A DNA stretch of 64,000 nucleotides from NCBI GenBank assembly GCA_027063785.1, contig JAMORC010000024.1, positions 62,001 through 126,000 of the forward strand, given 5' to 3'. The position numbers and the translations under genes are program-made. Below the pieces are notes generated by a model, which saw nothing but the letters and a program-made list of their open reading frames with translations, was not told the DNA's origin and did no database searches. Numbering within the stretch: position 1 is the first letter of the stretch; the number at the start of each line of letters is the position of its first letter. The stretch is from Desulfurobacteriaceae bacterium (GTDB lineage Bacteria; Aquificota; Aquificia; Desulfurobacteriales; Desulfurobacteriaceae). Shown in pieces: positions 1-64,000 of the stretch.

Positions 1-60
1 CAGAAAGTAGTCAGGGGTAGGGTAGAGAAATTCCTGGCCAAGTATGAAGGTAAGTATTAA
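1..60 (+). CDS. 3' end of an unidentified gene (partial)
   Basis: The first 20 codons of the window read as an open frame ending in TAA at 58-60, encoding a 19-residue basic tail that ends KYEGKY. The next gene starts with ATG at the very next base, so the two are probably translationally coupled. The tail is too short to identify. It could be spurious, but the exact stop/start junction argues that it is real. Confidence 0.5.
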   Translation, partial: QKVVRGRVEKFLAKYEGKY

Positions 61-462
61 ATGGGCGTGAAGCTCCTCTCGGTGACGGAGAATCTCCTTC
101 AGACCGTTGCGACAGCAGCACGGGTCTGCTATTCGGGGTTGCCTGTAGAGGAGCTTCTCACCCGTTATTCGGAAGAAGAGCAGGCAGAACTGGTGAAGAG
201 GGTCGTCGGAATGGGGCACCTTTCCGTGATAGAGCACGGGGTTATGACCCTCTTTGCCGACAGTTCCTTTAAGGAAGAGCTGTTCAGGATAATGGTGGAG
301 AAGCCGTACCTGAAGATTACGGAAAGAGAGGATGGCTTTATAGTTTCCCTTAACTTAAGGACGGCTTACGAGCTGATGGAGGAGATGTCCCATCTCCGAT
401 TTGTAGAGGAGCTTCAAAAGGTTTACCCGGCTTTTCTCCCTAAGCCGAAAAATCAACGGTAA
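61..462 (+). CDS. Short ThyX-like protein lacking the ThyX signature
   Basis: This 133-residue protein resembles flavin-dependent thymidylate synthase ThyX. It has an N-terminal AARVCYSG segment, then GHLSVIEHGVMTLF around residues 57-70, and a late LNLRTAYELMEE segment that resembles the conserved C-terminal helix of ThyX. ThyX proteins are normally about 210-250 residues and carry an RHR..S motif that binds FAD and dUMP directly after the H-E-H region. That whole stretch is missing here, so thymidylate synthesis is unlikely. The frame is intact and starts at the stop of the preceding gene, so this looks like a compact paralogue and not recent decay. Its 3' end overlaps the convergent gene by 23 bases. 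Function unknown. Confidence 0.6.
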   Translation: MGVKLLSVTENLLQTVATAARVCYSGLPVEELLTRYSEEEQAELVKRVVGMGHLSVIEHGVMTLFADSSFKEELFRIMVEKPYLKITEREDGFIVSLNLRTAYELMEEMSHLRFVEELQKVYPAFLPKPKNQR

Positions 463-1456
463 ATCCCTTTTCGCTTCCCTTCAGGAATTTTTCCTTTTCC
501 TCTTCAAACTCCTTTTTTTCCGAAAATCTAACGACTACCGGGTTAAATCCTTTATCGGCCAAGAACTTCTTTAAGTCTTCCGTGTTTAAGGATTCCTTCA
601 GTTTCCGGCTTTCTGTAAAAAGTTCAACGGAAAGGTTCTTTCCCAGGAGCTTCACAAGCAGTAGCAACTTTCCCTCGCTGAGTTCTAACTCAACAAGAGC
701 GGCGGCCATGTCTTCTTCCTTTTTAAAGTATGCTCTGCCCTTTAATTCTCCGTTCAGATAGACGGGAGAGAGAACGATTCCGGTGATTACGAAGAGGGCG
801 TAGGTGGCAATAAGTTCTTCAACGGCTTTGTTTATTTCGTCCTTCCTCGTCCCGGGAGGCAGTTTATCTCTGACTTTCTGGAAGGTTGATTCTTCGAGGA
901 GCATAAGCAGAGCCAGTAAGTGGAAGGGTGAAGGGACAGCAGTTTTGGAAGGAAGAAAAGCCGGTAGGTTTTCCTTTAGTTCGGGAAATCTCTTCGTTGC
1001 TATTTTTTGAAGGTATGAAAGTACTTCCTTGTTTAAAAACTTTGATAGTTCGGTTAATTCCGGCTGCTGTTTTGGCAAAAACTCCCTGAGCGTTTCCAGT
1101 AGCTTCCGGGGCTTCTGTTCGGTTTTTACTACGGAAAGTTCTATTTTCGGAGAAGTATTTTCAAGTTTTAAGAGGAGTTCTTCTCCTTCCCGGAACTCTC
1201 TATCAACCTTTACGTCGGCAATTAGTATAAGTTTTCCCGACTTCAGCTTGGCCTTGCCTTCCGGGGTATAGCCGAGGAAAGTTGCTTTTATAAGCAAGGA
1301 CTCTAATTCTTCACTGACGTCCTTTTTTGAGCTTCCCGAAGTGACTGTTGATAATAGCTTTTTCATGTCATAGTAAGAGAAGTTCTCCAGCTTTAGCGGA
1401 AGATCCCTGTTCAGCCCTTCTACCGGGATGATGCCTTCAATCCGTCTTATTTCCAT
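440..1456 (-). CDS. Hypothetical protein, possibly FliK-like at the C-terminus
   Basis: A 338-residue protein with no signal peptide or membrane segment. Residues about 235-315 alternate beta-like and helical stretches (ALVELELSEGKLLLLVKLLG, then a leucine-rich helix and FNPVVVRFSE). This resembles the C-terminal domain of flagellar hook-length control proteins (FliK family). The N-terminal part has a short beta-rich segment (GKLILIADVKV) and a long charged helical middle. The start ATG at 1456 has only a weak ribosome site and lies 9 bases beyond the cysK stop, so it is likely read through from cysK. The FliK relationship is an inference from pattern; no other flagellar gene is nearby. It may simply be lineage-specific. 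Confidence 0.5.
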   Translation of the reverse strand: MEIRRIEGIIPVEGLNRDLPLKLENFSYYDMKKLLSTVTSGSSKKDVSEELESLLIKATFLGYTPEGKAKLKSGKLILIADVKVDREFREGEELLLKLENTSPKIELSVVKTEQKPRKLLETLREFLPKQQPELTELSKFLNKEVLSYLQKIATKRFPELKENLPAFLPSKTAVPSPFHLLALLMLLEESTFQKVRDKLPPGTRKDEINKAVEELIATYALFVITGIVLSPVYLNGELKGRAYFKKEEDMAAALVELELSEGKLLLLVKLLGKNLSVELFTESRKLKESLNTEDLKKFLADKGFNPVVVRFSEKKEFEEEKEKFLKGSEKGFTVDFSA

Positions 1457-1465
1457 AGGAGCACC

Positions 1466-2377
1466 TTAGGAGAACAGATCTGTGCTAAGGTAACGTTCCC
1501 CGGTGTCGGGAACCACAGTAACAACCCGTTTTGATATCCCCTTTTCCCTTGCAACCTTTAATGCAGCAGCGACGTTGGCTCCGGCGGATATTCCGCAGAA
1601 AATTCCGAATTCCCTGGCAAGGAGCCTTGCGTAATACTTGGATTCTTCAAAGGATACAGTTTTAACCATATCAATTAAGCTCCTGTCGAGAATGGGCGGT
1701 ATAAAGCCCGCTCCTATGCCCTGAATGGAGTGGAGGCCGGGACTCTTTCCTGATAGAACGGCTGACTCTTCGGGTTCCACCGCGATACACAGGCACTTTT
1801 CATTGACCTCTTTAAATCGCTTCGCCATTCCCGTAAACGTTCCGCCGGTGCCTATTCCCGCAACGAATAGGTTCGGAACTTTTCCCATTTGGGAAAGAAC
1901 TTCAACCGCTGTAGTCCTGTAGTGAACTTCCGGGTTTGCGGGGTTTTCAAACTGTCTGGCCGGGAAGAACTTGTCGGGAGATTCTCTTACAAGCTCTTCA
2001 CCCCTTTTTACTGCCCCGGGGATTCCTTCCTCGGCCGGAGTCAGTATAAGCTCTGCACCAAGGGCTTTCAGTACCTTTTTCCTCTCCTCGCTCATGTTTT
2101 CTGGCATTACGATGACGCACCTAAAGCCCAAGGCCGAACAGACAAGGGCAAGACCTATGCCGGTGTTGCCGCTTGTGGCCTCGATAACGGCCTTTTCTTT
2201 CGTTAACTCTCCCTTTTCAACAGCCTTTTCAATTATTGCCTTGGCAACCCTGTCTTTTATGGAACCGCCCGGATTGAAAAACTCGAGCTTTAGGAAGACC
2301 TCAACGCCTTCTATTTCGACTCTGATGAGGGGCGTATTGCCTATGGTATCAAGGATACTGTAAGACAATGTCTTCAT
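1466..2377 (-). CDS. cysK: Cysteine synthase (O-acetylserine sulfhydrylase)
   Basis: A 303-residue PLP enzyme of fold type II that makes L-cysteine from O-acetylserine and sulfide in the cytoplasm. The N-terminal GNTPL motif, the PLP lysine K41 in PGGSIKDR, the TSGNTG phosphate/substrate loop at 68-73 and the glycine-rich GIGTGGTFTG loop are all present. A C-terminal SAGAN segment contacts the pyridine ring. Length is normal for CysK/CysM (about 300-310). The start at 2377 overlaps the end of the upstream Trm10-like gene by 29 bases, so the pair is co-transcribed. CysK versus CysM cannot be settled by eye. Confidence 0.93.
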   Translation of the reverse strand: MKTLSYSILDTIGNTPLIRVEIEGVEVFLKLEFFNPGGSIKDRVAKAIIEKAVEKGELTKEKAVIEATSGNTGIGLALVCSALGFRCVIVMPENMSEERKKVLKALGAELILTPAEEGIPGAVKRGEELVRESPDKFFPARQFENPANPEVHYRTTAVEVLSQMGKVPNLFVAGIGTGGTFTGMAKRFKEVNEKCLCIAVEPEESAVLSGKSPGLHSIQGIGAGFIPPILDRSLIDMVKTVSFEESKYYARLLAREFGIFCGISAGANVAAALKVAREKGISKRVVTVVPDTGERYLSTDLFS

Positions 2378-3437
2378 CCTTTAACTCCGATAGTATGTAA
2401 ATCTTTTTTCCCCTTTTTTCCGTTTCTCCCGTAACCCTCTTAAGGAGAGAAGGTTTAAAGACCATAAAGCCGCTGACGTGCCTTGCTGCTTTCCTGAAGA
2501 AGAATTCAGAAAGCTCAAGCTCTTCCTTTAGGTGATTGTATTCTTCAAGCGGAATGCCTCTGATAAGTTCTCCCTTCCATAGGAACCTCTGAACGGAGTT
2601 TTGTAGGTAATTCCTTAAAAACCTTAACTTTGAATCCCTTGTCATGTGTCTCCTAACGACCGAGTGAAGCTCCTCTTCGGAAGTCAGGTAGTCACATACA
2701 ATCTTAACAATTTCGTTTATCCTGTCCGGAACGGCATCTACTACACCTTTATAGGTAATTTTCCTGTGCTTAAAGTGAGGGAGTATTTTCCTGGTGGACC
2801 CTTTTAGTCTTACGCTGTTATCTACGATTCCTCCCACGACGATTACCGTTTTGGGGGTTACCTCTTCGTGGGTAAACTCCTTTTCGGCCGAGGGATCGAG
2901 GACTATAATGTTGTCTGAGAATGGGAAATCCCTGTGAAGGGAAATGTTTACCCTTCCTTTGAAGAACTTCCTGATTGCTCTTTCTGCCCTGTCTGAAACG
3001 GATGTAAGCATGAAGTTTTCCGGGGTAAAGTAGTCTTTGACTGTTGAATGGGCTATTTCAACCTGAACAAGGAGGCTTTTCTGTTCCGAAGGTATGAGCT
3101 TCTCAAAAAGGGAGAAATCGACGGCGAAGTGCGGAAACGAAAACTTTACCGAAGACAGGTTGATACTTCCTTTCCCTTTGACTACTGCTGCATCTGCTTC
3201 AACATTTCCGGAGAAAGCAAGCCACTCAACACCTGAAGAGTTATCTATGACCCTTCCGGGTCTTATACCTTCGGCAATCTCCTCTTTCCTTAAAATTCCG
3301 AACCTTCCCTTAACAAGGTGGTAGGCCAACCTGTTTATGAAGTCTCCTCTTCCGGGTTTTAGAAAGAGTTTCGGCCTTCTGATTCCTTCTTCTTTCAATC
3401 TTTCGGATACAATATCTTTTGCCTTTTTAAACTTCAA
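2349..3437 (-). CDS. Trm10-type SPOUT tRNA (position 9) N1-methyltransferase
   Basis: A 362-residue protein. Its centre carries the features of the Trm10 branch of SPOUT methyltransferases: IIVLDPSAEKEFTHEEV followed by VVGGIVDNSVRLKGSTRK and then DRINEIVKI. In known Trm10 enzymes the GGIVD loop lies in the knotted AdoMet-binding domain, and the product is m1G9 and/or m1A9 in tRNA. The N-terminal third (KAKDIVSERLKEEG...) resembles the extension of archaeal Trm10 proteins. The correct start is the TTG at 3435-3437, preceded by GGAGG; the frame stays open upstream to about 3740, but that part runs antisense through argJ. The gene lies in front of cysK and is divergent from argJ. Family call is from motifs only; substrate specificity is unknown. 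Confidence 0.7.
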   Translation of the reverse strand: MKFKKAKDIVSERLKEEGIRRPKLFLKPGRGDFINRLAYHLVKGRFGILRKEEIAEGIRPGRVIDNSSGVEWLAFSGNVEADAAVVKGKGSINLSSVKFSFPHFAVDFSLFEKLIPSEQKSLLVQVEIAHSTVKDYFTPENFMLTSVSDRAERAIRKFFKGRVNISLHRDFPFSDNIIVLDPSAEKEFTHEEVTPKTVIVVGGIVDNSVRLKGSTRKILPHFKHRKITYKGVVDAVPDRINEIVKIVCDYLTSEEELHSVVRRHMTRDSKLRFLRNYLQNSVQRFLWKGELIRGIPLEEYNHLKEELELSEFFFRKAARHVSGFMVFKPSLLKRVTGETEKRGKKIYILSELKDEDIVLQYP

Positions 3438-3507
3438 AGTTCCTCCGGGCCTGGTATTTCCTGTGTTAAACTGAATATAGGAAAAAGAAAGAAACTGGAG
3501 AGCCGGT

Positions 3508-4677
3508 ATGAAGAAAGGAATAGCAGAAGTTCCGGGAATACTCTGCGGAGTGGGATTCGGAGGGATAAAGAAAACGGAGAAAGAGCTGGATAGGCCGGAC
3601 GTCCTTCTTGTAGTGACCGAAAGACCGGCGGAGTTTGCAGCTGTCTTTACTACGAACGATGTACAGGCGGCTCCGATAAAGGTAAGTAAAGAAATAAAAG
3701 GGAAAATTTCCGGAATAGTTGCAAACAGCGGAAACGCCAACGCCTGTACGGGAGAAAGGGGAATAGCAGATGCTGTAGAAATGTCTAAACTCGCTTCTCA
3801 GCTTACGGGAAAAGGGAAATTCCTCGTTGCATCTACCGGGGTAATCGGAGAACCTTTACCGATGGATAGGGTTAGAAAGGGAATTGCAGAAGCGGTTTCA
3901 AATCTGGGAAAAGCGAAAGGGGAAGAGCCCGCAAGGGCAATAATGACAACGGACACTTTCCCGAAAGTTGCATTTAGAGAGGGAAGCGGTTTTGTCATCG
4001 GGGGGATTGCAAAGGGTGCCGGGATGATTGATCCGGCAATGGCAACGATGCTTGCGTTTGTTGCTACCGATGTTTCTGTTGACAGGGAGCTTCTCAATGA
4101 AGCTCTAAAAGAGTCGGTTGACGTTTCATTTAACGCCATAACTGTTGACGGAGATATGAGTACCAACGACTGCGTTTTTCTCCTCTCTACCGGGAGGTCC
4201 GGAAAACTGGAGGAAGAGCAGTTTGAGGAGTTTAAATCGCTGTTGACGGAAGTAATGAAAGACCTTGCCTATCAAATAGTGAGTGACGGAGAAGGAGCTA
4301 CAAAGGTTTTGAGAATCAAAGTTACGAGGGCAAGAACCGGGGAGCAGGCGAGGGCTGTAGCCAGGAAAGTGGCCCTTTCGCCCCTCGTAAAGACAGCCCT
4401 TTTCGGCTGCGACCCTAACTGGGGAAGAATCGTTGCGGCTGCCGGAGCGGCCGGAACCGGGATAGAGGAGGAGAAGCTGGAACTCTACATGGGGGATTTT
4501 CTCCTGTTTAAGGGAGGAAGGGCAGATTTTTCGGAAGAGGAAGTCCACCGTTACATGACGGAAAACCGTGAAATTGAAGTTGAGTTAAGGCTTAACCTGG
4601 GAACTGCTTCTTTTGAATACCTAACCTGTGACCTTACCTACGACTACGTGAAAATAAACGCAGAGTACCGGACATGA
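3508..4677 (+). CDS. argJ: Bifunctional glutamate N-acetyltransferase / ornithine acetyltransferase
   Basis: A 389-residue ArgJ. It recycles the acetyl group from N-acetylornithine to glutamate in arginine synthesis. The protein is made as a precursor that cleaves itself: the conserved KGAGMI.P.MATML site is present, with the nucleophilic threonine at T180, giving alpha and beta chains of about 179 and 210 residues. The NSGNANACTG segment near 73-82 and the C-terminal region are normal. The start ATG has GGAG 9 bases upstream. The stop overlaps the coaX start (ATGA). argC, the other arginine gene here, is 43 kb away. Whether it also uses acetyl-CoA cannot be told from sequence alone. Confidence 0.95.
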   Translation: MKKGIAEVPGILCGVGFGGIKKTEKELDRPDVLLVVTERPAEFAAVFTTNDVQAAPIKVSKEIKGKISGIVANSGNANACTGERGIADAVEMSKLASQLTGKGKFLVASTGVIGEPLPMDRVRKGIAEAVSNLGKAKGEEPARAIMTTDTFPKVAFREGSGFVIGGIAKGAGMIDPAMATMLAFVATDVSVDRELLNEALKESVDVSFNAITVDGDMSTNDCVFLLSTGRSGKLEEEQFEEFKSLLTEVMKDLAYQIVSDGEGATKVLRIKVTRARTGEQARAVARKVALSPLVKTALFGCDPNWGRIVAAAGAAGTGIEEEKLELYMGDFLLFKGGRADFSEEEVHRYMTENREIEVELRLNLGTASFEYLTCDLTYDYVKINAEYRT

Positions 4678-5396
4678 ATCCCCTGCTTATTGACATCGGG
4701 AATACCCTGACAAAGGTTGTAGTTAAAGGGGAGAAAGGTTTTAAAGTTGTTTTTGAGCTTGATACGGCAAGGGTAAAGGAAACCCCGGATCTCCTTATTA
4801 ATAGAATAACGGGAAAAGAACTCGTCGTTTCCTCTGTAGTTGCTGATTTGAGTGACGTAATTGAAAAGGAGATTCCCTCATCTCTAATAGTTTCTCCAGA
4901 ACTGAGACTTCCCATAACTATAAGTTATAAATCTCCACAGTCCCTCGGAGCTGACAGGATAGCTGCCGCCTGTGGAAGTCTTGATTTCTATGAGAGTTCA
5001 ATAGTTGTGATGATGGGAACGGCTACCGTAATAGATCTAATAGTTGACAGGAGGTTCGAAGGAGGGGCAATACTGCCCGGAATAGGTATGTCCATCGATT
5101 GTCTTTCGGAGAGGACGAGCAAGCTCCCCAGGTTAGGGGAATTTCGTCAGGTTGATTTTCCCGGAAAGTCAACAGAAGAGTCAATTATGGCCGGGATAAC
5201 GCTTATGGTTTCGGGTGCCGTCGGGAAAGTTAAGGAAAGGTTTAACCTGCCCGTGCTCGTTACCGGGGGTTTTGCCGGTTCTGTGAAAATCGAAGGAAGG
5301 GTTGTAAAAGACCTTATTTTCAGGGGACTTTACAGGATATGGGAATTAAACCGGGGGAAATCCCCCGGAAAGTTTACTTGCCGTAAATTTCCTTAG
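4674..5396 (+). CDS. coaX: Type III pantothenate kinase
   Basis: A 240-residue kinase of the ASKHA fold that phosphorylates pantothenate, the first step of coenzyme A synthesis. The phosphate-1 motif DIGNT at residues 7-11, the GADRIAAA pantothenate-site segment near 92, and GTATVIDLI (phosphate-2) near 118 identify the type III (CoaX) family. The start overlaps the argJ stop by four bases, so translation is coupled. The last 23 bases overlap the convergent cytochrome gene. A perfect GC-rich hairpin (5351-5368) lies inside its 3' end. Confidence 0.93.
   Translation: MNPLLIDIGNTLTKVVVKGEKGFKVVFELDTARVKETPDLLINRITGKELVVSSVVADLSDVIEKEIPSSLIVSPELRLPITISYKSPQSLGADRIAAACGSLDFYESSIVVMMGTATVIDLIVDRRFEGGAILPGIGMSIDCLSERTSKLPRLGEFRQVDFPGKSTEESIMAGITLMVSGAVGKVKERFNLPVLVTGGFAGSVKIEGRVVKDLIFRGLYRIWELNRGKSPGKFTCRKFP
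5351..5368 (-). terminator. Intrinsic terminator after the nap operon
   Basis: A perfect 8-bp stem (CCGGGGGA / TCCCCCGG) with an AA centre lies 6 bases beyond the stop of the small cytochrome gene in the minus direction and is followed there by TTTAATT. It sits inside the coaX coding region, so the convergent genes share it. Confidence 0.65.
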
Positions 5397-5628
5397 CTGC
5401 ATCTTGAAGAGCTTTAACGTTGCTCTTGAAAGCAGCCATCATTGGGTTAGTTGAGTTTTGAGCAGCCTTTACAAAAGCCTTTGCAGTTTTAAACTTTGCT
5501 TTGAGCTGGTCTTTGTTTGGAGCCATTGCACCGTTGTGACATCCGGCACACTGAGTTTCCCAGACGCCGGCCATAGCCGGTGCGGAAAGGAGGGCTGCTA
5601 CTGCAAAAGCTCCCAATACTTTTCTCAT
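5374..5628 (-). CDS. Small periplasmic monoheme cytochrome c
   Basis: An 84-residue precursor with a clear Sec signal peptide (cleavage after AMA at residue 20). The mature part is about 64 residues with one heme site, CAGCH at 27-31, close to the N-terminus as in class I cytochromes c. The N-P-M-M segment near residues 61-64 may provide the axial methionine. It follows napH by 76 bases on the same strand, with a strong AGGAGG ribosome site, and is the last gene before a terminator. Its position suggests it is a soluble electron carrier for the nitrate or nitrite reducing enzymes; that role is an inference. Confidence 0.85.
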   Translation of the reverse strand: MRKVLGAFAVAALLSAPAMAGVWETQCAGCHNGAMAPNKDQLKAKFKTAKAFVKAAQNSTNPMMAAFKSNVKALQDAAKEIYGK

Positions 5629-5704
5629 CCCTTACCTCCTGAAGCTTGGTTGTGCGATTTCAATTTATAAAATCCCATTAAAAGTGTCAAACGATTATAA
5701 GTTT

Positions 5705-6568
5705 TTAATCTTCCTTAAGCTTTACTGGAGGCGAGAGCCTTATAAAACCGCTGTCCCTCCAGACGAATTTGAGAGCATCCGTCGGACAGGCATCCACGCA
5801 CTCGGCACAGTTCCAGCAGTAAACCGTTTGACTTTCTCCGACGCTCGGTTTAATTCCCATCGGACACCTTGTATCGCAGACTTTGCAGCCCACGCACTTC
5901 GCAGCATCGTACTTTATAACCAGCTGCCTCCTCTTTCCGATAAGGGCAAGTACTGCTCCCAGTGGGCAGAGGTAACGACAGAAAAACCTTCTCGTAAGCA
6001 GGTTCAAGAGAAGAACTATGACGACAATCCAAACTTCAACAGTAATGACTTTGTAGAAGGCGTAGAACATCGTCTCCCTTCCGACAAGCCCCGGAGGAGA
6101 CCACCAGACGAACATCGGGTATCCGACCATCATTGTAACCATAAGTTCGGCAACGAGGGTAAACCATAAAGCACGTTTCGAAAGCCTTATTAAATCTTTC
6201 CTGTATTTAAGCTTGCTTCCCCATTTAGGAATAAGGCCGAGGATTTTGTCTGTCAGCAGGGAGAGAAACTCAATCGGACACATCCAGCTGCAGAAAACTC
6301 TTCCCATCAGGAAGGCGAGGGTAACGGGTATGACCATACCGACTAAGGAAGGCATGTAGAAGAACTTTGCTGTGAGTATTGATTCAATCCCCTCAAGGGG
6401 CGAAACTACCCAGAGGTTGCCGACTCCGAGAGACTGGAACCAGCCCTGAACCAGGTTAATGTCGTAGTGGTAGTTGAGAAATGGGTTGATAACTACCGTT
6501 AAGAAGCAGGCTGTTAGAAAGGCATAGCGCCAGATTGTTATCCTTTTCCAGAAGCTTCTCTTTGCCAC
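5705..6568 (-). CDS. napH: Quinol dehydrogenase membrane subunit NapH
   Basis: A 287-residue membrane protein with four predicted transmembrane helices. Two CxxxCP motifs, one at the end of a helix in each half (CSWMCP and CRYLCP), are typical of NapH, and two ferredoxin-type 4Fe-4S sites (CVGCKVCDTRCP and CWNCAECVDACP) lie in the C-terminal part. NapH with NapG oxidises menaquinol and passes electrons toward the periplasmic nitrate reductase. The start is GTG at 6568 with an upstream GAGG. It follows napG by 13 bases. Confidence 0.92.
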   Translation of the reverse strand: MAKRSFWKRITIWRYAFLTACFLTVVINPFLNYHYDINLVQGWFQSLGVGNLWVVSPLEGIESILTAKFFYMPSLVGMVIPVTLAFLMGRVFCSWMCPIEFLSLLTDKILGLIPKWGSKLKYRKDLIRLSKRALWFTLVAELMVTMMVGYPMFVWWSPPGLVGRETMFYAFYKVITVEVWIVVIVLLLNLLTRRFFCRYLCPLGAVLALIGKRRQLVIKYDAAKCVGCKVCDTRCPMGIKPSVGESQTVYCWNCAECVDACPTDALKFVWRDSGFIRLSPPVKLKED

Positions 6569-6581
6569 GGCTACTACCTCT

Positions 6582-7259
6582 TTACGATTTCTTTATGTCT
6601 TCGAGCTTAATTTCCTTAATTTTCTTCCACTTAATCGGTTCTATTCTTATGGCCTTCTGGCCGTTGTTTTCCGGGTATTGGTCGGCAATGCAGGAGTAAG
6701 CGCATATACCGCAACCGGTACAGTTTTCTTCAACTATGTAAGGCCTGAAGTCGTGGTCTATTTTTATTGCAATTCCGGAGAACGGGCAGACGTTAAAGCA
6801 GGTTTTGCACATAAGCCCCGTTTTTTCCTGCTGCCATGTTACGCAGACCTGCCTGTTGATAACGGCAACGCCCATTCTTACTTCTTCTTTGGCGCAAGGT
6901 ACGAGAGAGCCGGTGGGACAAACGTAAACGCACTTCATACAGAGGTAGCAAGGTTTTTCCATAACGTCAATGTAAGGTGTTCCGGAAAATACTCCGCCGT
7001 TTTTAACGTCAAAGTACTTTATACAGTGATAAGGACAGACTTCACCGCACCTTCCGCAACGTATGCACTTCTGAGCAAAGTACTCTTCAGGGACTGCTCC
7101 CGGAGGTCTCAGGATGTTCGTTCTTATAGGACTTTTGATCATCGTCTTCGGGTTTTTAAACCTCGATAGGTCACAGGAAGAAAGGAATCCGGCCATAAAA
7201 GTGCCGAGGGTAACTTTCAGGAATTCTCTGCGGGTTTCAGTTTTCCTTTCCTTTTTCAT
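6582..7259 (-). CDS. napG: Periplasmic ferredoxin-type protein NapG
   Basis: A 225-residue iron-sulfur protein with a twin-arginine signal (RREFLK at residues 10-15). Four cysteine groups for 4Fe-4S clusters follow: CIRCGRCGEVCP, CYLCMKCVYVCP, a looser third group around MCKTCFNVCP, and CTGCGICAYSC. It works with NapH to deliver electrons from quinol to the nitrate reductase. The ATG at 7259 lies inside the 3' end of napD (23-base overlap). Confidence 0.92.
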   Translation of the reverse strand: MKKERKTETRREFLKVTLGTFMAGFLSSCDLSRFKNPKTMIKSPIRTNILRPPGAVPEEYFAQKCIRCGRCGEVCPYHCIKYFDVKNGGVFSGTPYIDVMEKPCYLCMKCVYVCPTGSLVPCAKEEVRMGVAVINRQVCVTWQQEKTGLMCKTCFNVCPFSGIAIKIDHDFRPYIVEENCTGCGICAYSCIADQYPENNGQKAIRIEPIKWKKIKEIKLEDIKKS

Positions 7260-7608
7260 CCTCGTCTTCTCCGAGCCACATTTTCTCTGCGATTTTCTCG
7301 GCTTTCTTTAAGCCGTGGAATGGATTTTGAGGGATGATTTCCCCCTTTTCAATTTTCTCAAATTCATCCAGGAAATGGGCTTCAACTACGGCAAGCTGGA
7401 GAACTCCGTCTATCTCTCTGATCTGGTGTTCCATTCTCTCAAGGTCTTCGTACCTTTCTCCGTCCAGAACTACAATTATGTAGTAAGCGTTTTCTTCTTC
7501 CTTTAACTCGCCACCGTAGACTTCAACTCCCGGAATTTCCATCAAGGCCTTTTCTACTTGAAATCCCTTGTCCGGTTCAGCGGTAACTACACAACTTACG
7601 ATCGGCAT
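7237..7608 (-). CDS. napD: NapA maturation chaperone NapD
   Basis: A 123-residue cytoplasmic protein with the NapD pattern: an N-terminal beta strand (IVSCVVTAEP), IPGVEVYGGE in the middle and GVLQLAVVEAHF as the last core strand. NapD is the chaperone that binds the Tat signal of NapA and holds back export until the molybdenum cofactor is inserted. The C-terminal 35 residues are a charged tail beyond the usual ~85-residue core. Its own promoter seems to lie between it and napA (see 7628-7633), so it need not depend on read-through from napA. Confidence 0.88.
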   Translation of the reverse strand: MPIVSCVVTAEPDKGFQVEKALMEIPGVEVYGGELKEEENAYYIIVVLDGERYEDLERMEHQIREIDGVLQLAVVEAHFLDEFEKIEKGEIIPQNPFHGLKKAEKIAEKMWLGEDEDEKGKEN

Positions 7609-7627
7609 ATCACACTCCTATACTGAA

Positions 7628-7633
7628 ATTATA
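7628..7633 (-). promoter_or_regulatory. Probable promoter (-10) for napDGH
   Basis: On the minus strand a perfect TATAAT lies about 20 bases upstream of the napD ATG and just after the terminator that follows napA. No good -35 hexamer is visible at 16-18 bases, so it may need an activator. Confidence 0.45.
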
Positions 7634-7663
7634 TTCTGGAACTTGAATATAAGGGGTAAATAA

Positions 7664-7690
7664 AAAGGAGGGGGACTTGCCCCCTCCTTT
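7664..7690 (-). terminator. Strong intrinsic terminator between napA and napD
   Basis: An 11-bp perfect stem (AAAGGAGGGGG / CCCCCTCCTTT) with a 5-base loop starts 6 bases after the napA stop. In the minus direction it is followed by TTTTTATTT. It separates napCMA from napDGH. Confidence 0.85.
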
Positions 7691-7695
7691 CAAGA

Positions 7696-10353
7696 TTATC
7701 CGAGGTAAGGATGAGCTTCTTTCGGATCGATTTCGGAGTTGTGCTTGTAGCCGCCGCCGACCTTTTCCATCTTGACCAAGAAAGACTTGAGTGGTCTTGC
7801 GGGAGCGTACTTCTTAATGCGGCAAGCACAGATCTTAAACTCGGGCTGCTTGGAACCGGGGTCGAAGGCATCGATGGTACAGAAGTTGATCATCCTGTCC
7901 TTATCCTGATCGTACCAGTAAACGAAGACCATTCCCTCCATCGGGCCTTCTTCGGTGGAGATTCTGGCGGGAAGGATGTTCTTACCGCGGCGTGTTTCAA
8001 CGAGAACGAGGTCACCGGGCTGAATTCCGAGCCTTTGAGCATCCTTGGGATGGATTTCAACCCAAGCTGTCGGGTAGTCCATCATAAGTTCGGGAATACG
8101 ACCGGTCATTGAAGCAGTATGCCAGTGGTCGATAACCCTTCCCGTGGAGAGGTAGAACGGATACTCTGCATCTGGCGGCTCGGCAGGACCCTTGTAAGGC
8201 CTGAGCCAGATCCAGAACTTGTGATCTTTATGGAGGTGTCCGTAATCAACGACTTTCCAGCCCTTGAGACCGTGTTTCTTAACAAACTCCGTAGCAAGTG
8301 GATCTTTCCCGACAACGAACCTTCTCCTTGTTCCACCCTTTCTTGCAATCTCAACAGTAGGTGCAGGCCACTGAACACCGTCGGGCCTTTCAAGGAGAAC
8401 TTCATAAGTAGCACCTGCAAGGGTGGAGTCCCTTCCTTTTGTAACTTTTCCTGCGTATTCCTCCCAAACCTTCTTGGCAAGGAGGTACCAAGGATCTTTC
8501 TCGGCAGCCTCAATAAACGGAGCTACGCACTGGTAAACGGCCTTTGCCCTTGCGCGGAGCTTCGGATCCCTCTCCTTCTTGAGCTTCTTGGCGAGTACCT
8601 GACCGAGCTTAACGAGCATCCATAGCTCGGGCATTGCCTGTCCCGGAGCCTTAACGGCCTTCGGAGTGAGCTGGGAGCGACGTTCTGTACAACCGTAGAC
8701 TCCCGTCTTTTCAAAGTGGAATGCACAGGGGAGTATCATGTTTGCAAGCTCAGAAGTCCTTGTGGGGAAGATGTCTGTAACGACGACAAATACGTCATCC
8801 CTTGCAAATCCTTCCCTGAACCTCCTCATGTTGGGGAGAGACTGGAGAGGAGACGTCTCGTTAACCCAGATGAAGTGGATGGGCTTAAGTCCCGGGAACC
8901 TTCTTCTATCCTCTTCGGTGTAGGAGATAGCAGAGAACATCTTAACTGTGTGGTAACCGGGTTTCGGAGGAATCGTTCCCTTGGGAACGCCCCAGATCTT
9001 CTCAAGCTGAGCCCTGTGTTTGGGATTCTTAACTACCCTGTGGCCGGGCAGGATGTGACAGAGTCCTCCACCCTCACGAACACCACCGCATGCGTTGGGT
9101 TGTCCCGTAAGGGAAAGCGGATCTGCACCGTCCTTACAGATGTTTCCTGTTAAGAGGTGGAGGTTTGTAACGAGGTTGTTAACCCATACACCGCGGGTCC
9201 TCTGGTTGAGACCCATCGTCCAGATGGAAAGGACTTTTGTCTTCGCAAAGCGCCTTGCCACTTTCTTGATCATTTCGGGAGTAATGTTACCGCCACAGAT
9301 TTCAGCGGCGTATTCGGGAGTGTACTTCTGGAGGAACCTCTTATACTCCTCGAAGGAAACTTGATGTCCTATAAGAGGAACCTTGTCCTTACCTTTGGAG
9401 AAGATGTGGAATGAACAGTACTTCTCGACAAATTCCTTATCATAAAGACCTTCGTTGACGATAACGTGGGCAAGGGCGTTAAGGAGTGCAAGGTCTGTAC
9501 CGGGCTTAAACTGCATGTGAATGTCTGCAATCTTAGAAGTAGGTGAAACCCTCGGGTCAACGTTAATAACCATAACCTCCTGAGGGTTGGAGAGCTTACG
9601 CTTCATAATACGACGGTAAACGATCGGGTGACACTCGGCAGTGTTGGAACCGATGATGAAGATGGTATCTGCCTCGTCAATATCGGCAAATCCACCGGCG
9701 GGTTCGTCGGTTCCGTAGGATGTCAGGTATCCACCGACAGCAGATGCCATACAAAGCCTCGGGTTACCCTCAACGTGGTTGGAACCGAGGCACCTCCAGA
9801 ACTTCTGGAAGAGGTAGGTTTCCTCTGTCAAAGCCTGACCGGAACCGTAGTAAGCAATTCCGGTCCATCCCATCGGGCCCCACTCGCCCTTCTTAATGGC
9901 TTTGATCATCTCATCGGCAATGATGTCGAAAGCCTTGTCCCAGGAAATTGGCTTGAAAGGTTCCTTTTTGCTCTTCCTGTAAAGGGGCTGTGTGAGCCTG
10001 TCGGGATGCCTGAAGAGCTTGTAAAAGAGCATTCCTTTCATGCAGAGGAAACCGAAGTTAATCTGGGAGTTCTTCTCACCGCGGATAATTGCCGGCTTTC
10101 CGTTTCTGAGGCCGAGCCATACCTTACAACCGGTTCCGCAGAAACGGCAGACACCCCTTACCCACTCTACATTTCCTTCCTTCTTATAAGCGGGGGAGTT
10201 CTTAACCTCCTCGGGAATTTGAGCAAGGCTTTCCCCAGCCTTGGCTTCCTCGAGGGATACTCCGTCAGCCTTTATCTTAAGGTTGACTCCAACCAGAGAA
10301 GCTGCTGTTAAGGCAGCACTCTTTTTGAGGAAGTCTCTCCTTCCAAGTCCCAT
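7696..10353 (-). CDS. napA: Periplasmic nitrate reductase catalytic subunit
   Basis: An 885-residue molybdenum-bisMGD enzyme that reduces nitrate to nitrite in the periplasm. It has a Tat signal (GRRDFLKK at 4-11), a 4Fe-4S site made of C69, C72, C76 and C104 (CxxC-x3-C-x27-C), and the molybdenum ligand cysteine C201 in NPRLCMAS, which is diagnostic of NapA. The frame is open from a TTG at 10365, but GGAGGG at 10358-10363 lies inside those codons, so the ATG at 10353 is the true start. Length is near the upper end for NapA (about 760-930). It is preceded by napM and napC, and no napB is present; NapM or a direct NapC contact must replace it. Confidence 0.97.
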   Translation of the reverse strand: MGLGRRDFLKKSAALTAASLVGVNLKIKADGVSLEEAKAGESLAQIPEEVKNSPAYKKEGNVEWVRGVCRFCGTGCKVWLGLRNGKPAIIRGEKNSQINFGFLCMKGMLFYKLFRHPDRLTQPLYRKSKKEPFKPISWDKAFDIIADEMIKAIKKGEWGPMGWTGIAYYGSGQALTEETYLFQKFWRCLGSNHVEGNPRLCMASAVGGYLTSYGTDEPAGGFADIDEADTIFIIGSNTAECHPIVYRRIMKRKLSNPQEVMVINVDPRVSPTSKIADIHMQFKPGTDLALLNALAHVIVNEGLYDKEFVEKYCSFHIFSKGKDKVPLIGHQVSFEEYKRFLQKYTPEYAAEICGGNITPEMIKKVARRFAKTKVLSIWTMGLNQRTRGVWVNNLVTNLHLLTGNICKDGADPLSLTGQPNACGGVREGGGLCHILPGHRVVKNPKHRAQLEKIWGVPKGTIPPKPGYHTVKMFSAISYTEEDRRRFPGLKPIHFIWVNETSPLQSLPNMRRFREGFARDDVFVVVTDIFPTRTSELANMILPCAFHFEKTGVYGCTERRSQLTPKAVKAPGQAMPELWMLVKLGQVLAKKLKKERDPKLRARAKAVYQCVAPFIEAAEKDPWYLLAKKVWEEYAGKVTKGRDSTLAGATYEVLLERPDGVQWPAPTVEIARKGGTRRRFVVGKDPLATEFVKKHGLKGWKVVDYGHLHKDHKFWIWLRPYKGPAEPPDAEYPFYLSTGRVIDHWHTASMTGRIPELMMDYPTAWVEIHPKDAQRLGIQPGDLVLVETRRGKNILPARISTEEGPMEGMVFVYWYDQDKDRMINFCTIDAFDPGSKQPEFKICACRIKKYAPARPLKSFLVKMEKVGGGYKHNSEIDPKEAHPYLG

Positions 10354-10382
10354 CGTGCCCTCCAATTAAAATTTTTAATTGT

Positions 10383-10793
10383 TTACTTAGCTCCAAAGTC
10401 CTTTGCTGTTTTAATTTTCTTTACACCACTACCGTGGAACTCAAAGATATGCTCGTTGTGGCAAGTCCAGCACTTAAAGCCGGGGGTCTTTTTCTGCATT
10501 GTTTCGACTTCGTGATAGTGGCAGGCAGCACACTTATCAATAGGCGGAGTCTTGTGGAAGTCCTCGAGTGTTCCGTGACACTGGAAGCACCTAACGTTGG
10601 CAACAGCGTGTTTCGAGTGAGCCCATTCCTGATAGACTTTCGGAGTTGTCTGCTGGTGGCAAACTCTACACTGCTGCTGCTGAGGTGGCATGTTCTTGAT
10701 AACGTTTGGAGGAACCGGATGTTGATCTGCCATTGCTGATGCGCTTCCTACCAGCAGGAAGCCCGACAGCAGAGCTAACGTTTTGACTCTCAC
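10383..10793 (-). CDS. napM: Tetraheme cytochrome c NapM
   Basis: A 136-residue secreted cytochrome with four heme sites: CRVCH 42-46, CFQCH 69-73, CAACH 88-92 and CWTCH 108-112, after a signal peptide cleaved near residue 20 (ASA). Histidines spaced between the sites can give bis-histidine ligation. The start is a GTG at 10793 with GGGGAGG 6 bases upstream; an in-frame TTG further up overlaps that site and is less likely. It sits between napC and napA, the position of napM in napCMADGH operons, where it is thought to bridge NapC to NapA in the absence of NapB. Confidence 0.92.
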   Translation of the reverse strand: MRVKTLALLSGFLLVGSASAMADQHPVPPNVIKNMPPQQQQCRVCHQQTTPKVYQEWAHSKHAVANVRCFQCHGTLEDFHKTPPIDKCAACHYHEVETMQKKTPGFKCWTCHNEHIFEFHGSGVKKIKTAKDFGAK

Positions 10794-10824
10794 TTTACAC
10801 CTCCCCAAAAGCGTTGTTTAGTTA

Positions 10825-11376
10825 TTACTCTCCTTGTTCCCCTTCCTTCTTACCAAAAAATTCCTTCAACTTCTGCTCAAAATCAAAGCCGTGTCCGACG
10901 TACCAGTGGCAGGTTAGGCAATTCCCCTGGATTTCTCCGCTTTTAAGTTTTTGGTGCATTATGTTGTCTGGAAGCGCCTCGTGACAGTGTTCACAGTTAG
11001 AAACGAAAACGTAGTGATTTCTTTCCTTCCTTTTCTCTACCCAGTGTTCTGCGTCGTTCATATAGCCGCCGTGGAAGATATGGCCCATGAAGTCCCTTGC
11101 TCCTGATAGCCCTTTTGTGAAGAGGTAAGAGACTACGTTATCGTGGGGAAGGTGACAGCTTGTACAGGCTGCCCTGACGGCTCCTCTCTTGTTTCCAAGA
11201 GGGCCGTGTGGTCCCCTTTCCCAGCTCTCGTACATCGGTTTCATTTCGTGGCAGGAACCGCAAAAAGAAGGCTGCCCCGTCGACTCTACCATCTGGGCGG
11301 ATATAAGAGCTACAACTCCACCTATTATGAGGCCGGTTATCCCGCCCAGTAGGAAGGTCTTTTTCTTCTCGTTCAT
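10825..11376 (-). CDS. napC: Membrane-anchored tetraheme quinol dehydrogenase, NapC/NrfH family
   Basis: A 183-residue protein with one N-terminal transmembrane anchor (about residues 8-27) and four heme sites: CGSCH 39-43, CTSCH 71-75, CEHCH 128-132 and CLTCH 153-157. The MKPMYESW stretch after heme 1 supplies the methionine typical of NapC/NrfH. It oxidises menaquinol and hands electrons to periplasmic cytochromes. It is the first gene of napCMADGH and has its own sigma-70-like promoter at 11398-11425. It could serve both NapA and the Hao-like proteins upstream; that sharing is an inference. Confidence 0.93.
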   Translation of the reverse strand: MNEKKKTFLLGGITGLIIGGVVALISAQMVESTGQPSFCGSCHEMKPMYESWERGPHGPLGNKRGAVRAACTSCHLPHDNVVSYLFTKGLSGARDFMGHIFHGGYMNDAEHWVEKRKERNHYVFVSNCEHCHEALPDNIMHQKLKSGEIQGNCLTCHWYVGHGFDFEQKLKEFFGKKEGEQGE

Positions 11377-11397
11377 GCTACCTCCTCGTCAATTATT

Positions 11398-11425
11398 AAT
11401 TTATCAAAACTACAGAAAGAGTCAA
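11398..11425 (-). promoter_or_regulatory. Promoter of the nap operon
   Basis: On the minus strand TTGACT (11420-11425) and TAAATT (11398-11403) are separated by 16 bases and sit 22 bases upstream of the napC ATG. A perfect palindrome ATATGCATAT lies about 25 bases further upstream (11450-11459) and could be an operator. Confidence 0.6.
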
Positions 11426-11530
11426 AGTCGAAATTGTATCTATGATGATATATGCATATTCAGCTGGCAGAAGCTATTTTAGCAGAATAGTAAATCAAAA
11501 GACAAGAGGATTAAGTTTTTTTTATATTTG

Positions 11531-12019
11531 CTAATAATCCTGGTCTTCAAAGTAATGCTTAAGGGATTTTACTTCTGGTGCTTCAGGCTTTAAGCTTAAA
11601 AGCTGTGAGTAGCACTCAAAAGCCTTTCCTTCATTCCCCCTTTTGATGTAAAGCTGTGTGGCTTTTAGAAAATCATTAAAAGCCTTTTCCTTCTTTTCTT
11701 CCGCCAGCTCTATAATCCCCCTTAAGTGGTAAACCCTCGGGTCTTCAGGAGAACAGGTTTTTTCTGCTTTTTTTATTTCTTCTTCTGCTGAGCCGTAGTC
11801 TGAAACGGATATGTATTGGTCAGCAAAAAGGAGATGTCTCGTACAGGGATCTAAAGAATTGGGATCAACCGGAAGGGAGGTTATCCCTTCAACCGATCTT
11901 TTTTGAGATAGAGATCCTCCGAGGGGAGAGGGTTGGGGCTTATAGGAAATAGAACTTTGATTTCCTCCAGTTGTGCAACCGAAGGCAAGGAGGGGAAGAA
12001 AGAAGAAAAGCTTACGCAT
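11531..12019 (-). CDS. Small lipoprotein with TPR-like repeats
   Basis: A 162-residue lipoprotein: hydrophobic signal and lipobox LAFGC (cysteine 15), then a low-complexity linker rich in Ser, Gln and Pro. From residue about 55 on are helical pairs of the TPR kind (LLFADQYISVSDYGSAEEEIKKAE, VYHLRGIIELAEEKKEKAFNDFLKATQLY, KAFECYSQLLSLKPEAPEV). It overlaps the end of the preceding TPR gene by 8 bases, so the two are translated together, between the first Hao-like gene and napC. It may be a periplasmic scaffold for cytochromes or their maturation; no function can be assigned. Confidence 0.75.
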   Translation of the reverse strand: MRKLFFFLPLLAFGCTTGGNQSSISYKPQPSPLGGSLSQKRSVEGITSLPVDPNSLDPCTRHLLFADQYISVSDYGSAEEEIKKAEKTCSPEDPRVYHLRGIIELAEEKKEKAFNDFLKATQLYIKRGNEGKAFECYSQLLSLKPEAPEVKSLKHYFEDQDY

Positions 12020-12914
12020 CTTTTCCCTGCCCCAGTTTCTTTAAGTATTTAGAGTTCGGATTTAGCTGTTTTAACCGTTTAATGATTTCCTTGTAAGCTT
12101 CAGTATCTCCCTGCTTTTTAAACAGGACGGCAGCCCTGTAGTAGGCACTTTCAGCTGCTTCAGAAGATTCCCCTTCACTTTCTGCGGCTATGCCGCTAAA
12201 GATGTTGCCGAGTTGGTAATGAGCAAGGGCATTTTCCGGATCAACTTTGACTGCTTCGTTTATGTCCCTGAGGGCAGCAGATAGGTACTTAAGCCTCTCC
12301 TTGTCTGCCTTATCGGAGGCTTCTTTTGCTTTCATGAAGAGGTTGTCAAGTTCACTCTCCTTAACTTTCATTTTCCTTTTAAGGTCTGAAAATTGCTTTT
12401 TCTCCTTTTCGTTCAGGCCTACCAGCTTGCTTTTCATGTAGAGGTTCATAAGTTCGTTTATTTGGACGAAGTCAAAACCTCTTTTCTGGAGTTTTTTGTA
12501 GAAACTCTCGTAAAGCTTTTTAGCCTCACCATCGTTAACCGTAAGCGACTTTTTGAACTCCAGCATTCCTTTAAGCATCAGCAAGTCAGACTTTACCTGG
12601 TAAATCTTTTTCCTTTTAAGTCGAGCTTCCTTTTTCGTTGCATTTGGGACTGTTGCATTCGGGTTTTCTCTATAGAGCGGTTCTATTTCTTCCAAGGCTT
12701 TGTTTGTTTTTTCTATCCCTTCCTCGTATCTGTGGTTGTGGTAATCGCTGTAAATGCAGTAGAAGTAGACCGGAGGGTTTTTAAGAAACGAACTCGGACA
12801 CTTTAGTTCTTTTTTCTGTCTTTCTTCAATTTTTTTCTGGAGCTTATCCGTTTGCGCAAGAGAGGAGTTAAGCAAAGCCATCGAAAGGACGGCAGCGGTT
12901 AGAAGCCTCTTCAT
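12012..12914 (-). CDS. Secreted TPR-domain protein
   Basis: A 300-residue protein with a Sec signal peptide (cleavage after SLAQ at about residue 21) and a mostly helical, lysine- and glutamate-rich body. TPR units are clearest near the C-terminus: ALAHYQLGNIFSGIAAE followed by AAESAYYRAAVLFKKQGDTEAYKEII. Two cysteines near residues 39 and 53 could form a disulfide. It starts 63 bases after the first Hao-like gene, beyond a terminator, with a good AGGAGG site, and is followed by a TPR lipoprotein. A structural or assembly role in the cytochrome-rich periplasm is plausible but not shown. Confidence 0.75.
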   Translation of the reverse strand: MKRLLTAAVLSMALLNSSLAQTDKLQKKIEERQKKELKCPSSFLKNPPVYFYCIYSDYHNHRYEEGIEKTNKALEEIEPLYRENPNATVPNATKKEARLKRKKIYQVKSDLLMLKGMLEFKKSLTVNDGEAKKLYESFYKKLQKRGFDFVQINELMNLYMKSKLVGLNEKEKKQFSDLKRKMKVKESELDNLFMKAKEASDKADKERLKYLSAALRDINEAVKVDPENALAHYQLGNIFSGIAAESEGESSEAAESAYYRAAVLFKKQGDTEAYKEIIKRLKQLNPNSKYLKKLGQGKDA

Positions 12915-12941
12915 TAAGTCCTCCTGAGGAGCAGAATAAAA

Positions 12942-12962
12942 GGGGAGGGAAGTACCCTCCCC
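12942..12962 (-). terminator. Terminator after octaheme gene 1
   Basis: A perfect 8-bp GC stem (GGGGAGGG / CCCTCCCC) with a 5-base loop, followed in the minus direction by TTTTATT, lies 14 bases after the stop of the Hao-like gene. Confidence 0.8.
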
Positions 12963-12976
12963 GGTTAATTCCGGAG

Positions 12977-14365
12977 TTACTGAGCAGCCTCTCCGGCAGC
13001 CTTTCCGTAACGCTTGACGTAGAACTCTGCAATCTTCCTAAGCTCGGACTTGGGCATACCCTTGAACCACTTGTGCTCGGGAGTGCTGAAGAGCTTCTTC
13101 TTGAACTCTGCCCAGTCTTTCTTGTCCTTCCTGCTTCCCTTCTCCGCAACGATCTTGTCGGCTTCGGGAAGGAGCTTGTAGTAGAAGTTGTAAGCTACTT
13201 CAAAGAGTCCGTGCCAGTGTGTCCAGTCGGGAGCCATCATGGAAGCACCGTGCCTTGCCCTACGACCTTCGTGGTGCCAGAGGAGGAAGTATTCCCACTC
13301 AATCTTGTCGTTAAACGGAGTAGGATCGATGAGCTTCCTGCTCTTGAGGAACTTCATAACCTGAGCTGCAGGCTTAGCGAACTTCTCGTTGTAGAGCTTA
13401 ACAAGTTCGTCAAACTGGTAGTAGAAGGAGTCAACCCAAAGCTTCTGGTGGCAAGCGGCACAAACCTTCTTCATCTCGGCACGCTTGGCCTTCCAGTTCT
13501 CCTTGTGCTTGGAGATAGGCGGCCTGAGGGTCCAGGAAAGCCTTGCACCGACGTCGTGGGTTGCTTTAGCACCGGTTACGGAAGCTCCCATGTGACAGGT
13601 TACACAGTTGGGAGCCTGGTAGTAGTCCTCGCCGAGAACCCACTTAGCCCTGTCGAGGGTCTGCTCGATTTCAGACTGGTGAGCCTTGTAAGCGATACCG
13701 TGCTTGGAGAGTTCCCAAACTTCGATTTGCGGATGGTCGGGACCCTGGTGGCACTTACCGCACATGTCGGGTTCACGAACCTGCTTCAGGCTGAAAGAGT
13801 GCCTGAAGTGGCAGGCAGCACAGTTTCCGAGGGAGCCGTCGGGGTTAACCCTTCCGATACCTTCGTTAGGCCATGGTCCTGCAATAGGAAGACCGTTCTT
13901 TGTGGGTATGGTTCTACCGTGACACTGAGCACAACCGAGGTTGAAAAGGGGTTCTCCTTCTACGATTCTACCGAGAACGTTGTCAAGAGAACCGACGAAC
14001 TGAGCAGCCTTTGCGTGATGGGACTCTGTAACTTCTTTTGCTTCCTTGGGGTGACACTTCCCGCAGTCGAGGGGAGAAACGATTGTAGAGATGGTGAAGC
14101 CGAAGTGCTGGAATGCATCCTTTTCGCCCTTGTTGGCCATGTGGCACTCGTAACAACCAACTCCGGCCTCTGCGTGCTTGCTGATTCCCCACTGCTGTGT
14201 CAGGGCAGGGTTCATGCCCTTGTGGCATCCCAGACACGCCTGGGTTTGTGGAGAAATGTTCCTGAGGGCTGCACTGGCGTCGGTAGTATTAAGACCTACA
14301 ACTGCCGCAGCAGCGAAGGTAACCGCCAGCAGCCCTGTGCGGAGCTTGCTGAGCCTCCCTCTCAT
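12977..14365 (-). CDS. Octaheme hydroxylamine-oxidoreductase-like cytochrome 1
   Basis: A 462-residue secreted multiheme cytochrome with a signal peptide (cleavage after ASA near residue 32) and eight heme sites: CLGCH 44, CYECH 71, CGKCH 101, CAQCH 145, CAACH 182, CGKCH 202, CVTCH 254 and CAACH 302. The spacing and the later segment with HHEGRR and MMAPDWTHWHG (364-386) mark the octaheme HAO family. There is no C-terminal membrane anchor. In bacteria with NapCMADGH and no NrfA, related 'epsilon-Hao' proteins are thought to reduce nitrite or hydroxylamine. The true start is the ATG at 14365 behind AAAGGAGG; the frame stays open 24 codons further up. It has its own promoter and terminator. Direction of catalysis and substrate are inferred. 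Confidence 0.88.
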   Translation of the reverse strand: MRGRLSKLRTGLLAVTFAAAAVVGLNTTDASAALRNISPQTQACLGCHKGMNPALTQQWGISKHAEAGVGCYECHMANKGEKDAFQHFGFTISTIVSPLDCGKCHPKEAKEVTESHHAKAAQFVGSLDNVLGRIVEGEPLFNLGCAQCHGRTIPTKNGLPIAGPWPNEGIGRVNPDGSLGNCAACHFRHSFSLKQVREPDMCGKCHQGPDHPQIEVWELSKHGIAYKAHQSEIEQTLDRAKWVLGEDYYQAPNCVTCHMGASVTGAKATHDVGARLSWTLRPPISKHKENWKAKRAEMKKVCAACHQKLWVDSFYYQFDELVKLYNEKFAKPAAQVMKFLKSRKLIDPTPFNDKIEWEYFLLWHHEGRRARHGASMMAPDWTHWHGLFEVAYNFYYKLLPEADKIVAEKGSRKDKKDWAEFKKKLFSTPEHKWFKGMPKSELRKIAEFYVKRYGKAAGEAAQ

Positions 14366-14399
14366 GTTTCCCTCCTTTCGCAAGATTTTCTCGCTGGAA

Positions 14400-14428
14400 A
14401 TTTTAATAAAAACTTTCGCAACTTGCAA
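14400..14428 (-). promoter_or_regulatory. Promoter of octaheme gene 1
   Basis: On the minus strand TTGCAA (14423-14428) and TAAAAT (14400-14405) are separated by exactly 17 bases, 35 bases upstream of the ATG. This gives the gene its own start of transcription, apart from the SurA-like gene in front. Confidence 0.6.
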
Positions 14429-14440
14429 GATGCACAAATC

Positions 14441-14457
14441 GGTATTTTGGTAATACC
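14441..14457. repeat. Inverted repeat upstream of the octaheme gene 1 promoter
   Basis: GGTATT and AATACC are separated by 5 bases, just upstream of the -35 element. The position fits an activator or repressor site. It is short and may be chance. Confidence 0.35.
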
Positions 14458-14491
14458 TAATATTAAAGTTTCCTTATTAACGGAGTTTGCC

Positions 14492-14986
14492 TTACTTGAT
14501 TAAGACTTCAATTTTATGTTTCTTTTTGAGTTTGGCCAAGAGCTTTTCGAACAGCTCCCGTCTTTTACGGGAAAGAAGCTCTGCGTAAGCCTTTTGCTCG
14601 CTTATCCCTTTTTCTTTGGCGTAAGCCTTTACTTCATCCTGGTTTATTTCGACCCTTTCGTTAATCTCTTTGGTTAAATAGGCAATTATATAAGCTGCGT
14701 CCTGATCAAGGCCGGAGTGAGAACGGAGAACTCCTTCCTTTTTCGAAACTGCCTTCTTTGCCTCTTCAAGGATAATCTTCCTGTCAATGTAGTAATTAAC
14801 AAGCTTTTTGAGACCATCCCTTGTCTCAAGCATCTTTTTATACTTCTCGCCCGGCAGCTGAGAAACGTATTCTTTTATGTCTTCATAAGTCACGGGCTTT
14901 CCGTCAAGGTAAGCAAGGACACTTCCGCCGGCGAAAGAGATAACGGGTGAGATTAAAAACAGGAGCAGTAGCAAAAACCTGTTCAT
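14492..14986 (-). CDS. SurA N-domain-like periplasmic protein without PPIase domain
   Basis: A 164-residue protein with a signal peptide (cleavage near SFAGG, residue 19) and a helical body that starts VLAYLDGKPVTYEDIKEYV and continues with LVNYYIDRKIILEEAKK. This is the pattern of the N-terminal chaperone domain of SurA/PrsA-type peptidyl-prolyl isomerases. The parvulin domain itself is missing: the protein ends after two more helices. It lies between the two octaheme genes, 98 bases after the stop of Hao-like gene 2, with a strong GGAGG site. A periplasmic chaperone for these cytochromes is a reasonable guess and nothing more. Confidence 0.7.
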   Translation of the reverse strand: MNRFLLLLLFLISPVISFAGGSVLAYLDGKPVTYEDIKEYVSQLPGEKYKKMLETRDGLKKLVNYYIDRKIILEEAKKAVSKKEGVLRSHSGLDQDAAYIIAYLTKEINERVEINQDEVKAYAKEKGISEQKAYAELLSRKRRELFEKLLAKLKKKHKIEVLIK

Positions 14987-15038
14987 TTTAAACCTCCTTT
15001 AACTGGACAGGTAACTAATTTAGGCCGCAAAAATAAAA

Positions 15039-15061
15039 GAGGGGAGGCATTGCCTCCCCTC
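15039..15061 (-). terminator. Terminator after octaheme gene 2
   Basis: An 11-bp perfect stem (GAGGGGAGGCA / TGCCTCCCCTC) with a one-base centre, followed in the minus direction by TTTTATTTTT, lies 22 bases after the stop. Confidence 0.88.
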
Positions 15062-15083
15062 AAATAATTTTTGAAACAAATTA

Positions 15084-16709
15084 TTACTTCTTCTTGCCGG
15101 CTTCGAAGAGTGTAGGTGTTCCGGCGTCGTCCAGCAGGTGAATAGCCTGATAGAGCGGGCTGTTGGGGTTCTTGGCGTTAAGTTCGGCAGCTTTACGCTT
15201 CTTGTAAGCTTCGAAGATCGGGTTGTGGCCGAACTTCTTGCCGAGGTACTTGTCGCGGTTGTTGTACCTCTCAAGCCACCTCTGCCATTCCTCTTCGCTG
15301 AGCCAACCCTTCTTGTAAGCAGCCTCGACGTTCTTCTTGACCATCTCCCAGTACTTATCGCCGAGGAGCTTGTAAGCCATAGGTGTCTCGTACATCTCGG
15401 CAGTGACGATGGACCAGACGTTTCCGGGGAAGTCGTAAACCCTGTAGGGGAAGAACTTAAGCGGAGACTTGCTCTCCCAGATCTTCTTGGCTTCAGGTAT
15501 TCCATTCTCGGCAAGGTAGTGGATTGTTTCCATGAGGTCGTACTGGAGTTCCCAGATACCGTGCCACTGGGTGTAGTCGGCGGCCATCATCTCGGCACCC
15601 ATCCTGAACCTACGACCCTCATGGTGCCAGCCGTGGTACATAGCCTTAGCAGGCTGCGGCACCCATCCGCCGTTGATAACTTTCTTGAGCTTCTCGGGGA
15701 TCTTGACAGGGTTGAAGATATCACCGTACTTCTTCGGATTCTTTTCAGCGTACTTCTTAGCAAGGTTGTTCCAGTAAACGAACTGCCTCCTGAGCTCGTT
15801 GTACTGGAGGTTTACAAGGTCCATCTGGAGGAAGTAGTCGGTTACGAAGTTGGGGGAGTGACAGTTCTTACATACAGCTTCCATCCTCTGACGCTTAACT
15901 TTCCAGTCGCCGAGCTTCTCCTTGAACCAGATAGTCCTGTAAGACCAGGGAGCCTGAGATTCCCAAGCAAGCCTTGCACTTACGTTGTGGGTTCCCTCAA
16001 CACCGGGAGCGGCGTCCATGTGACAGGTTGTACATGTCGGAACGGGAATCGGAATTCCCGCCTGTGAGGACTTATAGCCGAGGTCCCACTCCTTGTAGTG
16101 GGTCATAAAGATGTTTCCGTGCTTGGATTCAAGGTACTCCTCAATGTGAGGATGGTCGGGTCCGATGTGACACTCACCACAGGTGTAGGGGTTCCTTGCA
16201 ACTGCAATGTCAAATGTGTGTTTGGGGTGGCAGGCATCACACTCACCTACGCTGCCGTCCCAATGGAGAGCCGTAATGTTGTGACACTGCTCACAGCCGG
16301 CCTTTGTTGCAACGATAGGCTCCCAGATAGCCCTGTCGGCGTTGGCGTAAAGCCAGAAGGGATAGGCGTGCTTACTCTCTGTGAACTCCTTAACCTCTTT
16401 GGGGTGACACATAGAACAATCTTTCGGAGTCGGATGGCTTGCTACAACAGGGCCTCCGGGACACTTGAAAGCGTCTCCGTCACTTTCGCTGGCCCTGTGA
16501 CAGATTGCACAACCTACGCCCATCTTGGCGTGCTTTGACTGAGCCCACTGCTCGATAACTTTGGGTGCCACTCCCTTCTTCAGGTGACACTCAACACAGC
16601 CTTCGGAAGACTTTGGTACCTCCACACCGTTAACGGTAAGAGCGTAAGATGAAGCCCCGAAAACAACGGTGAGGAGGCACGCTTTCAGTGCCGTGCGCAA
16701 TCCCCTCAT
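15084..16709 (-). CDS. Octaheme hydroxylamine-oxidoreductase-like cytochrome 2
   Basis: A 541-residue secreted cytochrome, paralogous to the Hao-like protein at 12977-14365. After a signal peptide ending near residue 23 there are eight heme sites: CVECH 38, CAICH 67, CSMCH 98, CEQCH 139, CDACH 157, CGECH 177, CTTCH 226 and CKNCH 280. The family segment with HHEGRR and MMAADYTQWHG is at 362-384. It has a 150-residue charged C-terminal extension that the first paralogue lacks. Where paralogue 1 has DW, this one has DY (Y379). The start is the ATG at 16709 behind CGGAGGG, not the in-frame ATG 23 codons further up. The best guess is nitrite- or hydroxylamine-reducing enzyme; oxidation of hydroxylamine is possible in principle. 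Confidence 0.88.
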   Translation of the reverse strand: MRGLRTALKACLLTVVFGASSYALTVNGVEVPKSSEGCVECHLKKGVAPKVIEQWAQSKHAKMGVGCAICHRASESDGDAFKCPGGPVVASHPTPKDCSMCHPKEVKEFTESKHAYPFWLYANADRAIWEPIVATKAGCEQCHNITALHWDGSVGECDACHPKHTFDIAVARNPYTCGECHIGPDHPHIEEYLESKHGNIFMTHYKEWDLGYKSSQAGIPIPVPTCTTCHMDAAPGVEGTHNVSARLAWESQAPWSYRTIWFKEKLGDWKVKRQRMEAVCKNCHSPNFVTDYFLQMDLVNLQYNELRRQFVYWNNLAKKYAEKNPKKYGDIFNPVKIPEKLKKVINGGWVPQPAKAMYHGWHHEGRRFRMGAEMMAADYTQWHGIWELQYDLMETIHYLAENGIPEAKKIWESKSPLKFFPYRVYDFPGNVWSIVTAEMYETPMAYKLLGDKYWEMVKKNVEAAYKKGWLSEEEWQRWLERYNNRDKYLGKKFGHNPIFEAYKKRKAAELNAKNPNSPLYQAIHLLDDAGTPTLFEAGKKK

Positions 16710-16745
16710 GTTTCCCTCCGGTGAAGTTTGAATTTTTCCTCTAAT

Positions 16746-16778
16746 ATTATACATAAAGCTGTCAAGAGAGGTGTTCAA
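16746..16778 (-). promoter_or_regulatory. Probable promoter of octaheme gene 2
   Basis: The minus strand carries TATAAT (16746-16751), overlapped by TATGTA (16750-16755), with TTGAAC 17 bases upstream of the latter (16773-16778) and a TTGACA between them. One of these combinations is likely used; the leader is about 35 bases. Confidence 0.45.
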
Positions 16779-16791
16779 GTTGTAATAAGCA

Positions 16792-16840
16792 ATACACTAT
16801 TTTAATTAATATTTTAAAAATTTAATTAGAGATACACTAT
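16792..16840. repeat. Pair of direct repeats in the divergent intergenic region
   Basis: ATACACTAT occurs at 16792-16800 and again at 16832-16840, exactly 40 bases apart (about four helix turns), with a very AT-rich stretch between. Both lie upstream of octaheme gene 2 and upstream of the divergent ricT promoter. They could be regulator sites. Confidence 0.4.
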
Positions 16841-16862
16841 CATATCCGCAACTTTTACCAGC

Positions 16863-16890
16863 TTGCCTTTCTTTTTGTAGACCTTATACT
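16863..16890 (+). promoter_or_regulatory. Probable promoter of the ricT gene group
   Basis: TTGCCT (16863-16868) and TATACT (16885-16890) are separated by 16 bases, about 37 bases before the ricT ATG. Confidence 0.5.
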
Positions 16891-16927
16891 TTGTCATAGC
16901 GTTATCTTAACTTTGGTAGGAGAGACA

Positions 16928-17839
16928 ATGTTAGTGGTGAAGTTCAGATATCCCGACACTGAAAAGACAGGACTTGCGGTGCTTGACGGAGTTTGCATTA
17001 GTTCCGGAAAAGAGGTAGTGGTGAAAACCGACAGGGGGGAAGAACTTGTCAAAGCCCTGAAGGTTTACGAAGTAGATGAGCAGACGTTGGAGAAGTTCGG
17101 CCTGAAGCTAGAAGATCTCTATACCGTTGTAAGGGTGGCAACGGAAGAAGACAGGAACAGGTTTGCAGATAATGAGCTTTTTGCCGTTGATGCCCTTGAG
17201 GTTTGCAGGGAAAAGGTTTCAAAGCACCAACTCAGTATGAAGCTTGTTAAAGCTTACACCACCTTAAACAGGGAAAGGATTGTGTTTTACTTTACGGCCG
17301 AATCCAGAGTTGACTTCAGACAGCTCGTAAGGGATCTTGCTGCCCACTTCAGGACGAGGATTGAGCTGAGGCAGATTGGGGTTAGGGACGAAGTAAAGAT
17401 GGTCGGTGCTGTCGGTATGTGCGGAAGGATTTGCTGCTGTAAGGAGTTTTTAGAATGTTTCCAGTCCGTTTCCCTCAACCTTGCCAGGTTACAGGGACTT
17501 CCCCCGAATCCCTCAAAGCTTTCCGGGACTTGCGGGAGGCTTATGTGCTGTCTCAAGTTCGAAGAGGCCAACTACTTAATAAGGGAACACCTGCCGGAGG
17601 TGGGAGAGACGGTTGAGACTTTTCAAGGAACCGGAAAGGTTGTTGATATAAACGTTCCGCTGGAAGTTGTGATAGTTGAGATTGAAGGCAAGGGAAGAGT
17701 AGCCTTTCCCATAAGGGAGTTCGTTACGGAAGATGAGTGGAATGCCTATATAAATAAGGTAAAGGAAAAGATCGACGATAGATTCAGCTGCTTTACGAGA
17801 GCGGGAGTGATAGGAAATGAGAATAGCGGCAGAGCTTAA
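16928..17839 (+). CDS. ricT: PSP1 / RicT (YaaT) family protein
   Basis: A 303-residue PSP1-domain protein. The centre contains the cysteine-rich hallmark GAVGMCGRICCCKEF followed by GTCGRLMCCLKFEE, which in Bacillus RicT helps bind 4Fe-4S clusters in the RicAFT complex that affects RNA processing. In many genomes this gene lies beside holB and tmk, and both are found 3-4 kb downstream here. The start is the ATG at 16928 with AGGAGAG upstream; the frame is open from a TTG five codons earlier. No RicA or RicF partner is visible, so the role in this organism is unknown. Confidence 0.88.
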   Translation: MLVVKFRYPDTEKTGLAVLDGVCISSGKEVVVKTDRGEELVKALKVYEVDEQTLEKFGLKLEDLYTVVRVATEEDRNRFADNELFAVDALEVCREKVSKHQLSMKLVKAYTTLNRERIVFYFTAESRVDFRQLVRDLAAHFRTRIELRQIGVRDEVKMVGAVGMCGRICCCKEFLECFQSVSLNLARLQGLPPNPSKLSGTCGRLMCCLKFEEANYLIREHLPEVGETVETFQGTGKVVDINVPLEVVIVEIEGKGRVAFPIREFVTEDEWNAYINKVKEKIDDRFSCFTRAGVIGNENSGRA

Positions 17840-18620
17840 AAGTCCCCTTAACAGGCTTTTTGTCTTTGAGACGGAAGATGGCTACAGGGTGGAGTCTGTC
17901 TTTTATAAGGGAGAAAGGTTATGTATTTCCAGTCAGGTTGGCTGCCCCGTCAGGTGTGCGTTCTGTGCCTCCGGAAAAAAGGGGCTTTTCAGAAATCTCT
18001 CTGCCGAAGAGATGTTTAATCAGTATAAGCTGCTGAAGGAGAAACTTCCTATAAAGGGTATTGCCGTAGCCGGGATAGGAGAGCCTTCTACCAACGTTTC
18101 GGAAGTGGAAGAGGCTTTGGAGCTTTTTAAGAAGGAGGGTTTAAAAGTTACCATCAGTACTTCCGGTTATCCCATTAAGGGGTTTAAAAGGCTGATAAGG
18201 CTGAACCATGACGGCCTTACCCTTTCGGTTCATGCCGTAAAGCCGGAGACCAGAAAGAAACTTTTCGGCGTTTTTGAGCCTTTAGATGATATATTGAACG
18301 CTTTGAAAGAGCACCTTTCGGAATCATCTTCTTCCAGGAGGAAGAAATTTCAGCTCGGCTATCTTCTCATAAAAGGTGTGAACGACGATAGGGAAAACCT
18401 CGAGCTACTTGGACGGATTGCAAGGGAGATGAGGCTGACAGTCATGCTTATGGCCTACAACGAGATTCCGGGAGTAGGCTTTAAGGGAGTGTCGGAGCAG
18501 GAGTATGAAGATGCTTTTCTATTCCTGAGAAAAATGGGAGTGAGGGTTACTTTAAGTAACAGGTTCAGGAGAGATCCTCTCGGCGGTTGCGGGACTTTGA
18601 CAATCGGAAGGGAGGTGTGA
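17817..18620 (+). CDS. Short RlmN/Cfr-family radical SAM RNA methyltransferase
   Basis: A 267-residue radical SAM enzyme of the RlmN/Cfr family. It has the cluster motif CPVRCAFC at about residues 43-50, the GIGEPSTN segment, NRFRRDPLGGCGTL at the C-terminus with the cysteine that carries the methyl group in RlmN/Cfr, and GVNDDRENL. Typical RlmN proteins are 340-390 residues; the N-terminal accessory domain (about 80-90 residues) is almost entirely absent. It probably methylates 23S rRNA A2503 and/or tRNA, but the missing domain makes the target uncertain. It overlaps ricT by 23 bases and is followed after one base by a lipoprotein gene. Confidence 0.82.
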   Translation: MRIAAELKSPLNRLFVFETEDGYRVESVFYKGERLCISSQVGCPVRCAFCASGKKGLFRNLSAEEMFNQYKLLKEKLPIKGIAVAGIGEPSTNVSEVEEALELFKKEGLKVTISTSGYPIKGFKRLIRLNHDGLTLSVHAVKPETRKKLFGVFEPLDDILNALKEHLSESSSSRRKKFQLGYLLIKGVNDDRENLELLGRIAREMRLTVMLMAYNEIPGVGFKGVSEQEYEDAFLFLRKMGVRVTLSNRFRRDPLGGCGTLTIGREV

Positions 18621-18621
18621 G

Positions 18622-19218
18622 GTGAGAAAGATTCTCTTCCTATTCATCTTGCTGGCGGTCGGAGCCTGTGGGTTGAAGGAGAAAGAGATTAAGGTGCCTC
18701 AAGAAGAAGTCGGGAAAGTTGCCGCAATAGGCGAAAAAGCCACGAAGAAGCTGATGGCTGAGCTTAAGTCCAACCTGGGAAAGGCTATAAGGGAAGGTGG
18801 GATGCCCGGGGCTATTGAGTTCTGCGCCGGAAAAGCACAGGAGCTTGCCCAGAAAGTCAACAGAGAACTTGTTGTTGTTAGAGTTTCGAGGGTTTCCGAT
18901 AAGTACAGGAATCCCAAGAATAAGCCGGACAGTTTGGATATGAAGGTTATAAGAATGTTTAAAGAGAAGCTTAGGAAGGGTAGCCTCCCTCCCTACTACG
19001 TTACTGCTGTAGAGAGGGGCGGGAAGCTCTACTATGTTTACTACAAGCCGATAAGGGTTGCTCCTTTCTGCCTTCAGTGTCACGGAAATCCTGAGGAAAT
19101 GGATCCGGAAGTCCTGAAGGTTTTAAGGGAGAAGTATCCGGAGGATAAAGCTTTAAACTACAAAGCCGGTGATCTCAGAGGCGTTTTTAAGGTGGTAATT
19201 CCTGCAGATAAAATTTAG
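18622..19218 (+). CDS. Heme-binding lipoprotein, DUF3365 / Tll0287-like
   Basis: A 198-residue lipoprotein starting at a GTG, with lipobox LAVGAC (cysteine 16). The body has the pattern of the DUF3365 (Tll0287-like) sensor domain: AIEFCAGKAQELAQKVN, VSRVSDKYRNPKNKPD, and then APFCLQCHGNP, a single c-type heme site (CLQCH) near residue 150. Such domains bind heme c outside the cytoplasmic membrane and are often redox or gas sensors; here no signalling domain is attached, so it may be an electron carrier or a binding protein. It is co-oriented with the rlmN-like gene (1-base gap). Confidence 0.82.
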   Translation: MRKILFLFILLAVGACGLKEKEIKVPQEEVGKVAAIGEKATKKLMAELKSNLGKAIREGGMPGAIEFCAGKAQELAQKVNRELVVVRVSRVSDKYRNPKNKPDSLDMKVIRMFKEKLRKGSLPPYYVTAVERGGKLYYVYYKPIRVAPFCLQCHGNPEEMDPEVLKVLREKYPEDKALNYKAGDLRGVFKVVIPADKI

Positions 19219-19232
19219 AAAGGGGAGCGGGA

Positions 19233-19724
19233 ATGTTTGTTAAAGAAGGTGAACTTCCGGGAATAGGGAAGAAATACTCGATAAAAACGGAAAACGGGGA
19301 TACGGTTGTTGTAGTTATCCACTTTACGGGGAAAAGGGAAATTTACTACTTTGAAGGTGATAGTGAAGAGCCTACTGCCGTAATAGAGCTTACGGATGAG
19401 GAGGCAAGGACTCTCGGGACTATCCTGGTCGGTGCCCTCTTCCAGCCCACTTCTGATGAGGAAAAGATCGGCTTTCTTATGAAACACCTGGCCTTTGAGT
19501 GGATAAAAGTTCCCGAGGGGAGCTTCCTCGCCGGTAAAACGATAGGTGAACTTGATATAAGAAAGAAATACGGAGTTATTATCGTTGCCGTAATAAGGGA
19601 AGAGAACGTTGTTGTTTCCCCCTCTCCGCTCTTTAGGATAGAGGAGGGTGATACTCTGGTTGTAGTTGGTAGTCTTGAAGATGTTAAGAGGTTTATGAAG
19701 CTCGTTGAAGAGAGGAAAGGGTAG
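19233..19724 (+). CDS. khtT: K+/H+ antiporter regulatory subunit, KhtT-like
   Basis: A 163-residue cytoplasmic protein. The C-terminal half (about 85-160) is an RCK_C/TrkA-C domain: WIKVPEGSFLAGKTIGELDIRKKYGVIIVAVIRE, then FRIEEGDTLVVVGSLEDVKRF. The N-terminal half resembles the KhtT N-terminal domain (GIGKKYSIKTENGDTVVVVIH). Together with the next gene, two bases away, it matches the two-gene KhtTU type of potassium/proton antiporter, where the small protein gates the channel in response to pH or nucleotides. Confidence 0.85.
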   Translation: MFVKEGELPGIGKKYSIKTENGDTVVVVIHFTGKREIYYFEGDSEEPTAVIELTDEEARTLGTILVGALFQPTSDEEKIGFLMKHLAFEWIKVPEGSFLAGKTIGELDIRKKYGVIIVAVIREENVVVSPSPLFRIEEGDTLVVVGSLEDVKRFMKLVEERKG

Positions 19725-19726
19725 TA

Positions 19727-20902
19727 ATGGAGCACTTTGCGGGAACTCTTGCCCTTTTCCTCTCTGCCCTCCTTGCTTCTTACTTGATAGCTTATAGGTT
19801 CGGGTTTCCGGTTATTCCGGTATACATACTTGCGGGAATTTTCCTCTCAACGGTGGTTCACTTCCGCGACATTCATGTCTTTGAAGTTCTCGGTGTAATA
19901 CTTCTCCTCTTCTACATAGGACTTGAGTTTTCCCTGGCAGAGTTGACGAAGAACTTCCGTTCGGTCGTTTCTGTTGGAATTGTTGATCTGCTCTTTAACC
20001 TTATTCCGGGCTTTTTTGCTGCAAAACTTTTGGGGTTTGATAACCTGATTGCCTTTGTCGTTGCGGTTATCCTCTACCCGAGTTCTTCCGCTATTGTTTC
20101 AAAGCTTCTGATAGACCTTAAGAAGCTGGCGAACCCTGAGGTTGAGCCGGTGCTTTCTATCCTTGTCTTTGAGGACATAGCCGCTGCGACGCTCCTTGCA
20201 GTGCTTGTCAACCTTTCGGGAGGGGATGCTTCACCTGTTGAAATTTTGAAAGTCGTTATAAAAATTGCTCTCTTTATCTTTGCTGCTGTTTTTGTCATAA
20301 AGAACTTTAACAAGTTGGTGGATGTGGCTTTCGGTAAACTTGGTACTTCTTCGGAGTTTACTGTTCTCCTCGTCTCAACAGTTCTCTTCCTGTTTGTTGA
20401 AGCTACGTTGGGATTCGGGCTATCGGAATCGATAGGGGCATTTACGGCCGGCATGCTCTTTGCTGAAAGTTCCCATAAGGAAGCGGTAGAATCGGTCGTG
20501 ATACCTTACAGAGAACTTTTCGGTGCTCTTTTCTTCCTTACCTTCGGACTTTCGATAGAGTTTGAGAGCTTTTCTCCGTCTCTTCTGTTTCCTCTTGTGG
20601 TTTTGGTAATGCTGTCAATAGTCACCAAGCTTCTTACCGGGATTGTTGCTGCAAGGTTTTACGGCCTTGGCGTGAGAAGGGGATTTTCTGCGGGAATCAT
20701 GCTGATACCGAGGGGCGAGTTCTCCATCCTCGTAGCTGCTACTGTTCCGAAGCTTGTTCCCCTTACTGCCGTTTACGTCCTCTTCTCATCCGTAATCGGA
20801 TCTCTTGCCGTGAAGGAGTCGGGTAGAATTATCAACGCCCTCTTCGGTAAAAAGGAGAGAAAGAAGAGCCGTCTGACGAGAAGCCAGCTCTTGGGGGATT
20901 GA
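19727..20902 (+). CDS. khtU: Monovalent cation:proton antiporter (CPA2, KhtU/KefB-like)
   Basis: A 391-residue membrane protein with about 12-13 hydrophobic segments and CPA2 hallmarks: ILLLFYIGLEFS in the fourth segment, PSSSAIVSKLL in the fifth (the discontinuous ion-site helix), and GAFTAGMLFAES. It lacks the C-terminal TrkA-N domain of KefB, consistent with using the separate KhtT-like protein as regulator. It likely exports K+ (or Na+) in exchange for protons. It is followed directly by tmk. Confidence 0.88.
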   Translation: MEHFAGTLALFLSALLASYLIAYRFGFPVIPVYILAGIFLSTVVHFRDIHVFEVLGVILLLFYIGLEFSLAELTKNFRSVVSVGIVDLLFNLIPGFFAAKLLGFDNLIAFVVAVILYPSSSAIVSKLLIDLKKLANPEVEPVLSILVFEDIAAATLLAVLVNLSGGDASPVEILKVVIKIALFIFAAVFVIKNFNKLVDVAFGKLGTSSEFTVLLVSTVLFLFVEATLGFGLSESIGAFTAGMLFAESSHKEAVESVVIPYRELFGALFFLTFGLSIEFESFSPSLLFPLVVLVMLSIVTKLLTGIVAARFYGLGVRRGFSAGIMLIPRGEFSILVAATVPKLVPLTAVYVLFSSVIGSLAVKESGRIINALFGKKERKKSRLTRSQLLGD

Positions 20903-21517
20903 GTGTTTATAACGTTTGAGGGAATAGAGGGGAGCGGAAAATCAACTCAGGCGAAACTTCTTTACGAATGGTTTCTTGACCGGGGGAGAAGGGTCGTTCT
21001 CACCAGGGAGCCGGGGGGAACTGAGGCTGCCGAAAGGATAAGGGATTTAATCCTCAGGGAGTGGGAAGAGAGCTTTCCCCCTTTCTCCGAACTGTGCCTT
21101 TACCTGGCTGCAAGAGGTTTTCACGTTAAGAACCTGATAAAACCTTCCCTCTCTGAAGGAGCAGTCGTTATCTGCGACAGGTTTTCTGACTCTACTCTTG
21201 CCTATCAGGGTTACGGCAGGGGGCTTGACCTGGAGTTGATAAAAAAGATGAACAGGGAAGTAACTGAGGGTATTAAGCCGGATTTGACCTTTCTTATAGA
21301 CGTTCCCGTTGAGGTCGGCCTTGAGAGGATAGGGAAGCGGAGAAGGGATAGGATTGAGGGAGAGTCCCTTGAGTTTCACAGGAGAGTAAGGAGGGGGTTT
21401 CTGGATATTGCCGGGAAAGAGCCGGAGAGGGTAGTTGTTGTTGACGGAACCGGAAGCAGGGAGGAGGTCTTTAAGTTTATTCTTTCTGTCCTGAAGGAGA
21501 AAGGGTATGCCCCTTAA
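20903..21517 (+). CDS. tmk: Thymidylate kinase
   Basis: A 204-residue dTMP kinase that converts dTMP to dTDP. The P-loop EGIEGSGKSTQ (residues 5-15), the DR(F) motif ICDRFSDSTLAYQGYGRG around 90-110, and the LID segment RRRDRIEGE are present. The start is a GTG placed directly after the previous stop. It overlaps holB by 11 bases; tmk-holB is a widespread pair. Confidence 0.95.
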   Translation: MFITFEGIEGSGKSTQAKLLYEWFLDRGRRVVLTREPGGTEAAERIRDLILREWEESFPPFSELCLYLAARGFHVKNLIKPSLSEGAVVICDRFSDSTLAYQGYGRGLDLELIKKMNREVTEGIKPDLTFLIDVPVEVGLERIGKRRRDRIEGESLEFHRRVRRGFLDIAGKEPERVVVVDGTGSREEVFKFILSVLKEKGYAP

Positions 21518-22364
21518 TACTATCGTTGGACATTCCAGGCAGATTAAGCTCATAAAGGAGCTTATCGAAAGAGGAGAGTTTCCGCAGAGTTCTATTTTTT
21601 CCGGCGTTGAAGGGGTCGGGAAAAGACTTGTAGCTGTTGAATCCTTAAAGCTAATTTCAGGATCTGACCTTGAGGTTAGGATTATCGGAAGTGAAAAGCC
21701 CGCAACAATTGAGGAGGTCAGGGAGCTGACAGAGTGGCTTTTCCTAAAGCCCACTGAGGGGAAGGCAAAAGGAGTGGTTATTGATAACGCCGAGGAGATG
21801 AGGAGTGAAGCGTCAAATGCCCTTTTGAAAACGCTTGAGGAGCCGCCCGGCTATGCTTATATAATCCTTATAACGAGGAACGAAAACGCCCTTCTTCCTA
21901 CAATAAGATCAAGGTGCAGAATCTTCAGGTTTGGAAGACTTACGGATTCTAACGTTGAGTTTATCCTCAAAAAGCAGGGGATAAAGCCCGACAGGAAAAT
22001 TACTAAGCTCTCTGGAGGAAGTGCAGGGCTTGCCCTGAAGCTTCATGAAAGTCAGGTTCCGCAGTTGATTGAGAAACTTTCCCGTCTGTTAAAACGGCGG
22101 AGAGTTCTTCCCGTTCTTTCTGAATTTACACCGAAGTTTTCAAAGGTTTCCAGAGAGGAGGCGCGCCTGTTCCTGGATGCCCTTGAGAATTTAGTCAGAG
22201 AAAGGGGAACTTTTGACAGGTGGGAAGAGGCCATAAACAGGGGGAGGCTTTACTTGAAGTTCTACGGAAAGCCCCAGTCGGTTGTTGAGTGGGTTATCCT
22301 TACGGCTATCCTCGGGAAAGGAATCAGAGTTGCAGGTGGATCCTCTTTACTTTCCTCTTTCTAA
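21507..22364 (+). CDS. holB: DNA polymerase III delta' subunit
   Basis: A 285-residue clamp-loader subunit. The N-terminal part reads IVGHSRQIKLIKELIERG and GVEGVGKRLVA (the P-loop, with lysine 35), then VVIDNAEEMRSEASNALLKTLEEPP (Walker-B-like, no catalytic acid needed in delta') and LPTIRSRC (sensor 1 and arginine region). The zinc-module cysteines of many delta' proteins are not present. It is shorter than E. coli HolB (334). The 3' end overlaps the convergent carbonic-anhydrase-like gene by 41 bases. Confidence 0.9.
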   Translation: MPLNTIVGHSRQIKLIKELIERGEFPQSSIFSGVEGVGKRLVAVESLKLISGSDLEVRIIGSEKPATIEEVRELTEWLFLKPTEGKAKGVVIDNAEEMRSEASNALLKTLEEPPGYAYIILITRNENALLPTIRSRCRIFRFGRLTDSNVEFILKKQGIKPDRKITKLSGGSAGLALKLHESQVPQLIEKLSRLLKRRRVLPVLSEFTPKFSKVSREEARLFLDALENLVRERGTFDRWEEAINRGRLYLKFYGKPQSVVEWVILTAILGKGIRVAGGSSLLSSF

Positions 22365-22965
22365 CAGACTCCGGAATCTCTTTTAACAAGTCGTGATTTC
22401 TTATTTCTTCCGGATCCTTTATTCCGTTAAAGTTTATCAGGTAAAAGTTCGGTTTATCTCCGTAGATGCCGTTTTCGTCCAGCACAAGCCCGCAGACGAA
22501 GAGTTCCCCGGCCTCTACCGGTTCCTTGAACTCGTTAAGGGATAGAAGCTTCTCAATCTGGACGTCAATGTTCATTTCCATAAGTGCGGCGTTGAGCTGC
22601 GAGCGGTTTTCTCCGTAAAGCGGGAGGAGGATCTCTCCGTTTTCCTCATAGACTTTTTTTAAAAGCTTCAGCTCAAACTCTGCCGCTTGAAAAGTAAGGT
22701 TGAGGAAGGTTTCAAAGTCGAAGGATGTTGTTCCGGCGACTGCAATCAGCGGAACTTTCAGTTCTTTGACTGCGTAGTAAACAGAGGCAAGGTTTGGAAA
22801 GACCTGGGCGGCGCTGTTGGCCACTATGTAGCTTTCCGGGAAGAGGGAGGAGATCCTCCACAGCATTGTCGAGGTGCAGACGATGCAGGAATCGAAACTG
22901 TCCTGCCTCTCTTTTACTGCGCAGTCCCTCATTAAAAGCTTTTCAATTACTTTTATCGCTTTCAT
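22324..22965 (-). CDS. Degenerate beta-carbonic-anhydrase-like protein
   Basis: A 213-residue cytoplasmic protein whose first 90 residues follow the beta-class carbonic anhydrase layout: IVCTSTM (29-34) where active enzymes have C-x-D-S-R, ESYIVANSAAQV where they have R-N-A-G, NLASVYYAVKELKVPLIAVAG (58-78) for the SLEYAV..L.V..I.V.G strand-helix, then GTTSFD where they have GH-x-x-C-G. Only the first zinc-ligand cysteine (C30) could remain; the histidine, the second cysteine and the Asp-Arg pair are gone. The rest of the protein is not recognised. It starts inside the stop of the phosphoesterase gene (ATGA), so it is in the topA transcript. The family assignment is from pattern only. Confidence 0.55.
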   Translation of the reverse strand: MKAIKVIEKLLMRDCAVKERQDSFDSCIVCTSTMLWRISSLFPESYIVANSAAQVFPNLASVYYAVKELKVPLIAVAGTTSFDFETFLNLTFQAAEFELKLLKKVYEENGEILLPLYGENRSQLNAALMEMNIDVQIEKLLSLNEFKEPVEAGELFVCGLVLDENGIYGDKPNFYLINFNGIKDPEEIRNHDLLKEIPESVRKRKVKRIHLQL

Positions 22966-23447
22966 TTCAATACTCTCACCTCTACCGCGTTCTGGTGAGT
23001 GTCAAGTATAACAAAGGTGCTTTTTCCGCTGAGGTATCCGCAAAGCTCACCGGGGTTTATGATCCGGCAGCCGTTAATAACTCTTAGGTCGATTCTGTGG
23101 GTGTGGCCGTAGATTACGTAGTCAAAGTCTCCCGACTTTGCCAGCGAATCCACAAACAGCGGTTCGTGCATCAGGACAAACCGCTTTCCGTCTATGGTTT
23201 TTGAGACGGGAGGCTTCTCTATAAGTCCTCCGCTTACCGTTGAAAGTCCCAGAAGTTCTCCGTCGTTATTTCCGAAAACTCCCGTAAAATCGCACGGAAT
23301 TTCGGACAGGAGTTTCTTTAATGTAAAGGGTGAGACGAAGTCACCGCAGTGAATTAGAAGTTCCACATTCTCTTCCTTCAAGGCTTCTACCAGCTTCGAA
23401 ACGGCCGTCAGGTTATCGTGAGAGTCTGAAGCGATTGCTATTCTCAC
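22962..23447 (-). CDS. Calcineurin-like metallophosphoesterase, YfcE/MJ0936 type
   Basis: A 161-residue phosphodiesterase with all metal motifs: DSHDN (8-12), HCGDFV (GD motif), FGNND (GNH-like), and YGHTH near residue 115. The size matches the small YfcE/MJ0936 group, which acts on phosphodiesters in vitro; the physiological substrate is unknown. The start is a GTG that overlaps the topA stop (GTGA), so it is translated with topA. Confidence 0.88.
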   Translation of the reverse strand: MRIAIASDSHDNLTAVSKLVEALKEENVELLIHCGDFVSPFTLKKLLSEIPCDFTGVFGNNDGELLGLSTVSGGLIEKPPVSKTIDGKRFVLMHEPLFVDSLAKSGDFDYVIYGHTHRIDLRVINGCRIINPGELCGYLSGKSTFVILDTHQNAVEVRVLK

Positions 23448-25537
23448 TTTTTCCCTCCCGGGGGCTTACTGGAAACGTAGTCACATTCCGGGTAGCGCGA
23501 ACATCCGTAGAACTTCCTCCCCTTCTTACTCCTTCTTTCTACCACTTCGCCCTCTCCGCACTTCGGACACTTGCCGTAGGAAATCGGAGCTGTGTAGGTG
23601 CACTCGGGATAGTTAGAACAGGCTATGAACCTGCCGTACCTTCCTTTCTTTATAACAAGCTCCCCTCCGCACTCGGGACAGGTTTCTCCCGTTTTCTCCG
23701 GCTCTTCCTTCAAGCTCTCCTTGTATTTACACTCGGGATAGTTGGAACAGGCTATGAAGGCTCCGTATCGACCGTGGATTTTGATAAGGGGAGAGCCGCA
23801 CTCGGGACAGTTCCTTCCTATTTCTTCTCCTTTCAGTTTTTTAAGCTCTTTCTCGGCGTTTTCGAGCAGTCCTTTGAACTCTCCGAAGTAGAACTCTTTT
23901 AATAACTCTCTCCAGTTTTTCCTTCCCTCTTCGATCTTGTCAAGCTCTTCTTCGACTGAAGCCGTGAACTTCACGTCAACGACTTTCGGGAAGAGCTTTT
24001 TAAGTATGGAGTTTATGAACTCTCCGAGTTCGGTGGGTTTGAGCTTCTGCTTTTCTTTCTCTACGTATCCCCTCTGGATGATGTTTGAAATTATGGTGGC
24101 ATACGTTGACGGCCTGCCGACTCCCTGTTCTTCCAGGGCTTTTACCAGCGTCCCTTCCGTGTACCTCGGAGGGGGTTCTGTAAAGTGCTGAACTCCTTTT
24201 ACTTCCTGAAGTTCTATTCCTTCTCCTTCCTTAAGTTCCGGTAAGAGCTTTTCCTCAAAATCTATTGGGTAAACTTTGAGGAATCCCTCTTCTCTGAGGG
24301 TACTTCCCGTGGCTCTAAAGGTAAGTCCGTTTCCTTCTATATCGACCGAAACTGTGTCAAAAACTGCATCTTTCATCTGAGAGGCGACAAACCTCCTCCA
24401 GATCAGGTCGTAAAGTTTGAACTGTTCCGGAGTTAGGTAATTTTTCACGCTGTCGGGAGTTCTGAATACGGAGGTAGGCCTTATGGCCTCGTGGGCGTCC
24501 TGGGCCGACTTCGGAGCTTTTGACTCGTAACTTCTCCTTTTCTGGGGAAGGTAGTTACTGCCCAACTTTTCCTTTATGAACTTTCTGGCTTCTTTAACGG
24601 CCTCTTCCGAAACCCTTGTGGAGTCAGTTCTCATGTAGGTTATGAGACCGACCCTTTCGTTTCCGAGGTCGATACCTTCATAGAGTTGCTGAGCTATCTG
24701 CATCGTCAGCTTTGCCGGAAACCCGAAACGCTTTGAGGCTTCCTGCTGGAGGGTGGAGGTTATGAAAGGAGGAAGGGGCTTTCTTTTCCTCTCTTTCCTC
24801 TCTACCCTCGTAACTTTAAAGGAAGCCTCCTTGGCTTTGTTTACAAGTTCATTTGCGGATTTCTCATCCGGTATGTCAAACTTTCCGAGCTTTTTCCCGT
24901 TGACCGAGTGCAGCTTTCCCTGAAAAGTTCCTTCGTCCTTCTTGAAGAGGGCTTCTACTGTCCAGTACTCCTTCGGAACAAACTTCCTGATTTCCTCTTC
25001 CCTGTCGCATATAAGCCTTAGGGCAACTGATTGAACTCTTCCGGCCGATAGGGCTTTCTTAAATCTCTTTGACAGGAGGGGAGAGATTGTGTAGCCCACT
25101 ATCCTGTCGAGGATTCTCCTTGCCTGTTGGGCGTAAACTTTGTTCTCATCAATTTTGTCCGGGTTTTTTACGGCCTCTGTAATTGCTTTCTTTGTTATTT
25201 CGTGGAACCTGACCCTGTAAATGCCGTCTTTCTTTATCCTTTTCAGGGCGTTGGCGATGTGCCAGCTTATGGCTTCTCCTTCCCTATCGGGGTCGGTTGC
25301 GAGGTAAACTTCCTCGCTTTCCTTCGCGGCTTTCTTTATTTCTTTGAGTATTTTATCCTTACCCTTAATTGTTACGTACTTGGGCTTAAAGTCCTTTTCA
25401 ATGTCAACGCCGAACTCGTTCTCGGGGAGGTCTATGACGTGTCCCATAGAGGCTTTAACAATGAAGTCTTTTCCCAGGTACTTCTGTATCGTTTTGGCCT
25501 TTGCCGGCGATTCAACTATCAGCAGTTTCTTCCCCAT
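23444..25537 (-). CDS. topA: DNA topoisomerase I
   Basis: A 697-residue type IA topoisomerase that relaxes negative supercoils. The Toprim domain (LLIVESPAKAKTI... then DPDREGEAISWH), the active-site tyrosine in GLITYMRTDSTR, and the GVGRPSTYA segment are present. The C-terminus has three C4 zinc fingers (each C-P-x-C-G ... C-S-x-Y-P-E-C). The ATG at 25537 has GGGAG 5 bases upstream; an in-frame GTG two codons earlier overlaps that site. Its promoter shares a palindrome with the divergent pseudouridine synthase gene. It is not a reverse gyrase: no helicase domain is attached. Confidence 0.97.
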   Translation of the reverse strand: MGKKLLIVESPAKAKTIQKYLGKDFIVKASMGHVIDLPENEFGVDIEKDFKPKYVTIKGKDKILKEIKKAAKESEEVYLATDPDREGEAISWHIANALKRIKKDGIYRVRFHEITKKAITEAVKNPDKIDENKVYAQQARRILDRIVGYTISPLLSKRFKKALSAGRVQSVALRLICDREEEIRKFVPKEYWTVEALFKKDEGTFQGKLHSVNGKKLGKFDIPDEKSANELVNKAKEASFKVTRVERKERKRKPLPPFITSTLQQEASKRFGFPAKLTMQIAQQLYEGIDLGNERVGLITYMRTDSTRVSEEAVKEARKFIKEKLGSNYLPQKRRSYESKAPKSAQDAHEAIRPTSVFRTPDSVKNYLTPEQFKLYDLIWRRFVASQMKDAVFDTVSVDIEGNGLTFRATGSTLREEGFLKVYPIDFEEKLLPELKEGEGIELQEVKGVQHFTEPPPRYTEGTLVKALEEQGVGRPSTYATIISNIIQRGYVEKEKQKLKPTELGEFINSILKKLFPKVVDVKFTASVEEELDKIEEGRKNWRELLKEFYFGEFKGLLENAEKELKKLKGEEIGRNCPECGSPLIKIHGRYGAFIACSNYPECKYKESLKEEPEKTGETCPECGGELVIKKGRYGRFIACSNYPECTYTAPISYGKCPKCGEGEVVERRSKKGRKFYGCSRYPECDYVSSKPPGGKK

Positions 25538-25570
25538 CGGCACTCCCGCCTTCTGTTCTCAACCGGAAAG

Positions 25571-25599
25571 AATCTATCCGACGAATGCTCCTTAGTCAA
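25571..25599 (-). promoter_or_regulatory. Promoter of topA
   Basis: On the minus strand TTGACT (25594-25599) and TAGATT (25571-25576) are 17 bases apart, 33 bases before the topA start. The -35 is half of the palindrome AGTCAAATTTGACT (25594-25607). Confidence 0.65.
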
Positions 25600-25609
25600 A
25601 TTTGACTCT

Positions 25610-25638
25610 TTGAAAGTTTCGGCACGATTGCCTAAGTT
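25610..25638 (+). promoter_or_regulatory. Probable promoter of rluB
   Basis: TTGAAA (25610-25615) and TAAGTT (25633-25638) are 17 bases apart and lie 29 bases before the ATG. The right half of the palindrome at 25594-25607 also supplies a TTGACT that could act as an alternative -35 with a poorer -10. Confidence 0.5.
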
Positions 25639-25667
25639 TTCCTGTTGTAGAAGATAAGGAGGTAAGG

Positions 25668-27850
<2,183 letters not shown>

Positions 27851-27851
<1 letters not shown>

Positions 27852-29176
27852 TGGCAGTTCCGCCTCTTCTTACCGATCTCTATCAGCTGACGATGATGAA
27901 AGCTTACCTTGACAATGGGAAGACGGAGGAGGCGGCTTTTGAGCTTTTCGTAAGGGAGCTTCCCGAAAACAGGAATTACCTTATTTTCTGCGGTCTGGAA
28001 GAAGTTTTTCAGGTAATTGAAAACTTGAGGTTTTCCGAATCGGATATTGACTATCTCTATTCACTGAAGCTTTTCCCCGACCGCTTCCTTGACTTCCTGA
28101 AGGAGTTTCGGTTTACCGGAAAGGTTTACTCGATAAGGGACGGAACGCCGTTCTTTGCTCAGGAGCCGGTTTTGAGGGTGGAAGCTCCTATCTATCAAGC
28201 ACAGCTTCTTGAGACGGCTCTGATGAATCAAGTTCACATATCAAGCCTTGCCGCAACGAAGGCTGCGAGGATTTACACGGTTGCCCGGGGAAGGGCAATT
28301 GCCGACTTTTCCTTGAGGAGAACCCACGGGAGCGACGCCGGTTTGAAAGTTGCCAAGTATTCCTACGTTGCAGGATTTAACGGGACTTCAAATGTCCTTG
28401 CCGGAAAGCTCTACGGAATCCCCGTGATAGGAACCGTTGCTCATTCCTTCATAATGAGTTTTGAGAGCGAAGGGGAGGCCTTCAGGGCTTATTTGAGGAG
28501 CTATCCGGATAAGGCCATTCTTCTCGTTGACACTTACGATACCGTGGAGGGAGTGAAGAGGGCGATTGAAGCCGCAAAGGAGATGGGGGTAGAGCTGAAA
28601 GGGGTAAGACTTGACAGCGGGAATGTAGTGGAGCTTTCAAAGCTCGTCAGGGAGATACTTAACGAGGCAGGATTTGAAAGAGCAAAAATTATCGTCAGCG
28701 GAGGACTTGACGAGTACAGGATAGATGAAATCCTGAAAGCGGGTGCGGAGGTCGATGCCTTCGGCGTGGGAACAAAGTTTGGGGTTTCCTCCGACTCTCC
28801 TTACATAGACTTCGTTTACAAGCTTGTCGAAGTCGGCGGAAAACCCGTAATGAAGACCAGTCCCGGGAAGAAGATGTATCCCGGGAAGAAGCAGGTATTC
28901 AGGAAAAAAGAAGGGGATGTTGTCGGAGTTTGGGGAGAGGAACTGCCCGGCAGGCCTCTTCTGGAGCTTGTAATGGAAGGAACGGAGAGAAGGACGGAAG
29001 TCCCTCCGCTTAAGGAGATAAGGGACTACTGCATTTCTCAGCTTGAGAATCTGCCGGAGGAAGTCAGGGATATCCGCAGAAAGGCCAAGTACCCGGTCGC
29101 TTTTAGCAGGAAGCTGGAGGAGCTTTACAGGAAGATTCTCCGGAAGATAGAGGAGGAAGAGGGTGAACTCTCCTGA
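27851..29176 (+). CDS. pncB: Nicotinate phosphoribosyltransferase
   Basis: A 441-residue enzyme of NAD salvage that makes nicotinate mononucleotide from nicotinate and PRPP. It opens LLTDLYQLTMMKAY, typical of the family, and has FSLRRTHGSDAGLKVAK, VAGFNGTSNVLAG and GTVAHSF with the histidine that is phosphorylated by ATP in known enzymes, then VRLDSGN and VSGGLDEY for phosphate binding. Its start overlaps the nth stop (TGATG) and its end overlaps cmk by 14 bases. Confidence 0.93.
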
Positions 29177-29816
29177 AATAGTGACGATAGACGGTCCCGC
29201 CGGTGCCGGGAAAAGCACTCTTGCCAGGGAGATAGCAAAGAGGTTCGGTTACCTTCACCTCGACTCGGGAGCCGTTTACAGGGCAATAGGTTACGCCTGC
29301 AAGCTAAAGGGAGTAAACCTTGACGATGAAGGCGAAGTGCTGAAAGTTGCCGGGAACTTAAAGGTAGAGCTGAAGGGAAGCAGGGTATTCCTAAACGGCA
29401 GGGACGTGACAGAAGCCATAAGAACTCCCGAGGGGGGAATCCTTGCCTCAAAGGTCGCCAGGTTCAGGGAAGTGAGGGAAGTTGTTGTTAACCTTCTCAG
29501 GAAGATGGCAGAAGGGAAAAAGGTCGTGATAGACGGGAGGGATGCGGGAAGCTACATATTCCCGAAGGCCGACCTGAAAATCTACCTTACAGCCTCTCCG
29601 GAAGAAAGGGCCAGAAGGCGGTTTAAGGAGCTAAAAGAGAAGGGATTTAACGTCTCATACGAAGAGGTTTTAAAGGAAGTAATCGAGAGGGACGAGTCGG
29701 ACAGGAACCGTCCCTTTGCGCCCCTGACGGTGCCGGAGGGAGCAGTTGTAATAGACACGACGGGAAAAAGTATGGAAGAAGTTTTAGAGGAAGTCGGAAA
29801 GCTGATAGACCCTTAA
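29163..29816 (+). CDS. cmk: Cytidylate kinase
   Basis: A 217-residue CMP/dCMP kinase. The P-loop DGPAGAGKST, then FGYLHLDSGAVYRAIGY for CMP binding, VIDGRDAGSYIFP and RRRFKELKEKG are all typical. The start is a GTG inside the end of pncB with GAGGAAGAG upstream. It is the last gene of the rluB-kdsA-nth-pncB-cmk run; the convergent thiD ends two bases after it. Confidence 0.94.
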   Translation: MNSPEIVTIDGPAGAGKSTLAREIAKRFGYLHLDSGAVYRAIGYACKLKGVNLDDEGEVLKVAGNLKVELKGSRVFLNGRDVTEAIRTPEGGILASKVARFREVREVVVNLLRKMAEGKKVVIDGRDAGSYIFPKADLKIYLTASPEERARRRFKELKEKGFNVSYEEVLKEVIERDESDRNRPFAPLTVPEGAVVIDTTGKSMEEVLEEVGKLIDP

Positions 29817-29817
29817 G

Positions 29818-30552
29818 TCACAGCAGAGAATAGTACTGCTCCATTCCGTCCCTCCTGAAGGACTTTTCCCTGTAATTCCTGATGAAGTTCACCGCACCTT
29901 TAAAAGCTTCTGTTACCGGACGTCCGGCAGCAAGATAAGCAAGGAAGGCCGAGGAAAAGGCGCATCCCGTTCCCCTGACGACCTTCTCATCCCTGGGGTG
30001 TCTCTCCTCGGCGATTAACTGTCCCTTTCCGCCTTTAAACTCCAAAAGCCTGTCAGCAACGGTGTTTTTCTCCGGAATTCCTTTAACTACCGCATAGCCC
30101 GAGAAGTCCGAAAAGAATTCCTCCATCCTTCTAAACTCTTCGAAGTTAGGAGTAATGACCGAAGGGACGGAAAGGAGCGGTTTTAAAATATCAACCTTTT
30201 CAACAAAGGATTTACCGAAAGTCGGAGAGAGAACGGGGTCGAAGACTACGGGAACGTTAAGGTGTGCTAGCTTTTCGGCAATTTCCCGGTTAACCTTAAG
30301 GCTATCGTGGGGAATTCCGATTTTTACCCCCGCGATGTCTGCCTCTTCGAGGACTGCATCGAGCTGCTGAAGGAGGAACTCTCCGTTGGTGAACTCTACT
30401 TTTCTTACGCCTTTCGTGTTCTGTACGGTGTTTACCGTTATGACCGCACAGGAGAGGAAACCGAAACGGCTGAAAGTCCTAACGTCTCTGATAATTCCTG
30501 CCCCTCCCGTGGGGTCAAAGCCGGCGATTGTCAGTAGAAACTTAGTCTCCAC
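29818..30552 (-). CDS. thiD: Hydroxymethylpyrimidine / phosphomethylpyrimidine kinase
   Basis: A 244-residue ribokinase-fold enzyme of thiamine synthesis. It opens LLTIAGFDPTGGAGIIRDVRTFSRFG (the ThiD substrate motif), and has ITPNFEEF and GTGCAFSSAFLAYLAAG with the anion hole near the C-terminus. It has no fused ThiE or ThiN domain. The start is a GTG with AGGAGG 6 bases away. It is a lone gene between convergent cmk and divergent rpiB, and no TPP riboswitch fits in the 46-base gap. Confidence 0.9.
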   Translation of the reverse strand: METKFLLTIAGFDPTGGAGIIRDVRTFSRFGFLSCAVITVNTVQNTKGVRKVEFTNGEFLLQQLDAVLEEADIAGVKIGIPHDSLKVNREIAEKLAHLNVPVVFDPVLSPTFGKSFVEKVDILKPLLSVPSVITPNFEEFRRMEEFFSDFSGYAVVKGIPEKNTVADRLLEFKGGKGQLIAEERHPRDEKVVRGTGCAFSSAFLAYLAAGRPVTEAFKGAVNFIRNYREKSFRRDGMEQYYSLL

Positions 30553-30566
30553 TTTGCCTCCTGTCG

Positions 30567-30572
30567 TATAAT
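30567..30572 (+). promoter_or_regulatory. Probable -10 element of the rpiB-glyA promoter
   Basis: A perfect TATAAT lies 26 bases before the rpiB ATG, between it and the divergent thiD start. The -35 region would fall within the thiD start and is weak. Confidence 0.45.
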
Positions 30573-30598
30573 TCGGCTACCTGTCAGGGAGGTGTGCC

Positions 30599-31057
30599 AT
30601 GAAAATCGCCTTAGCCTGCGACCACGGCGGTTTTAAACTCAAGGAAGTAATTAAATCATACCTTGAAGAGCTTGGAATCGAGTACATCGATTACGGGACG
30701 TTTTCGGAAGAGTCGGTCGACTACCCGGATTTTGCCTACAGGGCTGCGAGAGGAATCGTGGGGGGAGAAGCAGACAGGGGAATTTTTATCTGCGGGACGG
30801 GAATAGGCATATCCATAGCCGCCAACAAGGTTAGAGGAATAAGGGCAGCCCTATGCTACAACATCTTCGCTGCCGAAATGAGCAGGAGGCACAACGACTC
30901 AAACGTCCTCTGCCTGGGGGGTAGAGTTTTGGGAGAGGAGCTGGCCAAAGCGATAGTTAAGGTTTGGCTCGAAACGCCCTTTGACGGCGGAAGACACGAT
31001 AGGAGAGTGAAGAAGATATCCCAAATCGAAGAAAACGAATGCGGAGGAGATAGATGA
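30599..31057 (+). CDS. rpiB: Ribose 5-phosphate isomerase B
   Basis: A 152-residue sugar isomerase that interconverts ribose 5-phosphate and ribulose 5-phosphate. It has [13 protein letters not shown] at the N-terminus, [17 protein letters not shown] with the catalytic cysteine in the middle, and the ARRHNDSN-like segment [16 protein letters not shown]. It overlaps glyA by four bases. With rpe and prs in this window it feeds the pentose phosphate pool. Confidence 0.95.
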
Positions 31058-32310
31058 GGAACCTTAAAAAGGTCGATCCCGAAATCTTCGAGGCAATGAA
31101 GTGCGAGTTTAAGAGGCAGAACGAGCACTTGGAGCTTATAGCTTCCGAAAACTTTACAAGTCCTGCCGTTATGGAAGCTCAGGGGTCTGTTCTTACCAAC
31201 AAGTACGCAGAAGGTTACCCCGGGAAGCGCTACTACGGAGGGTGCGAGTGCGTTGATATTGCCGAGAGACTGGCCATAGAGAGATGTAAGGAGCTTTTCG
31301 GAGCGGAACACGTAAACGTTCAGCCCCACTCCGGATCCCAGGCAAACCAGGCCGTCTACCTGGCCGTCTTAAAGCCCGGGGATACGATCCTCTCCATGAA
31401 CCTCTCTCACGGGGGACACCTTTCCCACGGCTCTCCCGTTAATATGACGGGTAAATACTTTAACGTTGTTCAGTACGGAGTCAGGAAGGATACAGAGACC
31501 ATAGACTTCGATCAGGTTTACAGCCTTGCTAAAGAGCATAAACCGAAGCTTATAATCTGCGGTGCATCGGCCTATCCCAGAATCATAGACTTTGATAAGT
31601 TCAGGGAAATCGCAGATGAAGTCGGAGCTTATCTCCTGGCTGATATCGCCCACATAGCAGGACTTGTCGTTGCGGGACTTCACCCCTCTCCGGTTGAGGC
31701 CTGCCACTTCGTAACGACAACCACCCACAAGACCCTGAGAGGTCCCAGGGGCGGCGTCGTAATGTGCAAGGAGGAGTTTGCAAAGGAAATAGACAAGGCG
31801 GTCTTCCCCGGACTTCAAGGGGGGCCTCTCATGCACGTCATAGCGGCCAAGGCCGTGGCCTTTAAGGAAGCGCAGACGGAGGAATTTAAGAAGTATCAAG
31901 AGCAGGTTGTAAAAAATGCAAAAGTTATGGCAGAAGAGCTTCAGCGTCAGGGATTCAGACTGGTCTCCGGCGGAACCGATAACCACCTGATGCTTGTTGA
32001 CCTGACAGATAAGGGAATAACCGGTAAGGAAGCAGAAGCAGCTCTCGGCAGGGCGAACATAACAGTTAATAAAAACACGATTCCCTTTGATACGAGAAGC
32101 CCCTTCGTTACGAGCGGAATAAGGATCGGAACGCCGGCGATAACGACGAGGGGAATAAGGGAGGACGAGGCAAGGAGAATTGCCCAGCTCATAGCCACGG
32201 TTCTCAACAACTTAAACGATGACTCGGTCATTGAGAAAGTGAGGCAGGAAGTCCTGGAAATCTGCGGGAAGCATCCCCTTTATGAAAGCTTGATTGAGGA
32301 TTTTTCCTAA
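31054..32310 (+). CDS. glyA: Serine hydroxymethyltransferase
   Basis: A 418-residue PLP enzyme that moves the one-carbon unit between serine and tetrahydrofolate. The [20 protein letters not shown] opening, [31 protein letters not shown] and the PLP-lysine segment [16 protein letters not shown] (lysine after TTTH) are all canonical. It ends in front of a bidirectional terminator. Confidence 0.97.
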
Positions 32311-32316
32311 ATAAAA

Positions 32317-32339
32317 AAGGGGCGCTTTGAGCGCCCCTT
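32317..32339. terminator. Bidirectional terminator between glyA and groEL
   Basis: A 10-bp stem (AAGGGGCGCT / AGCGCCCCTT) with a 3-base loop. On the minus strand it is followed by TTTTTTATTT, so it is strongest for groEL; on the plus strand the tail is TTCATTTCTATT, which may also end glyA. Confidence 0.85.
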
Positions 32340-32361
32340 CATTTCTATTCCGGATATTTAC

Positions 32362-34008
32362 TTAGAACTCGGGCATTCCTCCGCCGGGAGCCTTCTCCTC
32401 TTTCTCGGGAATTTCGGTAACGGTAGCCTCGGTGGTGAGGAGAAGTCCAGCTGCAGATGCAGCGTTCTGTATTGCAACCCTTTCAACTTTTGCAGGGTCT
32501 ATAATTCCGGCTTCTACAAGGTTCTTGAACTCTCCCTTCCTTGCGTCGAATCCCCACTCGACGCCTTTCTCTGCAATCAGTTCCTTGACCTTCTCGACTA
32601 TTACCTGTCCGGCGTAACCGGCGTTGTCTGCAATCTGCCTGAGCGGAGATTCAACGGCCTTTTTGACTATTTCAACGCCGTGCTTCTTGTCAACTTCTCC
32701 TTTCTCGTCAAGCTCCTTAACGAGGTCGTCAAGCTTCCTTGCAGCAGCGATGAGTGCAGTTCCGCCTCCGGGAACGATACCTTCCTCAACGGCAGCCCTT
32801 GTTGCGTGGAGAGCGTCTTCAACGCGGGCTTTCTTTTCTTTAAGCTCGGCTTCGGTAGCTGCACCTACTTTGATGATGGCTACGCCGCCTGCAAGCTTGG
32901 CGAGCCTTTCCTGGAGCTTCTCTTTGTCGTATTCGGATGTTGCTTTCTCAAGCTCTGCTTTAATCTGCTTGATCCTTCCCTCGATATCTTCCGGCTTACC
33001 CTTACCGCCGATAATTGTGGTGTGCTCCTTGTCGACGACGACCTTGTCGGCTTGACCGAGCATATCGAGGGTAACGTTTTCAAGCTTGATTCCGAGGTCT
33101 TCGAGGATTGCAGTTCCGCCGGTGAGGATTGCGATATCCTGAAGCATAGCTTTCCTTCTCTCACCGAATCCGGGAGCCTTAACTGCACAGACCTGGAGTG
33201 TACCCCTCAGCTTGTTGACTACGAGGGTTGCAAGAGCTTCGCCCTCTACATCTTCGGCAATGATGAGGAGGGGCCTTCCTTCCCTTGCCACCTGCTCGAG
33301 GACGGGCAGAAGCTCCCTGATATTGCTGATCTTCTTACCGTAAATCAGGATGTAGGGGTTCTCGAGAACGCACTCCATCTTCTCGGGGTCGGTTACGAAG
33401 TACGGAGAGAGGTAACCCCTGTCAAACTGCATACCTTCAACTACATCAAGAGTTGTCTCAAGGCCTTTGGCCTCTTCAACGGTGATAACGCCCTCTTTTC
33501 CGACCTTGTCCATAGCCTCGGCAATGAGTTCGCCGATTTCCCTGTCATAGTTTGCGGAGATTGTAGCTACCTGAGCAATTTGCTCCTTGGTCTCTACGGG
33601 TTTCGCTATCTTCTTAAGCTCATCAACAATTACCTTAACGGCTTCGTCGATTCCCCTCTTAACCTCTATTGCGTTGTCCCCGGCGGTTACGAACTTGAGT
33701 CCGTCGCTGAAAATGGCCTGAGCGAGAACTGTAGCAGTGGTTGTTCCGTCACCGGCCTTGTCGGCGGTCTTTTGAGCAACTTCCTTTACGAGTTGAGCAC
33801 CGATGTTTTCAACAGGATCCGGAAGCTCGATCTCCTTAGCAACGGTAACACCGTCCTTTGTTACGAGCGGGGAGCCGAACTTCCTCTCAAGGACAACGTT
33901 CCTTCCGCCGGGACCCATTGTGGCCTTAACGGCATCTGCAAGTTTATCTACACCTGCCTTTATTTTTTGCCTTGCCTCATTGCTGAAGAGAATTTCTTTT
34001 CCAGCCAT
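32362..34008 (-). CDS. groEL: 60-kDa chaperonin GroEL
   Basis: A 548-residue group I chaperonin. The sequence has [10 protein letters not shown] and [13 protein letters not shown] at the nucleotide site and the chaperonin signature [12 protein letters not shown] near residue 405. The C-terminus ends GGGMPEF, without the long run of GGM repeats found in many GroELs. It lies 27 bases after groES in the same CIRCE-controlled operon. Confidence 0.98.
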
Positions 34009-34035
34009 CTCTCACCTCCTTCCCATTTAGTTTTT

Positions 34036-34326
34036 TTACTCCTCGACGATTGCGAGGATGTCCTCTTCCCTGATTACGAGGAGTTCTTCTCCGTCAATTT
34101 TTACTTCGTTTCCTGCGTACTTGCTGAATAGAACCTTATCTCCCTCTTTAACCTTAAGGGGTCTGATTTCGCCGTTTTCGAGAAGTCTTCCCTCACCAAC
34201 GGCGATGACTTCTCCGATCTGGGATTCTTCCTTTGCAGTATCGGGAAGAATTATTCCCCCTGCGGTCTTCTGCTCCATCTCAATTTTCTTTACGACTACC
34301 CTGTCGTAGAGCGGCTTGAGCTTCAT
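34036..34326 (-). CDS. groES: 10-kDa co-chaperonin GroES
   Basis: A 96-residue lid for GroEL. It opens [16 protein letters not shown] and has [18 protein letters not shown], the mobile loop that touches GroEL. The true start is the ATG at 34326 behind GGAGGGCGAGG; the frame is open 12 codons further up, into the CIRCE operator. It is the first gene of the groES-groEL operon. Confidence 0.97.
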
Positions 34327-34351
34327 CCCTCGCCCTCCTTTATTCTGGTTT

Positions 34352-34378
34352 TTAGCACTCACCTTAGATGAGTGCTAA
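34352..34378. promoter_or_regulatory. CIRCE operator (HrcA binding site)
   Basis: TTAGCACTC, 9 bases, GAGTGCTAA: a perfect match to the CIRCE consensus, between the groES promoter and its ribosome site. It is bound by the repressor HrcA, encoded at 49220-50242. Confidence 0.97.
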
Positions 34379-34391
34379 TTGTCTGGTATAG

Positions 34392-34419
34392 AATTTAGAC
34401 GGCGAATGGGTCGTGTCAA
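34392..34419 (-). promoter_or_regulatory. Promoter of groES-groEL
   Basis: On the minus strand TTGACA (34414-34419) and TAAATT (34392-34397) are separated by 16 bases, immediately upstream of the CIRCE element, so HrcA would block transcription at or just after the start site. Confidence 0.75.
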
Positions 34420-34432
34420 GGGTATTAAAGAA

Positions 34433-35170
34433 TTAGACCGGACTGACCGTAAGGGAGGGAGACGCTGGAGTTATCTTGAAAAGCCTGCAGATGAAGATTT
34501 CCTCTCCGTCTGTAAACGTTGAGATTTCTCCGAGCTTCGCCAGCTCCAAGATTGCCAGGAAGTAGGTAATGGCTTCAAGCTTACAAGAGCTTTTCTTAAC
34601 AAGCTCGGAGAACGGAATTAGATACTGCTCCTCCGTGAGCTTTCTCAGCTCATCCATTTTACTTCCGATTTTGAAAGATTCTGAAGAGATGGCTATGCCT
34701 ACCTTTACCCTTACCCTGTCCCTGTTTCTCAGGAGGACTTCCCTGAAAGCTCTCTGCAGGTCTTCAACTGAATTTGCGATTTTAATTTTTTCCTGAAACT
34801 GGAATATAAGGTCGGAAGGATCGTGGGGGTGAAGTTTTCCTGCTTCCCTTTCGAGTTTTTCAAGCTCGGCGGCTGCCTTCTTTGACTTTAAGTACTCTTC
34901 GATAAGCTGAACAAGCTCTTTTCGCGGATCTTCCTCTTCTTCCCTCGGAATGAGAAACTCCGATTTTATCCTCGCCAGGGTTGCTGCCATGAGGAGAAAC
35001 TCGGAAGCAAGGGGGATGTTCAGCTCCTGCATCCTGAAGATGTAGTTCAGGAATTCCTCGGTTATCTCGGCGATGGGGATGTCGTAGATGCTGACTTCCC
35101 TCTTTTTTATCAGGTAAATCAGCAGGTCTAACGGACCTTCAAAGACCTCCGTTTCAACCTTTACGCCCAT
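34433..35170 (-). CDS. scpA: Segregation and condensation protein A
   Basis: A 245-residue kleisin that joins SMC heads in the bacterial condensin. It opens VETEVFEGPLDLLIYLIKKREVSIYDIPIAEITEEFL, the conserved ScpA N-terminus, and has FLLMAATLARIKSEFLIP. The C-terminal winged-helix part (about 165-235) ends LAKLGEISTFTDGEEIFI. ScpB and SMC are not in this window. It follows the CBS protein gene with a 14-base gap. Confidence 0.92.
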   Translation of the reverse strand: MGVKVETEVFEGPLDLLIYLIKKREVSIYDIPIAEITEEFLNYIFRMQELNIPLASEFLLMAATLARIKSEFLIPREEEEDPRKELVQLIEEYLKSKKAAAELEKLEREAGKLHPHDPSDLIFQFQEKIKIANSVEDLQRAFREVLLRNRDRVRVKVGIAISSESFKIGSKMDELRKLTEEQYLIPFSELVKKSSCKLEAITYFLAILELAKLGEISTFTDGEEIFICRLFKITPASPSLTVSPV

Positions 35171-35184
35171 TCAGTTTTTAACCT

Positions 35185-35589
35185 CTACCCTCTGATTGCT
35201 GCTATGAGGTTGGCGAACTCGGTGGTTAGAAGCTCAAAAACGTCGTCCACGGAGATGAGGCCGACAAGCCTGCCGTCCTTATCAACGACTATGAGCCTCC
35301 TTACAGCCGCTTCCCTGAAGGTCTTTGTAAGCTCAAAGAAAGAGGCATCTTCCCTTATTGTTATGGGATCCTTCGTCATCACTTCCTTTACCGGGGTATC
35401 CGGGCTTTTTCCGGCTCCCACAACCCTTATGGCTATATCCCTGTCTGTAATTATTCCGGCGGGCTTGTCGCCGTCGAGCACGACAAGGCTTCCAACGAGC
35501 TTATCCTGCATTCTCTTTGCCGCCAGGGATACCGGATCGTCGGGTTCAACGGTGACGACTTTTCTCTTTATTAAGTCTTTGACGGGCAT
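35185..35589 (-). CDS. CBS-domain protein
   Basis: A 134-residue protein made of a pair of CBS motifs: residues 6-60 (VVTVEPDDPVSLAAKRMQDKLVGSLVVLDGDKPAGIITDRDI) and 70-130 (MTKDPITIREDASFFEL...RLIVVDKDGRLVGLISVDDVFELL). Such paired domains bind adenine nucleotides. No effector domain is attached, so what it regulates is unknown. It is in front of scpA on the same strand. Confidence 0.9.
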   Translation of the reverse strand: MPVKDLIKRKVVTVEPDDPVSLAAKRMQDKLVGSLVVLDGDKPAGIITDRDIAIRVVGAGKSPDTPVKEVMTKDPITIREDASFFELTKTFREAAVRRLIVVDKDGRLVGLISVDDVFELLTTEFANLIAAIRG

Positions 35590-35648
35590 GACTCCCTCCT
35601 AAACTCTCTATTTACCTTAATTTACAGCAGTCGGAGGGAGCTTGTAAA

Positions 35649-35668
35649 GGGCAGGGATATCCCTACCC
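35649..35668 (-). terminator. Hairpin at the end of the DUF2155 lipoprotein gene
   Basis: An 8-bp stem (GGGTAGGG / CCCTGCCC, one G-U pair) with an ATAT loop overlaps the stop codon, followed on the minus strand by TTTACAAG. The tail is weak, so termination would be partial. Confidence 0.45.
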
Positions 35669-36274
35669 CTTGGAAATCCCTTTGAGGATCAGCTCGTACC
35701 TCGGGTGGTTAATGTTGTACATGTGGGGAAACTTCTGATAAATGGGACCGGCGTAAATCGTCTTCCCGTTTTCCTTAACAATTACAAGTATTGCGGGGTT
35801 TTGGGGTTCGTTGCTTGCGGAGGTGTATCCCTGGTCGAGTACTAAGTGGGGAACTATGTAGAGCACTTTAATCTCAAGGCTTCCGTATTTTACCGTTTGA
35901 TCTTTCTTTACCTCTAGTTCCTTCACTGCCTTCCCGGCCGTCTTGTCGACTATTTCTACGGTTGCTACTTTCCAGGTTTTCTGAACTTCTTCGGGGATGT
36001 TTATCGGCCTGTCAAACTTTGTCAGGTTTTTCCCCGAGTGCATTGTCATAAGTTCCTTTTCGGCTCCGACGGGAGGATGTCCCGGAGGCATCTCTTTGTT
36101 TATCGGAGGGTGTCCTTCAGGGAGTTTCCCTTCTTTTGCAAGTTCTGTTAAAGGCTTGGGAGCAAGGTTCTCTTTCTTTGTTTCCTGCTTTTTAGCCTCT
36201 TCTTTTCCGCAACCGGTCAGCACAAAGCCCGAAGCCGAAAGAAAAAGGGTCAACAGGGCTATTTGCTTCTTCAT
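35663..36274 (-). CDS. DUF2155-domain lipoprotein with GHPP repeats
   Basis: A 203-residue lipoprotein: signal peptide, lipobox VLTGC (cysteine 22), and a lysine/glutamate linker. A proline- and histidine-rich piece repeats GHPP twice (EGHPPINKEMPPGHPPVG). From about residue 105 the sequence matches the DUF2155 pattern (ATVEIVDKTAGKAVKELEVKKDQTVKYGSLEIKVLYI and NPAILVIVKENGKTIYAGPIYQKFP). The family has no known role. The GHPP stretch could bind metal or heme. It is divergent from the large molybdoenzyme gene at 36421. Confidence 0.75.
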   Translation of the reverse strand: MKKQIALLTLFLSASGFVLTGCGKEEAKKQETKKENLAPKPLTELAKEGKLPEGHPPINKEMPPGHPPVGAEKELMTMHSGKNLTKFDRPINIPEEVQKTWKVATVEIVDKTAGKAVKELEVKKDQTVKYGSLEIKVLYIVPHLVLDQGYTSASNEPQNPAILVIVKENGKTIYAGPIYQKFPHMYNINHPRYELILKGISKG

Positions 36275-36383
36275 CGCACTCTCCTTTTTCGGTTTTGCCC
36301 AATTGTAGCAAAAGGAAGGTTTAAGCTCTTTTCGATGGCCGAGGTGTTTTTGATAGATATTTCCTATTTAACAGATAGCTTTT

Positions 36384-36389
36384 TATAAT
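36384..36389 (+). promoter_or_regulatory. Probable -10 of the molybdoenzyme gene
   Basis: TATAAT lies 32 bases before the ATG at 36421. No clear -35 is seen at 16-18 bases. It is followed by a short inverted repeat TCGCT-CTGAC-AGCGA (36389-36403) that could form a hairpin in the leader. Confidence 0.5.
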
Positions 36390-36420
36390 CGCTCTGACAG
36401 CGATGAGGAGGTATTTCCAG

Positions 36421-39400
36421 ATGGAAAGAAGGGAATTTCTAAAAATTGCCGGGTTAACAGTCCTCGCACTTCCTGTTCCTAAAAAGGCTAAAGGGAAAGA
36501 AACTTTTAAACCCGTTCTCGTATTTGACCAGGGAAAGTGTATGGGATGTAAAACGTGCATGGCCGCATGCCAGCTTGAGAAGGGTCTTAACGAGATCCCG
36601 GAAGTTAACCTTTTCTGGATAAGGGAAAAAGAGATAGGGAGATACCCGAAGGCGAAGCTTACCTTCCAACAGGATAGAATCTGTAAGGAGTGTCTGGATC
36701 ACCCTTGCGTTTCTTCCTGTCCTTTCCACGCCATTTCGGTGAAGGACGGCATTGTTGTGATAGATGAAGAGAAGTGTACGGGATGTGAGAAGTGCGTTCC
36801 TGCCTGTCCTTTTGGAGCTATAGTTATCGACGGGGAGGGAAAGGCGAGAAAGTGCGACCTCTGCGTTGAGAGGGTTGTTGAAAGGGGAGACGTTCCGAGG
36901 TGCGTTGCTGTTTGCCCGAGCGGAGCTTTAATTTTTGGAAACCTTTCAAAGCCCGAAGGGGCTTTGAAGGAGCTTTTCTCTTCCCGTCCGGAAGTCAAAA
37001 AACTCTTCCTGAAACACCAGCACGCCGAGATACTTCCCGGGAAAAAGGAGAAAAACCCCTACTTTTATCCGTCGGTCAAGAAGTCCGAGGGAGAGAGGGT
37101 TGTCAATACTGTTTGTCTTGCCTGCAATGCCCGCTGCGGCCTGAGGGTAACCGTTAAAGAGAACAAGATTGTCCGGGTTGACGGGAATCCCTACCACCCC
37201 TATAACCGCTCCGGTAGGGAGATTCCCTACGACACACCGCTGATGCAGAGCTTTACCGCGGCGGCAACAACCTGTGCCAAGCCTCAGATGGACAATGACT
37301 ACCTTTACAATCCTTATAGGATTACCCAGCCCCTTAAAAGGATCGGGAAGAGGGGAGAGGGGAAGTTCAAGCCGATAAGCTGGGAACAGCTGATAAGGGA
37401 GGTTTCCGAAGGTGGATACCTCTTTAAAGAGATCGGTGATGACCGATACTACCCGGGGATAAAGGACGTCCTCTCCGACGAACCCGTTGACCTGTCAGCT
37501 CCGGAGCTGGGCCCCGTGAGGAATCAGCTCGTCTGGTTTACCGGCCGCTCTCAGGCGGGAAGGAGCCACTTCATTAAAAGGTGGGTCTTTAACGCAGTCG
37601 GCTCAAAGAACTACATAGGCCATACCGACATCTGCGGTATCGGCTTCAGAATGGGCAACTACGCTCTTTCGGACGGGAAACAAGTTGAGTTTAAGGCCGA
37701 TTACTGGAACGCCAAGTACATGCTTGTCTTCGGCTCAAATATCTACTCTGCTCAGCAGCCCGGGGTTAATACTTCCGGAGCAATTATTGCCAGGAGAATT
37801 GCGTCCGGAGAGCTGAAGCTTGTCATCGTTGATCCCAGGGCTCCGAAGGTTGTTGCCCACGCCCACGACTGGCTTCCCGTCAAGCCGACGAAGGACGGGG
37901 CCTTGGCAATGGGACTTATAAGAGTAATGCTTGAAAACGGATGGTACGACAGGGATTATCTCTCAATCCCCAATACGGAGGCTGCCGAAAAGGCCGGAAG
38001 GAACGTATATACAAATGCTACTTACCTTGTGATAGTTGACGAAAATCATCCCGAAGTCGGTCGTTTCTTAAGAGTTAAAGACGTTAAGGGGATGACAGGA
38101 AATCCTAATGAGGAAGTTGTAATAGACCCCAAAACCGGTAAACCTGTTCCGGCCTCCGCTGTTGAAAGGGCTACCTTGGAATGGGAAGGTGAGGTTGGCG
38201 GGATAAGGGTTAAAACAGCCTTCACACTAATGAAAGAGAACGTCTTTGCACACTCCCTCTCCTTCTACGCCGAGGAATCGGGAATTCCGGAAGAGAAGAT
38301 AAAGGAAGTCGCCAAGGAGTTCTGGGATCACGTTCCGTACGCCGTTGCTTTTGCCTACCACGGCGGCGGCAACTACGTCGGAGGGACTTACGCAAGTTAT
38401 GCCCTATCAATGCTTAACGCCCTTGTAGGAAACGTTAACAGGAAGGGCGGATATCTATGCAAAGGTAAAGGGGCTGCAAGCTGGACGAAAGGCCTTTATG
38501 ACCTTAAGTCGTTTCCCGGCATGAAAAAACCTAAAGGAGTAAAGATTTCCAGGGAGAAGTTCAGATACGAAAATACTACGGAGTTCAAGAAAAGAGGCTA
38601 TCCCTCGAAGCTCCCCTGGTTTCCCTTTACCAAAGGAGGGCTTTCCGTTTCGGCGATTTCCGGAATCGACAGGAAATACCCTTACCCGATAAAGATTCTC
38701 ATTGCCTACTTCTCCGACTTTATCTACAGTATGCCGGGAGGGAGGAGGTTTATAGAGACCCTCAAGGACCCCGATAGAGTTCCCCTCTTCATATCAATAG
38801 ATACGTCGATAAACGAAACCAACGTTTACGCCGATTATATCGTTCCCGACGTTACCTACCTTGAGGGTCACTACGGGTTCCTGACTCCCCACGCTCCCGG
38901 ATGCTGGTTTACCGCCGTGAGGACGCCGGTTTTTGAACCCCTGGTCGGAAAGACAAAGGACGGCAGGCCCTTCTGTCTCGAAACCTTTCTGATTGATGTT
39001 TCCAGGTACTTGAGACTCCCGGGCTACGGGAGGAAAGCGATTCCCGGTAGGGACGGGAAGCTCTACCCGCTGGTAAAACCTGAGGACTACTACTTGAGAG
39101 GCATTTCGAACCTTGCCCACAATGCCGGAGTCAAGAGGGCTTCTGTAGAGGAGATTGAGTTTGTAGAGAGGAACTACCCCGTTGCGAAACACAGGAGGAT
39201 TCTCTCCGAGGAGGAGTGGAAGAAGGTGTGCACGGTTCTTGCCAGGGGAGGAGTCTTTAAGCCGGTTGAGAGTACTTTTGACGAAAAGGGTAACTTTAGG
39301 TTCGGAATACCGAAGGTCTGCATCTGGAACGAAAAGTTGGGGACAACCAGGAACTCCCTCACCGGGGAAAGGCTCTGTGGAACGCTCAGGTACTACCCGT

Positions 39401-39930
39401 CGACCGACTACTTTGGAACGCCGCTTGAGGAACTTGACAGGGATTTTCCTTTCCAGGTTATTACCTACAAGTCGGCGCTTCACACCCAGTCGAGGACTAT
39501 CGTTTACAACCAGGCCCTCGTTTACGAGCCGGACTTCAGCCTTAAAATCAACCCCGCTGATGCTGAAAGGCTGGACCTGAAGGACGGTGACAGAGTAAGG
39601 GTTTGCTCTCCTTCAAATCCAGAAGGAGTTGTCACGAGGGTAAAGGTAACGAACCTCGTAAGGCCGGGAGTCGTTGCCTATTCCCACCACTTTGGTCACT
39701 GGCAGCACGGGGCTTCTCCTCTTTATGTTGAGAACGCCGAGAAAGTCTTCCTTGGCGGAAAGAGTATTGCAGAGGGCAATAGAACCAAGGTTGACAGGAG
39801 AAGGGGCGTTGGAGTTACAATGAACAGGCTTACCCGGCTTGACGAAAAACTTTACAACTTTCCCCTCGTTGAACCGATAGCCGGGATTCCCGACTTTTCC
39901 AGCACCAGGGTAAAGGTGGAGAAGGTTTAG
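36421..39930 (+). CDS. Fused ferredoxin-molybdopterin oxidoreductase (tetrathionate/polysulfide/arsenate reductase class)
   Basis: A 1169-residue Tat-exported protein (RREFLK at 3-8) that joins two normally separate subunits. Residues 30-175 are a four-cluster ferredoxin subunit of the PsrB/TtrB/NrfC kind, with cysteine groups C40-43-46-50, C88-91-96-100, C119-122-125-129 and C145-148-161-165. Residues about 225-1169 are the catalytic subunit: 4Fe-4S cysteines C232, C235, C239 and probably C285, and a cysteine at C405 (GHTDICGIGF) in the position of the molybdenum ligand. Segments YNPYRITQPLKRIGKRGEGKFKPISWEQ and DLSAPELGPVRNQLVWFTGR resemble TtrA. The start is the ATG at 36421 behind GAGGAGG. 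No NrfD/PsrC/TtrC anchor is encoded beside it. Substrate is not decided by sequence; tetrathionate, polysulfide, arsenate or selenate are candidates. Confidence 0.85.
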   Translation: MERREFLKIAGLTVLALPVPKKAKGKETFKPVLVFDQGKCMGCKTCMAACQLEKGLNEIPEVNLFWIREKEIGRYPKAKLTFQQDRICKECLDHPCVSSCPFHAISVKDGIVVIDEEKCTGCEKCVPACPFGAIVIDGEGKARKCDLCVERVVERGDVPRCVAVCPSGALIFGNLSKPEGALKELFSSRPEVKKLFLKHQHAEILPGKKEKNPYFYPSVKKSEGERVVNTVCLACNARCGLRVTVKENKIVRVDGNPYHPYNRSGREIPYDTPLMQSFTAAATTCAKPQMDNDYLYNPYRITQPLKRIGKRGEGKFKPISWEQLIREVSEGGYLFKEIGDDRYYPGIKDVLSDEPVDLSAPELGPVRNQLVWFTGRSQAGRSHFIKRWVFNAVGSKNYIGHTDICGIGFRMGNYALSDGKQVEFKADYWNAKYMLVFGSNIYSAQQPGVNTSGAIIARRIASGELKLVIVDPRAPKVVAHAHDWLPVKPTKDGALAMGLIRVMLENGWYDRDYLSIPNTEAAEKAGRNVYTNATYLVIVDENHPEVGRFLRVKDVKGMTGNPNEEVVIDPKTGKPVPASAVERATLEWEGEVGGIRVKTAFTLMKENVFAHSLSFYAEESGIPEEKIKEVAKEFWDHVPYAVAFAYHGGGNYVGGTYASYALSMLNALVGNVNRKGGYLCKGKGAASWTKGLYDLKSFPGMKKPKGVKISREKFRYENTTEFKKRGYPSKLPWFPFTKGGLSVSAISGIDRKYPYPIKILIAYFSDFIYSMPGGRRFIETLKDPDRVPLFISIDTSINETNVYADYIVPDVTYLEGHYGFLTPHAPGCWFTAVRTPVFEPLVGKTKDGRPFCLETFLIDVSRYLRLPGYGRKAIPGRDGKLYPLVKPEDYYLRGISNLAHNAGVKRASVEEIEFVERNYPVAKHRRILSEEEWKKVCTVLARGGVFKPVESTFDEKGNFRFGIPKVCIWNEKLGTTRNSLTGERLCGTLRYYPSTDYFGTPLEELDRDFPFQVITYKSALHTQSRTIVYNQALVYEPDFSLKINPADAERLDLKDGDRVRVCSPSNPEGVVTRVKVTNLVRPGVVAYSHHFGHWQHGASPLYVENAEKVFLGGKSIAEGNRTKVDRRRGVGVTMNRLTRLDEKLYNFPLVEPIAGIPDFSSTRVKVEKV

Positions 39931-39939
39931 GAGGTTACC

Positions 39940-41136
39940 ATGAGGAAGGCTCTCGCTCTTCTCACTCTCTTATCCCTTTCGTTGCCGGCTTCGGCACAGG
40001 ATGTTTCGAACCGGGAGATACTGAAAAAGCTCCGGGAGCTTGAAGCCAAGGTGGAGAGGCTGGAGAAAGAAAACAGGGAGCTTAAAAAGCTCCTCCGCCG
40101 AGAAGGTTTCGTTTACGCCGGCAGGAAAAGGACGGAGAGCGTAAAGGTTGACGGCAGGGTTCTCTTCAGGTTCTCCCAGTCGCAGGAGCTGAAAGAAGGA
40201 GAGAAGACTGTTTACGGGGATCCCGGTAACGGCTTTACTGTAAGGAAGGCGAGGTTAAAAGTCCACGGGAAGTTGAACGATAACGCGGGCTACACGGTTC
40301 ACATCAGGGCGGACAGGGGATCCTCCGTTGAACTGTGGGACGCTTACATCACTTACTCTTTCGATTCTTTCCCTCTAAAAGTGAAGGCCGGTCAGTTTAA
40401 GGTTCCCCTTTCGATGATTTACTTGAAGAGCGGGACGAAGCTCTGGCTTCCCGAGCGTCCGGTTGCGGTTAACAAAATTGCTCCTGTCTGGAGGGACGTC
40501 GGAATAGAACTTTCCTACGATTTGATAAAAAACCTTACTCTCAGTGCCTCCGTTATCAACGGAGAAGGCTGGAACAACGGCAAAATTTACAACAAAGATA
40601 AGAACTGTGCCTTTACCGTTGCGGCGGATGCCAGACTGATCAGCACTTCTGCCTATTTCCTGAGGGTAAGGCTCGGCTATGAGGGGGGAAGGGACAATTC
40701 CTCTAAGCTTGTTTATAACAAGTATGCAGTCAAAGGAAGTTCTGTTTCCGTCAGGAGAAACCTGGTTGACCTTGAGACGGAGTTTTCTTACAAGCCTTAC
40801 GGAATCTCCTTCGCTGCAGGATATCTCCGCGATAATCCGGGTCATCCCGAGGGGAAGCTTTCTGCACCTCTTGGAGATGCCAAGGGCTATTACGTTCAGG
40901 CCGACTTCTCTCTTCCCTTTGATAGGAAATTTCACCTCGTTGGCCGTTACTCCTGGCTTGATCCCAACGACGCCGTTGAGGACTCAAACGACGTCTCCTA
41001 CACCACGCTCGGTTTCTACTACTTGCTGAACGGGTGGCAGGCTGCGGTACGTTCCGCTTACGTCTGGGCTAATGAGAGGCACGGAGAGGAGAAGGACAAT
41101 GATCTCTTTACTACCGAATTCCAGTTGCTCTTTTAG
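39940..41136 (+). CDS. Outer-membrane porin, phosphate-selective porin O/P type
   Basis: A 398-residue protein: signal peptide (cleavage after ASA, residue 19), a periplasmic coiled coil (ILKKLRELEAKVERLEKENRELKKLL, residues 25-52), then a beta-barrel of about 16 short amphipathic strands. NGFTVRKARLKVHGKLNDNAGYTVHIR and SFPLKVKAGQFKVPLS are typical of the OprP/OprO family. The coiled coil resembles those that tie porins together or to peptidoglycan. It follows the molybdoenzyme gene by 9 bases, suggesting that it lets that enzyme's oxyanion substrate into the periplasm. Confidence 0.85.
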   Translation: MRKALALLTLLSLSLPASAQDVSNREILKKLRELEAKVERLEKENRELKKLLRREGFVYAGRKRTESVKVDGRVLFRFSQSQELKEGEKTVYGDPGNGFTVRKARLKVHGKLNDNAGYTVHIRADRGSSVELWDAYITYSFDSFPLKVKAGQFKVPLSMIYLKSGTKLWLPERPVAVNKIAPVWRDVGIELSYDLIKNLTLSASVINGEGWNNGKIYNKDKNCAFTVAADARLISTSAYFLRVRLGYEGGRDNSSKLVYNKYAVKGSSVSVRRNLVDLETEFSYKPYGISFAAGYLRDNPGHPEGKLSAPLGDAKGYYVQADFSLPFDRKFHLVGRYSWLDPNDAVEDSNDVSYTTLGFYYLLNGWQAAVRSAYVWANERHGEEKDNDLFTTEFQLLF

Positions 41137-41145
41137 GAGGATGGA

Positions 41146-42054
41146 ATGAAGAAGCTTTTAATATTGTTTATTTTTCTTTTTTCTCAGGCCTTTGGAGCTA
41201 CTTATGAGCTAAAAGAGCTTGTTACGGTTAAGTCTCAGCCGAAAGCAAAGTTCTGGGAGCTGTGGATTCCTCTTCCCTACGAAAATAGTTGGCAGAGGGT
41301 GAAAGAAATATCGGTAAGATCCCCGTTCCCCTTTACCGTTGTTAAGGAGGGAGAGTACGGTAACCGCTACCTCCACATTGAAGGCCGGGAAGCCATAAGG
41401 GAGCCTTTCAGCGTTGAGGTCAAGGTCGTGGTTGAGAGGAAGAAGTTGTCGCCGGTGAAAAGGTGCTCAGGAGTTCCGGTGAGGTATTACCTTTCCGACA
41501 AGCTCGTTCCCGTTGAGAAGTTCAGGAGGATGGCGAAAAGGATAGTGAGGGGTGAGAAGACCGACGTTGGAAAACTTAAGGCTATTTACGATTACGTTGT
41601 TTCCCATATGAAGTACGACAAGTCGGGAAAAGGGTGGGGAAGAGGCGATGCAATCTGGGCCTGCGATGCAAAAAGGGGAAACTGTACGGATTTTCACTCA
41701 CTCTTTATTGCCCTGTGCCGTGCCGTCGGGATACCCGCCGTTTTTGAGATAGGGCTTCCGGTGAACGGCAGCGGAGAGATAAAGGGGTATCACTGCTGGG
41801 TTATCGCCTTTCCCGAAAGTTATACTTACGGTATTGACGCCTCTGAGGCCGCCAAGCATCCCGAGAAGAGAAAGTATTACTTCGGTCACCTTGACGACCG
41901 CAGGATAGGGATATCTCGCGGTAGGGATCTTCTCCTTTCCCCTCCCCAGCACGGTGAGAGGCTCAACTATAATTATAGAGCTTATCTTGAGGTTGATTTG
42001 AAACCTTCTTCAGCTGTTGAAACGAGATTTTTTGTCAGGAAAGTCAATCGATAA
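41146..42054 (+). CDS. Secreted transglutaminase-like cysteine peptidase-fold protein
   Basis: A 302-residue protein with a signal peptide (cleavage after AFG, residue 17) and an N-terminal beta-rich region (WELWIPLPYENSWQRV). A transglutaminase-like domain follows with its triad: cysteine in GNCTDFHSLF, histidine in GYHCWV and aspartate in GIDASE. Proteins of this type act as peptidases or transglutaminases outside the cytoplasm; the target is unknown. It follows the porin gene by 9 bases and seems part of the same transcript. Confidence 0.85.
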   Translation: MKKLLILFIFLFSQAFGATYELKELVTVKSQPKAKFWELWIPLPYENSWQRVKEISVRSPFPFTVVKEGEYGNRYLHIEGREAIREPFSVEVKVVVERKKLSPVKRCSGVPVRYYLSDKLVPVEKFRRMAKRIVRGEKTDVGKLKAIYDYVVSHMKYDKSGKGWGRGDAIWACDAKRGNCTDFHSLFIALCRAVGIPAVFEIGLPVNGSGEIKGYHCWVIAFPESYTYGIDASEAAKHPEKRKYYFGHLDDRRIGISRGRDLLLSPPQHGERLNYNYRAYLEVDLKPSSAVETRFFVRKVNR

Positions 42055-42078
42055 ATTGATTTTTCTGATGGAGAGCGT

Positions 42079-43431
42079 ATGAAAAGGAAAGAATTGCTTA
42101 AAGAGTGGGATAAGAAATACGTCTGGCACCCATTTACTCAAATGGCCGAGTACGTTAAACACGAACCGATAATCATTGAAAGAGGAGAGGGGTGTTGGCT
42201 TATAGATGTAGATGGAAAACGCTACCTGGATGCAGTGGGTTCAGTTTGGTGCAACGTTCACGGTCATAACGTAAAGGAGCTAAACGAAGCCTTAATAGAA
42301 CAGGTTAATAAAATTGCCCACTCAACCCTCCTCGGACTTGCAAACGTTCCTTCAATTCTCCTTGCGAAGGAAGTAGTGGATATTGCCCCGGAAGGTTTAA
42401 ACCACGTCTTTTACTCGGATGACGGTTCGACGGCTATGGAAGTAGCCCTCAAAATGGCCTACCAGTACTGGCAGTTAAAAGGAGAGAGGAAAAGAACTAA
42501 GTTTGTAAAGCTCGAGGAGGCCTACCACGGGGACACGATAGGTTCGGTAAGTATAGGGGGAATAGACCTGTTTCACTCAATGTTTAGAGAACTGATGTTT
42601 GAAACTTTCAAAATTCCGGCTCCCCACCCTTACCGCTTTGAAGGAACGGCCGAGGAGTGCAGAGACTATTCATTAAGTAAGCTTGAGGAGGTTCTAAAAG
42701 AAAGGGGAGGTGAAATAGCCGCAGTTGTTATGGAGCCTTTGGTTCAGGCGGCTGCCGGGATGATTGCTCACCCGGAAGGTTTTTTAAAGGAAGTAAGGGA
42801 GCTTTGCGATAAGTATGGGGTTCTTTTAATTCTTGATGAGGTAGCAACCGGTTTCGGAAAAACGGGTAAGTGGTTTGCCTGCCAGCACGAAGATGTCACT
42901 CCCGACATAATGGCAATTTCAAAAGGCTTAACTGCGGGCTACATGCCTTTAGCAATAACGCTTGCAACCGACGAGGTTTACAGTGCATTCTGGGGAGGAG
43001 ATTACGGGAGCGGAAAGACTTTCTTCCACGGCCACACGTTCACCGGAAATCAGCTTGGATGTGCGGTTGCCCTGAAAAACATAGAGCTTTTTAAGCAGAA
43101 GGGATGGCCTGAAGGACTGGAGGGGAAGATAGACTACCTCTGGAGAAGGTTGAGAGAGGAACTTTCGGAGCTGAAACACGTGGGTGATATCAGGGGAAAG
43201 GGATTTATGGTGGGAATTGAACTTGTCAGGGATAAAAGAACGAAAGAAGGGTTTTCCTGGAAAGACGACGTCGGCAGAAGGGTGTCGAGGAGAATTGTTG
43301 AAAAGGGCGTTTTTACAAGGCCTTTGGGCCCTGTCCTGGTAGTTATGCCGCCGCTTGCCATAAACGAGGAGGAAATTGACCTGCTGGTAAAGACTTATAG
43401 AGAAGCTATCGTTGAGGTCTTAGGGAATTAG
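42079..43431 (+). CDS. bioA: Adenosylmethionine-8-amino-7-oxononanoate aminotransferase
   Basis: A 450-residue class III PLP aminotransferase that makes 7,8-diaminopelargonic acid, the third-to-last step of biotin synthesis. It opens WDKKYVWHPFTQMAEY, the BioA substrate motif, and has SDDGSTAMEVALKMA, AYHGDTIGSVSIGG, LILDEVATGFGKTG and the PLP lysine in ISKGLTAGYMPL. No other bio gene is in the window. It starts 24 bases after the transglutaminase-like gene with GGAGAG upstream, so it could be read from the same transcript although unrelated in role. The 3' end overlaps the convergent usp gene by four bases. Confidence 0.95.
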   Translation: MKRKELLKEWDKKYVWHPFTQMAEYVKHEPIIIERGEGCWLIDVDGKRYLDAVGSVWCNVHGHNVKELNEALIEQVNKIAHSTLLGLANVPSILLAKEVVDIAPEGLNHVFYSDDGSTAMEVALKMAYQYWQLKGERKRTKFVKLEEAYHGDTIGSVSIGGIDLFHSMFRELMFETFKIPAPHPYRFEGTAEECRDYSLSKLEEVLKERGGEIAAVVMEPLVQAAAGMIAHPEGFLKEVRELCDKYGVLLILDEVATGFGKTGKWFACQHEDVTPDIMAISKGLTAGYMPLAITLATDEVYSAFWGGDYGSGKTFFHGHTFTGNQLGCAVALKNIELFKQKGWPEGLEGKIDYLWRRLREELSELKHVGDIRGKGFMVGIELVRDKRTKEGFSWKDDVGRRVSRRIVEKGVFTRPLGPVLVVMPPLAINEEEIDLLVKTYREAIVEVLGN

Positions 43432-43913
43432 ACCTCCTCGTCCCCTTCCTCTTCCGGAGTTTTTACAATCAGGATGGGTTTATCAACTGCCTTTATTACG
43501 TCGAGGAGCTTCCCGACCCTGAAGAACGATAGAGATTCCGATGTTATGCCGAGGGCAACAAGCTCTATACCGTTCTTTTCGGCATACTCGGCAATGACCT
43601 CGTCAAGCTCTCCGGGAATCATCAGGACTCTGGCTTTAATTCCTTTACTTTCAAATTCTTCGGCAAGCTCTTTCATCTTCTCAAACCTTCTCAAAAGGGC
43701 GTCAACATATCCCTCGTCAAGCGCTCCCCTTAGAGCTTCTATCTTTTCCTTTGAATCGTATTCCTCCTTTGCCAGAAGCCCCCACTCGGAAGGTAGGAGA
43801 ACGTAAAGGATGTGAACCTCCCTACAGCCGGCTTCCTTCAGCTTAAGTATGTAGGGCTTTACATTGAGGCTTGCCTTCCTCATATCAAACGGATAGAGAA
43901 TCCTGCTGAACAT
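43428..43913 (-). CDS. Universal stress protein domain protein (first of a pair)
   Basis: A 161-residue UspA-fold protein (FSRILYPFDMRKASL at the N-terminus, ELVALGITSESLSFFRVGKLLDVI and PILIVKTPEEE at the end). It lacks the G-2x-G-9x-G-[ST] ATP motif of its neighbour, so it probably does not bind ATP in the usual way. Its ATG overlaps the stop of the other usp gene (TGATG), so the two are translated together. Confidence 0.85.
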   Translation of the reverse strand: MFSRILYPFDMRKASLNVKPYILKLKEAGCREVHILYVLLPSEWGLLAKEEYDSKEKIEALRGALDEGYVDALLRRFEKMKELAEEFESKGIKARVLMIPGELDEVIAEYAEKNGIELVALGITSESLSFFRVGKLLDVIKAVDKPILIVKTPEEEGDEEV

Positions 43914-44383
43914 CACTCCTCCCTCTTCTTAACAATTAGAACTGGACAGTCGGCTTTCCTTATAACATCCGTTGATACGCTTCCCAAAAGGATTTCCGTC
44001 AACAGCCCTTTTCCGTGTGCTCCCATTACTATGAGCTTTACTTTTTCCTCCCGGGCTACCGAAACGATCTGTTCCGGTATGTTGCCGTAGCGGAGGAAAA
44101 TCTTGGCCGACAAGCCGTTCTCCTCCAGTATATCCTTAACGGCCTCAAGCCTTTCTATAATCGACATGACGTATTCTTGATCAACTTCAGGCAGTACTTT
44201 GTACAGTTCTTTTTCTTTCAGTAAATCTGCTCCTTCGGGAAGCTCGACCGATAAGTCGTCAACCACGTGAACAATGACAACCTCCTTTTCTCCGGCTTCT
44301 TTCAGCTTCTTAACGTAGTCGAGGGCGACTTCTGCAAGGGGTGAAAAGTCGGTAGCGTACAGCGTCTTTTCAAAGAGCGGCAT
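43913..44383 (-). CDS. Universal stress protein, ATP-binding type
   Basis: A 156-residue UspA protein. The N-terminal LYATDFSPLAEVALDYVKKL and the ATP motif GAHGKGLLTEILLGSVS (G-2x-G-9x-G-S) followed by CPVLIVKK place it in the ATP-binding class. It starts with AAGGAGGGAG upstream and is followed by the related gene at 43428. The pair may form a hetero-dimer, one active and one inactive partner; this is a guess. Confidence 0.9.
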   Translation of the reverse strand: MPLFEKTLYATDFSPLAEVALDYVKKLKEAGEKEVVIVHVVDDLSVELPEGADLLKEKELYKVLPEVDQEYVMSIIERLEAVKDILEENGLSAKIFLRYGNIPEQIVSVAREEKVKLIVMGAHGKGLLTEILLGSVSTDVIRKADCPVLIVKKREE

Positions 44384-44393
44384 CTCTCCCTCC

Positions 44394-45380
44394 TTAAGCG
44401 GTAACGGAAAACTTTTCTACTTCAAACAGAGGTTTTACCTCGAGACTCTTTATTAGTTTACCATCTCTTTTAACGGAAACCGAAACCCTGTCCATTTCCT
44501 TTGCATCCGAATACCTTGCAACTATTGCTGCAGCAGTTCTGAGGACTTTTGGGTCGGGTTCCCCTCTGCACTTTAACAGGGCAGTGGGGGATGGGATACC
44601 GGGAACGGTAAGCAGGAAATCCTCTCTGCCTGCTAACTCTTCAATCCTCCTGTTCTCTTCCCTGTTCCTTCCGACAATCAGCTTGCACTCTCCTATCCTG
44701 AAGTGGCGTCCGAGCTTCAGGAGCTTCACGTTTTCCCAGTTAAGCTCTCCGTGCTCCATTAAATCCTTCACTTTCTTTGCATATGAAGGTTCCGTAAGCA
44801 GACAGCCGCCTGCCGGGGTCGGTAGGTTTTCGAGGTTTACTTCCAGTTCTTTAAGAATTTCAGGGTACCTTTTTCGGGATCGTCCCTTCAGGTCAAGCAT
44901 TTCTTCTCTTTTGATCAGTCCCTCTTCCTCGTAAACCGTCGGAGGAAGAAGCTTACCCGAGAGAGGCCTCAAGACCTTACCTTTAAGTCCTGAGAGCTTT
45001 TCTATCTGCCTGAATGCCTGAAGGTGCTGGGACATCGGCCTTTGTCCCAGGACTTCCCCCGTTGCGATTACCGCTCCGTTTTCGGCTATTTCTTTAAGCT
45101 TTCCGAGCATGTAAGCCTTGCAGTCGATGCAGGGATTAATGTTTTTTCCGTAGCCGTAAACGGGGCTTTTCAGCATTTCCAGGTAATCTTCTCCCGCCTC
45201 GACCACTTTAAGCTCGATGCCGAGCTTTTCCGCAAGCTCTTTCAGCGCTTCAGTATCCCTTTCAAAGAAGGGAGAGGTTACGTGGACGCCGGTAACTTTG
45301 AATCCCATCCTCTTAAGGAGTTTGGCGGCCAGAATGCTGTCGAGCCCTCCGGAAAAAAGCAGGTAGGCTTTTTTCTCCAT
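44394..45380 (-). CDS. PP-loop tRNA thiolation enzyme (MnmA/ThiI-like) with an NFACT-R-like C-domain
   Basis: A 328-residue protein. The N-terminal half is a PP-loop ATP pyrophosphatase: LLFSGGLDSILAAKLL at the phosphate loop, INPCIDCKAYML with two cysteines, and LPTPAGGCLLTEPSYAKKV with a third. The C-terminal third (GRHFRIGECKLIVGRNREENRRIEELA...VPGIPSPTALL) resembles the NFACT-R_2/DUF814-type RNA-binding domain. There is no THUMP domain as in classic ThiI. It is likely to thiolate a tRNA uridine, with cysteine persulfide chemistry. The ATG at 45380 has GGAG 7 bases upstream; an in-frame GTG two codons earlier is too close to that site. Confidence 0.75.
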   Translation of the reverse strand: MEKKAYLLFSGGLDSILAAKLLKRMGFKVTGVHVTSPFFERDTEALKELAEKLGIELKVVEAGEDYLEMLKSPVYGYGKNINPCIDCKAYMLGKLKEIAENGAVIATGEVLGQRPMSQHLQAFRQIEKLSGLKGKVLRPLSGKLLPPTVYEEEGLIKREEMLDLKGRSRKRYPEILKELEVNLENLPTPAGGCLLTEPSYAKKVKDLMEHGELNWENVKLLKLGRHFRIGECKLIVGRNREENRRIEELAGREDFLLTVPGIPSPTALLKCRGEPDPKVLRTAAAIVARYSDAKEMDRVSVSVKRDGKLIKSLEVKPLFEVEKFSVTA

Positions 45381-45440
45381 AGACACGCTCCTTTTTGAGC
45401 TTTAATTTAAAGTTAGGAGATAACTAAAAAGGAGGAAGGG

Positions 45441-46004
45441 ATGGCAAAGCTAAGATTGAACCTCATAGGGGACGGAATTGACCTGACCGGGGCTATCAAG
45501 AACACTTTGGAAGAAAAGTTCTCAAAGCTCGAAAAGTATTTGGGGGACGATGATAAAAGGGAAGTTTTTGCCGACGTTATAGTGAAGAAAGAAAAGTACA
45601 GGGCTTCGGTAGAAATCGTTATCTACAACGTATTCGACCATACCCTAAGGATAAAGAAGGAAACTGATGACCTTTACACGGCAGTTGATTACGTTATAGA
45701 TGCCGCGGAAAAGCAGTTAAGGAGGCTCAAGGATAAGGTAAAGACAACAGGCAAGCGGGAAGCTCAAAAGGCGAAGAGGCAGATAACCCTCGTTGAAGAA
45801 GAGGTGGTGGAAAAACCGGTTGAAATAATTGAAGTTGAGCCCGAGCTTTACAAGCCCATATCTGTAGAGGATGCGGTTTTGAAGCTCCTCGGTTCAAAGA
45901 GGGAGTTTGTAGTCTTCTGTAACGTGGAAACCGGGAACGCCGCTGTGGTTTACAAGAGGAAGGACGGCAACGTCGGCCTTATAGAGATGCCTTCCTGTAA
46001 GTAG
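45441..46004 (+). CDS. hpf: Long-form ribosome hibernation promoting factor
   Basis: A 187-residue protein with the S30AE/YfiA fold at the N-terminus (residues 3-105: LRLNLIGDGIDLTGAIKNTLEEKFSKLEKYLGD) and, after a charged linker, a short C-terminal dimerisation domain (KPISVEDAVLKLLGSKREFVVFCNVETGNAAVVYKRKDGNVGLIEM). This is the long HPF that joins 70S ribosomes into 100S dimers in stationary phase. It has a strong AAGGAGGAAGGG site. A GC hairpin follows it at 46012-46026. Confidence 0.93.
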   Translation: MAKLRLNLIGDGIDLTGAIKNTLEEKFSKLEKYLGDDDKREVFADVIVKKEKYRASVEIVIYNVFDHTLRIKKETDDLYTAVDYVIDAAEKQLRRLKDKVKTTGKREAQKAKRQITLVEEEVVEKPVEIIEVEPELYKPISVEDAVLKLLGSKREFVVFCNVETGNAAVVYKRKDGNVGLIEMPSCK

Positions 46005-46011
46005 CCCCGCT

Positions 46012-46026
46012 GCCGCCTTCGGCGGC
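46012..46026 (+). terminator. GC hairpin between hpf and dus
   Basis: GCCGCC and GGCGGC pair around a TTC, giving a stable C(UUCG)G type loop just after the hpf stop. No T-run follows, so it may be an RNA stabiliser or a weak terminator. Confidence 0.4.
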
Positions 46027-46052
46027 GGACGTTCGAGGTTTTGAAGGAGAAG

Positions 46053-46997
46053 ATGGAGATAAAGAGAGAGGTTATCCTTGCGCCTATGGCGGGTTATACC
46101 CACTCTGCCTTCAGGAGACTCTGCAGGAGTTTAGGAGCCGACAGGGTTTACTCCGAGCTTATGAACGCAACGGGAATAATCCATCGGGGGGAAGAAAAGG
46201 AGCTTATCTACTTTACTGATGAGGAAAGGCCGATACACCTTCAACTTTACGGTAGAAACCCGGAGGAGATAGCAGAGGCTGCAGTAAAGGTGGTTGAGAA
46301 GTACAGGCCGGAAGCAGTTGACATAAACTTCGGCTGTTCCGTAAAAAAGGTGTTGAAGGCAAAGGCTGCCGGTTACCTGCTTCAGTTTCCGAAAGAGATG
46401 GGGGAAATCGTAGAGGAAACGGTAAAGGCTTTAAAACCTTACAACACGCCGGTTACTGCAAAGATAAGGTTAGGTTTCTACGAGGATACCCTCGAGGAGA
46501 TAGCCGAAAACCTCCTGAAGGCCGGGGTTTCGGCAATAGCCCTTCACCCGAGGCTTGCAAAGCAGGGATTTTCCGGAAAGGCGGACTGGAAAAGGGTTAA
46601 GGATCTTAAGGCGATTGCCGGAGATGTTCCCGTTATCGGCAGTGGTGATATAAAAAGCTGGAGAGAAATTGATGAAAAGTTTGAGGAGACCGGCTGCGAC
46701 GGCGTTATGGTGGGAAGGGCTGCCGTTTCAAATCCGTGGATATTCACGGAATACAGGGAAAAGAGGGAAATTCAAGTAAGCCTGGCCGAAAGGATTGACT
46801 TTATCCTCAAGGAACTCAATCTCATGTGGGAGTTTTTTGAAAAGGAAAAGGCTTGTAAGGCGATAAAGGCTCAAATCAGCCAGTTGTTCAAGGGGATAAG
46901 GGGAAAGGCGAGGCTTAACGATGCGGTAATGAGGAGTAAGAGCTGTCGGGAGCTGATAGAGAAGCTGGAGGAAATTAAGTTCCTTTCCGGAGGATAG
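46053..46997 (+). CDS. dus: tRNA-dihydrouridine synthase
   Basis: A 314-residue flavoenzyme that reduces uridines in the D-loop of tRNA. It opens VILAPMAGYTHSAFRRLCRSLGADRVYSELM (FMN site), has VDINFGCSVKKVLKAKAAGYLLQFP with the catalytic cysteine, and ALHPRLAKQGFSGKADW and GSGDIKSW further on. It resembles DusB; the subtype is uncertain. The ATG at 46053 is taken as start; an in-frame TTG at 46041 is an alternative. It is convergent with argC. Confidence 0.9.
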   Translation: MEIKREVILAPMAGYTHSAFRRLCRSLGADRVYSELMNATGIIHRGEEKELIYFTDEERPIHLQLYGRNPEEIAEAAVKVVEKYRPEAVDINFGCSVKKVLKAKAAGYLLQFPKEMGEIVEETVKALKPYNTPVTAKIRLGFYEDTLEEIAENLLKAGVSAIALHPRLAKQGFSGKADWKRVKDLKAIAGDVPVIGSGDIKSWREIDEKFEETGCDGVMVGRAAVSNPWIFTEYREKREIQVSLAERIDFILKELNLMWEFFEKEKACKAIKAQISQLFKGIRGKARLNDAVMRSKSCRELIEKLEEIKFLSGG

Positions 46998-47002
46998 GGC
47001 TA

Positions 47003-48052
47003 CTATATCCAGTTCGGGAATATTTCAAGGCCTGTTGTTTCCGGAAGGCCTAACAGGATGTTCATGTTCTGAACTGCCTGTCCGGAAGCTCCCTTCCCTA
47101 TGTTGTCTATTGCTGAGATAACGACTCCCAGACCGTTTTTCTCATCTTTTGTAACAAATATATCGCAGAAGTTTGTCCCGGAAACTTCTTTTGTGTTCGG
47201 AGGAGAAGTCCTGAGCCTTATAAACGGTTCGTCCTTGTAGGTTTCCCTGTATGCTTCGGTTAGCTCTTTTTTAGAAGCTTTTGTCTTGAAGTAAACGGTT
47301 GACAGGATTCCCCTGTTCATGGGAACTAAGTGGGGAGTGAAGCGAAAGCCCGTGAGGTTAAGCTTTTCCGCTACTTCGGGAGCATGTCTGTGCCCTTCTA
47401 CTCCGTAAGCCTTGAATCCCTCGTTAACTTCGCAGAAGTTAAAGTCAACGCTTGACTTCCTGCCGGCTCCGGTAACTCCGGACTTACTGTCGGCTATAAC
47501 CGGAAAGTCCTCCTCTATTAAATCGACCTTCTTTGCTGGGTATAGGGCAAGTATTATGCTCGTCGGGTAACAGCCGGGGTTTGCGACTATCCTTTTCCCT
47601 CCGATTTCTTCCCTGAAGAGTTCCGGGAGTCCGTAAACGGCCTCCTCAAAAAGCTCCTTAGCCCCGTGTTCTACTCCGTAAACTTCTTCATAGGTTTTCG
47701 GTGATGAGAAGCGAAAGTCTGCGCTGAAGTCGATGATTTTGATTTTACTGCTAGTCTCGAATAGTTCCTTAACTACCGGGAATGAAGCTCTGTGGGGAAG
47801 GCAGCAGAAAACAACGTCGGCGGAAGCGGCGACTTTTTCCGGTGAGTAGGTTTGGAAGGAAATGTTTTCATACGGAGATCCTGTGAGGTGAGGGAAAACT
47901 TCGGTTAACCGCTTGCCGGCGTGCTGTCTCGAAGTAACGAGGGTAACTTCGGCAAATGGGTGGAAAAGCAGGAGGCGGAGAAGCTCCGCCCCTGTGTATC
48001 CGGAAGCTCCGATAATAGCAACCTTAACGCTTGGACCACTGGTACCTTGCAC
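47003..48052 (-). CDS. argC: N-acetyl-gamma-glutamyl-phosphate reductase
   Basis: A 349-residue NADP-linked reductase of arginine synthesis. It has [22 protein letters not shown] at the nucleotide site, [11 protein letters not shown], and the catalytic cysteine in [10 protein letters not shown]. The histidine GHRHAPE is also present. The start is a GTG inside the rpsI 3' end (29-base overlap) with GGGGAG just upstream, so argC is translated with the ribosomal protein operon rplM-rpsI, an unusual coupling. Confidence 0.93.
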
Positions 48053-48434
48053 GGGCTCCCCTTTGACCGTACTTCTTCCTCTCTTTTATCCTGGCATCCC
48101 TTGTGAGGAAGCCTGCCTTCTTGAGGGTCGGCCTGAGTTCCGGGTTGAAGGCAAGGAGGGCTTTTGCTATTCCGTACTTTATCGCATCTGCCTGAGCTGA
48201 CTTACCGCCGCCCTTGAGTGTGCAGATAACGTCAAATCTTCCGTTTGTTCCAGTAACGTCAAAAGGCTGCTGCATTATCTTAAGAAGGGCAAGTCTTCCG
48301 AAGTACTCTTCGGCAGATACAGTTTTATTCTTTGAGAGCTTCACGCTGATTTTCCCTTCCCCGTTGGGGATAAGCCATACTCTTGCTATAGCAGTTTTTC
48401 TTTTTCCGGTTCCGTAGTATCTGACTTCTGCCAT
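48024..48434 (-). CDS. rpsI: 30S ribosomal protein S9
   Basis: A 136-residue S9 protein. [16 protein letters not shown] at the N-terminus, [20 protein letters not shown] in the middle and the basic tail [17 protein letters not shown] that reaches the P-site tRNA are all canonical. It follows rplM by 11 bases, the usual rplM-rpsI pair. Confidence 0.97.
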
Positions 48435-48445
48435 TATCTCCTCCG

Positions 48446-48874
48446 TTAAAGCTCAAGGGGTTTGGGGTTTTGTGCCTCGTGGGGATGCTTGTCTCCGGCG
48501 TATACCTTGAGCCTTTTCATACGCCTGTCCCTAAGCTTATTCTTGGGAAGCATTCCCCTGACTGCAAGCCTTATTACTTCTTCGGGCTTCTTCTGCAGCA
48601 TATCCCTGAGCTTTGTTTCCTTCAGGTGACCCATGTAGCCCGTGTGCTTGTAGTAAATCTTTCGATCAAGCTTCTTTCCTGTAACGTGAATTTTCTCCGC
48701 GTTGATGACAACAACGAAGTCTCCGCCGTCAACGTGGGGCGTGTAGGTGGGCTTGTGCTTTCCGATAAGAATCTTTGCGATTTCAGAGGCAAGCCTTCCG
48801 AGGGTTTTCCCTGTAGCATCAACCAGGTACCAGTCCCTTTTAACGTCTTCCTTCCTTTGCATAAAGGTCTTCAT
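48446..48874 (-). CDS. rplM: 50S ribosomal protein L13
   Basis: A 142-residue L13 protein. [50 protein letters not shown] and [22 protein letters not shown] are diagnostic. It is preceded by a leader of about 50 bases with a short hairpin (48892-48909) and a clear promoter (48931-48959). Confidence 0.97.
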
Positions 48875-48891
48875 TCGCTCCTCCGGGTAGT

Positions 48892-48909
48892 GGCGTTTTA
48901 TTTAACGCC
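48892..48909 (-). promoter_or_regulatory. Hairpin in the rplM-rpsI leader
   Basis: GGCGTT and AACGCC pair over six bases in the leader just upstream of the ribosome site. In other bacteria the L13-S9 operon is regulated by L13 binding its own leader; whether this small hairpin takes part is unknown. Confidence 0.35.
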
Positions 48910-48930
48910 GAAAATGTAGCGGGCAGCGGA

Positions 48931-48959
48931 AATTTACTAAAGGAGCATTCGGTTGTCAA
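48931..48959 (-). promoter_or_regulatory. Promoter of rplM-rpsI-argC
   Basis: On the minus strand TTGACA (48954-48959) and TAAATT (48931-48936) are 17 bases apart. The -35 lies within the palindrome CGGTTGTCAACCG (48950-48962), which also holds the -35 of the divergent tRNA promoter. Confidence 0.75.
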
Positions 48960-48980
48960 CCGAGATTGAGGGACTATATT
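48953..48980 (+). promoter_or_regulatory. Promoter of tRNA-Ser and SRP RNA
   Basis: TTGTCA (48953-48958) and TATATT (48975-48980) are 16 bases apart and end 13 bases before the tRNA. The -35 overlaps the rplM -35 on the other strand. Confidence 0.7.
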
Positions 48981-48992
48981 AGCTATCTGCAC

Positions 48993-49087
48993 GGAGGGGT
49001 GCCCGAGCCTGGCTGAAGGGGCACGATTGGAAATCGTGTGTACCCCCACAAGGGGTACCGCGGGTTCGAATCCCGCCCCCTCCGCCA
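48993..49087 (+). tRNA. tRNA-Ser (anticodon GGA)
   Basis: A class II tRNA of 95 bases including an encoded CCA. The acceptor pairs GGAGGGG (48993-48999) with CCCCTCC (49077-49083), the anticodon arm CACGA-TTGGAAA-TCGTG gives anticodon GGA, the long variable arm TACCCC...GGGGTA is typical of serine tRNA, and the T-loop TTCGAAT is normal. Confidence 0.95.
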
Positions 49088-49124
49088 CAAATAAAAATAA
49101 CGACTGTCTTCATAATTTGATAAA

Positions 49125-49217
49125 GCTGGGGTCTCCACAACGCCCGGAGGGTGAACCCCGCCAGGCCCGGAAGGGAGCAACGGTAAGCCTGAAGGGCGTG
49201 TGTGGTAAGGCTCCAGC
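49125..49217 (+). ncRNA. ffs: Signal recognition particle 4.5S RNA (small type)
   Basis: The conserved hairpin core GGTGAACCCCGCCAGGCCCGG and AGGGAGCAACGGTAAGCC identifies SRP RNA domain IV. Flanks pair (GCTGG 49125-49129 with CCAGC 49213-49217; CCACAACGCCC with GGGCGTGTGTGG). It lacks an Alu domain, as in Gram-negative bacteria. It lies 37 bases after the tRNA and may share its transcript. Ends are estimated from the pairing. Confidence 0.93.
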
Positions 49218-49219
49218 CC

Positions 49220-50242
49220 TCAATCCCTGAGGATTAAGGACAGTGCCCTTGCAACGTTTTCAACTACCGGGATAATCTGAGAATAGTCCATCCTCTTGGG
49301 TCCGAGTATCCCGACGATTCCGCCGTTCCTATAGCCCGCCTGGAATTTCCCTACTACGAAACTGAAGGGATAGAGGGGTTCTATGTCCGTTTCCGAACCG
49401 AGTATTACATCTACCTGTCTCTTCTCTTCCATAAACTTTTTCAGGACATCAAGGAAAAGGCTTTTTTCCTCAAGGAGTTTCAATACTTCTTTCAGCCTGT
49501 CAACATCGCGGGAGAGTACATTCACTATGTTCGAAGTCCCGTGAAACTCCAGACTGTTTACTTCGTTAAGGGTTGCCAGTATCTGGGAGTTGAGCTTGAA
49601 AGAAATGTCTGCAATTTCCTTCTTCAAGGACTCAATGTCTTCAACGAGCTCTTTCCTTATTTCCCTTAGTGTCTTGCCGTGGAAGCGTTTCGAGAGTTCT
49701 TTAGAGAGTTTTGGAAGTTCGGATTCCGGTATTGAAACGTCGATAACCCTGTGGAGAACGTAATCGGGGTGAAACTCGAGAACCATAAGGACTCTGTTTG
49801 TGGCAACCCTTAAAAGAGTTACGCTTTTAACCGTAAGGTTTTCTATAAGCTTTGCTCCGAATCCCACGTAGCCGGTAGTGTTCTGTAAGAAGTCGAGGAC
49901 TCGGGGGAATATTTTTTCCATATCTTTTATGTTCTCCGCCCTCAGGCTTTCGATTATTCTGCCTGCCTTTGTTTCTTCCCCTTCTCCTATTGAGAGGAAA
50001 AGGTGGTTTATGTAAACCTTTAATCCCTCGTCAGTCGGTACTCTCCCCGCAGAAGTGTGGGGTTGATAGAGGAATCCTTTATCTTCAAGGTCTGCCATGA
50101 CGTTTCTTATGGTTGCGGAAGAAAACGGAATACCGTACGTCTTCTGAAGCGTTCTCGACCCGACTGGTTCTCCGCTCTTTATGTAAAGTTCTACCAGTTT
50201 AAGCAGTATATCCCTCTCCCTCTCCGTGAGCCTTTTCTCCAA
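49220..50242 (-). CDS. hrcA: Heat-inducible transcription repressor HrcA
   Basis: A 340-residue repressor that binds the CIRCE operator. The N-terminal winged helix (ILLKLVELYIKSGEPVGSRTLQKTYGIPFSSATIRNVMADLEDKGFLYQPHTSAGRVPTDEGLKVYI) is almost diagnostic. The C-terminus has the GAF-like HrcA domain with ILGPKRMDYSQIIPVVENVA. The start is a TTG at 50242 with GGAGGAG 6 bases upstream, one base after the stop of the gamma-carbonic anhydrase gene. It is not next to grpE-dnaK, so it acts on groESL (34352-34378) in trans. Confidence 0.95.
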   Translation of the reverse strand: MEKRLTERERDILLKLVELYIKSGEPVGSRTLQKTYGIPFSSATIRNVMADLEDKGFLYQPHTSAGRVPTDEGLKVYINHLFLSIGEGEETKAGRIIESLRAENIKDMEKIFPRVLDFLQNTTGYVGFGAKLIENLTVKSVTLLRVATNRVLMVLEFHPDYVLHRVIDVSIPESELPKLSKELSKRFHGKTLREIRKELVEDIESLKKEIADISFKLNSQILATLNEVNSLEFHGTSNIVNVLSRDVDRLKEVLKLLEEKSLFLDVLKKFMEEKRQVDVILGSETDIEPLYPFSFVVGKFQAGYRNGGIVGILGPKRMDYSQIIPVVENVARALSLILRD

Positions 50243-50243
50243 G

Positions 50244-50771
50244 TTACTCTCCTCCAAAGGCTTCTCCCGATAAATATATGTCTTTATACTCGACATACCT
50301 CAATGCGTGTGCTTTAAGTCCTTCCACCTCCTCATCGCTCAGGCTTCTCTTAACCTGTGCCGGGAAGCCCATTATGAGACTTCTCGGGGGAAACTTTTTC
50401 CCAGGGGGTACCAAGGTTCCGGCTGCAACAATAGAGCCTTCGCCTATGACAGCTCCGTCGAGTATGATTGCCCCTATGCCGATGAGGCAAACGTCCTCAA
50501 CGACGCATCCGTGGAGTTTTACACCGTGCCCTACCGTAACGTAACTGCCGATGACTGTGGGATGAGTTTCCCTTGTCACGTGCACCACACTCCCGTCTTG
50601 AATGGAGGTGCACTCCCCCACTTTTATGTAGTTAACGTCGCCCCTGAGGATTGCTCCGAACCATATTGAACTGTCGTTGCCTATCTCGACGTCACCTATA
50701 ACCGTTGCGTTTTCTGCTATGAATACCCTTTCTCCGATTTTGGGGTGGATGCCTCTGTAGGGCTTTATCAT
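50244..50771 (-). CDS. Gamma-class carbonic anhydrase family protein
   Basis: A 175-residue left-handed beta-helix protein. The three histidines that bind metal in this family are present: one in GSVVHVT and two in VGHGVKLHG. Hexapeptide repeats run through the body (VGECTSIQDGS, IGIGAIILDGAVIGEGSIVAAG). It may interconvert CO2 and bicarbonate, but many YrdA/PaaY-like members have weak or no activity. The start is the ATG at 50771 behind GGGAGG; the frame stays open further up, antisense to rpe. It is in front of hrcA. Confidence 0.88.
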   Translation of the reverse strand: MIKPYRGIHPKIGERVFIAENATVIGDVEIGNDSSIWFGAILRGDVNYIKVGECTSIQDGSVVHVTRETHPTVIGSYVTVGHGVKLHGCVVEDVCLIGIGAIILDGAVIGEGSIVAAGTLVPPGKKFPPRSLIMGFPAQVKRSLSDEEVEGLKAHALRYVEYKDIYLSGEAFGGE

Positions 50772-50794
50772 GAAAGACCTCCCGAATTTCCCGT

Positions 50795-50822
50795 TTGGGG
50801 CAATTTTAACCTTTGTTAAAAT
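50795..50822 (+). promoter_or_regulatory. Probable divergent promoter with inverted repeat (rpe / gamma-carbonic anhydrase)
   Basis: TTGGGG (50795-50800) and TAAAAT (50817-50822) are 16 bases apart in front of rpe. A perfect inverted repeat AATTTTAAC-CTTT-GTTAAAATT (50802-50823) covers the same place and gives a matching TTAAAAT on the minus strand, so both genes may start from here. Confidence 0.45.
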
Positions 50823-50843
50823 TCGGCCGACAGGAGGTTGGAT

Positions 50844-51506
50844 ATGCCCCTTTTGGCCCCTTCTATTCTCTCGGCCGACTTTGCGAGGCTCTCTTCGGAA
50901 ATTGAAGCCGTTGAGTCTGCCGGAGCGGATCTCCTCCACGTTGACGTTATGGACGGCCGGTTTGTTCCCAACATAACCGTCGGCATACCTGTTGTTGAGT
51001 CTATCAGGAAGGTTACGAATCTTCCGATTGACGTCCACCTGATGATCGTGGAGCCTGAAAGGTACGTGGAGGATTTCATAAAGGCCGGTGCCGATTGGGT
51101 CTCTTTCCACTTTGAAGCCGCAGTTCACCATCACAGAATCGTAGAGAGAATAAGGGAACTCGGGGCAAAGGCCGGTATAGTCCTGAACCCCTCTACACCG
51201 GTTGTGCTGCTTGAGGAAATCCTTCCCTATCTTGATTTTGTTCTGATTATGTCCGTTAATCCGGGATTTGGCGGTCAGAGCTTCATCCCCACCTCAACTC
51301 AGAAAATCAGAAAGTTGAAAGAGCTTTCTGCCGAGCTTAATCCTGACCTCCTCATAGAGGTTGACGGGGGAATAAAGCTCTCAAACGTAAAAGATGTTCT
51401 GGAGGCGGGAGCGGACGTTATCGTTGCCGGTTCTGCAATATTTAAAGGAAATCCGGCAGAGAACACGAAAGCCTTTAAGGAGAAATTTCTCTGGGAGGAG
51501 ACATGA
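50844..51506 (+). CDS. rpe: Ribulose-phosphate 3-epimerase
   Basis: A 220-residue TIM-barrel epimerase of the pentose phosphate pathway. LLAPSILSADFARL, LLHVDVMDGRFVPNITVG, DVHLMI, SFHFEA, MSVNPGFGGQSFIP and EVDGGI are the canonical motifs. The ATG at 50844 is preceded by CAGGAGG; a TTG two codons upstream is an alternative. It overlaps prs by four bases. Confidence 0.95.
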   Translation: MPLLAPSILSADFARLSSEIEAVESAGADLLHVDVMDGRFVPNITVGIPVVESIRKVTNLPIDVHLMIVEPERYVEDFIKAGADWVSFHFEAAVHHHRIVERIRELGAKAGIVLNPSTPVVLLEEILPYLDFVLIMSVNPGFGGQSFIPTSTQKIRKLKELSAELNPDLLIEVDGGIKLSNVKDVLEAGADVIVAGSAIFKGNPAENTKAFKEKFLWEET

Positions 51507-52453
51507 AGCAGGTAAAGTTAATGACGGGAACGGCCAATCCCGATCTTGCAAAGTCCGTTGCAGCACACCTGGGAATTCCCCTGTCTGATGTAACAGTGGG
51601 AAGGTTCAGCGACGGAGAGATTCAGGTAGTTATAAACGAGAGTGTGAGGGACTGTGACGTTTTTATCGTTCAATCTCTATGCAGGCCGGCCAACGACAAC
51701 ATAATGGAGCTTTTACTACTTGCGGATGCCCTGAAGAGAGCTTCCGCCGGAAGAATAACCGCAGTAATCCCTTACTATGCTTACGGAAGGCAGGACAGGA
51801 AAGTTAACCCGAGAGATCCTATAAGCGCAAAGGTTGTGGCGGACATCCTGCAGGCGGCCGGAGTTAACCACGTTGTTGTTGTAGATCTCCACGCAAAGCA
51901 GGTGGAGGGTTTCTTTGACATACCGGTAGACCACTTAGAAGCAAGGCCTGTTCTTGCAGAATACTTTGCCGGAAAAGGTATGGGAGGAGAAGATACGGTA
52001 GTCGTTTCTCCCGACATCGGCGGAGTTGCAAGGGCGAGGAACTTTGCCAAGATACTCGGTTCTCCCATAGCCATAATAGATAAGAGGAGGCCGAGGCCGA
52101 ACGTTTCGGAGGTTATGAATATCATAGGAGAAGTGGAAGGGAAGAAAGCAATAATAATAGATGACATAATCGATACCGCCGGAACCATAGTAAACGCCGC
52201 AAGGGCTATAAAGGAAAAAGGAGCTTCTGAAGTCTACGCCGCCTGCACCCATCCCGTCTTTTCGGGACCGGCCGTGGAAAGGCTGTCTAAAGCCGTAGAG
52301 GAAGGTGTTATAAAGGAGGTCGTTGTAACCGACACCATACCCCTGTCTGAAAAGTTCGAGGGTGTAAAGGTTCTAACCGTTGCCGGGATGCTGGCCGAAG
52401 CCATAAGGAGAATTCACTACGGTGAGTCAATAAGTAGGATGTTCAGCTTCTAA
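51503..52453 (+). CDS. prs: Ribose-phosphate pyrophosphokinase
   Basis: A 316-residue PRPP synthase. It opens VKLMTGTANPDLAKSVAAHLGIPLSDVTVGRFSDGEI, has the ATP/Mg region VVVDLHAKQVEGFFD and the PRPP loop IIIDDIIDTAGTI. It is a class I enzyme by length and motifs. It follows rpe with overlap (ATGA), linking the pentose phosphate pool to PRPP. Confidence 0.97.
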   Translation: MKQVKLMTGTANPDLAKSVAAHLGIPLSDVTVGRFSDGEIQVVINESVRDCDVFIVQSLCRPANDNIMELLLLADALKRASAGRITAVIPYYAYGRQDRKVNPRDPISAKVVADILQAAGVNHVVVVDLHAKQVEGFFDIPVDHLEARPVLAEYFAGKGMGGEDTVVVSPDIGGVARARNFAKILGSPIAIIDKRRPRPNVSEVMNIIGEVEGKKAIIIDDIIDTAGTIVNAARAIKEKGASEVYAACTHPVFSGPAVERLSKAVEEGVIKEVVVTDTIPLSEKFEGVKVLTVAGMLAEAIRRIHYGESISRMFSF

Positions 52454-52997
52454 CTTTGAATACGAGGGGGAGTTCTCCTCCCCCTTCAAGCTTCAGAATC
52501 AGCTTTATCAGTCCGTTTCGGGGCAAAGAACTTCCCTTTACCCAGCTGCCTCCCGAATAAGTCAGCACCTCAAAGGAAACGACCCTTTCTGTTATCGGGA
52601 CTTCTACTCCCTTCTCGGTTACCGAATTAAGCCTCAGCTCTTCCCTCATGAGGACGTGAAACCTGTTGTTTTTGAAAAGGTAATACCTGACCCGGCAGAT
52701 TCCCGGGTAGTAGTAACAGCTTTCGGTGTAGAACTCAATCCGCTTCAGGTTTCCGTCTAAGTCCCTGTGTATGGAGAGATTTCCGTAATGGGTGTTTATA
52801 GACTCAAAGTCCTTCAGTAAAACCAGGTACAGGGGGGGAATTAAAGACTGGAGCTTGTTGTTTTCGGAGGCAAATTTTCCCGATTTCTCTATGGCGTTAA
52901 AGAAGGAATAGCTGACTACAATGACAAAAGCAGCAAGGGCAACTGCTACCAAAACCTCAACGAGGGTAAATCCTCTACCTTGCTTCGTAGATTTCAA
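52443..52997 (-). CDS. Type II secretion/type IV pseudopilin, PulJ/GspJ-like
   Basis: A 184-residue prepilin. The cleavage and methylation site is [22 protein letters not shown] (processing between G9 and F10), followed by one hydrophobic helix. The body fits minor pseudopilins of the J type (long, with a QSLIPPLYLVLLKDFE segment and YYPGICRVRYYLFKN). The start is a TTG with GGGGAG upstream, overlapping the partner gene by 23 bases. No pilus ATPase, secretin or peptidase is nearby; the rest of the machine must be elsewhere. Confidence 0.82.
   Translation of the reverse strand: MKSTKQGRGFTLVEVLVAVALAAFVIVVSYSFFNAIEKSGKFASENNKLQSLIPPLYLVLLKDFESINTHYGNLSIHRDLDGNLKRIEFYTESCYYYPGICRVRYYLFKNNRFHVLMREELRLNSVTEKGVEVPITERVVSFEVLTYSGGSWVKGSSLPRNGLIKLILKLEGGGELPLVFKVRS
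52465..52485 (+). terminator. GC hairpin after prs (weak terminator)
   Basis: An 8-bp stem (AGGGGGAG / CTCCCCCT) with a 5-base loop starts 11 bases after the prs stop. No T-run follows and the hairpin lies inside the convergent pseudopilin gene. Confidence 0.4.
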
Positions 52998-53301
52998 CCA
53001 GTTCTCCCCTGTCGGCTGTTCCCGCGTTTACTTTAACGATCCTGAAACCGAAGAGTTCTTCAAAATCCTGATTTACAGTTATTTCATAACCGAGAATGTT
53101 TACTTTCCTGCCGGTGTAACTTCTTCCTCCGTATATTACTTCGCTTATTGCATTATCGGCGGCAACGGTTGAAAGTGTAGTCTTGAGGATTTCGTCGGAG
53201 ACTTCCACGCTCCTTGAGGCAAGGGTCAGGAATGCTCCGAAGGAAATTCCTACTATAAAAACGGCAACGAGGACTTCAAGAAGCGTGAAACCGGCTTTCA
53301 A
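52975..53301 (-). CDS. Type II secretion/type IV pseudopilin, PulI/GspI-like
   Basis: A 108-residue prepilin with a very short leader (MKAG) and [21 protein letters not shown], cleaved after glycine 4. The rest, with [13 protein letters not shown], fits the small I-type minor pseudopilin. The start is the TTG at 53301 with GGGGG just upstream; the open frame reaches further up but runs antisense to pdxJ. A TATAAT at 53320-53325 on the minus strand may be its -10. It precedes the J-like gene, and I/J pairs form the tip of a pseudopilus. Confidence 0.8.
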
Positions 53302-53349
53302 ACTTACCCCCTTTGTAGAATTATAGTCACAACTATATCGGGAGGAATT

Positions 53350-54084
53350 ATGGGCAGAAAGATAAGGCTCGGAGTCAATATAGACCACGTTGCTACCGTG
53401 AGGAATGCCAGGAGAACCTTTGAGCCGGATCCCGTTCACGCAGCCGTCATAGCCGACCTTGCCGGGGCAGACCAGATAACACTTCACGTGAGAGAAGACA
53501 GGAGGCACGTTAACGAGAGAGATCTGAAGCTTATAAAGGGACTGATTCACTCGAGGGTTAACCTCGAGATGGCTGTAACCGACGAGATGGTGGGAATTGC
53601 CCTCGATGTCAAACCCCATCAGGTGACGCTGGTTCCCGAGAAAAGGGAGGAGGTTACGACAGAAGGGGGGCTGGACGTCCTTTCACAGAAGGAGAAGGTA
53701 AGAGAAGCTGTTGAGAAGCTCAAGTCTGCCGGGATAGTTGTAAACATATTCATCGATCCCGATAGGGAGCAGATAAGGGCGGCTAAAGATGTGGGAGCAG
53801 ATGCGGTTGAGCTTCACACCGGACGTTACGCTGAGGCCTTTGCCGAAAATGATGAGGAAAGGGTTAAGGAGGAGCTTGACAGGTTGAGGGATGCAGCCGC
53901 CTTTGCTAAGGAAATCGGCCTAAAGGTGTACGCCGGCCACGGGCTAACCTTTAAGAATGTGAAGGCTGTGGCGGAAATTCCCGAAATAGAGGAGCTGAAC
54001 ATCGGCCACTCGATTATTGCAAACGCCATTCTCTTTGGACTGGAGAAGGCAGTCAGGGAAATGAGGAGGCTGATAGAGGGGTGA
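53350..54084 (+). CDS. pdxJ: Pyridoxine 5'-phosphate synthase
   Basis: A 244-residue TIM-barrel enzyme that makes PNP from 1-deoxyxylulose 5-phosphate and 3-amino-2-oxopropyl phosphate. [29 protein letters not shown]-like [17 protein letters not shown] and [10 protein letters not shown] are canonical. It overlaps acpS by four bases. A perfect short inverted repeat TATAGT-CACA-ACTATA (53322-53337) sits just before the ribosome site. Confidence 0.96.
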
Positions 54085-54458
54085 AGCTTTACTCGGGAAT
54101 TGATGTGGTTTCCGTGGAAAGGGTCAGGAGGCTGATTGCGGAGTTCGGAGACCGGTTCTTGAAAAAGGTTTTTCCCGAAGGTGTGAATTACTGTCTGGAA
54201 AAGCGTAAGGGAGAGCTTGCCGGTTGTATTGCTGCCCGTTTTGCACTGAAAGAGGCGGCGGTTAAAGCCCTCAGCTCTGCCGGCCTTGAGGTTGGCCTGA
54301 AGGACGTGAAGGTTAAAGGAGGAGGGAGGAAGCTTCGGGTGAAGCTTCCCGAGGGATTGGAAGGCCGATTTTCAACGTCCTACAGCATTTCCCACGAAAG
54401 GGACTTGGCCGTTGCCGTTTTCATCCTTTTAGAAGAAAACTCCTGCCATGACCCTTGA
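54081..54458 (+). CDS. acpS: Holo-acyl-carrier-protein synthase
   Basis: A 125-residue phosphopantetheinyl transferase that activates the acyl carrier protein. It opens [15 protein letters not shown] with the magnesium-binding aspartate, and has [14 protein letters not shown] with the catalytic glutamate. The start is a GTG overlapping pdxJ (GTGA). Its target AcpP is encoded 0.5 kb away on the other strand. pdxJ-acpS is a widespread pair. Confidence 0.93.
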
Positions 54459-54851
54459 AAGCCACTGGGCAGTTACCGTGTCCATTGTAAGTACGTGCTC
54501 AACTATCCACGGCTTAAAAGTATTTTCCAGGTAATTAAGGAGTTCTTCCCGATTTCCCGTTTCCTGCCACCTGTTCCTTAACTCATTAAGCTCTTCCAGA
54601 ACTCTTTTATGCTCTCCCGCGTGGCATTCGTAGGCAAAGAACCGAGATTTTCTCATGAGGTCTTCTTCGTAGGAAAAGTGATTTACTACGTCTTCAATGA
54701 AGGCATCCAGTAGCCTCTCCAGTTCTTCTCCCCCGACCCCCTCTTTTAAAGCAGCGTAAAGCCTGTTTACAATCTCTAATTCCCTTTCATGAACGATGTT
54801 CATTCCCTGGTAATCAACTTTTGGGAGGTCTTCCTTCTTCAGTAGCATCAT
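54429..54851 (-). CDS. Bacteriohemerythrin
   Basis: A 140-residue four-helix protein with the di-iron ligands of hemerythrin: histidine in NIVHERELEIVN, then HFSYEED (H-x3-E), HAGEH (H-x3-H), and the C-terminal HVLTMDT (H-x4-D). It probably binds O2 and may protect or signal in a low-oxygen organism. It is a single gene between acpS and acpP, convergent with the former. Confidence 0.9.
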   Translation of the reverse strand: MMLLKKEDLPKVDYQGMNIVHERELEIVNRLYAALKEGVGGEELERLLDAFIEDVVNHFSYEEDLMRKSRFFAYECHAGEHKRVLEELNELRNRWQETGNREELLNYLENTFKPWIVEHVLTMDTVTAQWLSRVMAGVFF

Positions 54852-54928
54852 AGTTATCTCCTTATGCGATTTCAGTGTTTAACTTAGGAGGGGCAAGCGG
54901 GGGAGAGAATGAGTTATGTCAAAAAGAA

Positions 54929-54949
54929 ATGCCCCCTTCAAGGGGGCAT
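54929..54949 (-). terminator. Terminator of acpP
   Basis: A near-perfect palindrome (ATGCCCCCTT / AAGGGGGCAT) lies 25 bases after the acpP stop and is followed on the minus strand by TTTCTTTTT. Confidence 0.85.
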
Positions 54950-54974
54950 ACAGTATTAAAACAGGGGGGTATTG

Positions 54975-55208
54975 TTAAAGGTGTTTCTGTATGTATTCTA
55001 TGGCGTCTCCTACGGTCTGAATTTTCTCGGCATCCTCGTCAGGGATTTCAATTCCGAATTCCTCTTCAAGAGCCATGACAAGCTCTACTGTGTCAAGGGA
55101 ATCGGCACCGAGGTCTTCAACGAAGGAAGCTTCGGGAGTTACTTCATCGGGGTCAACTCCGAGTCTATCAGCTACGATTTCTTTCACTTTCTGTTCGATG
55201 TTTTCCAT
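54975..55208 (-). CDS. acpP: Acyl carrier protein
   Basis: A 77-residue carrier for fatty-acid synthesis. The phosphopantetheine serine is in [18 protein letters not shown]. The rest is acidic and helical as usual. It follows fabG by 48 bases on the same strand. Confidence 0.98.
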
Positions 55209-55256
55209 CTGAAACCTCCTCTTCGGTTTATCTGGATTCGAATTATAGACAAAAGG

Positions 55257-55988
55257 TTAGAAAAGTCCACCGTTTACGTGAAGCACGGTTCCGGTTATGT
55301 AAGAGGCCATTTCCGAAGTCAGGAAAAGGCATGCGTCTGCAACTTCCCTCGGTTCTCCCTCTCTCCTTAAAGGTATTGACTTCAGGAGTTCGGCTTTTAC
55401 CTTTTCGGGTATTTTTTCCGTCATGTCGGTGGTTATGTAGCCCGGGGCAATGCAGTTTACCCTTATGCCCCTTCCTCCAAGCTCCTTTGCAAGGGACTTG
55501 GTGAATCCGATGAGTGCAGACTTTGTGGCGGAATAGTTAACCTGCCCTACGTTTCCCGTAAAGCCGACTACCGAAGAGATGTTTATAACGCATCCGCTCC
55601 TTTTCTTTACCATGTACGGGACAACCGCCCTTGTAACGTTGTAGACGCCGTTTAAGTTTGTATTCACTACGGCGTCCCAGTCTTCGTCTTTCATCCTGAT
55701 AAACAGGGTGTCCCTTGTTATTCCGGCGTTGTTAATGAGAATATCTATCCTTCCTTCGGCCCGGATGATTTCCTCCACGCCTTTCTTTACCTCTTCCCTG
55801 TCCGTGACGTCCATTTTCAGTCCCTTCACCCCGATTTCCCGGGCTGCCGCTTCCGTCCTTTCTTTGCTCGTTCCCGTAATGTAAACGGTGGCGCCGACCC
55901 CTTTGAATCTTTCTGCCACTGCTCTTCCGATTCCCCTTGTTCCTCCTGTAACAAGGACAACCTTTCCCTTAAGGTCTTCAAAGAACAT
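55257..55988 (-). CDS. fabG: 3-oxoacyl-[acyl-carrier-protein] reductase
   Basis: A 243-residue short-chain dehydrogenase. The NADP site VTGGTRGIGRAVAERF, NNAG in ILINNAGITRD, the catalytic serine in INISSVVG and YSATK are all present. With acpP and acpS it is part of the fatty-acid synthesis machinery. It follows the DUF2391 gene by 9 bases. Confidence 0.96.
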   Translation of the reverse strand: MFFEDLKGKVVLVTGGTRGIGRAVAERFKGVGATVYITGTSKERTEAAAREIGVKGLKMDVTDREEVKKGVEEIIRAEGRIDILINNAGITRDTLFIRMKDEDWDAVVNTNLNGVYNVTRAVVPYMVKKRSGCVINISSVVGFTGNVGQVNYSATKSALIGFTKSLAKELGGRGIRVNCIAPGYITTDMTEKIPEKVKAELLKSIPLRREGEPREVADACLFLTSEMASYITGTVLHVNGGLF

Positions 55989-55997
55989 GATCCCCTC

Positions 55998-56468
55998 CTA
56001 CTTAGCTGCGTCTAATCCGAGGCTTCCTATAACCGAAAAGAGCGTAACAAGTATAACCGTTTTGAGAAACCAGTCGGTAGAGTCGATTATTGCGGGATAT
56101 ATGCCGAGGATCAGGAGAGAAAGCGCTGAAACCAGAAGCGAAATGGTCAGGACGGTAAACACTCTGACGGGTATAAATCCGGCAATTTCCTGAACTTTCC
56201 AGTTCCCGAGTTTCCCGTACTTTACCGTTGTGAAGAGGCCTCCGATTATGATGGTGAGGAGAAGGAGGGAGTGGATGGGAGACATCTTTCTGGAAATTTC
56301 CCAGATGTCGGCATTTGCCGCAAATGGAAATGCGAGTATTACTGCTCCTGCAACTTCCTGGATAAAGTCACTGAAACTGAAGCCCTTTTTCTCTCCGCAG
56401 AGGATACCGTCTATATGTTCGAGTTTTTCCTCAATCTTCTTTAGTTCCCTTTCCAATTCTCTGTCCAT
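55998..56468 (-). CDS. DUF2391 family integral membrane protein
   Basis: A 156-residue protein. An N-terminal cytoplasmic coiled coil (residues 1-25) precedes four hydrophobic segments. The stretch GFSFSDFIQEVAGAVILAFPFAANADIWEIS is typical of the DUF2391 family of putative membrane proteins, whose role is unknown. It is in front of fabG and divergent from the thioredoxin-like gene at 56487. Confidence 0.8.
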   Translation of the reverse strand: MDRELERELKKIEEKLEHIDGILCGEKKGFSFSDFIQEVAGAVILAFPFAANADIWEISRKMSPIHSLLLLTIIIGGLFTTVKYGKLGNWKVQEIAGFIPVRVFTVLTISLLVSALSLLILGIYPAIIDSTDWFLKTVILVTLFSVIGSLGLDAAK

Positions 56469-56486
56469 GTTAAAATCACTCCGGTC

Positions 56487-57140
56487 ATGAGGAGATTCTG
56501 GGTAGGCGGTATTTTATTCCTATTTATCGGTGATGCCACGGCGGGGTGCCCCTCCCTTTCGGAGGTTCAGTCGATAATTTCCAGGGTGGTGAAAACTCCG
56601 CTTACAGTCAAATCCGTGAAGCCCCTGCGTGCTTTTAATGCCTGCCAGGTTGAAACGGAAGGCGGGGAAACTTTTTTCCTATCCGGGGATAAGCGCTGGG
56701 TTATAGAGGGGGTTCTGCTGGAGGTTCCCGAAGTTCGCTTAGAAAAAAAGGACTATGAAAGGCTTAAGAGAAAAGCGCTGTTTTCCCTGGGGAAGGGTAA
56801 AGAGTTGCTTGTTATAACGAATCCGTTGTGCAGGGCGTGCAGGGAAAACAGGGAAAAACTGAAATCCCTGTCGGGAAGGTTTAAGCTGGTTTTTATCCCT
56901 GCAGGTTTTGAGGAAGACGAATTTAAGGCGGCTGTTGACGCCTATTGTAGAAGGAAAAAGGGGAGCGATTTCTTTAGAGTGCCGGAAAATTTCAAACTGT
57001 GCGACGGCGGAAAGCTGAAGGTCTGGACGGTTAACGATCTTCTTAAAAAGTACGGGATAACCGGTACACCGGTTTTCATAACGGAAGAAGGCAAAGTTCT
57101 GATCGGAGTTGAATCTCTGAAGGAGTGGCTGAACAGGTAG
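56487..57140 (+). CDS. DsbC/DsbG-like periplasmic thiol protein
   Basis: A 217-residue secreted protein (signal peptide cleaved after TAG near residue 20). The N-terminal part (CPSLSEVQSIISRVVKTPLTVKSVKPL) resembles the dimerisation region of DsbC-like proteins. A thioredoxin fold follows with a CRAC active site in NPLCRACRENREKL and the cis-proline in GITGTPVFI. It probably isomerises or reduces disulfides; it may also serve cytochrome c maturation by keeping heme-site cysteines reduced. The ribosome site is weak. Confidence 0.85.
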   Translation: MRRFWVGGILFLFIGDATAGCPSLSEVQSIISRVVKTPLTVKSVKPLRAFNACQVETEGGETFFLSGDKRWVIEGVLLEVPEVRLEKKDYERLKRKALFSLGKGKELLVITNPLCRACRENREKLKSLSGRFKLVFIPAGFEEDEFKAAVDAYCRRKKGSDFFRVPENFKLCDGGKLKVWTVNDLLKKYGITGTPVFITEEGKVLIGVESLKEWLNR

Positions 57141-57146
57141 TTTGTT

Positions 57147-57500
57147 TGGTGGAGGTGGCGGGATTCGAACCCGCGTCCGGGGATGCGGCCCAGGTAGCTT
57201 CTACAGGCTTAGCCCGTGTTTTGCAGTCTCGCTTCGGGGTTAGCCCACGGGCAGGCGCCCCGAAGCCAGCCCTCTTCCGTCTCGGCAGCCTCCCCGAGGG
57301 CGGGGGAGGTTGCCCAGCCCGCCTCTCTGTCGCCCTACCCGGAGCCGACGGGCAAAGCTCCGGGGGACGTCGCTGCGCTTAATTAGGCAGCGAGAGCGAG
57401 AGTTTCGTCGGCAACTATTTTGGGTGCCTTTTTTACGAGGTTGGCTCCTCGGCCTGCCACTACCTGAACCTCTGCATCCCCGTCGAAACCGTTCACCCCC
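57147..57500 (-). ncRNA. ssrA: Transfer-messenger RNA
   Basis: The 5' end GGGGGTGAACGGTTTCGACGGGGAT (here split by the 20-base limit: GGGGGTGAACGG then TTTCGACGGGGATGCAGAGG) and the 3' T-arm GCGGGTTCGAATCCCGC with an encoded CCA are characteristic. The acceptor pairs GGGGGTG with CACCTCC. The tag frame (57383-57427) encodes APKIVADETLALAA followed by TAA; it ends ALAA as needed for proteolysis. It rescues stalled ribosomes. SmpB is not in this window. Confidence 0.96.
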
Positions 57501-57522
57501 TTATTCAACTGTCCGGCATATA

Positions 57523-57550
57523 AATATAGGGCCTTTTGTGAAATGGGCAA
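57523..57550 (-). promoter_or_regulatory. Promoter of tmRNA
   Basis: On the minus strand TTGCCC (57545-57550) and TATATT (57523-57528) are 16 bases apart, 22 bases before the mature 5' end, leaving room for a short leader removed by RNase P. Confidence 0.55.
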
Positions 57551-57553
57551 AGT

Positions 57554-57841
57554 TCACAGCAGTTCCTTGTAGTAGTCTAAGATGGCCCCCGGTTCAATCT
57601 CCTCGATAAAGAGTACGACCTTTTCAAGGGTTGCATCGACTACTTGTCTGCTCGTTCCCACCGTAACAACCCCGATAGTTCCCAGCTGCCACTTGTCTTG
57701 GTTGTCCACTTCACTGACCGAAACGTTGAACTTGTTTTTCAGCCTCTCTATGACCCTTTTCATTACCCCTCTCTTTTCCTTCAGGGAACGGGCTTGAGGA
57801 ATGCTTAACCTTATTTCCAGGTACCCGATTACCGAAGCCAT
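57554..57841 (-). CDS. DUF503 family protein (YlxP-like)
   Basis: A 95-residue protein with the DUF503 pattern: IGYLEIRLSIPQARSLKEKRGVMKRVIERLKNKFNVSVSEVDNQDKWQLGTIGVVTVG. In other bacteria the gene lies near rbfA and infB, and a role in ribosome maturation has been suggested. It overlaps or abuts the gene at 57842. Confidence 0.9.
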   Translation of the reverse strand: MASVIGYLEIRLSIPQARSLKEKRGVMKRVIERLKNKFNVSVSEVDNQDKWQLGTIGVVTVGTSRQVVDATLEKVVLFIEEIEPGAILDYYKELL

Positions 57842-58258
57842 TTAATCCTCCGAGAGTAACTTGTTCCAGCCTTCCCTTAGGGAATCCCTGATGTCCATGT
57901 AGTCCTTTCCTTCTTCGTAAGCTTTTAGGACGGCCGGTGCAAAGACTTTTTCGTAGAACTCCTTTCCCATTCTCTTCACGACTTTTTCATCAAACTCTTC
58001 GGGGGTTGCAAGCTTTCTCCACCATTTTTCCTCAGTTTTTCCCTCCAGGTATGCTCTGGTTGCCCCCCTGTACTTGAGTCTGTGCCCGTAGAACTTCCTC
58101 GCTGCCACGACCTTTGCTACGGCAAGGCCGTAAGCTTTTGCTTCATCTTCGGGGAAGCCGAGTTCCTTTACGGCTTTAATTTTGTTCCATTCGGCAAATA
58201 TGTCGAACCTCCTTATGGGAGCTTCGGGCTTCAGAACTTTCAGTTTATCCCTCTCCAT
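57842..58258 (-). CDS. Hypothetical protein, charged and helical
   Basis: A 138-residue protein, not recognised. It is rich in Lys, Glu, Arg and aromatic residues (EKWWRKLATPEEFDEKVVKRMGKEFYEKVFAPAVLKAYEEG) with no signal or membrane segment. It has the look of an RNA- or nucleotide-linked accessory protein but nothing specific. The ATG at 58258 is behind GGAGGGAG; the frame reaches further up but there runs antisense to rubredoxin. It abuts the DUF503 gene. Confidence 0.65.
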   Translation of the reverse strand: MERDKLKVLKPEAPIRRFDIFAEWNKIKAVKELGFPEDEAKAYGLAVAKVVAARKFYGHRLKYRGATRAYLEGKTEEKWWRKLATPEEFDEKVVKRMGKEFYEKVFAPAVLKAYEEGKDYMDIRDSLREGWNKLLSED

Positions 58259-58311
58259 CTCTCCCTCCGTGAAATAATTTAATACGAGATAGATTAGAGT
58301 TGGAGGAAGAA

Positions 58312-58488
58312 ATGGAAATAAGACACAAGCTCTGGCGGTGTACCGTTTGTGGTTACATTTACAGCGTTGATGAAGGAGATCCTGATAACAACATCCCTCC
58401 CGGAACGCCGTTTGAGGCCCTTCCGGTTGACTGGGTCTGCCCTGTATGCGGTGCAACAAAGGATAAGTTTGAGCCGATAGACGAATGA
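58312..58488 (+). CDS. Rubredoxin
   Basis: A 58-residue one-iron electron carrier. The two cysteine pairs are in [10 protein letters not shown] and [13 protein letters not shown], with [19 protein letters not shown] between. The ATG at 58312 has GGAGGAAG upstream; a TTG at 58300 is an alternative. In anaerobes rubredoxin often passes electrons to oxygen- or peroxide-reducing enzymes. Its stop overlaps the next start (ATGA). Confidence 0.96.
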
Positions 58489-59471
58489 AATTACTCCTGA
58501 TCAGGCTCTCTTCCCTGGGGGATGTCGCTTTAGTAAGCTCGGTCTTTTCCCCTTTGAAGAAGGCCGGAGTTGAGTTTGACCTTTTGACCTTTAAGCCGTT
58601 CGGAGATTTGTTTCTGGACGATAGCAGGGTCAACAGAGTAATTGAAGTAGAAAGGGAGGCGTTGAGGGGGCTTAGCGGTATCAGGGAGATAGCAAAGGAA
58701 CTGAGGAGTTATGACGCCGTACTGGATCTTCATGCAAATTTAAGGACGAAGCTCCTTACCGGGTTTCTCTCCTGCCCTGTTTTTACCTACAGGAAGAGGA
58801 GTTTTCTGAGGCGTTTGATGCTTATTTTTAAGCCTTTGAAGGCAAAGTGGCTTTACGTCCCCGAGCTTTACTCGGAGCCTTTGAAGAGGTTAGGTATAAA
58901 GGCAGGTAGGCCGAGGCCGGAGATTGAAGTTGATTTCAGGAGGGTTGAAAGGGTAAGGAGGTTGGTTCCGAAGGAGAGGTTTGTGGCCGTCTCTCCGGGA
59001 GCGAGGTGGCCGGGGAAGGAGTATCCGCTGGAGAGGTTAAAAGCAGTTGTGGAGATTCTCCACTGCAAAGGTTACAGGACAGTTGCAGTCGGGGGAGAGG
59101 ACGAAGAAGAGAAGGGGAGGGAGCTTGAAGCTCTCGGGACGTTGAACTTGTGCGGGAAGTTGAGAATTATCGACAGCCTGGCCGTTTTGAAGCTGGCTGC
59201 AGGGGTTATATCCGGAGATTCTGCTGCAGTTCACCTTGCAAGGAGCGTTAAGACTCCTGTTGTCTCCATTTTCGGGCCGACGCACCCGGCCTTCGGCTTT
59301 GCCCCTTATCCTGATGAGGGAGCTGTTATTACGAGAAACCTTCCCTGTTCTCCCTGTTCGCTTCACGGGAGGACGGCTTGCCCGCGGAGGGAGTGTATGG
59401 AAATAGAACCCGAAGAGGTTGTTGAGAAACTGCTCTCTGTAGTAGAATCGGCCGGCCGGAGGGAATCTTGA
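58485..59471 (+). CDS. Family 9 glycosyltransferase (heptosyltransferase-like)
   Basis: A 328-residue GT-B enzyme. It opens [23 protein letters not shown], the family 9 motif, and has [49 protein letters not shown] near the sugar-nucleotide site. It likely adds heptose to the lipopolysaccharide core, together with kdsA in this window. It overlaps rubredoxin (ATGA) and the next gene (four bases). Confidence 0.88.
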
Positions 59472-60466
59472 AGTTGAGGCGGTTGCTTTTTGAATTTATA
59501 ACTGTCTTCGTTGTCAGCTGGGTTATTGAGTTCCTTTACATGGGTGTTAAGGGCGTTTTTGAGGGAACTACTCTTTCCCTTCTTGAGATTTCCCTCTCCT
59601 TTGACAATGCCGTTATGAATGCCGTCATACTGTCCGGAATGGGACGGCTCTGGAGGAGGAGATTTCTGACGTGGGGGATGATTATTGCTGTCTTTGGTAT
59701 GAGGTTTCTCTTTCCGGTTTTGATTGTTGCTTTAACTTCAGGACTTTCACTCATCGATGTCATCCACTTGGCTTTTGCAGAACCTTCAGAATATGCTCAC
59801 CACCTGGAGAGGGCGGAACCGCTGATTCTTGCCTTTGGAGGCGCTTTTTTAATGATGGTTTTCATTAACTGGCTCTTTGATGCCGGAAAGGAAATTTACT
59901 GGATCAAGTTTCTGGAAGAGGAAGCGGCGAAGATTGCGAAGCTCGGAGAGGTAAAGCTCATAGTAGCTTTATCGGTTGTCTTTATCGTGGGTTACCTGAA
60001 AAAGGATGCAGGTATTATTCTCTCTATGGTTCTCGGCGTTCTCCTTTTTGAGGTTGTTCACTTTATAAAAAGCTCTATTGAGTACTTTAAGAAAAACAGC
60101 GGGGTTGTTGATGCCGGGATCGGCGGGTTTATCTACCTTGAGCTTCTCGATGCTTCCTGTTCGCTGGACGGGACTGTTGGCGCATTTGCCATAAGTCAGA
60201 ACTTGATAATCATTACGGTAGGTCTTTCCGTTGGAGCTTTCATACTCAGGTCGTTAACCCTTTACTTTGTCGAGTCGGGCAAACTCAAGGAGCTTCCCTA
60301 CCTGGAACACGGCGCCCACTGGGGTATTGGCGGACTCGGGATAATGATGCTCCTTCAGCTTTTCCGCCCGATTCCTGAACCTGTAATAAGCTCCGTAGCC
60401 CTTCTGTTTATACTTTCCTCACTTTACTCCTCTTTGAGGAAGACGGAACCTCTGCTTAAAAACTGA
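59468..60466 (+). CDS. DUF475 / TerC-like membrane protein
   Basis: A 332-residue membrane protein with eight or so hydrophobic segments. LEISLSFDNAVMNAVILSGM near residue 40 and YLELLDASCSLDGTVGAFAIS near 220 are the paired acidic motifs typical of the DUF475/TerC family, thought to transport or bind metal ions (possibly Mn2+ or Ca2+) at the membrane. The start is a TTG with GGAGGG upstream, overlapping the previous gene. Substrate not known. Confidence 0.85.
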   Translation: MKLRRLLFEFITVFVVSWVIEFLYMGVKGVFEGTTLSLLEISLSFDNAVMNAVILSGMGRLWRRRFLTWGMIIAVFGMRFLFPVLIVALTSGLSLIDVIHLAFAEPSEYAHHLERAEPLILAFGGAFLMMVFINWLFDAGKEIYWIKFLEEEAAKIAKLGEVKLIVALSVVFIVGYLKKDAGIILSMVLGVLLFEVVHFIKSSIEYFKKNSGVVDAGIGGFIYLELLDASCSLDGTVGAFAISQNLIIITVGLSVGAFILRSLTLYFVESGKLKELPYLEHGAHWGIGGLGIMMLLQLFRPIPEPVISSVALLFILSSLYSSLRKTEPLLKN

Positions 60467-61328
60467 AAAGCCACTCCTTCCAGTCCTTGCCTGCCTTCCC
60501 CTTTTTCCTGTACCTTTCCATGAGCCGGGAACAGCTGCACTTTCTCTCGCTCTTCTTTATCTTTTCAACGGCTTTCTTGATGATTTCGGGAAATTGCCTT
60601 ACGGCTTCTTCGACCCTCTTCCTTTCCTCTTCGGAGAGCAGTCCCTCAAAGAGAACTCCGGGCTTAAAATCGCCTTCCTTTAGTCCTTCTGCTGCGTTTG
60701 TGATGTAGCAGATCGAGGCGTAGCAGATTTCAAGCTCTTTGGCGAGGAAGACTTCCGGGATGAGCGTCATACCGACAAGTTCCCCTCCCAGCCTCTTGAA
60801 GGCCTCAATCTCTGCGGGAGTTTCAAGTCTCGGCCCTTCCGTGCAGACGTAGGTGCCTTCTCCGTGGTAGGAAAGTCCGAGTTCCGATAAAGTTTGGCAG
60901 ATAATATCCCTCATCTGAGGGCAGAAGACGGGATTTTGCCTTACGAATCCCAGTCCTCCGTTTTCAAAGAAAGTTGATTTCCTTCCCCTTGTGAAATCCA
61001 GGAGGTCGTCCGGAACGACGTATTCTCCGGGTTTGTAGATCGGTTTTATAGAGCCGGGGCCAGTCCAGGAGATTATCCTCTCAACTCCTAAATGCTTGGC
61101 GGCATATATGTTCGCCCTGTAGTTGACAAAAGGGGCTGTAACGTCGTAGTCCCTCTCTCCGTGCCTGGAGAGGAAGTAGTACTCAAATCCGCCGGGGTGT
61201 TTCAGCGTGTATACGGGGTTTGAGAGGCCGAAGGGCGTTTCAACCCTTTCTGCTTTGAGGATTTTCCCGAATAGTTCCTTTTCAAGCTGGTAAGCTCCGC
61301 TTCCGCCGATTACCATAACCTTAGCCAC
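60456..61328 (-). CDS. mtnP: S-methyl-5'-thioadenosine phosphorylase
   Basis: A 290-residue purine nucleoside phosphorylase of the MTAP family, which splits methylthioadenosine to adenine and methylthioribose 1-phosphate. [48 protein letters not shown] and [29 protein letters not shown] are characteristic. There is a cysteine pair near the C-terminus (KCSCSRL), as in hyperthermophilic MTAPs where CXC stabilises the protein. The start is a GTG with GGAGGA upstream, overlapping queF. Confidence 0.92.
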
Positions 61329-61815
61329 GGTTCCTCCTTATGTCCGGGGGAACTATCCTGTGGAGTTTAAACCTTTCCCTTGCAAGTTCCTCGATCCAGT
61401 CAATTCCTTTCCTGTACAGCTGAACGAAAGGATCTATGGATATTCCTCCCCTCGGGTTGAATTCCCCGTAGACTTCTATGTAGTAGGGGTCGAGTAGTTT
61501 AAAGAGATCTTCGGCTATTTTGTTAACGGAGTCTTCGTGAAATCCCCTGGAGTTTCTGAAAGAGAACAGGTAGAGCTTCAGGGACTTGCTCTCGACAAGC
61601 CACCTGTCGGGGATGTACTGAATATATATGGTTGCAAAGTCGGGCTGTCCCGTTATGGGGCAGAGGGTCGTAAACTCCGGACAGTTGAAGGAGACCCAGT
61701 AAACTCTGCCGGGAAACTGGTTCGGGAACTTTTCCAGAAGCTCCGGATTGTAGCTGTACTCATACTCTGTTTTCTTCCCCAACTTTGACACTGTACCGAA
61801 ATCTTTCCTTTCCAT
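61321..61815 (-). CDS. queF: NADPH-dependent 7-cyano-7-deazaguanine reductase
   Basis: A 164-residue type I QueF that reduces preQ0 to preQ1 in queuosine synthesis. The catalytic cysteine lies in [16 protein letters not shown], and [26 protein letters not shown] holds the NADPH-binding motif E-S-K-S-x-K. The ATG is behind AGGAG. It overlaps the MTAP gene by eight bases. Confidence 0.95.
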
Positions 61816-61824
61816 TTTGAACTC

Positions 61825-62679
61825 CTAAACTGCCAATCTTAGTCCGAGTTTTTTTGCAAAGCTGTAAACTTCCTCAAACTCTTCTGCTGTTATCCTTCTG
61901 CAAATTTCAGGGTAGTCACAGGCCTTGTAATACGGGTAGTACTGATCCATAACGTTTGTGTACGTGTTCTTTCCGAGGTTTTCCGCTAACCACTTCAAGA
62001 CTTCCTTGCTGTCTTCCGTCCACCCGGGCATTACCAGGTGTCTTACGATTAACCCTTTCTTTGCGATTCCCAGTTCATCGGTCTTGAGATCTCCGACCTG
62101 TCTATGCATCTCAAGCAGGGCTTCTTTGACCCTTTCCGGGTAATCAGGAGCTTTTAAGTACCTGCGTGCAAATTCTGCGTTTAGTGTTTTAAAGTCGGGC
62201 ATGTATATGTCGACAAGCCCTTTCAGTTCCCTCAGAACTTCTACGCTTTCGTATCCTCCGCAGTTGTACACTATGGGGATTTTTAGTCCCATCTTTTTCG
62301 CAATCTCAACTGCTTCAAATATCTGCGGGACTTGGTGGGTAGGAGTTACGAGGTTGATGTTGTGGCATCCCCTTTCCTGAAGGTGCAGCATTATCCCTGC
62401 AAGGTTGTCGACGGATATGTATTCTCCTTCCATAAGGTGAGATATCTGGTAGTTTTGACAGAAGACGCATCCAAGGTTGCAGCCTGTAAAGAATATTGTT
62501 CCGGAGCCTCCCCAGCCTACCAGTACCGGTTCTTCTCCGAAGTGAGGACCGAAGGAAGAAACCATCGGTTTGTCGGTTACTTTACAGAAGCCTACCTCTC
62601 CGTTGCTTCTCTCTGCCATGCAGTTCCTGGGGCAGAGCCGGCAGGGGGAAAGGAACTTTTTGACCTCCTTGATTCCCAT
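61825..62679 (-). CDS. Radical SAM protein, PflA-like
   Basis: A 284-residue radical SAM protein. An N-terminal cysteine group (CRLCPRNCMAERSNGEVGFC) is followed by the cluster site TGCNLGCVFCQN (C-x3-C-x2-C) and GGYES. This is the PflA-like radical SAM group of unknown substrate. The two N-terminal cysteine pairs may hold an auxiliary cluster. It lies between queF and truD with 9 bases to the former and none to the latter. Confidence 0.88.
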   Translation of the reverse strand: MGIKEVKKFLSPCRLCPRNCMAERSNGEVGFCKVTDKPMVSSFGPHFGEEPVLVGWGGSGTIFFTGCNLGCVFCQNYQISHLMEGEYISVDNLAGIMLHLQERGCHNINLVTPTHQVPQIFEAVEIAKKMGLKIPIVYNCGGYESVEVLRELKGLVDIYMPDFKTLNAEFARRYLKAPDYPERVKEALLEMHRQVGDLKTDELGIAKKGLIVRHLVMPGWTEDSKEVLKWLAENLGKNTYTNVMDQYYPYYKACDYPEICRRITAEEFEEVYSFAKKLGLRLAV

Positions 62680-63543
62680 TCAAGCCCTCTGAATGTGTTT
62701 TAAAAACATCGTTGCGAAGGAACCTTTGGGTAGTTCAAATATTAACCTGTTTTTAAACAGCTTAAGCTTTCGGACTTCAACGTATGTCATCCTGTAATCT
62801 CCCTTTATTTTAAGTTCACGGAGCCTTTCAATCAGGCTTTCGAGGCTGATGTCCTCTTCCTTCAGGATTTCCCTGTAAGGTTCTAATAACTTTTTCTTAT
62901 AGCCCAAAATCGTCCAGAACTTGGGAAGTTTCTTGATTTCCTCCGGGCTTGTTGACGGGATAAAGAATCGGCAGCCTTTCTCAGTTACGTAGTATCCGGG
63001 AAACCTGTCTTTGAGGAAGCGTTCGAAGCTCCTGTTCCATAAGTAGGAGAGGTAGGAATCTACAAGGAAGTTCTCTCTCCAGTTTAGCTTTCTCTTTTTG
63101 CCGAAGAGAATCTCTTTTCCCCTTCTCCAGTTCTCCTCCTTCACCCTTTGAACGTCGTAGTAATTGATAAACCAACTTCTCAAATCAACCGGGAGATTAT
63201 TTAAGTTTACGGCAAACAGGTTTCCTTTAAGGTTTCCTATTCTGACCTTTTTCCTTACTTTTCCGATGAACTTGAGTAAAAACCAGCTTTCTCCCTGCGG
63301 TTTTCCTATGGTAGACCCGAGGAACTCGGCCGAGCTTACTTTCTGAAATGTAAGGGCAAACTTGTCCTTCATGCCGGCGTAGCTGAGGTTGAACTTTCTG
63401 CAGACCTCGAGCGTCGTCATGTTCCTCTTTGCCAGCAGGTAAAGGTAGTGATTTCCGCTTTCGCATATCGGAAATTCCGATATCTCCTTGACTATGAAAT
63501 CCTCGGGCTTTTTCCTTTCCCACCTGAATTCAAGCTCTTTCAA
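62680..63543 (-). CDS. truD: tRNA pseudouridine synthase D
   Basis: A 287-residue TruD. The N-terminal KKPEDFIVKEISEFP and the catalytic aspartate in YAGMKDKFALTFQKVS (D60) are diagnostic; it makes pseudouridine 13 in tRNA. It is shorter than E. coli TruD (349) and appears to have a reduced insertion domain. The start is a TTG with GGGGAG 4 bases upstream, overlapping the end of folC by 14 bases. Confidence 0.88.
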   Translation of the reverse strand: MKELEFRWERKKPEDFIVKEISEFPICESGNHYLYLLAKRNMTTLEVCRKFNLSYAGMKDKFALTFQKVSSAEFLGSTIGKPQGESWFLLKFIGKVRKKVRIGNLKGNLFAVNLNNLPVDLRSWFINYYDVQRVKEENWRRGKEILFGKKRKLNWRENFLVDSYLSYLWNRSFERFLKDRFPGYYVTEKGCRFFIPSTSPEEIKKLPKFWTILGYKKKLLEPYREILKEEDISLESLIERLRELKIKGDYRMTYVEVRKLKLFKNRLIFELPKGSFATMFLKHIQRA

Positions 63544-64000
63544 CTTTCTCCCCTATGTAAAAAGACCCGGTTATTATGGTCGGCCGTAATATTTCGGGAA
63601 CTTTTATGCGATTTATAGTTTCAATCCTTTTAAGTCCCAGTTTTTTCGAAATTTTTAGGAGTTCTTCAAGGCTTGCCGCCCTTTCATTCTCTATTTCGGT
63701 CAAGTACAGCTTTCCACTGCTCCAGTTCAGGTATTCGGCTACGACCTTGAGGTTTTCTTCCTGTTCTTTGTCTCTTAGTCCCGAGTATATGACGTCTCCT
63801 TTGATTTTTAGACCTCTTGCTGTTTCAAACAGAGTCTTCAGGGCATCCGGATTGTGGGCAACGTCGAGTATTACCGGAGGGTTTTCTTTTAGCAGTTCAA
63901 ATCTCCCCGGCAATTTCGAATCAAACTTCCTCGGAATGAGGAACTTCTTTTTGAGGAAGTTCTCGCAGAGGATGTGGGCTGCCTTAATGGCGGTTGAGCA
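63530..64000 (-). CDS. folC: Folylpolyglutamate synthase (C-terminal part, cut by the window edge)
   Basis: The C-terminal 156 codons of a Mur-ligase-type enzyme. At the window edge it reads STAIKAAHILCENF (the end of the central domain), then LPGRFELLKENPPVILDVAHNPDALKTLFETARGL, which is the FolC motif DVAHNP at the start of the C-terminal domain, and a Rossmann-like end. It adds glutamates to folate. The 5' part lies beyond base 64000. Confidence 0.85.
   Translation of the reverse strand, partial: CSTAIKAAHILCENFLKKKFLIPRKFDSKLPGRFELLKENPPVILDVAHNPDALKTLFETARGLKIKGDVIYSGLRDKEQEENLKVVAEYLNWSSGKLYLTEIENERAASLEELLKISKKLGLKRIETINRIKVPEILRPTIITGSFYIGEKVERA

Follow-up and report, generated by a model that had tools for sequence, protein, structure and literature searches.

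The combination of nap genes with Hao-type octaheme cytochromes in organisms without NrfA has already been proposed for Nautilia, Thermosulfurimonas, Dissulfuribacter and Deferribacter, and the locus described here is, as a kind, not the poorly described system that the first-pass annotation took it for. Both Thermosulfurimonas dismutans and Dissulfuribacter thermophilus carry a nap-hao cluster and have been shown to grow by nitrate ammonification; their Hao is encoded in a locus of four genes together with an NrfD-type membrane module, and the paper reports NapC/CycB as missing (PMC5276818). Nautilia profundicola has another Nap type and gene order, with a single Hao encoded apart from nap (NAMH_1280 versus 0553-0556 and 0559; PMC3701875), and the cluster of Deferribacter autotrophicus includes hcp and a decaheme cytochrome together with one Hao (PMC6896113). 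Thermovibrio ammonificans is a proven nitrate ammonifier whose nitrite-to-ammonium step was still described as unresolved in 2017; the paper names NirA (Theam_1000) as a candidate and its text contains no description of a hao gene (PMC5441870).

The locus examined here lies within a window of 64,000 nucleotides from a genome of 1.57 Mb (98.9% complete, a draft in 63 contigs) that belongs to a heat-loving, hydrothermal-type member of the Desulfurobacteriales, and 24 genomes of the order were used for comparison. It forms a single minus-strand cluster running from position 16709 to 5374 in the order haoB, a SurA_N-like gene, haoA, two TPR genes, an NrfH-like tetraheme gene, napM, napA, napD, napG, napH and a monoheme cytochrome gene. 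All open reading frames of the first-pass annotation were recovered on this strand at their original coordinates, and three small genes within the cluster can be added to them, namely the SurA_N-like gene between the two hao genes (14492–14986) and the two TPR genes between haoA and the NrfH-like gene. The first TPR protein (12012–12914) is secreted and its position between these neighbours is conserved; the second (11531–12019) is a probable lipoprotein. The nap genes encode NapM (10383–10808), a small periplasmic tetraheme cytochrome whose gene order is conserved in relatives; NapA (7696–10365, the true start being probably at 10353), a monomeric Tat-type molybdopterin nitrate reductase; the NapA chaperone NapD (7237–7608); the ferredoxin-type protein NapG (6582–7259); and NapH (5705–6568), a membrane ferredoxin-type quinol dehydrogenase. 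The NapA, NapD, NapG and NapH models are the best matches of their proteins, with all four scores under the NCBIfam curated cut-offs. No napB is present in the cluster, and its final gene encodes a small, secreted monoheme cytochrome c (5374–5628) that is conserved in most relatives.

The tetraheme quinol dehydrogenase encoded at 10825–11376, a membrane-anchored member of the NapC/NrfH family, had initially been named NapC, also in its role as electron feeder of Hao. It scores higher against the NrfH model (TIGR03153, 85.5 bits) than against NapC/NirT (TIGR02161, 41.6 bits), both under the curated cut-offs, and the sole solved relative found is NrfH from Desulfovibrio (2J7A). The gene is therefore better described as NrfH-like, and its product probably serves Hao.

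The lack of NrfA and of a cytosolic siroheme nitrite reductase, first remarked upon in the annotation of the window, holds genome-wide. The best match to NrfA (PF02335) in the source genome reaches 18.4 bits against a cut-off of 24.1 and is HaoA itself, and none of the 24 genomes of the order has a match over the cut-off, while control searches gave matches. No siroheme nitrite/sulfite reductase (NIR_SIR, PF01077) exceeds the cut-off in the source genome or in the 24 genomes, and the octaheme tetrathionate reductase model (OTR, TIGR04315) reaches its cut-off in 0 of 24, with only partial, weak matches in the source genome. Ammonium is not the product of NirK or NirS. An HxEGRR-type Hao, by comparison, is found in 17 of 18 nap-bearing and one of six nap-less genomes (Fisher p = 0.0008), and in 13 of 13 versus one of four once a completeness of 90% or more is required (p = 0.006), the counts in both tests not being independent of phylogeny. 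The lone nap-bearing genome without Hao is 64% complete and its contig is broken near napM. The type of Hao beside nap varies: most genomes have HaoA, G016 has a separate type of 560 amino acids, as does G017 across a contig break, G002 has two HaoA copies, and the source genome and G023 have HaoB plus HaoA. In G012, a Hao-NrfH pair occurs without nap.

HaoA (12977–14365, 462 amino acids) and HaoB (15084–16709, 541 amino acids) are secreted octaheme cytochromes with exactly eight CxxCH motifs and a WHHEGRR segment in each, in agreement with the initial description of two eight-heme proteins bearing the HAO-family segment. With 80.0 and 77.4 bits, the two lie far above the 21.9-bit cut-off of the Pfam family Multi-haem_cyto (PF13447). 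HaoA identity amounts to 85–91% across most of the family, and its structure is predicted with a pLDDT of 91 (an earlier prediction from 10 sequences, with pLDDT 49, was set aside). The best solved match to this model is not NrfA or ONR; it is the octaheme cytochrome 4QO5, which we take to be the Ignicoccus hospitalis protein (TM 0.70), and the same entry is the best sequence match of HaoA (E = 1e-48) and of HaoB. Reductive Hao proteins are marked by a Trp at the position of the HAO cross-link Tyr and a Met eight residues before it (PMC8940962). This Met-x7-Trp signature is present in both proteins, as Met376/Trp384 in HaoA and within MMAADYTQW in HaoB, where the equivalence of the Trp to the NeHAO Tyr is taken from PMC8940962, our alignments being made without the NeHAO C-terminus. 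Asp210 and His211 of HaoA, a residue pair from the catalytic pocket of HAO, have their Asp-His counterpart in HaoB. The 4QO5 protein differs from both in having Phe at the signature Trp and Asp-Val in place of Asp-His.

Because no NrfA, NIR_SIR or full OTR exceeds its cut-off in the source genome or the order, and given the co-occurrence with nap, the reductive signature and the separation from HAO/HDH described below, the Hao proteins are the best candidates for the nitrite-to-ammonium step. The data show the gene content and order, the conservation, the absences, the signature residues and the predicted fold of HaoA, and from these we infer the substrate, product, electron route and division of labour of the two proteins; the cluster would then probably encode a complete system of periplasmic nitrate ammonification in which Hao-type octaheme cytochromes replace NrfA. 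Monomeric NapA would reduce nitrate to nitrite with electrons arriving via NapGH and NapM, and the NrfH-like tetraheme protein would oxidise menaquinol and hand electrons to HaoA. HaoA, the putative core enzyme of the order, would carry nitrite to ammonium, either wholly or via some hydroxylamine that the hybrid-cluster protein (HCP) of the cytoplasm might finish. The first-pass annotation had assigned the missing step to the two Hao proteins jointly; the assignment to Hao-type proteins stands, but not in equal parts, as HaoA occurs alone in nearly all relatives and HaoB in two genomes of the order.

HaoB would represent a second reductive Hao, deeply diverged and accompanying HaoA and the SurA_N-like protein, and would most likely act on intermediates of the same chain, such as hydroxylamine or nitric oxide, or on nitrite in a different concentration range. 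Its two occurrences within the order are the source genome and G023, and outside the Aquificota it is known from one locus, in a deltaproteobacterium (L170), where the HaoB–SurA_N–HaoA trio recurs with no nap genes alongside. The SurA_N-like protein (164 amino acids, secreted) is a probable periplasmic chaperone with orthologues at the same position in G023 (60% identity) and L170 (31%); the G023 copy matches SurA_N_3 with E = 8e-6, just under the cut-off, and the window copy has no significant Pfam match. Recent transfer of haoB between the source genome and G023, raised by a protein identity of 98%, is unlikely, with synonymous divergence at pS 0.44 for haoB and haoA each. Shared inheritance under strong constraint fits better, because of this equal pS, the much lower identity of the SurA_N-like protein and Ka/Ks values of 0.027 versus 0.103. 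It is conceivable that HaoB partners HaoA in a mixed complex, carrying electrons or serving a structural role, or that it turns over a different substrate, a sulfur compound for instance, as its deep, separate branch in the tree, the absence of the WPNxGIGRxNPDG segment of HaoA, the long C-terminal extension and the nap-free trio of L170 might suggest; we regard this as possible but doubtful, since HaoB keeps the eight hemes, the pocket Asp-His and the Met-x7-Trp, and no neighbour in the cluster points to sulfur use.

In the reverse-HURM pathway proposed for Nautilia profundicola, Hao stops at hydroxylamine, which is taken up and then converted to ammonium by cytoplasmic HCP. The corresponding gene set (Nap, Hao, a NapC/NrfH-type quinol dehydrogenase and HCP, with NrfA absent) is present in the source genome, where HCP is matched at E = 1.5e-149 (Prismane). 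HCP is, however, found in 23 of the 24 genomes of the order, equally in those without nap or an HxEGRR Hao, and lies outside the cluster; it therefore looks general, with a role perhaps in defence against nitric oxide or hydroxylamine, and its co-occurrence is uninformative as to a deciding partner. Nitrite reduction has moreover been reported to be within the capability of reductive Hao, and a pathway that stops at hydroxylamine seems to us unlikely beside ammonification by HaoA.

In the phylogenetic tree, HaoA and HaoB are split with 98/86 support from the HAO/HDH references (NeHAO, KsHOX and HDH, all partial sequences, in a tree without characterised epsilon-Hao), and the AU test speaks against a tree constrained to group HaoB with these references (p = 0.012). 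One of the references is 6H5L, Kustc0457/Kustc0458 by its PDB title, which the PDB describes as a reducing HAO-like complex. Against these partial references the two proteins are thus not placed among the hydroxylamine oxidisers; a firm placement of both among them is what the first-pass annotation had named as fatal to its proposal. No Campylobacterota Hao appears among the best 80 matching loci. That the Hao proteins are true HAO serving hydroxylamine-oxidising detoxification, with some unrecognised protein as nitrite reductase, is very improbable: they do belong to the HAO/PF13447 superfamily and the named NCBIfam model nearest to them is that for hydrazine dehydrogenase, whose cut-off lies far above their scores (900 versus 74 and 68 bits), but Trp replaces Tyr at the reported cross-link position, the tree sets them apart, and the cluster is devoid of ammonia-oxidation genes, while the proteins are tied to nap in a family of nitrate ammonifiers.

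In the genome matched to T. ammonificans, haoA stands beside nap, upstream of the operon, and no siroheme reductase domain is found; these sequence data argue against the siroheme enzyme suggested earlier for the nitrite step of that organism. With its place beside nap conserved in essentially every nap-bearing genome of the order, haoA is a candidate for this step, and the nitrite question therefore becomes directly testable in a cultured organism. HaoA relatives occur in many phyla, and most of those among the matches listed have no nap genes evidently next to them, so the family is not specific to nitrate; a widespread, mostly uncharacterised Hao family is here tied to an ammonifying context. 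Plasmid-borne relatives are few and distant, and none on viral contigs was confirmed. The two-Hao variant offers a natural case for asking what decides whether an octaheme enzyme yields hydroxylamine or ammonium.

As in Thermosulfurimonas and Dissulfuribacter, the cluster has napMADGH without napB, there is no NrfA, and a Hao-like multiheme gene is part of the same cluster, and there, as here, two genes lie between hao and nap whose periplasmic products have no known function (PMC5276818); the present cluster adds an NrfH-like tetraheme cytochrome and, together with its SurA_N-like protein, a second Hao. Nautilia profundicola and some Campylobacter with reverse-HURM share Nap, Hao, a NapC/NrfH-type quinol dehydrogenase and HCP in the absence of NrfA (PMC3701875), whereas here the genes are gathered in one cluster and there are two Hao. 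Deferribacter autotrophicus likewise combines napMADGH with Hao and no NrfA, and ammonium is its product (PMC6896113), as we infer for the present system. The nap operon is the same as that of T. ammonificans, designated napCMADGH there (PMC5441870). With nap-hao systems lacking NrfA already published, the two-Hao arrangement with SurA_N-like and NrfH-like proteins is a variation on a known theme.

The minus strand of the window carries the cluster (16709–5374) at the position reported in the first-pass annotation, with its open reading frames all recovered. The gene haoB (16709–15084; 541 aa) is followed by a gene for a 164 aa secreted, SurA_N-like protein and by haoA (14365–12977; 462 aa). 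Both Hao proteins have 8 CxxCH motifs, a WHHEGRR segment and a strong match to PF13447, in agreement with the annotated pair of eight-heme proteins bearing HHEGRR. Downstream of haoA are two TPR protein genes, a gene for a tetraheme membrane cytochrome, then napM, napA, napD, napG and napH in that transcription order and, last, a gene for an 84 aa monoheme cytochrome (5374–5628). Opposite-strand flanking genes (PSP1 family, radical SAM, pantothenate kinase, ArgJ) appear unrelated to the cluster. The window's genome is a 1.57-Mb draft (98.9% complete) and was compared within a set of 24 genomes of the order, whose named members are Thermovibrio, Desulfurobacterium and Desulfurobacteriaceae. Going by length, we take the G020 chromosome (1,682,965 bases) to be that of Thermovibrio ammonificans HB-1 and the one contig of G011 (1,541,968 bases) to be that of Desulfurobacterium thermolithotrophum. 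Elsewhere in the window's genome, a multiheme cluster (L102; G000:C5:130000–145000) encodes proteins with 7, 6, 3 and 24 CxxCH motifs, possibly an extracellular electron transfer system.

The absence of NrfA, noted in the annotation for the locus, extends to the genome and the order. The best PF02335 score in the window's genome (18.4 bits, cut-off 24.1) belongs to HaoA itself, and no match passes E 1e-6 across the order. Siroheme reductases are likewise absent: at E 0.001 the 24 genomes yielded no hit to PF01077, while 11 of 14 control genomes did. No genome of the order attains the 375-bit cut-off of TIGR04315, the OTR model; G012–G014 carry a distant full-length relative at ~190 bits, and the window's genome has weak partial matches only. 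For T. ammonificans, a 2017 paper proposed NirA (Theam_1000) as a possible nitrite reductase and left the mechanism open (PMC5441870); G020 gives no siroheme domain in support of that proposal.

NapD was found in 16 genomes; two more, G010 and G018, have NapM or NapA at contig ends, so that 18 are counted as nap-bearing. An HxEGRR-type Hao is present in 17 of these and in one of the six nap-less genomes (G012); Fisher's test gives p=0.0008, or p=0.006 for genomes ≥90% complete, on counts that ignore phylogeny. The sole nap-bearing genome without such a Hao is G001, a 64% complete assembly in which the contig with nap starts near napM. The gene order haoA-TPR-TPR-nrfH-like-napMADGH-cytochrome recurs in genera g2, g6, g7 and others. 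A different, 560 aa Hao type is oriented divergently to the nap genes in G016 and lies at a contig end in G017, G002 has two HaoA copies, and HaoB occurs together with HaoA in the window's genome and G023. That one position is filled by distinct Hao lineages lends strong, though indirect, support to a role in nitrite reduction. The tandem HaoA-type genes of G002 (L092:1110–5270), an independent instance of two Hao adjoining nap, share a long near-identical centre and have unlike N-terminal parts, which suggests duplication or gene conversion. G011 has two 508 aa octaheme copies without HxEGRR (L080:7668–9191 and L081:7803–9389), apparently identical in sequence and ~227 kb apart on the same chromosome.

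Reductive Hao proteins are reported to carry Trp where HAO has its cross-link Tyr, and Met eight residues before it (PMC8940962, after Haase et al.). This signature is found in HaoA (M376, W384), in HaoB and in all HxEGRR relatives examined, and both window proteins retain an Asp-His pair at the positions of Asp267-His268 in NeHAO. The predicted structure of HaoA (pLDDT 91) best matches an Ignicoccus octaheme cytochrome (PDB code: 4QO5; TM 0.70), followed by the Kuenenia reducing HAO-like protein (6H5L) and then HAO/HDH, with ONR and NrfA far removed in fold. In a tree with long branches, partial references and no epsilon-Hao, HaoA falls in a fully supported clade with the order and a Nitrospiraceae MAG and HaoB in another with Deltaproteobacteria bacterium IMCC39146; both stand apart from the HAO/HDH references. 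A tree constrained to group HaoB with these references is worse by 36.6 log units (AU p=0.012).

Within the order, HaoB is found beyond the window's genome in G023 only (98% identity), and of 136 Aquificota genomes searched, none beyond the order matches it at E 1e-20. Between the two genomes, haoB has the same synonymous divergence as haoA (pS 0.44) and roughly a quarter of its non-synonymous divergence, which makes recent transfer less likely than common descent under strong constraint. IMCC39146 (L170) encodes HaoB (57%), the SurA_N-like protein (31%) and HaoA (48%) in the order and orientation of the window, with no nap genes alongside. The window's 164 aa protein has no significant Pfam match of its own; its SurA_N assignment follows from synteny and from the G023 copy, which matches at E 8e-6, slightly below the Pfam cut-off.

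The tetraheme protein, annotated as NapC, is closer to NrfH. It most likely serves Hao, because a Hao–NrfH-like pair occurs without nap in G012, similar pairs occur in Gammaproteobacteria, and NapMADGH systems without NapC are known in T. dismutans and D. thermophilus (PMC5276818). In G012, the NrfH-like gene directly follows hao; several Gammaproteobacteria (Vibrio, Shewanella, Grimontia, Photobacterium, Neiella) encode a tetraheme protein directly downstream of the HaoA relative, those tested match NapC/NirT, and the flanks examined hold no NapA-like gene. In Grimontia celer the gene pair is present in two apparently identical tandem copies (L162:4154–11781), reflecting either duplication or an assembly effect. 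In G012, the genes for Hao and the NrfH-like protein cluster with one for a C_GCAxxG_C_C-type protein that has a single CxxCH (L082:8390–11299). Elsewhere in L082, G012 encodes a 394 aa protein with 3 CxxCH (L082:15740–16924) whose start resembles, by eye, the window's 84 aa cytochrome and whose remainder resembles a diheme peroxidase. This hints that the small cytochrome (5374–5628) may be an electron-donor domain.

In MAGs of Planctomycetota, Myxococcota, Cloacimonadota and Bacteroidota, HaoA relatives also lie near NapA-like genes (34–44% to the window NapA), in some cases with NapG/NapH (L131, L136, L147, L151, L175, L188 and L202); these are possibly further nap-hao clusters. The annotation regarded the locus as a candidate poorly described system, which does not hold for the kind of system, as the literature already has nap with hao and no NrfA in T. 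dismutans, D. thermophilus, Deferribacter and Nautilia; among the papers searched, none was found that describes the hao gene of Desulfurobacteriaceae. In T. dismutans and D. thermophilus, two periplasmic genes with no assigned function lie between hao and napMADGH (PMC5276818); Deferribacter also has a nap-hao cluster (PMC6896113), and Nautilia has both nap and hao, with hao encoded away from nap (PMC3701875). As a kind of system, nap-hao without NrfA is thus already known, and what distinguishes the present set is the NrfH-like donor and a single conserved HaoA, to which two genomes add HaoB with a SurA_N-like protein.
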